Source of the DNA: an uncultured Mediterraneibacter sp.
Lineage (GTDB): Bacteria > Bacillota > Clostridia > Lachnospirales > Lachnospiraceae
Reading direction: 5' to 3'
DNA: 40,190 nucleotides
Assembly: GCA_944377745.1 (NCBI GenBank)
Contig: CALWFV010000032.1
Location: 1-40,190, forward strand
A program made the position numbers and the translations under genes. This document shows, one piece after another, positions 1-40,190 of the stretch. Position 1 is the first letter of the stretch. Every line of letters starts with the position of its first letter. The notes beneath the pieces were generated by a model, which was not told the origin of the DNA, ran no database searches, and was given only the letters and a program-made list of their open reading frames with translations.

Positions 1-42
1 GAGGTAGAAATCTTCTACCGCTTTATCGGCAAAATTGATTGA
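1..42 (+). CDS. C-terminal tail of a serine recombinase (partial)
   Basis: Frame 1 is open from the window edge to a TGA at 40-42 and ends in EIFYRFIGKID. This tail resembles the C-terminus of the DUF4368 domain of large serine recombinases carried by Lachnospiraceae transposons and integrative elements (TnpX/TndX type). Only 13 codons are visible, so the family call rests on a short but characteristic ending. It would place the end of a mobile element at the left edge, which fits the truncated regulator that follows. Inference, not proof. Confidence 0.5.
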   Translation, partial: EVEIFYRFIGKID

Positions 43-67
43 ATGATACCAATATCTTTAACTATGT

Positions 68-496
68 GATACCGGACGTTGCATGCCTGATCTCGCTCTG
101 CTCCAGCCCTTGAGCAGAAATCTAAAAGTGGGAGTCAACGACCTGCTGAGCGGGGAGAAGGTGTCGGAAAAAGAACTGCGAAAGAAGAGCGAGGAAAATC
201 TGGTTACAATGGCAAAATTGAATTATCTGAACAGCTTTCGACACGGATTCTGGGGATTTTATCTGCTGGGACTTGCATTGCTCACATACTGTCTGATAAG
301 GAGAGTTGAGTCCTCGGGTATCCTTGCTCTTGTCCTTGCATACAACACAGTGATCTTTTATTCCAGATGCAGATCTGGTATTTTCTGTCAGGGATACAGC
401 AGAGATGGAGGGAAGCTGCCGGGAATACTGATCGCCTCATTCAGTGCTGCCGGAACAGTCATGAGTCTTATTGCATTTCTTGTCAGAACGTGGTAA
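68..496 (+). pseudogene. XRE-family regulator fragment, N-terminus missing
   Basis: The open frame begins with D-T-G-R-C-M-P-D-L and continues through PLSRNLKVGVNDLLSGE, the normal last part of an XRE helix-turn-helix domain in which a WE-x-G-R-x-x-P-D motif precedes the final helices. Two or three hydrophobic segments follow. The recognition helices upstream are absent: the frame hits TAA at 59-61, and the tryptophan codon expected before D-T-G reads TGT. The gene therefore looks cut just left of position 68, next to the recombinase tail. The ATG at 83 is inside the ancestral domain and unlikely to be a real start. A residual membrane peptide could still be made, but not a DNA-binding protein. 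Confidence 0.7.
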
Positions 497-794
497 CATA
501 AATCCCGGACATCTTAACCGAAGCCGTGAAGCGGCTGCTCGGTTATGAGGAAACCACGAAGCGGATTGAGAATATCCGCTCGACTAACAGGTTTTCCCGG
601 GCGGGGAGCGCCGTTCCGGGTTTTAACTGTACACCAGAGCAGTCTTGTAGTACGAAAACAACATGCGAGGGAATCCGTGTTCCGGAGTGAGAGGATGCCA
701 GTGAGCATCGACCGTTAGTGCGCAGCCCCGTTGTTGACATTGTTGTCCGTATGGACGGAGAAAAGGATGCGCATGTGTACAGGAGGTTATTGCA
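497..794. other. Gene-free stretch before thiW
   Basis: About 300 bases with no recognised gene. One plus-strand frame stays open for roughly 64 codons (about 500-691) and includes the peptide RLLGYEETTKRIENIR, but it has no ATG and no ribosome-binding site, so it may be a gene remnant. I looked for a TPP aptamer and did not find its conserved CTGAGA or GATAATGCC blocks. A TTGACA box lies at about 734-739, but no convincing -10 follows at normal spacing. Confidence 0.4.
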
Positions 795-1325
795 ATGAAA
801 AATGTCAACGTAAGAAAACTTGCCCTTGCGGGAATCCTTGTGGCGGTAGGGATTGTCTGTTCTCCACTGTCCATCCCGGTGGGAGCATCAAAGTGCGCTC
901 CGGTCCAGCATTTCATCAACATCCTTGGCGGTGTGTTCTTAGGACCGGGTTACGCAGTCGGTATGGCATTTGTGACGAGCCTTCTCAGAAACCTGATGGG
1001 GACGGGAACCCTTCTTGCTTTTCCGGGGTCCATGTGCGGAGCATTCCTCTGCGGTATGCTGTATAAATACGGCAGACACCTTCCACTGGCTTATCTGGGA
1101 GAACTGTTCGGAACGTCCGTCATCGGCGGACTCTTAAGCTATCCGATCGCAACGCTGATCATGGGAAGCGAGAGCGCGGTGTTCGGGTTTGTCATTCCGT
1201 TCTTTGTATCAAGCTGTGGCGGAACGATCATTGCGGCGGTACTGGTAACGGCAATGAAGAAGATGAAGGTGTTTGACATCTACCTTGGAAATCTTGATGT
1301 TCAGACACAGCACGCAGGAAAATAA
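795..1325 (+). CDS. thiW: ThiW, S component of a thiamin-precursor ECF transporter
   Basis: A 176-residue, very hydrophobic protein of ThiW type, the substrate-binding S component of an energy-coupling-factor transporter. ThiW is assigned, mainly from genomic context, to uptake of the thiazole precursor of thiamin; it would work with shared EcfA/EcfT subunits that are not in this window. The N-terminal block (K-L-A-L-A-G-I-L-V-A-V-G), the IPVGASKCAP segment and five to six membrane helices match the family and its usual length. A strong AGGAGG at 781-786 sets the ATG at 795. It heads the thiamin cluster, but the visible TPP riboswitch lies after it, not before it, so its own control is unclear. 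Confidence 0.88.
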   Translation: MKNVNVRKLALAGILVAVGIVCSPLSIPVGASKCAPVQHFINILGGVFLGPGYAVGMAFVTSLLRNLMGTGTLLAFPGSMCGAFLCGMLYKYGRHLPLAYLGELFGTSVIGGLLSYPIATLIMGSESAVFGFVIPFFVSSCGGTIIAAVLVTAMKKMKVFDIYLGNLDVQTQHAGK

Positions 1326-1352
1326 GTCCGTTTCCTGCCGGACAAACTGAAT

Positions 1353-1492
1353 AAAAAACGGGGAGCTTGCGCAGAAAGCAGGCTGAGAGTAAGCTGGATC
1401 GCTTAGACCCGCGACCTGATTTGGATAATGCCAACGTAGGGAAATGAAGATAGTTATGTGCGGGTGTATCCATTTCGGGTCTCCCGTTTTTT
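1353..1492 (+). promoter_or_regulatory. TPP (thi-box) riboswitch with terminator-type platform
   Basis: The thi-box hallmarks are present: GGGGAGC start, CTGAGA at 1383-1388, and ACCTGATTTGGATAATGCC with CGTAGGGA through about 1441. This is a thiamin pyrophosphate aptamer directing the downstream thiM-thiE genes. Downstream, CGGG-TCT-CCCG (1476-1486) plus TTTTTT (1487-1492) can form a short terminator, and GAAATG (1441-1446) can pair with CATTTC (1471-1476) as an alternative. The 5' flank (1353-1365) is also complementary to the CTCCC and U-tract at 1481-1492, giving a long-range stem around the whole aptamer. Expected action: high TPP causes early termination. Confidence 0.93.
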
Positions 1493-1645
1493 GTTCTGCA
1501 AATTTTAAGATTATTGATTGTATCCAGACCAGATATGTGACGGAAGAGTGGCAGATGTACAGTGAAAAACAGCCTGATCTGCATGAGCAACCTCTATGCC
1601 GGATCTTTATAACTGAAAAATGTCAAAGAACAGGAGAATAGAAAA

Positions 1646-2467
1646 ATGATGAGAGAATGTCTTGAAAATGTAAGAAAGAGCGTACCGCTCGTACATAATA
1701 TCACAAACTATGTAACGGTAAACGATGTGGCGAATGTGATCCTTGCCTGCGGGGGCAGTCCCATCATGTCCGACGAGGCGGAAGACGTGGAGGATATCAC
1801 TTCGGTCTGCGGTGGTCTGAACATCAATATCGGAACTCTGCATAAGACCAGTATTGAAGGCATGTTCCGTGCCGGGAGAAAGGCCAATGAACTTGGGCAC
1901 CCGGTCCTTCTGGATCCAGTGGGAGCAGGCGCAAGCGCCCTGCGGACAGATACGGCTCTTGGTCTTATGAAGGAACTGAAGCTTACTGCAATCCGCGGAA
2001 ATATCTCTGAGATCAAGACGCTGGCTATGGGGAGCGGGACGACAAAGGGCGTCGATGCGGATGTGGCGGATGCTGTTACAGAGGAGAATCTTGATGAGGC
2101 CGTGGAGTTTGTAAAAAGGTTCGCTTCAACCGCTGGATGCATTATCGCGGTGACCGGTGCGATCGATCTGGTATCTGACGGTGAGAAGTGCTATGTTATA
2201 AGAAACGGGCGCCCGGAGATGGGGAAGATCACAGGAACCGGCTGTCAGCTTTCCGGTATGATGACGGCTTATCTGACAGCAAATCCGCAGAATTCCCTTG
2301 AAGCTGCTGCGGCTGCAGTGTGTGTGATGGGACTGGCCGGAGAGATTGGCTGGAGCCGGATGCAGGAAGGGGATGGAAATTCCACTTACCGGAATCGTAT
2401 CATCGATGCAGTATATAATATGAGAGGAAATGAATTAGAGAAAGGAGCAGCATATGAATTGCGATAG
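1646..2467 (+). CDS. thiM: Hydroxyethylthiazole kinase
   Basis: A 273-residue ribokinase-fold enzyme that phosphorylates 4-methyl-5-(2-hydroxyethyl)thiazole with ATP, the thiazole-salvage step of thiamin synthesis. Visible family marks are VPLVHNITNYVTVN near the N-terminus, the conserved GGSPIMSDEAEDV stretch, LDPVGAGAS near residue 90, and the phosphate-binding GTGC loop with C200. Ribosome site AGGAG at 1632-1636 fits ATG 1646 or the next ATG at 1649. The TPP riboswitch is about 150 bases upstream. Its stop overlaps the thiE start by 14 bases, so the two are translationally coupled. Paired with ThiW it forms a thiazole uptake-and-activation route. Confidence 0.96.
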   Translation: MMRECLENVRKSVPLVHNITNYVTVNDVANVILACGGSPIMSDEAEDVEDITSVCGGLNINIGTLHKTSIEGMFRAGRKANELGHPVLLDPVGAGASALRTDTALGLMKELKLTAIRGNISEIKTLAMGSGTTKGVDADVADAVTEENLDEAVEFVKRFASTAGCIIAVTGAIDLVSDGEKCYVIRNGRPEMGKITGTGCQLSGMMTAYLTANPQNSLEAAAAAVCVMGLAGEIGWSRMQEGDGNSTYRNRIIDAVYNMRGNELEKGAAYELR

Positions 2468-3089
2468 AAATGATTTAGTTTTATATGCAGTGACGGATCG
2501 AAGCTGGATTGGCGAAGAAACACTCCGCAGTCAGGTGGAAAAAGCACTGAAGGGCGGAGCTACATTCATCCAGCTTCGCGAAAAGAATCTGGATGAGACC
2601 TCTTTTCTTGAGGAGGCGAAGGAAATCCAGAAACTCTGCCGTGAGTATAAGGTTCCATTTGTGATCAATGATAATGTGGAGATCGCCGCACAGATCAATG
2701 CAGACGGCGTCCATGTGGGGCAGAGCGATATGGAAGCAGGAGATGTGAGAAAGAAGCTGGGACCGGATAAGATCATCGGCGTGTCCGCACAGACTGTGGA
2801 GCAGGCGCTGAGAGCTCAGGAACACGGTGCAGATTATCTCGGAGTAGGAGCAGTCTTTCCAACCGGCTCAAAAGCGGATGCCACGGAAGTGAGTCATGAG
2901 ACGCTGAAAGCTATCTGCGATGCGGTGGACATTCCTGCCATCGCCATTGGCGGGATCAACAGTGAAAATGTTTCAGGACTTCGCGGCACCGGTATCTGTG
3001 GCGTTGCGGTGATCAGCGCCATATTCGCGCAGAAGGATATCTGCGCAGCGGCGGCTGAACTGAAGAAACGGGTTAAGGAGATGTTATAG
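2454..3089 (+). CDS. thiE: Thiamine-phosphate synthase
   Basis: A 211-residue TIM-barrel enzyme that joins HMP-pyrophosphate to thiazole phosphate, making thiamin monophosphate and pyrophosphate. Seen in order: LYAVTDR start, IQLREKNLD (pyrophosphate-binding R and K), FVINDNVEIA (metal-binding region), DGVHVGQSD, GVSAQT, YLGVGAVFPTGSK and AIGGI phosphate loop. Its length is normal. AAAGGAG lies inside the end of thiM just before ATG 2454. It is followed three bases later by the HAD gene, so thiM-thiE-HAD form one transcription unit. Confidence 0.96.
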   Translation: MNCDRNDLVLYAVTDRSWIGEETLRSQVEKALKGGATFIQLREKNLDETSFLEEAKEIQKLCREYKVPFVINDNVEIAAQINADGVHVGQSDMEAGDVRKKLGPDKIIGVSAQTVEQALRAQEHGADYLGVGAVFPTGSKADATEVSHETLKAICDAVDIPAIAIGGINSENVSGLRGTGICGVAVISAIFAQKDICAAAAELKKRVKEML

Positions 3090-3092
3090 TAC

Positions 3093-3758
3093 ATGATCAG
3101 AGGCGCTATTTTCGATGTGGACGGCGTGCTTTTGAATTCCATGCCGATCTGGGAGAATCTGGGGGAGATTTATCTGAACAGCCTGGGAGTGGAGGCAGAA
3201 AAAGATCTGGGTGAGATCCTTTTCACTATGAGCCTGGAAGAAGGGGCAGATTATCTGATCTCCCGGTACGGGCTTGAGAAAACCCGGGATGAGATCGTGT
3301 CAGACCTGACCCGGGAGGTGAAGGATTACTATGCAGAAAAAGTACCTCTCAAGGAGGGGGTCCGGCAGTTCCTCTATGAACTTAACGAGAAGAAGATTCC
3401 CATGGTCATAGCCACCTCCGGGGACAGGAAGAATGCAGAGGCCGCTCTGAAAAGACTGAAAGTGTTCAATTACTTTCAGGCGGTTTTTACCTGCTCCGAG
3501 ATCGGAAGCGGAAAAAATCAGCCGGACATTTATCTGGCGGCAGCACTCCAGCTCGACACAGAACCGTCGGAGACATGGGTATTCGAGGACGCATACCATG
3601 CGATCCGCACCGCAAAGAGCGCCGGGTTTAAAACGACGGCAGTCTATGACAGATCCAATGACAAAGACCTTGCACAGATATGGAATACGGCGGATATCTA
3701 TCTGCCGGAATTTGCAGATTTTATTATATTCTGGAGAAGAGCGATGGAAATGAAATAA
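3093..3758 (+). CDS. HAD-family phosphatase in the thiamin operon
   Basis: A 221-residue haloacid-dehalogenase-type hydrolase with a beta-phosphoglucomutase-like cap. Motif I is FDVDGVLLNS (nucleophile D8, acid/base D10), motif II is VIATSG, a motif III lysine sits in GSGKNQPD, and motif IV is VFEDA. The gene begins three bases after thiE, so it belongs to the thiamin unit. Its place suggests it dephosphorylates a thiamin intermediate, for instance thiamin monophosphate or an HMP or thiazole phosphate, but HAD sequence alone does not reveal substrate. A general sugar-phosphate or housekeeping phosphatase is the alternative. Confidence 0.82.
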   Translation: MIRGAIFDVDGVLLNSMPIWENLGEIYLNSLGVEAEKDLGEILFTMSLEEGADYLISRYGLEKTRDEIVSDLTREVKDYYAEKVPLKEGVRQFLYELNEKKIPMVIATSGDRKNAEAALKRLKVFNYFQAVFTCSEIGSGKNQPDIYLAAALQLDTEPSETWVFEDAYHAIRTAKSAGFKTTAVYDRSNDKDLAQIWNTADIYLPEFADFIIFWRRAMEMK

Positions 3759-3783
3759 TAGCTTAATTAATTTTAATATTTCT

Positions 3784-3795
3784 AAAAGCGCTTTT
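3784..3795. repeat. Perfect 12-bp palindrome between HAD gene and thiD
   Basis: AAAAGCGCTTTT lies in the 169-base gap that separates the thiM-thiE-HAD unit from thiD-cytX. It could be part of an operator or a small stem. I see no aptamer, clear promoter or U-tract terminator in the gap, so thiD may be served by read-through or by a weak promoter further right (TATAAA-like at about 3833). Confidence 0.35.
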
Positions 3796-3927
3796 CAAGC
3801 GACGGATTGGGGGCACCACCTTCTGCCGCTATATAAAATTAATGCTGAACGCAGGAACAGGGTACTCGGAATATCATAACCGAAATGATTCATTACCTGC
3901 CCAGACAAAAGAAAGGAAGAGAAGAGT

Positions 3928-4797
3928 ATGAGAACAGCATTAACGATCGCTGGAAGTGACTCCAGCGGAGGCGCCGGGATTCAGGCAGATATCAAGACGA
4001 TGACAGCGAATGGCGTGTTTGCCATGAGCGCGGTCACCGCACTGACTGCACAGAATACGACCGGCGTGACAGGGATCATGGAGGTATCTCCTGAATTCTT
4101 AAAGGAACAGATTGACTGTATTTTTACGGATATCCGGCCGGACGCGGTAAAGATCGGCATGGTATCCTCGTCAGGCCTGATCACAGCCATTGCAGACAAA
4201 CTGGAGGAGTACCATGCAGAAAATATTGTGGTCGATCCGGTCATGGTAGCGACCAGCGGGGCAAAACTGATCAGCGACGATGCGGTTGCCACATTAAAAG
4301 AGAAACTTCTTCCGATCGCAGACGTCCTTACCCCTAATATCCCCGAGACAGAAGTGTTGTCGGGAATGGAAGTAAAGACAGAAGAAGATATGGTGAAGGC
4401 GGCAAAGGAGATCAGCGAGCGGTATCACTGTGCAGTCCTTGTGAAGGGCGGACATCAGCTCAATGACGCCAACGATCTTCTGTACCGGAACGGGGAGTGC
4501 CGCTGGTTCTACGGAAAACGGATCGACAATCCCAACACCCACGGCACAGGATGTACGCTGTCCAGCGCCATTGCCTCAAACCTTGCAAAGGGATTTTCCA
4601 TGGACAAGTCAGTGGAGAGAGCAAAAGAATACATATCAGGAGCGCTGGGAGCCATGCTCGACCTGGGCAGGGGAAGCGGTCCCATGAACCATGCCTTTGA
4701 TATCACCGGGCGATTCGTCATGGAAGCAGGAGAAGAACAGGCAAATACAGCAGATATAGCAGATACAACAGATACGGAGAGAGGGGGAGGGAACTGA
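3928..4797 (+). CDS. thiD: Hydroxymethylpyrimidine/phosphomethylpyrimidine kinase
   Basis: A 289-residue ribokinase-fold kinase that phosphorylates HMP to HMP-P and then HMP-PP, the pyrimidine donor for ThiE. Evidence: LTIAGSDSSGGAGIQADIKT start, VDPVMVATSG, DVLTPNIPE, LVKGGH, and the HGTGCTLSSA anion-hole loop with C209. The last 20 or so residues, after the fold ends, are a low-complexity Asp/Thr-rich and Gly-rich tail unlike most ThiD proteins. GAAAGGAAGAG precedes the ATG. cytX follows after two bases, so the HMP transporter and HMP kinase are coupled. Confidence 0.95.
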   Translation: MRTALTIAGSDSSGGAGIQADIKTMTANGVFAMSAVTALTAQNTTGVTGIMEVSPEFLKEQIDCIFTDIRPDAVKIGMVSSSGLITAIADKLEEYHAENIVVDPVMVATSGAKLISDDAVATLKEKLLPIADVLTPNIPETEVLSGMEVKTEEDMVKAAKEISERYHCAVLVKGGHQLNDANDLLYRNGECRWFYGKRIDNPNTHGTGCTLSSAIASNLAKGFSMDKSVERAKEYISGALGAMLDLGRGSGPMNHAFDITGRFVMEAGEEQANTADIADTTDTERGGGN

Positions 4798-4799
4798 TC

Positions 4800-5972
4800 A
4801 TGGAAGAAAAGCGTACCTCTCTTTTTGAGAACGGACTGATCTGGTTCGGTGCAGGTGTTTCCATAGCGGAGATCCTGACAGGAACCTATCTGGCGCCCCT
4901 GGGATTCGGAAGGGGGGTGGCAGCCATCATTCTGGGACATGTGATCGGCTGTCTGATGATGTTTTTTGCCGGACTGATCGGAGCAAGAAACAGAAAAAGT
5001 GCGATGGAAACTGTGAAGTTGAGTTTTGGGAAGAAAGGAGGACTCCTTTTTGCGGTCCTTAATGTTCTTCAGCTTGTAGGCTGGACCGGGATCATGATCT
5101 ATGACGGAGCCCTCGCGGCAAACAGCACCTTCGGGGCAGGCGCCTGGGTATGGTGCGTCGTGATCGGAGCACTGATCATCCTCTGGATCGCTGTGGGAGT
5201 GACCAATCTCGGACGGATCAACACGATCGCCATGGCTGCGCTGTTTATCCTGACGGTTGTCCTATGCGGGGTGATCTTCTTCGGAGGATCAGGCTCGGGT
5301 ATGGTGAGCGGCGAGACAATGAGTTTTGGCGCTGCTGTTGAACTCTCTGTCGCAATGCCTCTTTCCTGGCTGCCGGTCATCAGCGATTATACAAGGGAAG
5401 CGGAGAAGCCGGTGAAAGCGACAGCGGTCAGTGTGATCGTTTACGGTCTGGTGAGCTGCTGGATGTATATCATCGGAATGGGTGCGGCGCTCTATACAGG
5501 AGAGTCCGATATTGCGGTCATCATGGTGAAAGCAGGGCTTGGCATTGCCGGACTGATCATCATTATCTTCTCCACCGTGACGACTACTTTTCTTGATGCT
5601 TATTCCGCGGGAGTATCCAGCGAATCTGTTTTCCCGAAACTGAAAGGCAGACATGTGGGGATCGTAGTGACGGTGATCGGAACAGTGGCGGCAATCCTTT
5701 TCCCGATGGATGATATCACGGATTTTCTCTATCTGATCGGTTCCGTGTTCGCTCCTATGATCGCTGTACAGATCACAGATACATTCATACTGAAGAAAGA
5801 CAGTGGCGGGAACAGTTTCAACTGGAAGAACCTGATCATCTGGCTGATCGGTTTTATCCTTTACAGATGGCTCATGACAGTAGATATCCCGGTAGGAAAT
5901 ACGCTTCCGGATATGCTGGCAGTGATCATCATCTGCGTGATAGCGGATAAGATCATTCCGGCGGGAAAATAG
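4800..5972 (+). CDS. cytX: CytX, putative hydroxymethylpyrimidine transporter (NCS1)
   Basis: A 390-residue membrane protein of the nucleobase:cation symporter-1 family, matching the CytX branch found next to thiamin genes and TPP riboswitches. About eleven to twelve hydrophobic helices are visible. The start (LFENGLIWFGAGVSIAEI then GTYLAPLG) is typical. Role by context: uptake of the HMP moiety, which ThiD activates. It closes the salvage cluster; no thiC or thiG is present here, which fits a salvage lifestyle but does not exclude de novo genes elsewhere. Confidence 0.9.
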   Translation: MEEKRTSLFENGLIWFGAGVSIAEILTGTYLAPLGFGRGVAAIILGHVIGCLMMFFAGLIGARNRKSAMETVKLSFGKKGGLLFAVLNVLQLVGWTGIMIYDGALAANSTFGAGAWVWCVVIGALIILWIAVGVTNLGRINTIAMAALFILTVVLCGVIFFGGSGSGMVSGETMSFGAAVELSVAMPLSWLPVISDYTREAEKPVKATAVSVIVYGLVSCWMYIIGMGAALYTGESDIAVIMVKAGLGIAGLIIIIFSTVTTTFLDAYSAGVSSESVFPKLKGRHVGIVVTVIGTVAAILFPMDDITDFLYLIGSVFAPMIAVQITDTFILKKDSGGNSFNWKNLIIWLIGFILYRWLMTVDIPVGNTLPDMLAVIIICVIADKIIPAGK

Positions 5973-6057
5973 GAAAATAATCGTCAGATAATCACTGGTT
6001 TACGTCGATGAAACCGAGACTTTACATGATTTTCTTCAAATGTAACATCAAAAATGC

Positions 6058-6086
6058 TTGTGGTGGCACTGTGTTTTTCTTATAAT
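6058..6086 (+). promoter_or_regulatory. Sigma-A promoter of the XRE gene
   Basis: TTGTGG at 6058-6063, a 17-base spacer and a perfect TATAAT at 6081-6086. It faces the XRE membrane regulator, leaving a leader of about 95 bases. Confidence 0.65.
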
Positions 6087-6187
6087 CGGGGCAGGATGAA
6101 GGAAGAAAACAACCTGACCGGTCCGGAGAATTTCTCAGCATTCTATCATAAGAAAAATCGGTGTTCAGAAAGGCAGGAATCAGAGAG

Positions 6188-7090
6188 ATGAGTTTTGGAG
6201 AAAATTTGCAGTTTTACAGAAAAAGAAGAAGTATCACCCAGGAACAGCTTGCAGAACAGCTTGGTGTTTCACGCCAGACGGTATCCAAGTGGGAGGCGGA
6301 CAGTTCCTATCCTGAAATGGAGAAGATCCTGCAGCTTTGCGATTTGTTCGGCTGCTCTATGGATACTCTGCTGAGAGGCGAGGCGCGGGATGAGCTCATG
6401 GAAGATACAAGCGGATATGATATGCATATGAACCGTTTCACGAAAGAAATCACTGTGGGAATCGCGGTGATCCTCGTGGGGGTGACGCTGGGTGGAGCGG
6501 CAGAGGGACTCCTCCGATTGGAGGATTTTTCCGGAGTACTTGTCATCGCAGGCGCGTTGATTGGAGCGCTGATCCTGGTGATGAGCGGGATGAAGCACAG
6601 TCGTTTTGTCAAAAAGCATCCACATATAAATCCCTTCTATACAGAAGAGGAGATCGAGGCATTTGAGAATCGTTTCATGTACATGATCGTGGGCGGCATA
6701 GGTTGTATCCTTGCCGGCGGGCTGTTTCTTGTGATCACAGAGCAGCTTCCGGGTAAAGCGGGATATACGGCGGAGGACATCTACGGATGGGGATTCCTGG
6801 TTTTTGTCACGGTGGGCGTTTCTCTGATCGTCTATGCAGGAATCCAGAAGTCCAAGTACAATATTGCAGAGTATAACAAGGAAAATGCCGGAATGACCAG
6901 CCGTGAGGACCGGCTGATCGGGATGTGGAGCGGCTGTATCATGATCTTTGCCACGATCATTTTTCTGGTGGCGGGTCTGGTATACGGTCTATGGGAAAAG
7001 GCATGGATCGTATATGTGGTGGGCGGCCTTCTCTGTGGAGTCGTCAGTGTCATCATCAATGGAACGAAAAGAGATGATGATGAGAAATAA
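6188..7090 (+). CDS. XRE-family regulator with C-terminal membrane domain
   Basis: A 300-residue protein. Residues 1-65 form a classic XRE helix-turn-helix (ITQEQLAEQLGVSRQTVSKWE, then YPEMEKILQLCDLFGCSMDTLL). After a linker come about six hydrophobic helices in pairs, ending with charged residues. The DNA-binding part would be cytosolic and tethered to the membrane, a layout common in Firmicutes regulators of unknown signal. I chose ATG 6188 (AGGAA at 6175 upstream) over an in-frame GTG at 6161 that lacks a site. No obvious target operon is adjacent. The truncated regulator at 68-496 has a similar plan but a different sequence. Confidence 0.82.
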   Translation: MSFGENLQFYRKRRSITQEQLAEQLGVSRQTVSKWEADSSYPEMEKILQLCDLFGCSMDTLLRGEARDELMEDTSGYDMHMNRFTKEITVGIAVILVGVTLGGAAEGLLRLEDFSGVLVIAGALIGALILVMSGMKHSRFVKKHPHINPFYTEEEIEAFENRFMYMIVGGIGCILAGGLFLVITEQLPGKAGYTAEDIYGWGFLVFVTVGVSLIVYAGIQKSKYNIAEYNKENAGMTSREDRLIGMWSGCIMIFATIIFLVAGLVYGLWEKAWIVYVVGGLLCGVVSVIINGTKRDDDEK

Positions 7091-7098
7091 AATCAAGG

Positions 7099-8016
7099 CT
7101 ATTGAAATTTGTGAGGTTCCAAACCGCCCTTTGGCATGGCTTCGATAAACTGTTTCGGAGTCATGCCATATTTTTTCTTAAATTCTCTGTAAAAATAGGA
7201 AAGATTTGAAAAGCCGGAGGAAAGCGATGCGTCCAGAACAGAGGTATCGCCCCGCCCCAGAAGTCCGGCAGCTTTTTCCAGTCTCAGTGTCTTTATATAT
7301 TCCAGACAGGACATTCCCATATATTTTTTGAAAAAACGCATAAAATGATATTCGCTGAAATAGCACAGCTTTGCAAGCTGCGGGATCGTCAGGTCCTCTG
7401 CGTAGTGTTCGCCGATATATTCGACCACCATCCTCAGCTTGAACCAGTGTTCCTCCTGAAGATGGGGCCGGGAATCTTCTTCCGTTCCGTAGGGGAGGAG
7501 GATCGCGATCGCCTGGAGCAACAGTGATTTCATGATCATTTCATACCCCGGCTCCATGTTTTCATATGCCGGATCCATTTCCCTGAATACCTGGAGCAGC
7601 CTGCCGTAAGCAGGATGATCTTTTTCGATCAGTTCCGGAAGGTGGAGCTCCTGTTTCAGGAGCGGTGTGAAATACCGGACGGTACAGATGTCCGTGGTGC
7701 CGGCTCCCAGAAAATTCATGTGAAAAACATAAGTCTCTGACTCGAAAACTTCTCCCGGCGAGATAGAGATAGAGTGGAGAGCAGCAGGAGGAACAAACAG
7801 GATATCCCCTTCTTCTGCTTCATAGGTCTCGAACTGGATCTGATATGTGCATCTTCCTCTTGTCACCCTGGTAAGTTCCGCTTCCTCGTGCCAGTGTGCT
7901 GCCACGGAAGGGTACAGATCAGAAAGTGTAGTGAGATATCGTTTGAGCGGGAAAAAATATCCCCCGTGGTGAGTCTGCTCCTTCTGATCCGGGGAAGGAA
8001 ATTTCTGTCCGGACAT
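7099..8016 (-). CDS. AraC-family transcriptional regulator with cupin domain
   Basis: A 305-residue regulator. An N-terminal cupin-like sensor (HWHEEAEL, then GDILFVPPAALHS) is followed by the two AraC helix-turn-helix motifs (LTIPQLAKLCYFSEYHFMRFF and LDASLSSGFSNLSYFYREF in parts) near the C-terminus, ending with the usual YGMTPKQF. The start is the ATG at 8016 because GGGAGG sits eight bases upstream; the longer reading from 8061 has no such site. It is divergent from the alpha-glucosidase gene, whose promoter has a good -10 but a poor -35, so activation by this protein in response to a glucoside is likely (inference). Confidence 0.88.
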   Translation of the reverse strand: MSGQKFPSPDQKEQTHHGGYFFPLKRYLTTLSDLYPSVAAHWHEEAELTRVTRGRCTYQIQFETYEAEEGDILFVPPAALHSISISPGEVFESETYVFHMNFLGAGTTDICTVRYFTPLLKQELHLPELIEKDHPAYGRLLQVFREMDPAYENMEPGYEMIMKSLLLQAIAILLPYGTEEDSRPHLQEEHWFKLRMVVEYIGEHYAEDLTIPQLAKLCYFSEYHFMRFFKKYMGMSCLEYIKTLRLEKAAGLLGRGDTSVLDASLSSGFSNLSYFYREFKKKYGMTPKQFIEAMPKGGLEPHKFQ

Positions 8017-8054
8017 ATAAAACGCCTCCCTTTCTTTACTGGTGTTCTGCAAAA

Positions 8055-8104
8055 TATTCAAAGGGGTCTGACCCGTTTGCAGAAGGGTCAGGCCCCTTTG
8101 AGTA
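8055..8104. repeat. REP-like inverted repeat (GGGGTCTGACCC type)
   Basis: Arms at 8058-8074 and 8085-8101 pair over 17 bases with one wobble, and three further pairs extend the stem outward to 8055-8104; the loop is 10 bases. The core GGGGTCTGACCC resembles REP sequences mobilised by RAYT (Y1-type) transposases in Firmicutes. It lies between the araC-type gene and the glucosidase promoter. Confidence 0.6.
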
Positions 8105-8189
8105 TGAACCTGACTCTGCTGAAATTAATTGAGCAGTTTTATGCAATAAAAATGAAACTATAGTACAAGATTTCCGTATCAGTCAATCA

Positions 8190-8195
8190 TATAAT
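8190..8195 (+). promoter_or_regulatory. -10 element of the alpha-glucosidase promoter
   Basis: A perfect TATAAT, but no recognisable -35 box 16 to 18 bases upstream. This is the pattern of an activator-dependent promoter and fits control by the divergent AraC protein. Confidence 0.45.
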
Positions 8196-8242
8196 AACAG
8201 CATCATACAAAAAAGACAACAAAGAAAAGGAGTGACAGGATC

Positions 8243-9934
8243 ATGAAAAGAAAATGGTGGCATGACAAAGTGGCTTATCAGATATATCCCAAAAGCTTTC
8301 TGGATACGAACGTAGACGGGATCGGAGATCTGAGAGGGATCATTTCAAAACTGGATTATTTGAAAGAACTGGGGATCGATATTGTCTGGCTGTCCCCGAT
8401 CTATAAATCACCTTTTGTCGATCAGGGGTATGACATCTCGGATTATTATAAGATCGCGGAGGAGTTCGGGACTATGGAGGAATTTGATGAACTTCTCGAG
8501 GAAGCGAAAAAGAGAGACATGTATATCGTGATGGATCTGGTCGTAAACCACTGTTCAGACCAGCATGAATGGTTTCAGAAAGCGCTTGCGGAGCCGGAGG
8601 GCGAATACGCGGACTATTTCTATTTTGTCAAGGGGAAAGACGGAAAGGCGCCCAGCAATTACCGTTCCTATTTTGGGGGCAGCGCCTGGGAGCCGGTTCC
8701 GGGAACAGACAAATATTATCTCCATATGTTTGCGAAGGAACAGCCGGACCTGAACTGGGAGAATCCGAAGCTCCGGCAGGAAATCTACAAAATGATCAAC
8801 TGGTGGCTGGACAAAGGGCTGGCGGGATTCCGGATCGATGCGATCATTAACATCAAGAAGGATCTGAACTTTCCGTCCTTTGAGCCGGATGGACCGGATG
8901 GACTTACGAGCTGTGTAAAGATGGTGGAGGAAGTCCGGGGAGTCGGGGATCTTCTGGAGGATATGAAACATGCTACATTTGAAAAATATGACGCCTTTAC
9001 CGTGGCGGAAGTCTTTAATATGAAAGATGATGAGCTCAGGGAATTTATCGGAGAAGACGGACACTTTTCAACGATGTTTGATTTCAGTGCTCATGAACTC
9101 AGCCTCAGCGAGCATGGCTGGTATGACAGCAAAGAGATCGGATTCGAAGAATGGCGTGATACTATTTTCGCATCCCAGAAAGAAGTGGAGGATATCGGGT
9201 TCAAGGCGAATATCATTGAAAACCATGACGAGCCGAGAGGTGTCAGCCGTTTCCTTCCGAAATATGCTCAGAATGAAGCAGGAAAGAAGATGCTCGCCAC
9301 AACGTCGATCCTTCTCCGGGGAATCCCTTTTATCTATCAGGGACAGGAGATTGGAATGACAAACTGCCGCAGGGATGATATTTCTGAGTATGATGACATC
9401 AGTACACTCGATCAGTACAATGAAGCGTTGAGAGCGGGATGTACAAAAGAACAGGCATTAGACTATTGCTATGAAAACAGCAGAGATAATGCACGGACTC
9501 CGATGCAGTGGTCTGCAGAGAAAAATGCCGGTTTCTCAAAAGAGACTCCCTGGCTTGCACTCAACCCCAATTATACGGAGATCAATGTGGAAGAGCAGGA
9601 ACACAGAACAGATTCAGTGCTGTCCTATTACAGGAAACTGATCGCCCTGAGAAAAGATCCGGAATATAAGGAAATATTTACATATGGAAGGTTTATCCCC
9701 GAGTACACGGACGAGAAAAATATTTTTGCTTTCCGCCGTGTATCGGAAACGGACGGAAAAGAAATACTGGTGGCAGCGAATTATGGAGAGGAAGCCAGAG
9801 CGTTGAAGCTTGACTGCGCTGACGCAAAGATCCTTCTGACAAATCTGGACATCCGGGAAGAAATGGAAAAAGAACTGCGGGAAAAACAGGAACTGACACT
9901 TCCCTCCTGCGGGGCAGCAGTGCTGCTTCTTTAG
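8243..9934 (+). CDS. GH13 alpha-glucosidase (oligo-1,6-glucosidase/MalL family)
   Basis: A 563-residue cytoplasmic glycoside hydrolase of GH13 subfamily 31 type; no signal peptide. It would release glucose from the non-reducing end of imported malto- or isomalto-oligosaccharides. Catalytic residues are visible: nucleophile D199 in GFRIDA, acid/base E256 in VAEVFN, and D329 in ENHDEPR, plus the DLVVNH metal/substrate region. The residue after the nucleophile is Ala200. In this subfamily Val there goes with alpha-1,6 specificity, and Ala or Thr with alpha-1,4, so maltose-type substrates are favoured here (inference). AAAGGAG precedes the ATG. No sugar transporter gene lies beside it. Confidence 0.93.
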   Translation: MKRKWWHDKVAYQIYPKSFLDTNVDGIGDLRGIISKLDYLKELGIDIVWLSPIYKSPFVDQGYDISDYYKIAEEFGTMEEFDELLEEAKKRDMYIVMDLVVNHCSDQHEWFQKALAEPEGEYADYFYFVKGKDGKAPSNYRSYFGGSAWEPVPGTDKYYLHMFAKEQPDLNWENPKLRQEIYKMINWWLDKGLAGFRIDAIINIKKDLNFPSFEPDGPDGLTSCVKMVEEVRGVGDLLEDMKHATFEKYDAFTVAEVFNMKDDELREFIGEDGHFSTMFDFSAHELSLSEHGWYDSKEIGFEEWRDTIFASQKEVEDIGFKANIIENHDEPRGVSRFLPKYAQNEAGKKMLATTSILLRGIPFIYQGQEIGMTNCRRDDISEYDDISTLDQYNEALRAGCTKEQALDYCYENSRDNARTPMQWSAEKNAGFSKETPWLALNPNYTEINVEEQEHRTDSVLSYYRKLIALRKDPEYKEIFTYGRFIPEYTDEKNIFAFRRVSETDGKEILVAANYGEEARALKLDCADAKILLTNLDIREEMEKELREKQELTLPSCGAAVLLL

Positions 9935-10034
9935 AAGAATCCCTGTGAACTCGTTCTTGTACATTGCAGAGCAAATGATACAATAGAAGAGAGCCAAGAC
10001 ATGTGCAGCAACAAAGGGTTTACGGAGGAGAGAA

Positions 10035-10442
10035 ATGCTTACATATGAGAAACTTCAGGATCTGATACGAAAATACGACGTTCCCTATAATCACAATATT
10101 GTCCCGGGACATACCAAGGCAAAGATCAAATGGATCCTGCCTGCCGGTATCATAAATGCAGCCGCATTTGAGCAGGCGGAGTCGTTCTTTCTGTATTTTG
10201 CTGAGGACAGGATCGCTATCTTCCCTGTGACAGGGGACTGGGAGGGCGGTGAACCTCTGGAATTTACCTGGGACGAAATCCAGGAATTTAACGTGAACAA
10301 GGGATTTCTGGCGGAAAATGAAATGCAGCTAAAGGCCGGGAAACTGGATCTGAAACTGAAAATTTCAAAAAGAGTTGTAAATAATCCGTGGGTAAAAGAA
10401 AATAATGCATTTCTTGAGTCAGTGAACTATTACTGTAAATAA
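10035..10442 (+). CDS. Small hypothetical protein, possible PH-like fold
   Basis: A 135-residue soluble protein with a strong GGAGGAG site. I do not recognise a family with certainty. Alternating hydrophobic strands (FFLYFAEDRIAIFPV), W-D-E-I-Q and a final amphipathic helix suggest a bacterial PH-like barrel, similar to many small uncharacterised Firmicutes proteins. It sits alone between the glucosidase and a convergent terminator. No function is proposed. Confidence 0.7.
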   Translation: MLTYEKLQDLIRKYDVPYNHNIVPGHTKAKIKWILPAGIINAAAFEQAESFFLYFAEDRIAIFPVTGDWEGGEPLEFTWDEIQEFNVNKGFLAENEMQLKAGKLDLKLKISKRVVNNPWVKENNAFLESVNYYCK

Positions 10443-10457
10443 AATATAGCTTATCAG

Positions 10458-10501
10458 AAAACGGTGAGCAGCGAGGATTGATTCCTTTGCTCACCGTTTT
10501 T
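10458..10501. terminator. Bidirectional terminator between the PH-like gene and asnA
   Basis: A 13-bp perfect stem (arms 10458-10470 and 10488-10500) with A-rich and T-rich ends on both strands and a 17-base loop. It serves the plus-strand small gene and the convergent asnA. Confidence 0.85.
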
Positions 10502-10548
10502 CTCATGATCAAACAGATTTCTCTGCCAAAAGTATCTCCTGATCTACC

Positions 10549-11559
10549 TTACAGAAGATGGATACCTGCCTCTGCAGCGCGTGCTGCAACGTCCTCCGGC
10601 CACAGCGATGACTGGACTTCTCCGATGTGTGCCTTCCGGAGATAATACATACAGATACGGGACTGCCCGATTCCGCCGCCTACTGTATATGGCAGTTCTC
10701 CGTTGAGAAGCGACTTCTGGAACGGAAGCTCCGCGTGCTCCTCGCATCCGGCTGCCTTCAACTGTCTGCGCAGTGCATCTTCATCCACGCGGATTCCCAT
10801 AGAAGAAAGCTCCAGTCCCATGTCAAGGACCGGGTAATATACGATAATATCACCGTTTAACTCCCAGTCGTCATAATCCGGAGCACGCCCGTCGTGCTTC
10901 TCTCCGGAAGCGAGTTCCTTCCCAATCTGGGAAACGAAGACAGCTCCTTTGTCTCTCGCAATACGGTTCTCGCGTTCTTTCGGTGTACAGTCCGGGTACA
11001 TATCTTCCAGTTCCTGGGAAGAGATGAAGAAAATGTCATCCGGAAGCAGCGGCTCGATATAATTATATCTTCTTGATATGTAATCCTCAGTATCCTTCAG
11101 GGCGCTGTAAACTTTTCGGACAGTGTACTGAAGCGTTTCCATATTGCGCTCTTCTTTAGAGATGATCTTTTCCCAGTCCCACTGGTCCACATACAGAGAA
11201 TGGATGTTGTCTGTATCTTCGTCTCTGCGGATCGCACTCATATCCGTATACAAGCCTTCTCCGGAATGGAAGCCGTAGTTCTTCAATGCGTAACGTTTCC
11301 ATTTTGCAAGAGAATGGACTATCTCGGCAACCGCATCATCCTGTTCCTTGATTCCGAATGAGACCGGACGTTCTACCCCGTTTAAGTTGTCGTTCATTCC
11401 TGTTTCAGGACGGACAAACAGCGGAGCGGAAACACGTGTCAGATGAAGCGACTTTGCCAGTGCGCGCTCAAAATGATCCTTGACTTCCTTGATAGCGACC
11501 TCTGTCTCACGGATCGTGAGAGGGGAGGAGTAGCCTGCCGGAATTTTTAACTGTTCCAT
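10549..11559 (-). CDS. asnA: Aspartate-ammonia ligase (AsnA-type asparagine synthetase)
   Basis: A 336-residue enzyme that makes asparagine from aspartate, ATP and ammonia. It belongs to the class II tRNA-synthetase fold. Signature stretches: VSAPLFVRPETGMNDNLNG near residue 50, VHSLAKWKR, the YTDMSAIRRDED region, VDQWDWEK, and the C-terminal GGGIGQSR with a nearby MYYLRK. Length is normal. AAGGAG precedes the ATG, and a near-consensus promoter lies about 40 bases further up. The ammonia-dependent enzyme suits an ammonia-rich gut habitat. Confidence 0.96.
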   Translation of the reverse strand: MEQLKIPAGYSSPLTIRETEVAIKEVKDHFERALAKSLHLTRVSAPLFVRPETGMNDNLNGVERPVSFGIKEQDDAVAEIVHSLAKWKRYALKNYGFHSGEGLYTDMSAIRRDEDTDNIHSLYVDQWDWEKIISKEERNMETLQYTVRKVYSALKDTEDYISRRYNYIEPLLPDDIFFISSQELEDMYPDCTPKERENRIARDKGAVFVSQIGKELASGEKHDGRAPDYDDWELNGDIIVYYPVLDMGLELSSMGIRVDEDALRRQLKAAGCEEHAELPFQKSLLNGELPYTVGGGIGQSRICMYYLRKAHIGEVQSSLWPEDVAARAAEAGIHLL

Positions 11560-11601
11560 ATAAAAGACTCCTTTTTATACAATTTAGACATTTACTTATA
11601 T

Positions 11602-11630
11602 ATTCTAATGTCAGGCGGGAAAGAAGTCAA
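11602..11630 (-). promoter_or_regulatory. asnA promoter
   Basis: On the minus strand: TTGACT (11625-11630), 17-base spacer, TAGAAT (11602-11607). The leader is only about 35 bases, leaving no room for a T-box or riboswitch. Confidence 0.75.
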
Positions 11631-11764
11631 CTCTTAAAAAACTCCGGAAATTCAATGAAAGTGATAAGAAATATTTGAATCGGACCCCTATATAAAGAAG
11701 ACTGACTTTTATATATAAATTAACAGAAAATTAAAGAAAATATAAATAAATCTCTAAAAATATA

Positions 11765-11793
11765 TTGACATATTTGAAGTTAAGAGTTAATAT
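11765..11793 (+). promoter_or_regulatory. Promoter facing the gene-free AT-rich region
   Basis: A consensus TTGACA (11765-11770), 17-base spacer and TAATAT (11788-11793). No coding region follows for over 500 bases, so a non-coding transcript starting near 11800 is predicted. Confidence 0.6.
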
Positions 11794-11799
11794 ATAGTC

Positions 11800-12177
11800 A
11801 ACAAATAAAACTGAACGAACAATCAATTAAAAAAGAATATAAAATATATCCGAAAGGATAAAAAGTATATTCTTCTTTAAAAGAAAATTCAAAGAAGTTT
11901 TATTCATCCGCTGGATATCGTGATTGGAAATGGGTAATCAGATATAGAGAAATATCATAATGACGAGAAAGTTATGAGAGAAGCAAAATCTATATCAGAG
12001 GAAAGATTATCGAGGACCAAAGTCCAGAGGAAATCTAAGAACAGGAGGTACGGACCGCCGGGAACATAAGTTAGATCTATCAGAAAAAGATAGAAAGAGG
12101 TAAAAAAGAATGATAGAAATATCAGGATGAAGATGGATGTTAGTCAGAAAGAATTGATTAGCGTCCATCTTCTTTCT
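11800..12177 (+). ncRNA. Candidate structured non-coding RNA, family unknown
   Basis: This stretch of the 750-base gap between asnA and the next gene lacks any credible ORF but holds many small hairpins: TGATT/AATCA (about 11921-11940), GATAT/ATATC (11941-11956), CATAA/TTATG (11956-11976), GGAC-CAAA-GTCC (12014-12025) enclosed by AGATT/AATCT, ATCTAA/TTAGAT (about 12033-12075), and CTATC/GATAG (12077-12093). The joining segments are purine-rich. A consensus promoter precedes it and a 17-bp terminator-like stem ends it. That plan resembles large ornate bacterial RNAs. I cannot match it to a named family from memory. Confidence 0.45.
12129..12177 (+). terminator. 17-bp stem ending the candidate RNA
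   Basis: GAAGATGGA and its partner TCCATCTTC frame a continuous 17-pair stem (arms about 12129-12145 and 12156-12172, including three G-T wobbles) with a 10-base loop, followed by the T-rich TTCTTTCT. The U-tract is interrupted, so it may be a weak terminator or an RNA 3' domain. Confidence 0.55.
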
Positions 12178-12310
12178 GTGTGGGGGAAAAAGGCTGATTC
12201 GCATAAGGCATGGAAGACTATTGATTATAGGTATGTTCCGTACTCTTGTAATATAGAAGGAAAATTGATAAAATGGTTCTAAATTAAACGATAAGGTGGA
12301 GTATAAGAGT

Positions 12311-13240
12311 ATGAATGAAATTATGGGACGAATAGAAACGTTTAATATCAGTGATGCGATATCGGTCTTGGATGAGACAGGGCATGTTCTCACGCAGACT
12401 GAAACTATTGTACTGGCGGTTCTGTGTGCGGTCGGGGTGCTGTTTGCCCTGTTCGGTCTGAAAATTGTCCGGTTCTGGGCGGGACTGCTGGGACTGCTGC
12501 TCGGTCTGTATGGAGGAATAATGGCGGCATACTATCTGGGGATAGATAAAACATATGTCTGGATCCCGGGTGCTGTTCTGGGAATTGTCCTGGCTGTGCT
12601 GGGCGCATGGAAACGTCGTTTTGGAGTATTTCTGACCGTATGGACTGCTGTGAGTTCGGTCTGCATGTATTTTATCCGTCCGGCGGACTGGATGTGGGGA
12701 ATCATATGTCTGGCAGCAGGACTTGTACTGGCGCTTCTGTCTGTCAGGGTTGTGGAATTCCTGACTATGCTGGCTACAGCGGTCTGCGGCGCGGTACTGG
12801 GAAGTACTGCAGCTTGCTATCTGCTCCCTTTCGGAGGACAGTTTATACATATCATAATCTGCGTTGCGTTGGGAATCATCGGATTTCTCGTTCAGCTTCT
12901 GCTTGAGTCAAGAAAGAGAAAGAAACAGAATCTGAAGAAAGCCGCAGAGATACGGGAACATCAGTCTACGGCAAATGAGGTTGAGAAAGCCCGGGCGCTG
13001 GTGGACGAACTTGACCAAGAAACAGAGGTGGAAGAAGAGGAGCTGGAGACCATCCAGTTCGGCGATGGTGATGATTCTGAAGATCCGGAAGAGGAATTTG
13101 ACGAGCCTGATGATGAACTGGATCTGGAAGAAGAAACAGACTATCTGGATGATGACGAGGATGAGACAGACTACCTGGATGACGAAGAAGAAATAGATTA
13201 TCTGGATGATGATGAGACAGAAGAAAAAGAGAAAAAATAG
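12311..13240 (+). CDS. Multi-pass membrane protein with acidic repeat tail
   Basis: A 309-residue protein. Residues 30-200 hold about seven or eight closely packed hydrophobic helices with many Gly, resembling TM198/DUF4203-type membrane proteins. Residues 200-235 are basic and helical. The last 80 residues are almost all Asp and Glu, with three copies of a (T/I)DYLDDDE-like unit encoded by near-identical 27-30 base repeats at about 13135-13217. I chose ATG 12311 because AAGGTGGAG sits nine bases upstream and would overlap the alternative GTG at 12296. Function unknown; the acidic tail could bind cations or a basic partner. Confidence 0.75.
   Translation: MNEIMGRIETFNISDAISVLDETGHVLTQTETIVLAVLCAVGVLFALFGLKIVRFWAGLLGLLLGLYGGIMAAYYLGIDKTYVWIPGAVLGIVLAVLGAWKRRFGVFLTVWTAVSSVCMYFIRPADWMWGIICLAAGLVLALLSVRVVEFLTMLATAVCGAVLGSTAACYLLPFGGQFIHIIICVALGIIGFLVQLLLESRKRKKQNLKKAAEIREHQSTANEVEKARALVDELDQETEVEEEELETIQFGDGDDSEDPEEEFDEPDDELDLEEETDYLDDDEDETDYLDDEEEIDYLDDDETEEKEKK
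13135..13217 (+). repeat. In-frame tandem repeat in the acidic tail
   Basis: Three imperfect copies of a 27-30 base unit built on GACTATCTGGATGATGA. Each keeps the reading frame, adding a DYLDD block to the tail; copy number could vary by slippage. Confidence 0.7.
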
Positions 13241-13267
13241 ATAACGGTATAATGAGTCCGTTTTATG

Positions 13268-13326
13268 ACACACCTTCTCTGCTAAGATGACTACAGTAAA
13301 AATCTTAGCAGAGAAAGGTGTGTTTT
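13268..13326 (+). terminator. Strong terminator overlapping the next gene's ribosome site
   Basis: A stem of about 22 pairs with one bulged base (5' arm from ACACACC at 13268, 3' arm ending GGTGTGT at 13323), 13-base loop and a TTTT tail. Its 3' arm contains the AAAGGTG that would be the ribosome site for the ATG at 13330. Confidence 0.8.
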
Positions 13327-13329
13327 ATC

Positions 13330-13512
13330 ATGTATATCAGAAAATCAATTCTTAAAGCGGCGGTCCTGACGCTCGGAATCATTATCCTTACTGTGCTGGC
13401 GGTGCTCTACTGCTTTACGGAGACTAATATTCCATCTGCAGTTTACATTATCTCCTGGCTGGTGTGCCTGTATGCCATGCTGGCAGGAACGTCGGGGATC
13501 GCACGCAGATAG
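13330..13512 (+). CDS. Small two-helix membrane protein
   Basis: Sixty residues with two hydrophobic helices (about 8-26 and 34-52) joined by a short loop and flanked by basic residues (MYIRKS start, IARR end). No family recognised. A GTG at 13318 is in frame but inside the terminator stem; ATG 13330 is preferred. Its only candidate ribosome site, AAAGGTG at 13314-13320, lies in the 3' arm of that stem. Reality as a gene is plausible but not certain. Confidence 0.5.
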   Translation: MYIRKSILKAAVLTLGIIILTVLAVLYCFTETNIPSAVYIISWLVCLYAMLAGTSGIARR

Positions 13513-13527
13513 GTAGAAGGGCAGGCT

Positions 13528-15621
13528 TTATTTTCCAAGATAATCCGCTGTGATGTTCCGGACTTTTTCTGTGACGTAGCTGCTTCCGCCTTTGCCTTTT
13601 ACGTCTTCAACCATGCCGACAACGGCGATGGGGGTGTCCGTATCATCAGCGGTCTCGCAGATGAACCATCCACGCTCGATTCCGTCGGTGTCGGACTGGC
13701 TGTCCTTTATTTCGGCCGTGCCGGTCTTGCCTAGCAGCGAAACGCCTTCGATCCGTGCAGACGCTCCGGTTCCGGAGGGATTCTCGATCACCTGGATCAG
13801 GTCGTTTTTGACAGTCTCGACAGCGTCTGGAGAGAAGACATTTTCTTTCCACATCTTTCCGGTGTATCCGTCCTGGTAGAGAAGAGTGGGCTGGACCATG
13901 CTGCCGTCGTTGACAAAGAGTGAATACATGGAGAGCATGTGTACAGGATTGACAAGAAGCTGTCCCTGCCCATATCCGGTGTCAGCAAGCTGGATGCCGG
14001 AATCGATATTGTCATCATCATCGTATGTTGACGAGGTGAGACTTAATTCAAACGGGATCTCTTCTCCGAAGCCCATAGCTTTAAATCGGTCGATCAGGGT
14101 ATCTGCGCCGATCCTCAGAGCCGCTTTGGCAAAATAAATATTGTCGGAGTATACGAGGGCATTTTCAAGAGTGACCTGATCGCCGTAGTCGGTGAGAGTG
14201 GTCACATGATAATCTCCCCAGCTTGCATCTTCCTGCCAGCTCAGACCCTCATAACCGAAGTTCTCCTGCGGATCGATCTTACCGCTGTCCACGCCGATGA
14301 CTGCTGTGAGCGCCTTGAATGTGGAGCCGGGAACCCAGGAGGCGGAGAAACGGTTGGTGAGAGGTCTGTTCTCTGAATCGTTCAGTTCCTCCCAGCGGCT
14401 GTCGGATAATCCCATGATAAATTCGTTGGGATCATATCCGGGAGCACTGACAAGCGCCAGGACCTCTCCTGTCTTCGGGTTCATTGCGGCCGCTGTGCCG
14501 TTGTCAGAAGCGAACTGCTCATATGCGGTCTGCTGCAGCGAGGCATCGATGGTGACATAGATATCCTCTCCGTTTTTGGCTTCCTGAGAAGCAAGAGTCT
14601 CGACCACATTTCCGTCACTGTCAACGATATTAACGGAGGAGCCGTCAACCGCTCTCAGCGTATCTTCATAGGCAAGTTCCAGACCGGATTTTCCGATAAC
14701 GCTGCCTGTGTGATATCCCTCCCCTGCTTTTTCTTCCAGTTCTTCTGCTGTCACAGACTGGACATATCCGGTCAGATGTCCTGCGGCCGCCCCAAGAGGA
14801 TAGACACGTTCTGTTGCGTCGTTGATCAGAATACCGGAGATTTCCAGGAGTTTTGATTCAGTATCTGTATCGTCTTTGGAAATCTGTTTCAGCGGTACAA
14901 AGGTATCGTCCTGGACATAGGAGGCGCCGAGAAGACTGTTGATGTCGTCCACGCTCATATCAAGGAGTTCGGCAATCTTCTGGATATCTGCATCCTTGCT
15001 CTCGCTCATTTTTCCAGGGACAAGTCCGACTTCCGAGACAGTTCCCTGGGTGGCAAGGGCATTCCCGTTCCGGTCATAGATGCTTCCGCGCTCGGCTGTC
15101 TCGGTTTCGACCCGTACTTTATAATCGTCCTGAAGGGAGGGGAAGATAAGAGTGGAGTCCCAGTCGAGTCGGTACTCCCCGTTGCTGTTTTTCTCCAGGA
15201 CCGCCTGATTGTCGAAAGAGACAGAACCGGCGCAGGTGTCCATTGATGTAGAATATGTAACTGTTTCGGTATCTCCGGAAGAGGACTCCTCTGAGGAAAA
15301 TGTGACCTCAATATTTGAAGCTTCGATTCCCTCATAGATATTCTGGTTTCTGGAAATAAAATCCTCTTCGCTTATGGAATCTTTTGAACTGTCGCTCAGA
15401 AGAGTGTACATCCCCTCGTAATCTCCGCTGTTTAGAAGAGAAAAATAGTTCCTGACAGTATCCTCGGGAACCGGACGATTGCGGAGATAATGCCATACAA
15501 GGAACCCGATGCCGGAACAGAGGATCAGGACCAGAAGTATGATCAGAGGAATCAGCCATCTGCGCCGCCTGGGAGGACGGCGTTTTTTCTTGTTTTTCAG
15601 ATATTGCTTTCTCGTGCTCAT
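13528..15621 (-). CDS. Class B penicillin-binding protein with MecA-like N-domain
   Basis: A 698-residue peptidoglycan transpeptidase anchored by one N-terminal helix (about 22-44) after a very basic cytosolic start. Residues 50-165 look like the NTF2-like MecA_N domain, 175-370 the dimerisation domain (ERGSIYDRNG), and 370-698 the transpeptidase. Active-site motifs: S433-T-F-K436, S492-D-N494 and K632-T-G-T. This is the domain order of S. aureus PBP2a and B. subtilis PbpC, a group that includes low-affinity, beta-lactam-tolerant enzymes. ATG 15621 is set by GGAGG; the longer reading from 15708 would cross the promoter. It is transcribed alone. Confidence 0.93.
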   Translation of the reverse strand: MSTRKQYLKNKKKRRPPRRRRWLIPLIILLVLILCSGIGFLVWHYLRNRPVPEDTVRNYFSLLNSGDYEGMYTLLSDSSKDSISEEDFISRNQNIYEGIEASNIEVTFSSEESSSGDTETVTYSTSMDTCAGSVSFDNQAVLEKNSNGEYRLDWDSTLIFPSLQDDYKVRVETETAERGSIYDRNGNALATQGTVSEVGLVPGKMSESKDADIQKIAELLDMSVDDINSLLGASYVQDDTFVPLKQISKDDTDTESKLLEISGILINDATERVYPLGAAAGHLTGYVQSVTAEELEEKAGEGYHTGSVIGKSGLELAYEDTLRAVDGSSVNIVDSDGNVVETLASQEAKNGEDIYVTIDASLQQTAYEQFASDNGTAAAMNPKTGEVLALVSAPGYDPNEFIMGLSDSRWEELNDSENRPLTNRFSASWVPGSTFKALTAVIGVDSGKIDPQENFGYEGLSWQEDASWGDYHVTTLTDYGDQVTLENALVYSDNIYFAKAALRIGADTLIDRFKAMGFGEEIPFELSLTSSTYDDDDNIDSGIQLADTGYGQGQLLVNPVHMLSMYSLFVNDGSMVQPTLLYQDGYTGKMWKENVFSPDAVETVKNDLIQVIENPSGTGASARIEGVSLLGKTGTAEIKDSQSDTDGIERGWFICETADDTDTPIAVVGMVEDVKGKGGSSYVTEKVRNITADYLGK

Positions 15622-15649
15622 AGAAAAACCTCCAACGTATGTTTTCTTA

Positions 15650-15678
15650 ATATTACAATTGTAAGATAGAGTTGTCAA
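15650..15678 (-). promoter_or_regulatory. Promoter of the MecA-like PBP with BlaI/MecI-type palindrome
   Basis: Minus strand: TTGACA (15673-15678), 17-base spacer, TAATAT (15650-15655). A perfect 12-base palindrome, TTACAATTGTAA (15653-15664), overlaps the spacer and -10. Its TACA-N2-TGTA core is that of BlaI/MecI operators. Confidence 0.72.
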
Positions 15679-15711
15679 CATGAAAAGAAAGTGAAAAGTC
15701 GGTGTCATCGG

Positions 15712-15740
15712 TTGTCAGGGGTTGTCCAAAGGGTTATAAT
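15712..15740 (+). promoter_or_regulatory. Promoter of the PHP-domain gene
   Basis: TTGTCA (15712-15717), 17-base spacer and a perfect TATAAT (15735-15740), divergent from the PBP promoter. Confidence 0.7.
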
Positions 15741-15798
15741 AAAACAAAAGCAGTTCCGAGCGCGTCAGAAAGCGGGAACTGGAAAAGGGGGCTAGCGT

Positions 15799-16614
15799 AT
15801 GAAGATCGATATGCACTGCCATGTGAAAGAAGGCTCCATTGACAGCAAGGTCGGCCTGGAGGAATATATTACGATCCTGAAGAAACACGGATTTCAGGGG
15901 ATGGTCATCACTGATCATGACACATATAACGGATACCGTTACTGGAAGAATAATATTAAGGGAAAGAAGCATACGGATTTTGTGGTACTCAAAGGGATTG
16001 AGTATGATACGAGAGATGCGGGTCATATTCTGGTCATCATGCCGGAAGGGGTGAAGATACGGCTTCTGGAGATGCGGGGGATGCCGCTTGCTCTTCTGAT
16101 CGATCTGGTACACCGCAACGGCGGCGTGCTTGGACCGGCTCACCCGTGCGGAGAGAAGTACATGAGTTTTACGAATGCAAGGAGATATTATCTGTCACCG
16201 GAGATTGTGAAGCGGTTTGACTTTGTGGAAGCATTTAACAGTTGTGAATCCATAGAGTCGAATGAGGGGGCGGCAAGGCTGGCGAAGAAGTATGGGAAGA
16301 TAACTACCGGCGGCAGTGACTCCCACAAACCGGACTGCGTGGGACGCGGATATACGATCCTGCCGGAACCTGTGACATGTGAGACGGAACTTATCTCTCT
16401 GATCCATAAGAAGACTCCGCTGAAAGCCGGAGGAACTCTGTACGAGAAGACGACAAAAGAGAAGATCGGAAAAGTCAATAAACTTTTAGTCTATTCTTTC
16501 TGGGTATATAATAAGAGCGGTGAATTGATAAAGCGTAGAGGCAGAAACAAGAAGATGGAAGAGGAACATCCCTTTGACCCGATCGATCCGATTGAATTAT
16601 ATTATCATTCCTGA
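15799..16614 (+). CDS. PHP-domain metal-dependent phosphoesterase
   Basis: A 271-residue protein of the polymerase and histidinol phosphatase superfamily. Metal-binding motifs are in order: MHCH near residue 5, TDHDT near 40, GIEYD near 75, AHP near 115 and GGSDSHKPD near 175. Family members hydrolyse phosphate esters or phosphodiesters, including 5'-nucleotides and nanoRNA, and some act on trypsin-resistant signalling nucleotides; the substrate here cannot be told. The C-terminal 50 residues are basic and then acidic, outside the core. GGGGG upstream of ATG 15799 is a modest ribosome site. It stands alone with its own promoter. Confidence 0.85.
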   Translation: MKIDMHCHVKEGSIDSKVGLEEYITILKKHGFQGMVITDHDTYNGYRYWKNNIKGKKHTDFVVLKGIEYDTRDAGHILVIMPEGVKIRLLEMRGMPLALLIDLVHRNGGVLGPAHPCGEKYMSFTNARRYYLSPEIVKRFDFVEAFNSCESIESNEGAARLAKKYGKITTGGSDSHKPDCVGRGYTILPEPVTCETELISLIHKKTPLKAGGTLYEKTTKEKIGKVNKLLVYSFWVYNKSGELIKRRGRNKKMEEEHPFDPIDPIELYYHS

Positions 16615-16636
16615 ATTTATATTATCATTTCTGAAC
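16600..16636 (+). repeat. Short tandem duplication over the PHP gene stop
   Basis: TTATATTATCATT(C/T)CTGAA occurs twice, 20-21 bases apart. The first copy encodes the last codons and TGA; the second lies just downstream. Confidence 0.6.
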
Positions 16637-16665
16637 AAGTACAGGTCGGAAAAGAAAAACAAAGA

Positions 16666-16705
16666 TCACCCGGATGAAAACATGGAAAATGTTTCATCCG
16701 GGTGA
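16666..16705. terminator. Terminator, mainly for the minus-strand symporter
   Basis: A stem of about 17 pairs with one bulge (TCACCCGGATGAAA and its complement) and a GGAAA/TTTCC loop. T-rich DNA follows on the minus strand (TTTGTTTTTC); on the plus strand the tail is only CTTTA. Confidence 0.8.
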
Positions 16706-16722
16706 CTTTATGTTCAAGAATG

Positions 16723-18087
16723 CTATTTCCTTCCGCCGTATTTCTTTGCGATACTTATCACGATCCCGCTCAGAGCCCAGAGAGCAAGGGCGTTGGGGAT
16801 GACCATCAGTCCGTTGAAGAAATCGGACAGTGACCATACAAAGTCTACCTTAAGGGTAGAACCGACTATCACAAAGACGATGACAAAGAAGGAGTAGAAT
16901 TTTGTCGCCTTTGTCCCGAAAAGATATTCCACATTAACCTGACCGAAGAAATGCCATCCGAGGATCGTGGAAAATGCGAAGAAGAACAGGCAGATCGCCA
17001 CAAAGATGTCGCCGAATCCTCCGAAACTTGTGGAGAATGCGAGCTGAGTCAGTGCTGTTCCCGTCTTTCCGCTGTCCAGTACTCCTGTAGTCAGGATGGA
17101 GAAAACGGTAAGGTTGAGGACGATAAAGGTGTCGATAAATACGCTGATCATGGCAGCGAGTCCCTGCTGATGCGGATTTTCCACATTTGCTCTTGCGTGC
17201 GCGTGAGGTGTGGAACCCATACCTGCTTCATTGGAGAAAAGTCCTCTTGCAACACCGTAGCGGATCGCTTCTCTGACGGCGATACCGGCTCCTGCTCCAA
17301 GCACCGCTTCCGGATCAAACGCTCCTACAAAGATCATGCGGAATGCATTCGGAAGAGCGTCGATGTGCATGACGATCAGGATAAGGCTTCCCACGATATA
17401 GATCCCTGCCATGAGCGGGACCAGCTTCTCAACGACGGAAGCAAGGCGGCTTACACCTCCGATGAAAATAAACGCAGTGATCGCCGCGAGGATCAGACCG
17501 AAAACGATCTGCGGGATTTCCAGCCCCCTGGAGCGGAACACTTCATAGAAAGCGCTGCCGATGGAATTTGACTGTACCATATTCCCGGTGAATCCCAGCG
17601 CGATGATGATGAGTACTGCGAAGATCCCGGCAAGGATCTTTCCGAATGTCCCGGTAAAAGCAGCACGGATGTAGTAGACCGGTCCTCCGGTCACCACTCC
17701 GTCTTTTTTCGTTTTATATTTCTGCGCCAGCGTCGCCTCTGCGTAGATCGTGGACATTCCGAAAAATGCGCTCATCCACATCCAGAAGATCGCGCCCGGA
17801 CCGCCGCCGATCAGTGCGGTTGCAGCGCCTGCAAGATTGCCGGTTCCGACCTGGGCTGCAATGGCGGTAGCCACGGACTGAAAAGAGGTCATTTCCCCGG
17901 CTTTTCCCTTTGCGCCTTTCAGGGAGAAACTTCCGAAGACCTGATGCCAGCCTTCCCTGAATTTCCGTACCTGGATAAACTTAAGCCGGATCGTATAGTA
18001 GATACCTGTGCCACACAATATGATGATAAGTATCACATTCCATAAAAAGTCGCTTGCCTGAGTTACAATCTGCGTTAAAGCATCCAT
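16723..18087 (-). CDS. Sodium:alanine/glycine symporter (AGCS family)
   Basis: A 454-residue membrane protein of the alanine or glycine:cation symporter family (AlsT/AgcS type). About eleven helices are visible with family stretches such as GTGNLAGAATAL near residue 80, GGPVYYIR and GLFSNEAGMGSTPHAHA near residue 290. GAGGAGG precedes the ATG. The leader carries a glycine riboswitch followed by a terminator hairpin, so glycine is the most likely transported substrate, though alanine is also used by the family. Downstream it ends at the hairpin at 16666-16705. Confidence 0.94.
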   Translation of the reverse strand: MDALTQIVTQASDFLWNVILIIILCGTGIYYTIRLKFIQVRKFREGWHQVFGSFSLKGAKGKAGEMTSFQSVATAIAAQVGTGNLAGAATALIGGGPGAIFWMWMSAFFGMSTIYAEATLAQKYKTKKDGVVTGGPVYYIRAAFTGTFGKILAGIFAVLIIIALGFTGNMVQSNSIGSAFYEVFRSRGLEIPQIVFGLILAAITAFIFIGGVSRLASVVEKLVPLMAGIYIVGSLILIVMHIDALPNAFRMIFVGAFDPEAVLGAGAGIAVREAIRYGVARGLFSNEAGMGSTPHAHARANVENPHQQGLAAMISVFIDTFIVLNLTVFSILTTGVLDSGKTGTALTQLAFSTSFGGFGDIFVAICLFFFAFSTILGWHFFGQVNVEYLFGTKATKFYSFFVIVFVIVGSTLKVDFVWSLSDFFNGLMVIPNALALWALSGIVISIAKKYGGRK

Positions 18088-18162
18088 AAAATAAAATCCT
18101 CCTCAATTTTCCCTTTTGTAACTTTTCAGCATCGCCCTTTTTCGCTCTCTATAATTATCATA

Positions 18163-18197
18163 GAAAAAGAAAAAGACCGGTACCATATGGCCCAGTC
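18163..18197 (-). terminator. Expression-platform terminator of the glycine riboswitch
   Basis: On the minus strand GACTGG and CCGGTC (18192-18197 and 18175-18180) pair around CCATATGG, followed by TTTTTCTTTTTC. It lies between the glycine aptamer and the symporter gene and is the likely on/off element. Confidence 0.75.
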
Positions 18198-18213
18198 TCT
18201 AAAAACGAACATA

Positions 18214-18306
18214 TTGCCCTGTCCTTTTGCCTGAGAGATCGGACAGAAAATGTCTGTCCTTACACCTTCGGCGCCCTTTTTTCAGAGACTCTCCAGAGTT
18301 TCGCCT
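18214..18306 (-). promoter_or_regulatory. Glycine riboswitch (single aptamer)
   Basis: Read on the minus strand the DNA shows the conserved glycine-aptamer blocks: CTCTGGAGAG, GCGCCGAAGG, and CTCTCAGGCAAAAGGACAG. Only one aptamer is visible. It controls the downstream AGCS symporter. Transporter-linked single glycine riboswitches commonly shut expression when glycine is plentiful; the terminator just downstream is consistent with that. Confidence 0.93.
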
Positions 18307-18331
18307 TTCATACCAGATGACGAACGAATAT

Positions 18332-18360
18332 ATACTATCATATCAATTGTATGTTTTCAA
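18332..18360 (-). promoter_or_regulatory. Promoter of the glycine-riboswitch transcript
   Basis: Minus strand TTGAAA (18355-18360), 17-base spacer and TAGTAT (18332-18337), about 25 bases before the aptamer. Confidence 0.7.
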
Positions 18361-18370
18361 GATGAATATA

Positions 18371-18406
18371 AAAAATGCAATCCGCACTGTCTGCAGGATT
18401 GCATTT
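18371..18406 (-). terminator. Terminator of the tRNA-Thr transcript
   Basis: Minus strand AAATGCAATCC and GGATTGCATTT form an 11-bp stem followed by TTTTTT-type sequence (plus-strand A run at 18370). Confidence 0.8.
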
Positions 18407-18416
18407 CCCGATAATA

Positions 18417-18489
18417 AGCCGGAAATCAGACTTGAACTGACGACCCCTTCATTACGAGTGAAGTGCTCTACCGACTGAGCTATTCCGGC
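18417..18489 (-). tRNA. tRNA-Thr (anticodon CGT)
   Basis: The minus strand folds into a full cloverleaf of 73 bases: acceptor stem GCCGGAA with TTCCGGC, D-arm AGCTCAGTCGGTAGAGC, anticodon stem CTTCA/TGAAG with loop CTCGTAA giving anticodon CGT (codon ACG), and T-arm containing GTTCAAGTC. CCA is not encoded. It is a solitary tRNA with its own promoter (18523-18551) and terminator. Confidence 0.96.
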
Positions 18490-18522
18490 GTACGATCCGC
18501 TTTTTCCGAACGAACCTTTGTT

Positions 18523-18551
18523 ATTATATATCTTTTCAAAATAAATTTCAA
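18523..18551 (-). promoter_or_regulatory. tRNA-Thr promoter
   Basis: Minus strand TTGAAA (18546-18551), 17-base spacer and perfect TATAAT (18523-18528). Confidence 0.75.
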
Positions 18552-18604
18552 CAGTTTTTTGAATTTTATTTTCATACTGTTTTAGAAAACTGCCTGCACG
18601 ATAA

Positions 18605-18633
18605 TTGAAAAAACAGACAAGTTTTTGTATACT
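18605..18633 (+). promoter_or_regulatory. Promoter of the thioesterase gene
   Basis: TTGAAA (18605-18610), 17-base spacer, TATACT (18628-18633). Confidence 0.65.
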
Positions 18634-18678
18634 GACTTAGGATGAAATACAGTTTATCAGGGAAGCGAGGAAATGCGG

Positions 18679-19071
18679 ATGAAACCTTCAGAAGAAACCA
18701 TAAGACTTTTTGAAAATGACAGATTTGCAACAGAAAATGGGGCGGTCATCGAGGAAGTGGACGATCATTACGCCAGGTGTACACTTAAAGTAGAAGACAG
18801 GCACAGGAACGCTATGGGGGCTGTTATGGGCGGCGTTTATTTTACTCTGGCTGATTTTGCATTTGCGGTGGCGGCAAACTGGCAGGAGATCGGCACAGTG
18901 TCACTGACATCCGATATCGCATATCTGGGCTCGGCGAAGGGAGACACACTGACGGCAGAAGCATTCTGTGTAAAAAACGGAAGGACGACAAGCTACTATC
19001 GGATCGAGGTGAAAGACAGATTCGGAAAGCTTGCGGCAATCGTGAATACAACAGGATATAAAAAGGCATAA
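18679..19071 (+). CDS. PaaI-family hotdog thioesterase
   Basis: A 130-residue single hotdog-fold protein that should hydrolyse an acyl-CoA thioester. The NAMGAVMGGVYFTLADFAFAVAAN segment is the characteristic helix-and-loop region; the conserved Asn-Gly/Ala-x-x-H-G of PaaI enzymes is altered here (Asn-Ala-Met-Gly-Ala with Met-Gly-Gly where the His-Gly would be), so activity or substrate may differ. Two ATG codons lie six bases apart; the second (18679) is favoured because GAGG sits eight bases from it and only two from the first (18673). Likely its own unit; the TetR gene after it has a separate promoter. Confidence 0.82.
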   Translation: MKPSEETIRLFENDRFATENGAVIEEVDDHYARCTLKVEDRHRNAMGAVMGGVYFTLADFAFAVAANWQEIGTVSLTSDIAYLGSAKGDTLTAEAFCVKNGRTTSYYRIEVKDRFGKLAAIVNTTGYKKA

Positions 19072-19103
19072 TCGGGCGGGAAAATCTATTAATAGATACA
19101 GTG

Positions 19104-19132
19104 TTGAATTCCCGTGGGAAAAGTATTATAGT
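19104..19132 (+). promoter_or_regulatory. Promoter and possible operators of the TetR-NSS operon
   Basis: TTGAAT (19104-19109), 17-base spacer, TATAGT (19127-19132). The spacer holds the inverted repeat TTCCC-GT-GGGAA (19109-19120), and a second, AGCAG-N6-CTGCT, lies at 19156-19171. Either could be the site of the TetR protein encoded just downstream. Confidence 0.6.
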
Positions 19133-19198
19133 AGTAAAGACCGTTTGAGATGGACAGCAGTTTGCGCTGCTACACTATATTTCAGGAGGAAATGAGAA

Positions 19199-19831
19199 GT
19201 GCAGAAAAAGACGGATCGCAGAGTCAGAAAGACAAAGAGCCAGCTTCGCATGGGCTTGGCGCGTCTGATGAAAGAGAAAAGCATTGGGGAGATCACAGTA
19301 CGGGAACTTGTGGACGAAGTTGACATCAACAGATCGACATTTTATCTGCATTATTCTGATATCCCAAGTCTTCTCAGAGAGATCGAGGACGGGATGATGG
19401 ATGAGATGGAGAGAGCGATACAGGAACATCCCATTGATATCAGGGAAAATACGACTCTGTATTTTATCCGGGATATTTTCCAGGTGCTCGCGGAAAACAG
19501 AGAGATCGGATGCGCTCTCGTGGGTCCTCACGGGGATATCGGGTTCATCCGCCGGATCGAAGAGCTCCTCGAGGAATACAGCAGAGATACTCTTGCAGAG
19601 ATGTTTCCGGAGAAGCTTGAGGAGATGAAATATTTTTACTCATTCTGCCTGAACGGATGTCTGGGCTTCGTAAAGACATGGCTGGAGGAAGGTGCGGACA
19701 AAAGTCCGGAATATGCGGCAAGGCTGACGTTTCATATGGTAGTAAGCTCTATGAAAGCATTTTATGAGACGGCAGAGGAGCCGTTTTCTGATGCAGAGGA
19801 GCTGAAAGTCAAAAATGGAAGAGAGGATTAA
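19199..19831 (+). CDS. TetR/AcrR-family transcriptional regulator
   Basis: A 210-residue regulator. The N-terminal helix-turn-helix is clear (ITVRELVDEVDINRSTFYLHY at about residues 31-51), preceded by a basic arm; the rest is an all-helical ligand domain of the type seen in DhaS-like Firmicutes regulators. Translation starts at GTG 19199, nine bases after AGGAGG; the nearby ATG is out of frame. The transporter gene begins four bases after its stop, so the two form an operon and the regulator probably senses a substrate of that transporter (inference). Confidence 0.88.
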   Translation: MQKKTDRRVRKTKSQLRMGLARLMKEKSIGEITVRELVDEVDINRSTFYLHYSDIPSLLREIEDGMMDEMERAIQEHPIDIRENTTLYFIRDIFQVLAENREIGCALVGPHGDIGFIRRIEELLEEYSRDTLAEMFPEKLEEMKYFYSFCLNGCLGFVKTWLEEGADKSPEYAARLTFHMVVSSMKAFYETAEEPFSDAEELKVKNGRED

Positions 19832-19835
19832 GTGA

Positions 19836-21206
19836 ATGAAAAGAGAAAGTTTTGGCTCCCGTCTGGGATTCATACTGATCTCGGCAGGATGCGCGATCGG
19901 TCTGGGGAATGTGTGGCGTTTTCCTTATATTACTGGACAGTACGGAGGTGCGGCGTTTGTGCTTATTTACCTGTGCTGCCTTGTGCTGCTGGGACTGCCG
20001 ATCATGGTGATGGAATTCTCGATCGGGAGGGGATCAGGATGCAGTATCGCCAGGGCGTTTGAAAGGCTGGAGCCGTTGGGAACAAAATGGCACTGGTATA
20101 AATGGTTCGGCATCGCAGGAAATTATCTCCTCATGATGTTCTATACGACAATAGGCGGATGGCTTCTGATCTATCTGTACAAGATGGCTGCGGGAAGTTT
20201 TGAGGGGATGGATGCGGCGCAGATCCAGGGAGAATTTGGAGAGCTGATGGGGCAGCCGGTCCTTATGACAGTTTGCATGGCTGTTGTTGTGTTCCTGTGT
20301 TTTGGTATCGTAAATCTGGGACTGCAGAAGGGGGTCGAGGGGATCACCAAGATCATGATGGTACTTCTTTTCATCCTTCTGATCATCCTTGCGATCCGCT
20401 CGATCCTGCTTCCCGGAGCCGGGGAAGGGCTGAAGTTCTATCTCCTTCCGGATTTCGGCAAGATGAAAGAGGCAGGTATCCTGGAAGTGATCTCTGCGGC
20501 AATGAACCAGTCCTTCTTTACGCTGAGCCTTGGGATCGGCGCGATGGCTATCTTCGGAAGCTATATAGATAAGAAGAGAAGGCTGGCAGGCGAGGCAGTG
20601 GCTATCACGGTACTGGATACCAGTGTTGCTTTGATCTCCGGGCTTATTATCTTCCCGGCAAGCTTTGCTTTCGGGGTGAACCCGGACAGCGGACCGAACC
20701 TGATCTTCATCACTCTGCCGAATATTTTTAATTCTATGGTAGGCGGAAGGCTCTGGGGAGCAATCTTCTTCCTGTGTATGTTCTTTGCATCGGCGTCCAC
20801 GATCATCGCCGTGTTTGAAAATATCATTGCGTTTGCAATGGATCTGACAGGATGCTCAAGGAGAAAAGCAGTGGCGGTCAACCTTGTTGCGATCCTGGTG
20901 CTCTCTATGCCGTGCGTGCTCGGATATAACGTACTGAGCGGATTCCAGCCTTTTGGAGAAGGCTCCGCGATCCTCGACCTCGAGGATTTCATTGTGAGCA
21001 ACAACCTGCTGCCGCTGGGAAGCCTGATCTACGTGCTTTTCTGCACTACCCGGTACGGATGGGGATGGGATAAATTCCTGAAAGAAGCCAATACGGGAGA
21101 AGGTCCCAAATTCCCCAAATGGGTAAGACCCTATGTAACATATATCATTCCTCTGATCGTAATATTCCTGTTCATCCAGGGATACTGGAGCAAATTTGCA
21201 GGCTAG
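19836..21206 (+). CDS. Sodium-dependent amino acid transporter (NSS family)
   Basis: A 456-residue neurotransmitter:sodium symporter homologue (LeuT/MhsT/TnaT type). The first helix has the hallmark GCAIGLGNVWRFPYITGQYGG in overlapping blocks, with the unwound G-L-G-N centre, and helix 6 contains NQSFFTLSLGIGAM. Eleven to twelve helices are visible. Members carry hydrophobic or aromatic amino acids with Na+. GAGAGGA in the end of the TetR gene serves as ribosome site. A perfect 24-bp terminator follows. Confidence 0.93.
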   Translation: MKRESFGSRLGFILISAGCAIGLGNVWRFPYITGQYGGAAFVLIYLCCLVLLGLPIMVMEFSIGRGSGCSIARAFERLEPLGTKWHWYKWFGIAGNYLLMMFYTTIGGWLLIYLYKMAAGSFEGMDAAQIQGEFGELMGQPVLMTVCMAVVVFLCFGIVNLGLQKGVEGITKIMMVLLFILLIILAIRSILLPGAGEGLKFYLLPDFGKMKEAGILEVISAAMNQSFFTLSLGIGAMAIFGSYIDKKRRLAGEAVAITVLDTSVALISGLIIFPASFAFGVNPDSGPNLIFITLPNIFNSMVGGRLWGAIFFLCMFFASASTIIAVFENIIAFAMDLTGCSRRKAVAVNLVAILVLSMPCVLGYNVLSGFQPFGEGSAILDLEDFIVSNNLLPLGSLIYVLFCTTRYGWGWDKFLKEANTGEGPKFPKWVRPYVTYIIPLIVIFLFIQGYWSKFAG

Positions 21207-21221
21207 GCTCAAGCCGTGCGT

Positions 21222-21282
21222 AAAGAAAAAGGAGTACCCGCTCATCATGCTCGCATGAATGAGCGGGTACTCCTTTTTCTTT
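21222..21282. terminator. Very long perfect hairpin terminator
   Basis: Arms 21222-21245 and 21259-21282 pair over 24 bases without mismatch, with AAAGAAAAA on one end and TTTTTCTTT on the other, so it can act in both directions. The 13-base loop contains a nested CATGC/GCATG pair. Confidence 0.9.
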
Positions 21283-21389
21283 GCATAGGGCGCAGCCCGT
21301 GAGCGAGATGGAGCGAAGCGGAATCGAGCTGCACGGCAAGAGCCGGAGTGACATTTCTGAATGATAAAACATATTTCAGGGAGAAATGC
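21283..21389. other. GC-rich unexplained segment before the MerR promoter
   Basis: About 75 bases (21283-21357) with repeated GAGCGA and GGAGCGAAGCGGA motifs and higher GC than the surroundings. No ORF with a start, no strong hairpin. It may be a dispersed intergenic repeat, but only one copy is in the window. Confidence 0.3.
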
Positions 21390-21420
21390 TTGACTGTATA
21401 CCGGTTATATACTTTAACAT
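21390..21420 (+). promoter_or_regulatory. MerR-type promoter with 19-base spacer
   Basis: TTGACT (21390-21395) and TAACAT (21415-21420) are separated by 19 bases instead of 17, and the spacer holds the inverted repeat GTATA-N7-TATAC (21396-21412). This overlong spacer with a central operator is the hallmark of promoters activated by MerR-family proteins, which untwist the DNA to realign the boxes. It lies about 75 bases before the MerR-permease gene. Confidence 0.8.
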
Positions 21421-21493
21421 GGGTGTATGGAGAAAACAAAAGCAGTGGTTTTTCAGAACGTAGGATCATGAAAGTCAGGCGGGAGGTGTGAGC

Positions 21494-23455
21494 TTGAATA
21501 CAAAACAGGTGGAGGAACTGACAGGAATGTCCCGGCAGAATATCCGGTATTATGAGCGGCAGGGACTGCTTGAACCGGCAAGGGAGGATGGCAATGCATA
21601 CAGGGATTATTCCGAAGAAGATGTGCGCAGGCTGAAGCTGATCAAAATGCTCCGGATGCTGGATATGCCTCTGAAAGAGATCGAGAATGTGATAAACGGG
21701 ACTGTTTCCATACAGGAAGCGGCAGCGCGGCAGCAGGAAGAACTTGAACGGCACCAGCGCCAGCTCCAGGCGGCGATCACGGTCTGCGGCAGTATCCATA
21801 AAGAGAAGGATGGAAATGTGGATGTGGACGGCTATCTGAAAAAGATGGAGAGCATGTCCGTGAATGGAGGAGCATTTGCCCGTTTCATCGATGACTATAA
21901 GCAGGTAGTCCAGGAGGAGCGGGAGAGGATGTTTTCCTTTTATGCGGACGGTCCGGTCAATACAGCCGGCATGTTTGAACGGGAACTGAGACGATATGCG
22001 TCAGAACAGGGGCTAAGATTCCGTATGATCAAAAAAGGAAGATATCCCCAGTTCCTCATGGGGACAGATACTTATACGGCGGTGCGGGTGGTGGAGAAAA
22101 ATGTAAAAAATGAGGGCGGTCCGTCTGTAAAGATCATCTGTGAACGAAAAGATCCCGGAGAAATCCCGGGAAAGATACCGGAAGGACGAAGGCGAGTCAT
22201 AAAAGGTATTCATATCGTGGCAGTCAATATCCGGCGTCACAGACGGAAAAGTATCCTGAATCTGCTGCTGAGCCTCCTCAGCGTGACGGTGCTGGCTTTT
22301 TATCTTGGAGCTATCGGAAGCGCCCGGCGTATGATCACTGAGCTTCCGGAGAAGTTCACGATAACGGGCGAGATATGGAATATGTGCGGAGAACTGAATC
22401 ATGGGCTGTTCATCTCGCATCAGGTTCTGGAGGATCTGTACGAGTCATCTTATATCAGTGAGATCGCAGAGAGCGCGGAACTTATGGGAGAACTGGAGAA
22501 CGGCGCGGGAGGCACAACGGATGAAAGCGGAAAAGTCCCGGCTGGGGAGGAAGGTATCCCGGACGATGTGACGCTTGCCGGGGTCAACCGGATGGAATGT
22601 ATCGAGGGGATGACAGAAGAGGATATTGCCTGGGAGAGCGGGACGGACTGGAAGGAGTTCCAGGAGAGCAGCGACGCCTGCCTGGTGAGCGAATCTTTTG
22701 TGCGGGAATCAGGCATTACGGTGGGAGAGGATATACAGTTCGGCCTTGAGCGGTATTCCCAGGGACTTGCAGGCGTGACGCTGACCCGGGAAGAACTGAC
22801 GCCGGAGGTGTTCCATGTCGCGGGGACATATAAAGAACTTCAGGGGAGGGACGGCGGAAATCCGGATGTGCTGCTTCCCCTGGATGCGGTGAAAAATATT
22901 TATGAAAGAAATGATATCGTGTATTTTGCCTCTGCCCTGTCTTTTAAGGCGGCGGACCCGACGAGGCTGGATGAAGTGAAGCGGGAACTGGCAGACGCCG
23001 GGCTGAAAGAGATCATTTACGGATCCCCAAATTCTTATGTGGGCATCAGCGTGAAGCTGACGGACTCGGTCTTTATCCGATCTATGGAGAGCGCGGACAG
23101 GAGCCGGGCGCTGTTGGAGAGTTTTCTCCCGTTTATCTTCCTCATCGTGGCAGCGGCGGGATATATCATCCCAAGCCTTCTCTTCCAGGACCGGAGGGAG
23201 GAATATGCTGTCATGCGGGCACTGGGAACAGGGAAATATTTCGGCGGGAGCCTGTTTTTCGCGGAACATATCCTGCCGGCTCTTGCGGGCGCCCTGACCG
23301 GAGCAGTTCTGGCGGCGGCAGCGGGAGCGGTGGATTTTGCAGGCATGATGCTTGTGTGGGGGACATATATGGCGGTTTACATGCTGGGAGCCGCGGCTGC
23401 CATGTGGAAATTCGGAAGATTCAGTATTGCGGCTGTGCTTGCGCACAGAGATTGA
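21494..23455 (+). CDS. MerR DNA-binding domain fused to FtsX/MacB-type ABC permease
   Basis: About 653 residues. Residues 1-70 are a full MerR winged helix (KQVEELTGMSRQNIRYYERQ, then LKLIKMLRMLDMPLKEI), 75-100 a dimerisation coiled coil, 110-235 a soluble linker domain of unknown type, 253-275 the first membrane helix, 277-540 a large extracytoplasmic domain, and 545-640 three more helices with the FtsX-like EEYAVMRALG signature between the first two. The frame runs through without interruption. TTG 21494 fits GGGAGG at 21481-21486 (seven-base gap); GTG 21488 is too close. Its ATPase follows after nine bases. It would be a membrane-bound regulator that is also half of an ABC exporter. Confidence 0.88.
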   Translation: MNTKQVEELTGMSRQNIRYYERQGLLEPAREDGNAYRDYSEEDVRRLKLIKMLRMLDMPLKEIENVINGTVSIQEAAARQQEELERHQRQLQAAITVCGSIHKEKDGNVDVDGYLKKMESMSVNGGAFARFIDDYKQVVQEERERMFSFYADGPVNTAGMFERELRRYASEQGLRFRMIKKGRYPQFLMGTDTYTAVRVVEKNVKNEGGPSVKIICERKDPGEIPGKIPEGRRRVIKGIHIVAVNIRRHRRKSILNLLLSLLSVTVLAFYLGAIGSARRMITELPEKFTITGEIWNMCGELNHGLFISHQVLEDLYESSYISEIAESAELMGELENGAGGTTDESGKVPAGEEGIPDDVTLAGVNRMECIEGMTEEDIAWESGTDWKEFQESSDACLVSESFVRESGITVGEDIQFGLERYSQGLAGVTLTREELTPEVFHVAGTYKELQGRDGGNPDVLLPLDAVKNIYERNDIVYFASALSFKAADPTRLDEVKRELADAGLKEIIYGSPNSYVGISVKLTDSVFIRSMESADRSRALLESFLPFIFLIVAAAGYIIPSLLFQDRREEYAVMRALGTGKYFGGSLFFAEHILPALAGALTGAVLAAAAGAVDFAGMMLVWGTYMAVYMLGAAAAMWKFGRFSIAAVLAHRD

Positions 23456-23464
23456 GAGGGATAT

Positions 23465-24142
23465 ATGGAACGGATCAGAGTAGAATCAGTGAGTTATTCG
23501 TATCAGAACAAATATCAGACTGTGGAGGCGGTGAAGGATGTTTCCTGCTCTTTTGAAACGGGAACGCTGTACGCGGTCACCGGGGAATCAGGGAGTGGAA
23601 AAAGTACGTTCCTTTCTCTTCTTGCAGGACTTGACTGCCCGGATAAAGGGAAAATCTTTGTGGACGGGGAAGACCTGAGCGTTATCGACCGGGATGCATA
23701 CCGCAGAGAGAAGGTGGCGGTCATTTACCAGGCGTTTCATCTTTTCCCTCTGCTCACCGCCCTGGAGAATGTCAGATATCCCCTGGAGATACAGGGAATG
23801 CCGCGGAAAGAGGCGGGAGAACAGGCAAGAGGATATTTATGTGCGGTAGGGATCGGCGAAGAAAAGTTTGGGAAATATCCCCGGATGATGAGCGGGGGAG
23901 AACAGCAGCGGATAGCCATCGCCCGGGCAATGGCGTCCGGCGGAAAGCTCCTGCTCGCCGACGAGCCTACGGGGAACCTGGATACGGAGAATGAGGAGAA
24001 GGTGGTAGAGCTTCTCATCTCTCTTGCTCATGACCGGGATTATACAGTCATTCTGGTGACGCACAACCGGGAGATCGCAGAGCGCGCGGATGTCTGGATG
24101 GTCATGAAGGACGGAAGACTGACCGTGAAGCCCGGACTGTGA
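23465..24142 (+). CDS. ABC transporter ATP-binding protein (MacB/LolD type)
   Basis: A 225-residue nucleotide-binding subunit. Walker A is GESGSGKST (about 40-48), the Q-loop is VIYQAFHLF, the signature is MSGGEQQR (about 142) and Walker B is LLLADEPTGNLD. It belongs to the clade that powers MacB, LolCDE and BceAB-type mechanotransmission exporters. It lies between its two presumed permease partners; its stop overlaps the upstream signals of the second permease gene. Substrates of this class in Firmicutes are often antimicrobial peptides or lipid-associated compounds; nothing here fixes the ligand. Confidence 0.94.
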   Translation: MERIRVESVSYSYQNKYQTVEAVKDVSCSFETGTLYAVTGESGSGKSTFLSLLAGLDCPDKGKIFVDGEDLSVIDRDAYRREKVAVIYQAFHLFPLLTALENVRYPLEIQGMPRKEAGEQARGYLCAVGIGEEKFGKYPRMMSGGEQQRIAIARAMASGGKLLLADEPTGNLDTENEEKVVELLISLAHDRDYTVILVTHNREIAERADVWMVMKDGRLTVKPGL

Positions 24143-24153
24143 GGTGGTTGAGG

Positions 24154-25992
24154 ATGACATTTTATTACAGTATAAAACAGATGATGAGAAGCCCGCTTAA
24201 AAGTATCCTCTTTTTCCTGCTCATTGCTGTGTGCGCTTTTTTTCTGGCACTGGGAGGGGCGTTTGCGTATATGGGAAGCGACGAGCTCCAGGGGTTTGAT
24301 GAGAAGTTTACGACCATTGGCACTGTGGAGCAGAAATATGAGGGGACAGAGACACGTTCGAGCTGGGATCCCGAGAAACAGACATACGAATACTACAGTA
24401 CAGGATATTTCGGAGAATGGATCGACGACAGTGAGCTGGCGGATCTTGACGGAGTTGACTATATCCTGGAGCCGAAACAGCGCCCGTATTTCGGGGCGTA
24501 TATCGAGGATCTTTACGACGGGATCGGAAGCCCGAACTGGGGGACTGTGGTCGCCGCTCCGGTGGAGACCGGAAGCATGTATCCGTCACTGCTCATGCGC
24601 GTCGTCCGCACGATCGACGGAACGATGGAAGAGGGAGAGCTGTTTTACCTCTGCGACCATCAGGGCCGGACTCCGGATGTACTGGAGGCAGGGAAGGAGT
24701 ATGTGATGCAGATCTATATGGCGAACTTCGCCCACGGTCCGGCGGTCAGCGAGGGAGAAGAGGTGATGGAATACTGGCTTGCCTACGGGATCCATTCCAG
24801 GCAGTATACGATGGAAAAGGAACGGGTCTATGATCCGGTGAATGAAGAGGAGCGCTATTATGACGAAGTGACAGACGGTTTCTTTGAGACGGAGCGGGGA
24901 AAACGGTGGCTCAAGATGGAGAATTATCAGGATCTCGCCATGCATACGATCCCGGTGCAGCCCACGGACGGAACCTGTCTTCTCATGCACTTTTATGACA
25001 ACGAAGCACAGATCACGGAAGGGCGGGACATTACGGAAAAAGAGTATAAAGAAGGCGCAAAAGTATGCCTTGTTCCTGAGAACCTTGCCATGCGCCTTGG
25101 AAAGGAACTGGGGGATACTCTGACGCTTCCTCTTTACTATGCAGATTATTCCCGTTCGGTAGGGGAGGCGTCCATGCTGGGCGCAGGCGGCTGTCAGCTG
25201 AACAATATACTGAATGCAAAGGGAGAACTTTATGAAGTGTTCGATGAACAGGAATATAAGATTGTAGGGATCTACACGGCGGAGGATAAAGGCTCCGGCG
25301 CCTACAGCGCCGGAGAAAATGAAGTGGTGATACCATGGAATGCTGTGCCGGAGGATTCCTGGAAGGACAACATCGTGGGCTGGTATCCCATGAGCGGTGC
25401 GACCACATCCTTTCAGATCCCAAACGGGACCATCGAAGAGTTCCAGGAGAAATGGGATGCCCTGGGAATCGATGAGCTGGAGATCCGTTTTTATGATATG
25501 GGATATACCCAGCTTCAGGAAAATCTGGAGAACCGGAGACTCATGTCAGTAATATTCCTTATAAGCGGATGTGTGATGGCGGTCATGATCCTGTGTTTCT
25601 TTTCCAGCCTGTTTATCACAGGGCAGAGGGAGAGGATCGCTGTGGAACGCCTTATGGGGCGGACGAAGCGACAGTGCGCAGCGTCTATCCTGACGGGGAT
25701 GCTCCTTCTGAGTGCCGCAGGATGTGCCGTCGGGAGCGCTGCCGGGTGGCTGGCGTCCGGGAAGGCGGCTCAGAGCGCGGGAGATACGATCGAGTTTGAC
25801 AGGACGTACAGCGATAATGTGATCGCGAATACAGAACCAGAGTCGGAGGCAGAGGCAAAACAGGCCGGACCGGTCCTGCCCTGTATAACCGGCGGCATCC
25901 TGCTTGCGACGTCGGCAGCGGTTTCCGGGGGTTATATGGGAAAGGTGCTGAGGAAAGAACCGCTCAGGATGCTGGGGGAGATCGAGGAGTAA
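24154..25992 (+). CDS. FtsX/MacB-type ABC permease, second subunit
   Basis: About 612 residues. One helix near residues 13-35 (ILFFLLIAVCAFFLALGGAFAY), an extracytoplasmic domain of roughly 425 residues rich in Asp, Glu and Tyr, then three helices at the C-terminus. This is the four-helix plan of type VII ABC transporters. It has no MerR domain, in contrast to its partner at 21494. ATG 24154 is chosen over GTG 24139, which would overlap the ATPase stop; GAGGTGG sits just upstream. It ends the operon, with a terminator 45 bases later. Confidence 0.88.
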   Translation: MTFYYSIKQMMRSPLKSILFFLLIAVCAFFLALGGAFAYMGSDELQGFDEKFTTIGTVEQKYEGTETRSSWDPEKQTYEYYSTGYFGEWIDDSELADLDGVDYILEPKQRPYFGAYIEDLYDGIGSPNWGTVVAAPVETGSMYPSLLMRVVRTIDGTMEEGELFYLCDHQGRTPDVLEAGKEYVMQIYMANFAHGPAVSEGEEVMEYWLAYGIHSRQYTMEKERVYDPVNEEERYYDEVTDGFFETERGKRWLKMENYQDLAMHTIPVQPTDGTCLLMHFYDNEAQITEGRDITEKEYKEGAKVCLVPENLAMRLGKELGDTLTLPLYYADYSRSVGEASMLGAGGCQLNNILNAKGELYEVFDEQEYKIVGIYTAEDKGSGAYSAGENEVVIPWNAVPEDSWKDNIVGWYPMSGATTSFQIPNGTIEEFQEKWDALGIDELEIRFYDMGYTQLQENLENRRLMSVIFLISGCVMAVMILCFFSSLFITGQRERIAVERLMGRTKRQCAASILTGMLLLSAAGCAVGSAAGWLASGKAAQSAGDTIEFDRTYSDNVIANTEPESEAEAKQAGPVLPCITGGILLATSAAVSGGYMGKVLRKEPLRMLGEIEE

Positions 25993-26036
25993 GAACGGCA
26001 GCGAGAATTGAGAGGATATTTGAATAAACGTGCAGC

Positions 26037-26075
26037 CAAAATGCCGGCTTTCTGAAGTGAAAAGCCGGTATTTTG
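26037..26075. terminator. Bidirectional terminator between convergent ABC operons
   Basis: A 15-bp stem (26037-26051 with 26061-26075, one wobble), nine-base loop, A-rich and T-rich ends on opposite sides. It separates the plus-strand MerR-ABC operon from the minus-strand NitT/TauT-type pair. Confidence 0.8.
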
Positions 26076-26087
26076 ACGCGGATGCAC

Positions 26088-26885
26088 TTAAAACCGCTTT
26101 TCATATATTTTCTCCACCGCTCCGATCACCGCATACAACGCCATTGCCATGATGCACAGCAGCAGGATCGACATGATAAGCCAATCCATCTTGAACACCT
26201 GGCTGGAGTAGATGATGAGATACCCAAGTCCGTTCCTGGCTGCCAGGAATTCCCCGATCACCACGCCCACAAGACATAATCCGATGTTTACTTTCATATT
26301 GCTTATGATAGAAGGAATGGAACCGGGCAGGACGACCTTTGTCAGGGCGTGTCTGCGGTTTCCGTGGAGGGTGTAGATCAGCTTGATCTTTTCCTGATCC
26401 ACTGTGGTGAAGCTGGTGTACAGGTTCATGATGCTTCCGAAGAGAGCCACGGACATTCCGGCTACGATGATCGTGGTCGGCGTAGCGCCGAGCCAGACGA
26501 TAAGCAGCGGAGCAAGGGCGGATTTTGGCAGGCTGTTCAGAACCACCATATAGGGCTCCAGTATCTCCGAGAGCCTGCGGCTGCACCACAGCAGGACTGC
26601 GGTGAGAATGCTGACAAGTGTGACAAGAAGAAAACTGGCAATTGTTTCATAGAGGGTTACCCATATATGAAGAAAGATGGAACGGTCCATTACCATTTCC
26701 CGGAAACACATGCAGATCTTGGACGGGCTGCTGAAGATGAAGGAATCAATAAGTCCTGCGTCTGCGCTGACTTCCCAAAGAAGCAGGAACAGGATCAGAA
26801 TCGCCGCGCGGGCGATGCGGACGGTGATGCGGCGCCGTTTCAGAGAACGCAGGAACAATGCCTGCCCGGTTGATATTTTATTCAT
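26088..26885 (-). CDS. ABC transporter permease, NitT/TauT (SsuC-like) family
   Basis: A 265-residue permease with about six helices. The LNSLPKSALAPLLIVWLG stretch and the EAA-type loop (TKVVLPGSIPSIISNMKVNIGLC in parts) are typical of nitrate/sulfonate/taurine-type importers, a family that also carries HMP and other thiamin precursors. Its start overlaps the end of the ATPase gene by eight bases, so the two are coupled. No binding protein gene is next to it. Confidence 0.9.
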   Translation of the reverse strand: MNKISTGQALFLRSLKRRRITVRIARAAILILFLLLWEVSADAGLIDSFIFSSPSKICMCFREMVMDRSIFLHIWVTLYETIASFLLVTLVSILTAVLLWCSRRLSEILEPYMVVLNSLPKSALAPLLIVWLGATPTTIIVAGMSVALFGSIMNLYTSFTTVDQEKIKLIYTLHGNRRHALTKVVLPGSIPSIISNMKVNIGLCLVGVVIGEFLAARNGLGYLIIYSSQVFKMDWLIMSILLLCIMAMALYAVIGAVEKIYEKRF

Positions 26886-27645
26886 GGCGGTTCAGCTCCT
26901 TCCATATCTTATTGAAATAGTTTTTAAACTCCGGAGCATTCCGTCTGGCCAGGGGAGTATCATTTTCCAGAGAAAATGACACAGGCAGGATATCAGACAC
27001 TGTTGCCGGCCGGGCGCTCAGGATGATAATGCGGTCTGCCAGGCTTACTGCCTCGGAGAGATCGTGGGTGACCAGAAGGGCGGTCTTTCCGGATTTTCGG
27101 ATGATCTGCCCGATATCGTCGCTCACATTCAGCCTGGTCTGATAATCCAGCGCGGAGAAAGGTTCATCCAGAAGAAGAAGTTCCGGATCCAGAAGGAGGG
27201 TGCGGATCAGAGCGGCGCGTTGCCGCATCCCTCCGGAAAGTTCAGAGGGTTTTGAGCGGGCAAACTGAGCCAGGCCGTATTGTTCCAGCAGTTCCTCTGC
27301 TCTCTTTTTTGTTTTATCATCCAGAGTTCCGTTGATCTCCGCCCCCAGAATGATATTCCGGTAGACGGTGCGCCATTCAAACAGATAGTCATGCTGGAGC
27401 ATATAGCCGATTCGGGATGAGTTTTCTGTCAGGGGTGCGCCATTCAACAGAATCTCGCCGGATTCCGCCCGCATCAGCCCGGCGATCAGGGAGAGCAGCG
27501 TGGATTTGCCGCATCCGGAAGGTCCGACGACAGCTGTGAATTCGCCGGGCGACAGGGAAAATGTAATGCCGGACAATGCCTGAGTTTCACCCTCCGGTGT
27601 GTGATAGGAATAGGATATATTTTTTAATTCCAGTATTGGTTTCAT
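26878..27645 (-). CDS. ABC transporter ATP-binding protein, NitT/TauT (SsuB-like) family
   Basis: A 255-residue ATPase with Walker A GPSGCGKST (about 41-49), signature LSGGMRQR, Walker B LLLLDEPFSALD and an H-loop VTHDLSEAV. First gene of the minus-strand pair, with AGGAGTG upstream of ATG 27645. The substrate is unknown because no periplasmic-type binding lipoprotein is encoded within the pair or in the 238 bases upstream. Sulfonates, nitrate or pyrimidine precursors are the usual cargos of the family. Confidence 0.92.
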   Translation of the reverse strand: MKPILELKNISYSYHTPEGETQALSGITFSLSPGEFTAVVGPSGCGKSTLLSLIAGLMRAESGEILLNGAPLTENSSRIGYMLQHDYLFEWRTVYRNIILGAEINGTLDDKTKKRAEELLEQYGLAQFARSKPSELSGGMRQRAALIRTLLLDPELLLLDEPFSALDYQTRLNVSDDIGQIIRKSGKTALLVTHDLSEAVSLADRIIILSARPATVSDILPVSFSLENDTPLARRNAPEFKNYFNKIWKELNRHE

Positions 27646-27804
27646 GTGTTCACTCCTGTTCTGCGGTATATAGTTAATGTATGAAAAAATGCGGGAACTG
27701 TGCGGCGCAGGAATATGGAGGGAAAAGAGCAGGTCAGCAGATCAGAAAGCAGATGAGGCAGAATGTGTGCGGAAACCGGGCGGAGATGTCCGGAAAGTTC
27801 TGAC

Positions 27805-27832
27805 TTGACGGATAGGGAAAAGGGATTAAAAT
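27805..27832 (+). promoter_or_regulatory. queH promoter
   Basis: TTGACG (27805-27810), 16-base spacer, TAAAAT (27827-27832), about 50 bases before the gene. Confidence 0.6.
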
Positions 27833-27883
27833 AGAGGATAACGCGGAGAAGAGCATTATGCGAGAGACAGGAGAGTCGTTTAT

Positions 27884-28528
27884 ATGAATGTACAGAAAGT
27901 AAACTATCAGAAAGAACTGGATAAGATCCTGGACCGTATCCGGAAAGAAGGAAAAGTGCCTTCGCTTCTGCTACACAGCTGCTGTGCTCCGTGCAGCAGT
28001 TATGTGCTGGAATATCTGTCGGAATATTTTGAGATCACGGTTTTTTATTATAATCCGAATATTTATCCCGAGAGTGAATATGAGAAGCGGATCGAGGAGC
28101 AGCAGGAGCTGATCGGAGAGATGAAATTCCGGCATCCGGTTTCGTTTCTGGGTGGCCCTTATGATAAGGAAAGATTCTATGAGACGACGGCGGGAATGGA
28201 ACATCTGAAGGAGGGCGGAGCAAGATGCATGAAATGTTATGAGCTTCGTCTTTCTGAGGCGGCGCAGATGGCGGCGGAAGGCGGCTTTGATTATTTCACT
28301 ACCACGCTCAGCATCAGCCCGCTGAAGAATGCACAGAAGTTAAATGAGATCGGGATCCGTCTGGGAGAGCGTGTGGGAGTGCCCTATCTGGTGTCTGATT
28401 TTAAAAAGAAGAACGGATATAAAAGGTCGACGGAACTCTCGGCGGAGTACGGACTGTACCGCCAGGATTACTGCGGATGTGAGTTTTCCCTGGCGCAGCG
28501 GGAGAGGGAAAAGGAAGACCGAAAATAG
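27884..28528 (+). CDS. queH: Epoxyqueuosine reductase QueH
   Basis: A 214-residue protein of the former DUF208 family, the non-orthologous replacement of QueG. It reduces epoxyqueuosine to queuosine in the wobble base of tRNAs with GUN anticodons. Iron-sulfur and catalytic cysteines are in place: HSCCAPCSSY (C33, C34, C37), CMKCYELRL and YCGCEFSL. Also seen are the FYYNPNIYP and TTTLSISPLKN blocks of the family. The ribosome site is weak. No other queuosine gene is nearby. Confidence 0.93.
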   Translation: MNVQKVNYQKELDKILDRIRKEGKVPSLLLHSCCAPCSSYVLEYLSEYFEITVFYYNPNIYPESEYEKRIEEQQELIGEMKFRHPVSFLGGPYDKERFYETTAGMEHLKEGGARCMKCYELRLSEAAQMAAEGGFDYFTTTLSISPLKNAQKLNEIGIRLGERVGVPYLVSDFKKKNGYKRSTELSAEYGLYRQDYCGCEFSLAQREREKEDRK

Positions 28529-28566
28529 GAGTTTTCTTCACCTGTTTGACATTTATGGTAGACATT

Positions 28567-28582
28567 TCACACTTTAGTGTGA
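28567..28582. promoter_or_regulatory. Palindrome upstream of argH, possible operator
   Basis: TCACACT-TT-AGTGTGA, seven-base arms around two bases, begins 15 bases after a consensus TTGACA at 28546-28551 and so sits where a -10 region would be expected. A repressor site is plausible. It does not resemble an ArgR box. Confidence 0.45.
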
Positions 28583-28628
28583 TAAACTTAGGAGAAAATG
28601 CAACAGCGAAAGGAATGAGGAGACGAAA

Positions 28629-30008
28629 ATGGCACAGTTATGGGGCGGACGTTTCACAAAGGAAACGGACAAGCTGGTATATAATTTTAATGCTTCGATC
28701 TCTTTTGACAAACGGTTTTACCGACAGGATATCAGGGGTAGCATTGCACATGTGGCCATGCTGGCAAAACAGGGCATCCTGACGGAGGAAGAGAAAGAAA
28801 AGATCACGGACGGACTGAACGGCATCCTGAGGGATGTGGAAAACGGGAGCCTCGAGATTACAGATGAATATGAAGACATCCACAGCTTCGTGGAGGCGAA
28901 TCTGATCGACCGGATCGGAGATGCGGGAAAAAAACTACACACCGGTCGGAGCAGAAACGATCAGGTGTCGCTTGACATGAAGCTGTATACCCGGGATGAG
29001 ATCATTGAGCTGGACGGACTGCTCAAAGAGCTGCTGGAAGTCCTGCTGAAGCTGATGAAGGAGAACGTGGAGACCTATATGCCCGGCTTTACTCATCTGC
29101 AGAAGGCGCAGCCGATCACACTGGCTCACCACATGGGGGCCTATTTTGAGATGTTCAAGCGTGACAGATCCCGGATGAAGGATATCTATAAAAGGATGAA
29201 CTACTGTCCGCTGGGGTCCGGCGCTCTGGCAGGGACAACCTATCCTCTGGACAGGGAATATACGGCAGAGCTTCTGGAGTTTGACGGTCCTACTCTGAAT
29301 AGTATGGATTCTGTATCAGACAGGGATTATCTGATCGAACTGCTGTCGGCCATGTCCACGGTGATGATGCATCTGAGCCGGTTCTCGGAGGAAGTCATCA
29401 TCTGGAATACGAACGAATACAAGTTCGTAGAGATTGATGACGCCTACAGTACGGGGAGCAGCATCATGCCTCAGAAGAAAAATCCGGATATCGCGGAACT
29501 GGTAAGAGGAAAGACCGGAAGAGTCTACGGCGCGCTTATGTCACTGCTGACTACGATGAAGGGGCTGCCTCTTGCTTACAACAAGGATATGCAGGAAGAT
29601 AAGGAGTTCGTATTTGATGCCATTGACACGACAAAGGGATGTCTGGCACTGTTTACGGGAATGCTTAAGACCATGAAGTTCAATAAGGAACGAATGGAGG
29701 AGAGCGCGAAGCATGGATTCACCAATGCCACGGACGCGGCGGATTATCTGGTGAACCATGGAGTTCCTTTCCGGGATGCTCACGGTATTGTGGGCAGACT
29801 GGTGTTGTACTGTCTGGAGAAGAAGATCGCGCTGGACGATATGACGCTGGACGAATTCAAGGCAATCTCGCCAGTGTTTGAGGACGATATCTATGACGCG
29901 ATCAGTATGAAAACCTGTGTGGAGACGAGAAACACCATCGGTGCCCCCGGAAAAGCGGCAATGGAAAAGGTGATCGCTGCAGAGGAAGCATATCTTGCGG
30001 CAGAATGA
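28629..30008 (+). CDS. argH: Argininosuccinate lyase
   Basis: A 459-residue enzyme of the fumarase/aspartase superfamily that splits argininosuccinate into arginine and fumarate, the last step of arginine synthesis. Seen: [11 protein letters not shown] start, [35 protein letters not shown] and the superfamily signature [18 protein letters not shown] precedes ATG 28629. argG and other arginine genes are not adjacent. The final GAPGKAAM and AEEAYL stretches end it at normal length. Confidence 0.97.
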
Positions 30009-30081
30009 TACAGCCGGATCTGCATGATCAGTCAGATCCTTAATGACAGGTAGAAAAATACATTTGAAAAGGAGAAATAAA

Positions 30082-31167
30082 ATGGATCAGAAATTAAGAG
30101 TTGGAATTCTTGGTGCAACAGGAATGGTGGGACAGAGATTTATTTCACTGCTTGAGAATCATCCGTGGTTCGAGGTTGTGACAGTAGCTGCAAGCCCCCG
30201 TTCTGCAGGAAAGACATATGAGGAAGCGGTAGGCGGACGCTGGAAAATGGATACTCCTATGCCGGAGGCCGTGAAAAAGCTTGTAGTCCTCAATGTCAAT
30301 GAAGTGGAGAAAGTTGCTTCTACTGTGGATTTTGTGTTCAGCGCAGTGGATATGACAAAAGAGGAGATCAAGGCGATCGAGGAAGAGTATGCAAAGACAG
30401 AGACGCCGGTTGTCTCTAATAACAGCGCGCACCGCTGGACGCCGGACGTGCCGATGGTCGTACCGGAGATCAATTCAGATCATTTTAATGTGATCCCGGA
30501 TCAGAAGAAACGTCTCGGAACAACACGCGGATTCATTGCAGTAAAACCGAACTGCTCCATTCAGAGCTATGCTCCCTGTCTTGCAGCATGGAAAGAATTC
30601 GGCCCGAAAGAACTGGTCGTTACAACATACCAGGCAATCTCCGGAGCAGGAAAGACTTTCAAAGACTGGCCGGAAATGGAAGGGAATATTATCCCCTACA
30701 TCGGCGGCGAGGAAGAAAAGAGCGAGCAGGAGCCGCTGCGTGTGCTCGGTAAAGTGGAGAACGGACAGATCGTAAAGGCGGATCTTCCGAAGATCACATG
30801 CCAGTGCGTGCGTGTCCCGGTGCTGAACGGACATACTGCCGCAGTATTTATCAATTTTGAGAAGAAACCGACGAAAGAGCAGCTTATCGAGAAGCTTGTA
30901 AACTTCAAAGGTTTCCCGCAGGAGGCAGGACTTCCCAGCGCGCCGAAGCAGTTCATCCAGTATCTGGAGGAGGACAACCGTCCCCAGGTGACAATGGATG
31001 TTGACTACGAGAAAGGAATGGGTGTTTCTATCGGCCGTCTGAGAGAGGACACCATGTTTGACTATAAGTTTATCGGACTTTCTCATAACACAGTCAGAGG
31101 AGCAGCCGGCGGAGCTGTGCTGTGCGCAGAGGCGCTGACGGCAAAAGGATATATCGCAAAGAAGTAG
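30082..31167 (+). CDS. asd: Aspartate-semialdehyde dehydrogenase (archaeal/fungal type)
   Basis: A 361-residue NADP-dependent enzyme making aspartate semialdehyde from aspartyl phosphate, the branch point to lysine, threonine and methionine. N-terminal VGILGATGMVGQRF binds NADP; catalytic cysteine is C158 in KPNCSIQ; a GAGKTF segment and the late RLREDTMFDYKF follow. The sequence is of the archaeal/fungal subclass, not the E. coli subclass. ATG 30082 is set by AAGGAG; the longer reading from 30043 lacks a site. Confidence 0.96.
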   Translation: MDQKLRVGILGATGMVGQRFISLLENHPWFEVVTVAASPRSAGKTYEEAVGGRWKMDTPMPEAVKKLVVLNVNEVEKVASTVDFVFSAVDMTKEEIKAIEEEYAKTETPVVSNNSAHRWTPDVPMVVPEINSDHFNVIPDQKKRLGTTRGFIAVKPNCSIQSYAPCLAAWKEFGPKELVVTTYQAISGAGKTFKDWPEMEGNIIPYIGGEEEKSEQEPLRVLGKVENGQIVKADLPKITCQCVRVPVLNGHTAAVFINFEKKPTKEQLIEKLVNFKGFPQEAGLPSAPKQFIQYLEEDNRPQVTMDVDYEKGMGVSIGRLREDTMFDYKFIGLSHNTVRGAAGGAVLCAEALTAKGYIAKK

Positions 31168-31210
31168 GAATATTCTGAAAATATTCTTCGAAGGTGCCGT
31201 GTACTTTTGG
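31168..31210. repeat. REP-like repeat copy 1, between asd and leuC
   Basis: Starts with the imperfect palindrome GAATATTCTGAAAATATTC and continues to GGTGCCGTGTAC. A diverged copy lies at 33083-33120 (about 33 of 38 positions match). Confidence 0.65.
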
Positions 31211-31255
31211 AGAAAGTTGTCAGAAAATATAAACAATTAAAGGAGGCTGATTCCT

Positions 31256-32533
31256 ATGGGAATGACAATGACTCAGAAGATACTGGCTGCCCATGCGGGA
31301 CTGGATTCTGTTGAGGCGGGTCAGCTGATCGAGGCAAAGCTTGATGTGGTCATGGCAAATGACATTACCGGACCGATGGCGCTGCCTATTATCAAACAGA
31401 TGTCGGATCATGTATTTGACAAGGACAAGGTCGTGTTCGTGCCTGATCATTTTACTCCGAACAAGGATATTAAATCCGCAGAGAACTCTAAAGCGATCCG
31501 CGAGTATGCGAAGGAACAGGGACTGACCTGGTATTTTGAGCAGGGAAAATCCGGTGTGGAGCATGCAATCCTTCCGGAGGCAGGAGTTGTCGTAGCGGGA
31601 GAGTGCATTATCGGCGCAGACTCCCATACATGTACATACGGAGCGCTGGGAGCATTTTCCACAGGAATGGGAACGACAGACGTGGCGACCGGTATGGCGA
31701 CAGGAGAAATCTGGTTTAAAGTTCCCAGTGCGATCAAATTTGTTCTGACCGGAAAACCGGGAAAATACGTGAGCGGAAAAGATATCATCATCCATATCAT
31801 CGGAAAGATCGGTGTGGACGGAGCTCTCTATAAATCCATGGAGTTTACCGGGGATGGAATTGCGAACCTGTCCATGGACGACCGCTTTACAATGGCGAAT
31901 ATGGCGATTGAAGCGGGCGCGAAGAACGGAATCTTCCCGGTGGATGAAAAAGCGGAAGCTTACATGAAAGAGCACTCAAAGAAACCGTATACGATCTATG
32001 AGGCAGATGAGGATGCTCAGTATGATGAAGTGATCAACATTGATCTCTCGGAAGTCCGGCCGACTGTGGCATTCCCGCATCTTCCGGGAAATGCAAAGAC
32101 CATCGATGAAGTGGAAGCGATGGAACCGATCAAGATCGATCAGGTTGTTATCGGATCCTGTACCAATGGCCGTATGGAGGATATGAGGAAGGCCGCTGCC
32201 ATCCTGAAAGGACATACAGTACACCCGGATGTGCGTGTTATGGTCATCCCGGCGACTCAGAAAATCTATAAGCAGTGCATTGAAGAAGGACTTCTGGAAA
32301 TCTTCGTGGATGCCGGATGTGCAGTCAATACGCCGAGCTGCGGACCGTGCATGGGCGGACACATGGGAGTTATGGCAGCAGGCGAGAAATGTGTATCCAC
32401 CACGAACAGAAACTTTGTGGGACGTATGGGACATGTGGATTCTCTGATCTATCTTGCGTCGCCGGAAGTAGCGGCGGCAAGCGCCATTGCAGGATATATC
32501 GCAAATCCGGAGAAAGTAGGTGAGGCGAAATGA
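31256..32533 (+). CDS. leuC: 3-isopropylmalate dehydratase large subunit
   Basis: A 425-residue aconitase-superfamily subunit of the two-subunit type. It interconverts 2- and 3-isopropylmalate in leucine synthesis; close relatives also act on citramalate or homocitrate. The 4Fe-4S ligands are C302 in GSCTNGR and C362/C365 in SCGPCMGG. Other motifs: [30 protein letters not shown] sits nine bases before the ATG. It overlaps leuD by four bases. leuA and leuB are absent from the window. Confidence 0.95.
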
Positions 32534-33021
32534 GAGCAAAGGGACATGTGTTTAAATATGGAGACAACGTAGATACAGACGTGATCATTCCCGCAAGATA
32601 CCTGAACTCATTTGATGCGCAGGAGCTTGCAAGCCACGCCATGGCTGATATTGATCCTGATTTTGTCAAAAAGGTACAGCCTGGTGACATGATCGTTGCA
32701 AACAAGAACTTTGGATGTGGTTCTTCCAGAGAGCATGCGCCGCTCTGTCTTAAGACGGCAGGGGTAAGCTGCATCATCGCGGAGACATTTGCAAGGATTT
32801 TCTACCGCAATGCCATCAACATAGGACTTCCGATTATTGAGTGCCCGGAAGCTGCAAAGAATATTGAAGCCGGCGATGAAGTGGAAGTGGATTTTGACAG
32901 TGGAAAGATCTACAATCTGACGAAAGGCACTGAATTTCAGGGACAGCCGTTCCCGGAATTCATGCAGAAACTGATCGCGGCAGGCGGGCTTGTTAATTAT
33001 ACGAACAGTAAGAAAAAATAA
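32530..33021 (+). CDS. leuD: 3-isopropylmalate dehydratase small subunit
   Basis: A 163-residue swivel-domain subunit, partner of LeuC. Family marks: [17 protein letters not shown] near the start and [11 protein letters not shown] near residue 60, a loop that orders the substrate. The short length is normal for the two-subunit bacterial/archaeal class. ATGA overlap with leuC indicates translational coupling. A terminator follows within 25 bases of the stop. Confidence 0.96.
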
Positions 33022-33044
33022 AACAACGATTAAAATTGTGAGAC

Positions 33045-33082
33045 AAAGGATGCTGCAGGCAGAGTTTTGCAGCATCCTTTTT
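33045..33082 (+). terminator. Terminator after leuCD
   Basis: AAAGGATGCTGCA (33045-33057) pairs perfectly with 33068-33080, 13 bp, with a TTTTT run at the end. Confidence 0.88.
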
Positions 33083-33186
33083 GAACATTCTGAAAATATT
33101 GTTTGAATGGTGCCGTATACCTTCGCATCAGGTGCCGTGTACCTTGTCAAAGGTACACGGCACCTGATGCGAAGGTACACGGCACC
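33083..33186. repeat. REP-like repeat copy 2 with giant 37-bp hairpin
   Basis: 33083-33120 repeats the sequence seen at 31168-31204. From 33109 to 33186 two 37-base arms pair with a single mismatch around the loop GTCA. Each arm contains two copies of GGTGCCGT(G/A)TACC separated by TTCGCATCA. The unit resembles paired REP sequences (BIME-like) associated with RAYT transposases. It ends 24 bases before the nhaC start. Confidence 0.8.
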
Positions 33187-33209
33187 CATGAAAAAGAGAG
33201 GATAAATCT

Positions 33210-34508
33210 ATGGAAAAAGAGAATGAGAAGGGAAGGGCAATCGCTCTTCTTCCGATCGGGATATTCCTGGTCATTTTTCTTGGAGCAGGAATCGTTTTTG
33301 GGGACTTTTATGCGATGCCTGCCATTGTTGCGTTTCTGATCGCGCTCTTCGTTGCGTTTTTCCAGAACCGGGAGCTGAAGTTTGATGATAAGATCAAAGT
33401 AATCGCCAGAGGTGTGGGGGAAGAAAATATCATCACGATGAGCCTGATCTTTCTGAGCGCCGGAGGATTCTCCGGCGCAGTAACGGCAGCAGGCGGTGTG
33501 GACAGCACGGTGAATCTGGGACTGTCTCTGATACCTGCGCATTTCGCAGTGGCGGGACTGTTCATTATCGGCTGTTTTATCTCGGTATCCATGGGGACTT
33601 CCATGGGAACCATTGCGGCTCTGGCTCCCATTGCGGCAGGGATCAGTGAGAAAACCGGATTCTCCATGGGAATCTGCATCGCGGCGGTAGTCTGCGGCGC
33701 CATGTTCGGGGATAATCTTTCCATGATATCAGACACAACGATCGCGGCGGTAAAGACTCAGGGCTGCGAAATGCGGGACAAGTTCAAGGCGAATTTCCTG
33801 ATCGTACTTCCGGCTGCGGTGATCACGATCGTTTATTTCTGGTTTATCACGAGAAATGTAAATTACAGGATGAGTGAAAATCTGGAGTACAATCTGTGGG
33901 AAGTGGTTCCCTATCTGGTCGTGCTCATCGGAGCCCTGCTCGGGATCAATGTATTCCTGGTGCTGGTGAGCGGGATCGTGATCTCTCTGATCGTGGGAGT
34001 GGCAGCGGGCAACATCCTTCTGTCCGAAATGTTTACGGTAGTCGGAGACGGTGTGACTTCCATGTATGATATTACAGTTATTTCCATCATTGTTGCATGC
34101 ATTGTGTCGCTGGTCAGGGAATATGGCGGAATCCAGTTTATTCTGAACCTGATCAAAAGCAGGATCAGAGGCAAGAAAGGAGCGGAAGCGGGGATTGCAC
34201 TTCTGGCTCTGTTCGTGGATCTGTGTACTGCGAACAATACTGTGGCGATCGTGATGGCAGGTCCCATTGCGAAGGAGATCAGTGATGATTACGGTGTGGA
34301 TCCGAAGCGGTCGGCTTCTATGCTTGACATTTATACGTCGGTGGGACAGGGGCTGATTCCTTACGGAGCACAGCTTCTGTCCGCTGCCACGCTGACTGCG
34401 CTGACTCCGTTCGAGATCATCCCGCATCTGGTATATCCTGTGCTCATGGCGGTCTGCGGATTTCTTTCAATTTTTCTGAGAAAAAGCAGCAAGGGAGCAG
34501 AAGCGTAG
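33210..34508 (+). CDS. Na+/H+ antiporter, NhaC family
   Basis: A 432-residue membrane protein with about eleven or twelve helices, of the NhaC-type antiporter group. The SMGTSMGTIAALAPIA and GAMFGDNLSMISDTTIAA blocks are characteristic, with Asp residues likely in ion binding, and the C-terminal half repeats the pattern (LCTANNTVAIVMAGPIAKEIS). Some family members exchange organic acids or amino acids, so Na+/H+ is the general call, not a proof. AGAGAGG precedes the ATG; the REP hairpin lies immediately upstream. Confidence 0.88.
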   Translation: MEKENEKGRAIALLPIGIFLVIFLGAGIVFGDFYAMPAIVAFLIALFVAFFQNRELKFDDKIKVIARGVGEENIITMSLIFLSAGGFSGAVTAAGGVDSTVNLGLSLIPAHFAVAGLFIIGCFISVSMGTSMGTIAALAPIAAGISEKTGFSMGICIAAVVCGAMFGDNLSMISDTTIAAVKTQGCEMRDKFKANFLIVLPAAVITIVYFWFITRNVNYRMSENLEYNLWEVVPYLVVLIGALLGINVFLVLVSGIVISLIVGVAAGNILLSEMFTVVGDGVTSMYDITVISIIVACIVSLVREYGGIQFILNLIKSRIRGKKGAEAGIALLALFVDLCTANNTVAIVMAGPIAKEISDDYGVDPKRSASMLDIYTSVGQGLIPYGAQLLSAATLTALTPFEIIPHLVYPVLMAVCGFLSIFLRKSSKGAEA

Positions 34509-34515
34509 GGCTGAG

Positions 34516-34545
34516 GTTGCGCGAAGGTTATCAGTTATGCTATAA
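34516..34545 (+). promoter_or_regulatory. thrC promoter
   Basis: TTGCGC (34516-34521), 18-base spacer, perfect TATAAT (34540-34545). Confidence 0.65.
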
Positions 34546-34586
34546 TTCAGGACAGTAAACCGTTAAAAGAAAAAGAGGGTAGAAAA

Positions 34587-36074
34587 ATGAATCTGTTATA
34601 CAAAAGTACAAGAAGCAAAGAAGGTACAGTGACTGCGTCAGAAGCAATCCTGAAGGGACTTGCGGACGACGGAGGACTGTTTGTTCCGGAATATATCCCG
34701 AAGCTGGATGTGACAATGGATGAGCTGAAGGATATGTCATATCAGGAGACAGCATATGCAGTGATGAAACAGTTCCTGACTGATTTTACAGAAGAGGAAC
34801 TGAAACACTGTATCAACAGCGCTTATGACTCCAAGTTTGATACCGAGGTCATCGCGCCCCTTGTGAAGGTGGGAGACGTGTATCACCTGGAACTGTTCCA
34901 CGGCGCGACCATCGCGTTCAAGGATATGGCTCTGTCGATCCTTCCCCATCTTCTTACGTCTGCTGCGAAGAAGAACAATGTGACCAGGGAGATCGTGATC
35001 CTTACAGCTACATCAGGCGATACGGGAAAAGCGGCTCTCGCAGGATTTGCAGATGTGCCGGGAACAAAGATCATCGTGTTCTATCCCAAGGGAGGCGTCA
35101 GCCGGGTGCAGGAACTGCAGATGGTGACCCAGAAAGGTGACAATACGGCAGTTGTTGCGATCCACGGGAATTTCGACAATGCGCAGAGCGGTGTGAAAGC
35201 TCTGTTTGAAGACAAGGAACTGGAGAAAGAACTTGCAGATGCAGGATATCAGTTTTCTTCTGCGAATTCCATCAACATTGGCCGGCTGGTGCCGCAGGTT
35301 GTCTACTACGTATACGCTTACGCGAAACTGCTCCAGAATGAGGAAATCGCAGCAGGCGAGGAGATCAACGTGACAGTTCCTACCGGAAACTTCGGAAATA
35401 TCCTTGCCGCTTACTATGCAAAGCAGATGGGGGTTCCGATCGCAAAACTGATCTGTGCTTCTAATGAAAATAAGGTGCTTTTTGATTTCTTCCGGACCGG
35501 TGTGTATGACAGAAACAGGGAGTTTATCCTGACTTCTTCCCCGTCCATGGATATCCTGATCTCCAGCAATCTGGAAAGACTGATCTATACAATTGCCGGA
35601 CAGGATGCAGAGAGGAATGCAGATCTTATGTCACAGCTCCGAGATAGAGGAAGCTATGAGATCACACCGGAGATGAAGGAGAGGCTTGCAGACTTTGAGG
35701 GAGGCTTTGCGACAGAGGAGGAGACAAAAGAGGCGATTCGCACGACATATGAGCGAACAGGATATGTTATGGATACTCACACTGCAGTTGCGTCCAGTGT
35801 ATGCGCGAAATACAGAAAAGACAGCGGAGATCAGAAAAAATGCCTGATCGCTTCCACAGCGAGCCCGTATAAGTTTATCCACAGCGTGATGAGCGCGATT
35901 GATGAAAAATATGCTTCTGTTGATGAGTTTGAACTTATTGATGAGCTGAGCAGGATTTCCGGTACGGAGATACCCGGGGCAATTCAGGAGATACGGAACG
36001 CCCAGATCCGTCACAACAGAGAGTGTGATGCAGACAAGATGAAAGAGACAGTAAAAGAAATCCTGAGTGTATAA
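34587..36074 (+). CDS. thrC: Threonine synthase
   Basis: A 495-residue PLP enzyme converting O-phosphohomoserine to threonine. The PLP lysine is K112 in HGATIAFKDMA; the phosphate-binding loop is in TATSGDTGKAAL and the NFGN loop in VPTGNFGNILAAYYAK. Start LYKSTR with DDGGLFVPE is typical of the long (type 2) threonine synthase. It uses the product line that starts with asd upstream, though hom and thrB are not here. A small membrane protein gene follows 15 bases after its stop. Confidence 0.96.
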   Translation: MNLLYKSTRSKEGTVTASEAILKGLADDGGLFVPEYIPKLDVTMDELKDMSYQETAYAVMKQFLTDFTEEELKHCINSAYDSKFDTEVIAPLVKVGDVYHLELFHGATIAFKDMALSILPHLLTSAAKKNNVTREIVILTATSGDTGKAALAGFADVPGTKIIVFYPKGGVSRVQELQMVTQKGDNTAVVAIHGNFDNAQSGVKALFEDKELEKELADAGYQFSSANSINIGRLVPQVVYYVYAYAKLLQNEEIAAGEEINVTVPTGNFGNILAAYYAKQMGVPIAKLICASNENKVLFDFFRTGVYDRNREFILTSSPSMDILISSNLERLIYTIAGQDAERNADLMSQLRDRGSYEITPEMKERLADFEGGFATEEETKEAIRTTYERTGYVMDTHTAVASSVCAKYRKDSGDQKKCLIASTASPYKFIHSVMSAIDEKYASVDEFELIDELSRISGTEIPGAIQEIRNAQIRHNRECDADKMKETVKEILSV

Positions 36075-36089
36075 AAGGAGCGGATAAAA

Positions 36090-36443
36090 ATGGACGATAT
36101 GCAGAGCATGTGGGGAATCATAGGAGTTATTGTATTCTTCTGCGGAATTTATGCCCTCTATGCATTTATCAGACTGAAGAGGCGGGGGGAGATCAATGCC
36201 ACACTTCTCCTCGGAAAAGAGTACCTGTATAAGAAGTGTAAGGACAAGGAGAGCTATACCAGAAAGGCAGGGCCGGCATTGCTTATTTTCGGGCTGGTTT
36301 CTGTCATATATGGAGTACTTGATATCATACACTGCTATGTCCATCCGATGACGATGGTGGATACTGCGGGGATGTTCATCTTTTTCGTTGTACTGGTCTG
36401 GTTTGCGGTATACACGTCAAAACTGAAACGGATGTATTTCTGA
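36090..36443 (+). CDS. Small three-helix membrane protein
   Basis: A 117-residue protein with hydrophobic helices at about 8-27, 62-82 and 91-110, and a basic cytosolic loop between the first two. It resembles the small DUF3784-like membrane proteins of Clostridia, without a known role. AAAGGAGCGG lies just upstream. It probably shares the thrC transcript and may be coupled to cdd 45 bases downstream. Confidence 0.72.
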   Translation: MDDMQSMWGIIGVIVFFCGIYALYAFIRLKRRGEINATLLLGKEYLYKKCKDKESYTRKAGPALLIFGLVSVIYGVLDIIHCYVHPMTMVDTAGMFIFFVVLVWFAVYTSKLKRMYF

Positions 36444-36488
36444 GCAGAATGCTGACGGACAAAGCGGTCCGTGCGGAAAGGACAGACG

Positions 36489-36875
36489 ATGGAATATGGA
36501 AAACTGATCGAAAAAGCCATTGAGGCAAGGAAATTCTCCTACAGCCCTTATTCTCATTTCTGTGTGGGGGCGGCTCTGCTGTGCAGTGACGGCAGGGTCT
36601 ATACCGGATGTAATATAGAGAACCGGGCATACGGACCGACAAACTGTGCAGAAAGGACTGCTATTTTCAAAGCGGTGTCTGAAGGAGAAAGGGAATTTGA
36701 TGCGATCGCGATCGTTGGGGGAGAGGAAGAACTGGTATGGTGCTATCCCTGCGGTGTGTGCAGACAGGTTATGGCAGAGTTCTGTGACGGAGGCAGATTT
36801 AAGATTATCTGCGGAAAATCTCCGGATGAATACAGAGTCTATACACTCAACGAACTCCTTCCGGAAATGTTTTAA
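36489..36875 (+). CDS. cdd: Cytidine deaminase
   Basis: A 128-residue homotetrameric-type zinc enzyme that converts cytidine and deoxycytidine to uridines in pyrimidine salvage. Zinc and catalytic residues are C53 and E55 in NCAERTA and C88, C91 in PCGVC; the FSYSPYSHFCVGAAL start and GCNIENRAY are conserved. ATG 36489 has AAAGGA seven bases upstream; the GTG at 36471 is rejected. A 15-bp terminator follows. Confidence 0.96.
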   Translation: MEYGKLIEKAIEARKFSYSPYSHFCVGAALLCSDGRVYTGCNIENRAYGPTNCAERTAIFKAVSEGEREFDAIAIVGGEEELVWCYPCGVCRQVMAEFCDGGRFKIICGKSPDEYRVYTLNELLPEMF

Positions 36876-36898
36876 TAAAAATTTGATTAAAAAATAAC

Positions 36899-36936
36899 AA
36901 AGAATGCAGGATTGAACTTAAAATCCTGCATTCTTT
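36899..36936 (+). terminator. Terminator after cdd
   Basis: AAAGAATGCAGGATT (36899-36913) pairs perfectly over 15 bases with 36922-36936, eight-base loop, T-rich 3' end. Confidence 0.85.
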
Positions 36937-37022
36937 ATTCTGATAAGCCGCGTAAAATCGATGTAAATTAATCATAAATGAATTTGAAATTTAAAAAACT
37001 TTCAAAGCACGAAAAATCATGG

Positions 37023-37051
37023 TTGCTTTTTAAATGGTTATCCTGTATAAT
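37023..37051 (+). promoter_or_regulatory. pckA promoter
   Basis: TTGCTT (37023-37028), 17-base spacer, perfect TATAAT (37046-37051). The upstream 80 bases are A/T rich with A-tracts, as in strong promoters with UP-like sequence. Confidence 0.75.
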
Positions 37052-37121
37052 ATGTGAAGGTTGGAAATTACGGTATGGATTTCCTAAAATACAATAAAGA
37101 AAGAGAGAGGTTGAACGTAAC

Positions 37122-38726
37122 ATGGCTAATATTGATTTAACTCAGTATGGTATCACGGGAACTACAGAAATTGTCCACAATCCTTCTTATGAGATGCTTT
37201 TCGAGGAGGAGACAAATCCGAATCTTGAAGGATATGACAAAGGACAGGTAAGCGAACTTGGTGCTGTCAATGTTATGACAGGTATCTACACAGGACGTTC
37301 TCCGAAAGACAAATACATTGTTATGGATGAGAACTCCAAAGACACAGTATGGTGGACATCTGACGAATATAAGAATGACAATCATCCGGCAACTCAGGAA
37401 GCATGGAATGCTGTAAAGGAGATTGCAAAGAATGAGCTCTCCAACAAGAGACTGTTTGTTGTAGACGCTTTCTGTGGCGCAAACAAAGACACCCGCATGG
37501 CGATCCGCTTCATCGTTGAGGTTGCTTGGCAGGCTCACTTCGTAACAAACATGTTCATCCGCCCGACAGCAGAGGAGCTGGAGAACTTTGTTCCGGATTT
37601 CGTCGTTTACAACGCTTCCAAAGCAAAAGTTGAGAATTACAAAGAGCTTGGTCTGAGATCAGAAACAGCGGTTATGTTCAATATCACAAGCCGCGAGCAG
37701 GTTATCGTGAACACATGGTACGGCGGAGAGATGAAGAAAGGTATGTTCTCTATGATGAACTACTATCTGCCGCTGAAGGGCATCGCTTCCATGCACTGCT
37801 CAGCAAACACAGACCTGAACGGCGAAAATACAGCTATCTTCTTCGGTCTTTCCGGAACAGGTAAGACAACACTTTCCACAGATCCGAAGAGACTTCTGAT
37901 CGGTGATGACGAGCACGGCTGGGATGACAACGGAGTATTCAACTTCGAAGGCGGATGCTATGCTAAGGTTATCGATCTTGACAAAGATTCTGAGCCGGAT
38001 ATCTACAATGCGATCAAGAGAAACGCTCTTCTTGAGAACGTTACACTGGATGCAGAGGGACATATCGACTTCACAGATAAGAGCGTGACAGAGAATACAC
38101 GTGTATCTTACCCGATCGACCATATCGAGAAGATCGTTCGTCCGATATCTGCAGCCCCGGCAGCGAAGAATGTAATCTTCCTGTCAGCTGATGCATTTGG
38201 AGTACTTCCGCCGGTATCCGTTCTGACACCGGAGCAGACAGAGTACTACTTCCTGTCAGGATTTACAGCTAAACTTGCAGGAACAGAGCGCGGTATCACA
38301 GAGCCGACACCGACATTCTCCGCATGTTTCGGACAGGCATTCCTTGAGCTGCACCCGACAAAATATGCAGAGGAACTCGTTAAGAGAATGAAAGCAAGCG
38401 GAGCGAAAGCTTACCTTGTAAATACAGGATGGAACGGAACAGGAAAACGTATCTCCATCAAAGATACTCGTGGAATCATCGATGCAATCCTCAGCGGAGC
38501 AATCCTTGACGCACCGACAAAGACGATCCCGCACTTCAACTTTGAAGTTCCGACAGAGCTTCCGGGAGTTGATCCGGCAATCCTTGACCCGAGAGACACA
38601 TATGCTGATGCTTCCGAGTGGGAAGAAAAAGCAAAAGATCTGGCTGCAAGATTCGTTAAGAACTTCAAGAAATACGAGAGTAACGAGCTTGGAAAAGCTC
38701 TTGTCGCAGCTGGTCCGCAGGAGTAA
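37122..38726 (+). CDS. pckA: Phosphoenolpyruvate carboxykinase (ATP)
   Basis: A 534-residue enzyme interconverting oxaloacetate and PEP with ADP/ATP and CO2. In gut Clostridia it often runs in the CO2-fixing direction, feeding oxaloacetate to fermentation and aspartate. Seen: [23 protein letters not shown], the kinase P-loop GLSGTGKT (242-249), and GDDEHGW. Codon choice leans to ACA, GCA and GCT, unlike the ACG/GCG-rich neighbours, which suggests a highly expressed gene. Strong promoter before and strong terminator after: a single-gene unit. Confidence 0.97.
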
Positions 38727-38754
38727 TCTCCGGATTCGTGCAAATGATAAGATG

Positions 38755-38793
38755 AAAAAAACTGTGAGGCAATTTTGTCTCACAGTTTTTTTT
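38755..38793. terminator. Terminator between pckA and the EFR1 gene
   Basis: A 14-bp stem, AAAAAAACTGTGAG with its complement, ending in eight Ts on the plus strand and an A run on the other side, so it serves both convergent genes. Confidence 0.9.
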
Positions 38794-38809
38794 GCAGCGG
38801 CCAGATAGA

Positions 38810-39592
38810 TCAGAGAAAAATCTCGGCAGCTTTGTCACTCTGACAGACTTTTTTCAGTTTTCCTTCCGCGATACGGTACTTCAATGAATTTACGGAGCGG
38901 GCATTCTGCTTGCAGATCCTTACGCATTTCAGACAGCCAATGCATTTCTTGTGGTCGGTTGTCTTGGGATCTTTTATGGAGATTGCTCCGGCCGGACAGG
39001 ATCTGGCGCATGCTTTACATTCGGTACAGGAATTAACATCGGCTTTCGGGAAGAGCATATTCTTGCTGTACTTTCTGTAAGGTCTGTTTCCGGGGACATG
39101 AATATCAATATTATCAAAATTATCTTCTTTTTTCAGACGGCGGTTCAGATTGACACCGTATTCTGCGATAACTTTCATATCCGCTTTATTAGGACGCCGC
39201 GCCCCGATTGTCTCCACAATGGAGTGCTCTGCGGGAAATGCAGCGGCTCCGATCACTTTGAATCCATTATTTTCCACCAGGTCTTTCAATTCAATGAGGG
39301 CGTCTTCATATTCTCTGCAGCCGTATGTAGCAATGAGGGCAGCAGGAGTATTTTTCCCGGTCACATTCTGAAGATATTGAGCGAAGAGGGCCGGAACCCG
39401 TCCTCCGTATACCGGAATCCCGAAAAGAACAAAATCATTTTCGGCAAATTTGAGAACAGGTTTCTTTTCTTTATAGACAGAAAAATCATGGGACACTGAC
39501 TTCAGATCAATGTTGCGTGCGACTTCCATGATAACTTTTCTGGTTCTTCCTGTGGGGCTGAAATAGACAAGCTTCAATTCATTCATTTTCAT
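38810..39592 (-). CDS. EFR1-family ferredoxin (flavodoxin plus two 4Fe-4S clusters)
   Basis: A 260-residue redox protein. The N-terminal part is a flavodoxin-like domain (LVYFSPTGRTRKV binds FMN phosphate; FGIPVYGGRVP and ALIATYGCREYEDA follow). The C-terminal part carries two cluster motifs: CTECKACARSCP and CIGCLKCVRIC. Such proteins shuttle electrons in anaerobes; partners are unknown. AAAAGGAG supports ATG 39592. Possible operators upstream: CGGAC-N5-GTCCG (39635-39649) and ATGATATCAT (about 39668-39677). Confidence 0.92.
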   Translation of the reverse strand: MKMNELKLVYFSPTGRTRKVIMEVARNIDLKSVSHDFSVYKEKKPVLKFAENDFVLFGIPVYGGRVPALFAQYLQNVTGKNTPAALIATYGCREYEDALIELKDLVENNGFKVIGAAAFPAEHSIVETIGARRPNKADMKVIAEYGVNLNRRLKKEDNFDNIDIHVPGNRPYRKYSKNMLFPKADVNSCTECKACARSCPAGAISIKDPKTTDHKKCIGCLKCVRICKQNARSVNSLKYRIAEGKLKKVCQSDKAAEIFL

Positions 39593-39634
39593 AAGTCAAA
39601 ACTCCTTTTGTGTATCTTCCATCTTTCTCTGAAC

Positions 39635-39649
39635 CGGACTGACTGTCCG
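39635..39649. promoter_or_regulatory. Inverted repeat upstream of the EFR1 gene
   Basis: CGGAC-TGACT-GTCCG, five-base arms. The GGACTGACTGTCC layout resembles operators of TetR-family repressors. It lies about 45 bases before the start of the gene on the minus strand. Confidence 0.45.
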
Positions 39650-39755
39650 ATAGATGAGTTTATAACTATGATATCATAATGCAGCTTAAAATGCACGGGT
39701 TCTGAAAACGGATATAGAATAGTTTCTTCTGGAAAATATCTCTGAAAAGAAGCGG

Positions 39756-39784
39756 TTGTAAAATTCATGTAAATGGAGTATAAT
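39756..39784 (+). promoter_or_regulatory. Promoter of the 6S-like RNA
   Basis: TTGTAA (39756-39761), 17-base spacer, perfect TATAAT (39779-39784). Predicted start near 39791. Confidence 0.8.
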
Positions 39785-39790
39785 ACTCCT

Positions 39791-40022
39791 AGAATTGATA
39801 AGACAGTTGACCTGGAATGTGCGACAACCCTGTAATTTTGAACCTACATTACTTTAAAAGGGATTCTTATATTTCTGTAATATGTCAGGCCTCCGAGTTG
39901 CAGTGGAAGACAGAAAAGCAGATGCGGTTGCCCACCTAGCTGTGGCTAGGAGTCAAAATACAGGACCGGCATTTTGGGTAACTACTAAAGATAAAGGCGG
40001 TCGTCTTGTACGGCCGCTTTTT
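39791..40022 (+). ncRNA. ssrS: 6S RNA (probable)
   Basis: A transcript of about 230 bases with promoter and terminator but no ORF. It folds as one long interrupted hairpin: outer pairs AGTT(G)ACC with GGTAACT (39805-39812 with 39977-39983), then an unpaired bubble, then CCTGTA(A)TTTTGA (39829-39841) with TCAAAATACAGG (39953-39964), and near the tip CCTAGC-TGTG-GCTAGG (39935-39950). A closing stem, a central bubble and an apical arm are the plan of 6S RNA, which mimics open promoter DNA and sequesters sigma-A RNA polymerase. The sequence also looks like clostridial 6S as I remember it, but I cannot run the model. Confidence 0.65.
39993..40022 (+). terminator. Terminator of the 6S-like RNA
   Basis: AAAGGCGGTCGT and ACGGCCGCTTT pair (two G-T wobbles) around CTTGT, followed by TTTTT. 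Confidence 0.88.
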
Positions 40023-40028
40023 CATTAT

Positions 40029-40190
40029 GTGTGCCGAGCATGGCACTAATCTTACTGGTGCAAGTCCAGTCACGGGTATTTACCGCCAAGTGTAGCGAAC
40101 CACAAGCCGGTGCCAGTAATGGCATGGGTGGAGGAAGTGGTGTAGCAAAGTTCTTGAGCCTACGAACAGAAACTTGATCAGGCGATTAGG
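40029..40190 (+). mobile_element. Group II intron, 5' end (partial)
   Basis: Begins with the GTGYG boundary consensus (GTGTG at 40029) and continues with domain-I-like sequence: GTGCC-GAGCAT-GGCAC hairpin, GCAAGTCCAGTC, GTGTAGCGAACCACAAGCC, then GAACAGAAACTTGAT. These resemble the first 160 bases of bacterial group II introns. The insertion is seven bases past a rho-independent terminator, the preferred site of class C introns. The reverse-transcriptase gene and domains V-VI would lie beyond the window. Confidence 0.7.

Follow-up and report, generated by a model that had tools for sequence, protein, structure and literature searches.

MerR-family activators such as CueR, CadR, BmrR and MerR possess a winged helix, a dimerisation helix and a promoter whose 19-bp spacer carries a dyad, a promoter form typical of these activators, and they frequently control transporters (PMC9909328 and PMC1526738, in the portions available to us). 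The locus described here shares the winged helix and the promoter form, the latter with an imperfect dyad, and is predicted to have a helix at the dimerisation position. However, in the CueR, CadR, BmrR and MerR systems the regulator and the transporter are two proteins, whereas here the regulator is a part of the transporter. Exporters of the LolE, MacB and YtrF type, members of the FtsX superfamily, have one transmembrane helix (TM), a large outside domain and three further TMs, and work with a separate ATPase and two different permeases. Our locus shares this arrangement, but one of its permeases has an added N-terminal MerR domain and middle domain.

In BceAB-BceRS, an FtsX-type exporter has been proposed to feed its activity back into the transcription of the exporter genes (excerpts of PMC10314905 and PMC6978683). 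In place of the kinase (BceS) and response regulator of that system, the locus has a DNA-binding domain borne by the permease. CadC, ToxR and BcrR are one-component regulators that likewise work from the membrane (PMC10269533, in part), and the fusion, with a DNA-binding domain and TMs on one chain, fits the definition of a transmembrane transcription regulator given in the available part of that survey. Unlike the fusion, the examples of this type in that part are not described as exporter subunits, and the main text gave no match for permease or FtsX. In the same lineage, MerR is also found on membrane proteins that lack an exporter domain, namely two-TM MerR proteins and MerR-RDD proteins. 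We found no description of a MerR-permease architecture in open-licence PMC text, an absence that is in itself weak evidence.

MerR and an exporter permease in one protein

The window is the whole stretch of DNA analysed, 40,190 nucleotides from an uncultured Mediterraneibacter sp., a gut bacterium (GCA_944377745.1, contig CALWFV010000032.1). Positions 21488-23455 form a single uninterrupted reading frame of 655 aa, the first gene of a three-gene operon that continues with an ABC ATPase and a MerR-free permease (Table 1). GTG 21488 was rejected as the start of the fusion in favour of TTG 21494 (653 aa), because a TTG, ATG or GTG at the MNTKQ position behind GGAGGTG aligns across copies. The ATPase displays the Walker A, signature, Walker B and H-loop motifs (four of four looked for), and its stop is overlapped by the start of the second permease, in which FtsX (3.5e-8) and MacB_PCD (1.6e-6) both exceeded the Pfam cut-offs. 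A terminator-like hairpin separates the operon from an upstream symporter gene, and no two-component system was found near the fusion among eight neighbourhood proteins scanned and three further ones.

Table 1. Features of the fusion operon and its upstream region, in window positions
Feature	Position	Strand	Basis
Terminator-like hairpin 3' of upstream symporter gene	21222..21282	+	24-nt perfect arms, T-rich
-35 element TTGACT of proposed MerR-type promoter	21390..21395	+	Shared by fused loci
19-bp spacer GTATACCGGTTATATACTT, imperfect dyad, proposed operator	21396..21414	+	Spacer conservation; dyad scan
-10-like element TAACAT	21415..21420	+	4/6 consensus bases
Ribosome-binding site GGAGGTG	21482..21488	+	Kept in upstream alignment
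MerR-permease fusion, 653 aa, TTG start	21494..23455	+	Open frame, Pfam, upstream alignment
MerR winged helix-turn-helix, residues 1-70	21494..21703	+	MerR_1
Dimerisation helix, residues 71-104	21704..21805	+	Helix 73-102 in model
Middle domain, residues 105-228	21806..22177	+	Alignment with two-TM MerR proteins; model
TM1, residues 257-275	22262..22318	+	Hydropathy; model helix 250-282
Outside domain, residues 276-544, MacB/LolE-like	22319..23125	+	MacB_PCD under cut-off; Foldseek
TM2-TM4, FtsX-like, residues 545-653	23126..23452	+	Pfam, model, hydropathy
ABC ATPase, 225 aa	23465..24142	+	ABC_tran 3.8e-32 (Pfam); motif check
Second permease without MerR, 617 aa, GTG 24139 (or ATG 24154)	24139..25992	+	FtsX, MacB_PCD

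Pfam analysis of the 655-aa frame identified MerR_1 over its cut-off at residues 5-70 (E 3.7e-19), with MerR-DNA-bind (7.7e-5), MacB_PCD (5.9e-5) and FtsX (0.0034) all under theirs; the FtsX score was 17.8 bits against a cut-off of 25.5. Among six fused relatives scanned from other genera, MerR_1 was over cut-off in every one, and MerR_1 and FtsX together in four (L116, L120, L121 and L123, not L117 or L118). An AlphaFold model of the fusion (pLDDT 72, pTM 0.43) matched LolE, LolC and MacB in Foldseek (best E 5e-13), its N-terminal part matched CueR and CadR (E 4e-4), and a 30-residue helix was seen at the dimerisation position in this monomer model. A permease topology of TM1, outside domain and TM2-4 with the N-terminus inside fits both hydropathy and the model helices, as a sequence-based assignment in which TM3 and TM4 are not cleanly separated by hydropathy. 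An arginine-rich stretch precedes TM1. Between the coiled coil and TM1, alignment and model place an alpha/beta domain of about 120 residues, for which a fold search with the model found nothing in the PDB at E 0.001 or better. The helix-turn-helix was the best conserved of six segments compared across nine fused proteins, with a mean pairwise identity of 0.76 (middle domain 0.38, outside domain 0.38, TM2-4 0.47).

MerR and permease are fused in one protein. The original prediction, made from the letters of the window, had claimed as much, and the stop-free frame, the Pfam matches and a full-length frame in 13 of 99 genomes bear it out; a frameshift joining two genes, which it had named as a refuting outcome, was not seen. 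It was also right that the ATPase and a second, MerR-free permease follow, as indicated by Pfam and by all nine family-level loci. Its domain layout stood for the MerR winged helix, the coiled coil and the four-TM permease, but had missed the middle domain.

The proposed promoter ahead of the fusion

TTGACT was present in all nine fused loci of the family-level set and in all 15 Mediterraneibacter copies. In each of the nine the spacer was exactly 19 bp long and began with GTA, and five of these spacers contained an exact TATATAC. The -10-like hexamers match consensus at 4-5 of 6 positions. Within the 31-bp element the dyad was best centred on base 14, with 44 of 63 positions complementary, and it was weakest in L121.

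The pattern TTGACTGTA-N16-TNNNNT was found upstream in 9/9 fused and 0/6 unfused loci, and in one of 18,000 shuffled upstream regions. It occurred once per stretch in the nine fused loci and nowhere in 11 unfused stretches (10 loci). A looser promoter pattern was matched by 301 of 18,000 shuffles. Two unfused regions, L075 and L125, gave chance matches to a loose 20-bp-spacer pattern.

A longer core of the pattern had a single occurrence in the window's genome, even with up to 3 mismatches allowed. Of 98 relatives, 14 of the 15 that bear the fusion carried the promoter core and none of the 83 others did (reversed control, 0). The link of fused loci to a predicted 19-bp-spacer promoter of the MerR type is new here, and in the sequences compared the tie between the two is strict.

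Distribution and unfused relatives

The same-genus search covered 58 genomes, of which 15 carry the fusion (complete in 13, truncated by a deletion in one and split at contig ends in one), and the 99 genomes in which 13 full-length frames without an inner stop were counted include the window's own. A family-level search of 397 genomes found it in nine genomes of eight genera. This search gave 19 matches: all 13 strong ones were examined (nine fused, four not), and three of the six weak ones were read, none of them fused, leaving out G947, G1010 and G1103. The ATPase and permease 2 adjoined the fusion in each of the nine loci, in a search blind to fusions without a permease-2 relative. A MerR-containing profile detected the full-length fusion only in its own genome among 391 genomes of the class, and we therefore consider it rare outside the family. 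With a permease-half profile, six matches were obtained in 392 order genomes (own, the deletion remnant and four without MerR), and a permease-2 profile retrieved own and two weak matches from 398 phylum genomes. The nine fused rows formed one clade in a second-permease tree (SH-aLRT 96), but its branches are long and the tree search was a quick one; in the small-permease tree two changes are required, which is still compatible with one origin. Carriage as mobile-element cargo was rejected: a search of 72,556 plasmid records gave nothing for the fused protein, two of 50,697 phage records matched over residues 1-242 only, and the 25 pattern stretches in viral contigs included no relative.

Homologues in which MerR is always a separate protein, the second outcome named in advance as counting against the fusion, were not seen: the stretches analysed around unfused relatives, some of them short, revealed no MerR gene. 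The closest unfused relative found (G472) is part of a radical-SAM peptide (RiPP) cluster, with CcpM at 550.9 bits (cut-off 500), TIGR04066 at 279.7 (200) and TIGR04069 under cut-off, a linkage seen at this one unfused locus. In another, L074, adjoining two-component genes resemble the Bce arrangement. The middle domain is common to the fusion and to a family of MerR proteins of about 289 aa with two TMs and no exporter, which are 36-44% identical to the fusion in the shared part; at 10 of the 11 loci of this family that were checked, the promoter has a 19-bp spacer.

Proposed self-regulation and alternative explanations

Since a DNA-binding switch lies in a subunit of the pump and a MerR-type promoter lies before its own gene, the pump probably tunes its own production. 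Self-regulation by the exporter-borne MerR is well supported at the level of sequence, because the promoter pattern is present in fused loci, absent from unfused ones and rare in shuffles; the promoter found only with the fusion also backs the earlier suggestion that it acts directly on its own promoter. We propose that the permease keeps the MerR domain at the cytoplasmic face, where it would bind the promoter with the 19-bp spacer, which lies 104 bp ahead of the start codon of the fusion itself. Two fusion chains would pair, transcription of the three-gene operon would be low at rest, and a signal would activate it through MerR-type DNA distortion. The most likely signal would be the substrate-bound or cycling state of the exporter, relayed by way of TM1 and the middle domain to the MerR dimer, and pump level would thus track demand, as BceAB achieves with its separate kinase BceS. 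A self-regulating ABC exporter that signals its own state by this route is the reading we favour, with reasonable though not high confidence. The exported substrate is probably a peptide, since the closest unfused relative found lies in a RiPP cluster.

With one fusion chain per heterodimeric exporter, MerR would lack a partner, and two exporters, or a homodimer of the fusion, must therefore meet; this puzzle had been raised in the original prediction, and it stands. More tentatively, the exporter may be its own transcription factor, in which a MerR dimer on its own promoter reads the transport cycle in the same polypeptide, and two exporters meeting on DNA would form a one-protein flux sensor that replaces a Bce-type two-component relay.

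Candidate sensors include the transport cycle and the outside domain, both put forward in the original prediction, as well as the middle domain, which it had overlooked. If the middle domain simply bound a ligand in the cytoplasm in the ordinary way, the permease would serve only as an anchor and as the regulated pump, and sensing would proceed without transport. We consider this unlikely, if still a serious competitor: MerR and the middle domain do exist without an exporter, under the same promoter type, in the two-TM proteins, but no ligand-binding fold was recognised, and fusion within one exporter lineage suggests a reason for coupling. Moreover, the two-TM relatives are themselves membrane proteins, and a membrane signal is therefore equally possible. 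Homeostatic autorepression, in which the MerR domain merely caps exporter level and senses no substrate, would suit a single site ahead of its own operon. However, simple repression does not require the exact 19-bp spacer of all nine loci, and MerR proteins with long-spacer promoters are usually activators (PMC9909328, in part), making this explanation improbable. That free MerR dimers are difficult to square with a heterodimeric exporter speaks for a MerR domain that is a relic or structural part, inactive on DNA; this is very improbable, as no segment is better conserved across eight genera than the helix-turn-helix, and the promoter element accompanies it. An assembly or frameshift artefact, conceivable in an 85-contig draft genome, has a negligible chance and was ruled out by the stop-free full frame in 13 genomes of the genus and by eight further fused genomes from seven other genera.

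Self-regulation by the exporter, if true, would let one polypeptide couple substrate flux to transcription, and we can think of no shorter need-based wiring. It would open to testing how a membrane-bound MerR dimer distorts a promoter, and whether the conformational cycle of an FtsX-type exporter serves as a signal with no kinase involved. The tight link between domain and promoter would also provide a ready-made reporter with which to look for the substrate in gut Lachnospiraceae.

An intact fusion at the head of an exporter operon

The window is one complete contig of 40,190 bp from a draft genome. An open frame at 21488-23455 encodes an N-terminal MerR_1 domain and a C-terminal MacB/FtsX-like permease, and the start codon kept among copies is the TTG at 21494. 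Nine bases 3' of the fusion stop begins an ABC ATPase in which the Walker A, signature, Walker B and H-loop motifs are all present, and the frame of a second permease (permease 2) overlaps the stop of the ATPase. A structure model (pTM 0.43) places the domains of the fusion relative to each other only tentatively. Between the operon and the upstream symporter gene lies a hairpin with perfect 24-nt arms. This SNF-family sodium symporter adjoins a TetR-type regulator (19199-21206), and its frame adjoins the fusion in several same-genus copies too.

Features of the fusion, its predicted promoter and the related two-TM MerR family
Feature	Location
-35 TTGACT (+)	21390-21395
Spacer (+)	21396-21414
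-10-like TAACAT (+)	21415-21420
Winged helix	fusion residues 1-70
Dimerisation helix	fusion residues about 71-104
Middle domain	fusion residues 105-228
TM1	fusion residues 257-275
Outside domain	fusion residues 276-544
TM2-TM4	C-terminal to outside domain of fusion
Two-TM MerR family members (~289 aa)	G000:C4:125188-125895 (window's genome); stretches L019-L024, L046-L049, L085

Of 99 genomes including the window's own, 58 of them from its genus, 13 carried the whole fusion at 66-100% identity and without inner stops. One further genome (G020) has residues 2-437, and another (G030) has the fusion divided between two contig ends. The rest of the operon was lost from G020 by deletion: in the remnant (L043:5489-6805) the fusion stops at residue 438 and the ATPase and permease 2 are missing, while the promoter is retained and the flanks are conserved and still alignable. 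The original prediction of a MerR-permease fusion is confirmed with two corrections, the TTG start and the middle domain between the coiled coil and TM1. With the full frame open in 13 genomes, the frameshift between two genes that it had considered did not occur, and an artefactual origin was rejected.

A second-permease profile searched against 397 Lachnospiraceae genomes from 334 genera matched 19, 13 of them strongly. The small permease, the one carrying MerR in the window, was fused in nine of these 13 (eight genera; 627-662 aa), adjoined every time by the ATPase and permease 2, and unfused in four (402-433 aa).

A promoter element that accompanies the fusion

The new and strongest evidence, at the level of sequence, is a predicted promoter. 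Position 21390, where the original prediction began the feature, is the first T of TTGACT, and a spacer of exactly 19 bp separates this hexamer from TAACAT. This block is kept in the 15 same-genus copies, in which the remaining upstream DNA is scarcely alignable. Two papers describe MerR-family promoters with 19-20 bp spacers and a palindrome between -35 and -10 (PMC9909328, PMC1526738). The spacer measured 19 bp and began with GTA in all nine fused loci (eight genera), with an exact TATATAC in five; the right half of the element is poor in stretch L121.

The pattern TTGACTGTA-N16-TNNNNT was present upstream of the small permease in 9/9 fused but 0/6 unfused loci, and in one of 18,000 dinucleotide-preserving shuffled upstream regions (301 of 18,000 such shuffles for a looser pattern). 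Since two unfused controls are preceded by other genes of their cluster, whole stretches were scanned too, giving one site in each of the nine fused stretches and no site in the 11 unfused ones, which cover 10 loci. The window's genome has a single copy of the 23-bp core, even allowing three mismatches. Across 98 relatives (up to two mismatches), 14 genomes have one copy each, in every case just ahead of the fusion, and none of the 83 genomes without the fusion has it; in G015, the 15th genome with the fusion, the version is more diverged.

Unfused relatives and the origin of the fusion

Homologues with MerR as a separate protein had also been considered, but the stretches read around the unfused relatives showed no MerR gene; one of these stretches (L122) is a contig of only 4 kb. 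A response regulator and histidine kinase adjoin one of these relatives (L074). Outside Lachnospiraceae, the nearest unfused relative (G472, E 5.8e-71) belongs to a cluster that has matches over cut-off to TIGR04068, a Cys-rich-peptide radical SAM maturase, and TIGR04066, and under cut-off to TIGR04069. An adjacent 60-aa Cys-rich frame had no family match and may be the precursor. A protease of the subtilisin-like type and an exporter of the MsbA type are also encoded in this cluster (L086/L083). Elsewhere, a 1057-aa frame (L073:1346-4519, genome G414) matches permease 2 followed by the small permease, which puts both in a single chain, with the ATPase alongside.

A family of about 289 aa, present in the window's genome and in relatives, combines MerR and the middle domain with two predicted TM segments at the end and no exporter. 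Ten of 11 checked loci have their own TTGAC promoter with a 19-bp spacer, and the family may form an as yet uncharacterised class of MerR sensors bound to the membrane. The likeliest origin is a single event in which a membrane-tethered MerR of this type became fused to the small permease of an exporter for peptides. The second-permease tree agrees, with all the fused rows in one clade (SH-aLRT 96), and the small-permease tree, although it requires two changes, is compatible with one origin (both quick searches with long branches). MerR_1 is also joined to an RDD membrane domain in a ~505-aa frame (L029:1504-3009, by Pfam scan), and there are similar frames of that length in L026, L027 and L030. 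Two unannotated phage records from human faeces (MT838979.1, MT835737.1) code for a counterpart of the MerR and middle domains at 36.6-38.1% identity.

A probable regulator carried by its exporter

Comparison between genomes establishes the fusion, its operon, a single matching predicted promoter and their strict association. Mean pairwise identity among the nine fused proteins was 0.76 for the winged helix, 0.53 for the coiled coil, 0.38 for both the middle and outside domains and 0.47 for TM2-4. The MerR part is, by these values, the most strongly constrained, which fits a DNA-binding domain on a fixed target and not a relic.

Fusion chains would form a MerR dimer, and the MerR part would bind the promoter of its own operon and activate transcription. 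The signal would most likely be the exporter's own state, as in the analogous case of BceAB, where BceS is proposed to sense the cycling of the transporter (PMC10314905). As the main rival, the middle domain would respond to a ligand or to a membrane signal; neither modelling nor a fold search recognised a fold in this domain. The stoichiometry puzzle raised originally persists: if an exporter consists of one fused and one plain permease, two exporters must meet per MerR dimer.

We found no description in the open-licence literature of an exporter permease bearing a MerR domain for its own promoter. There are known examples of regulation by MerR proteins, of exporters of the FtsX type and of one-component regulators in the membrane; here the predicted regulator is itself a subunit of the exporter.
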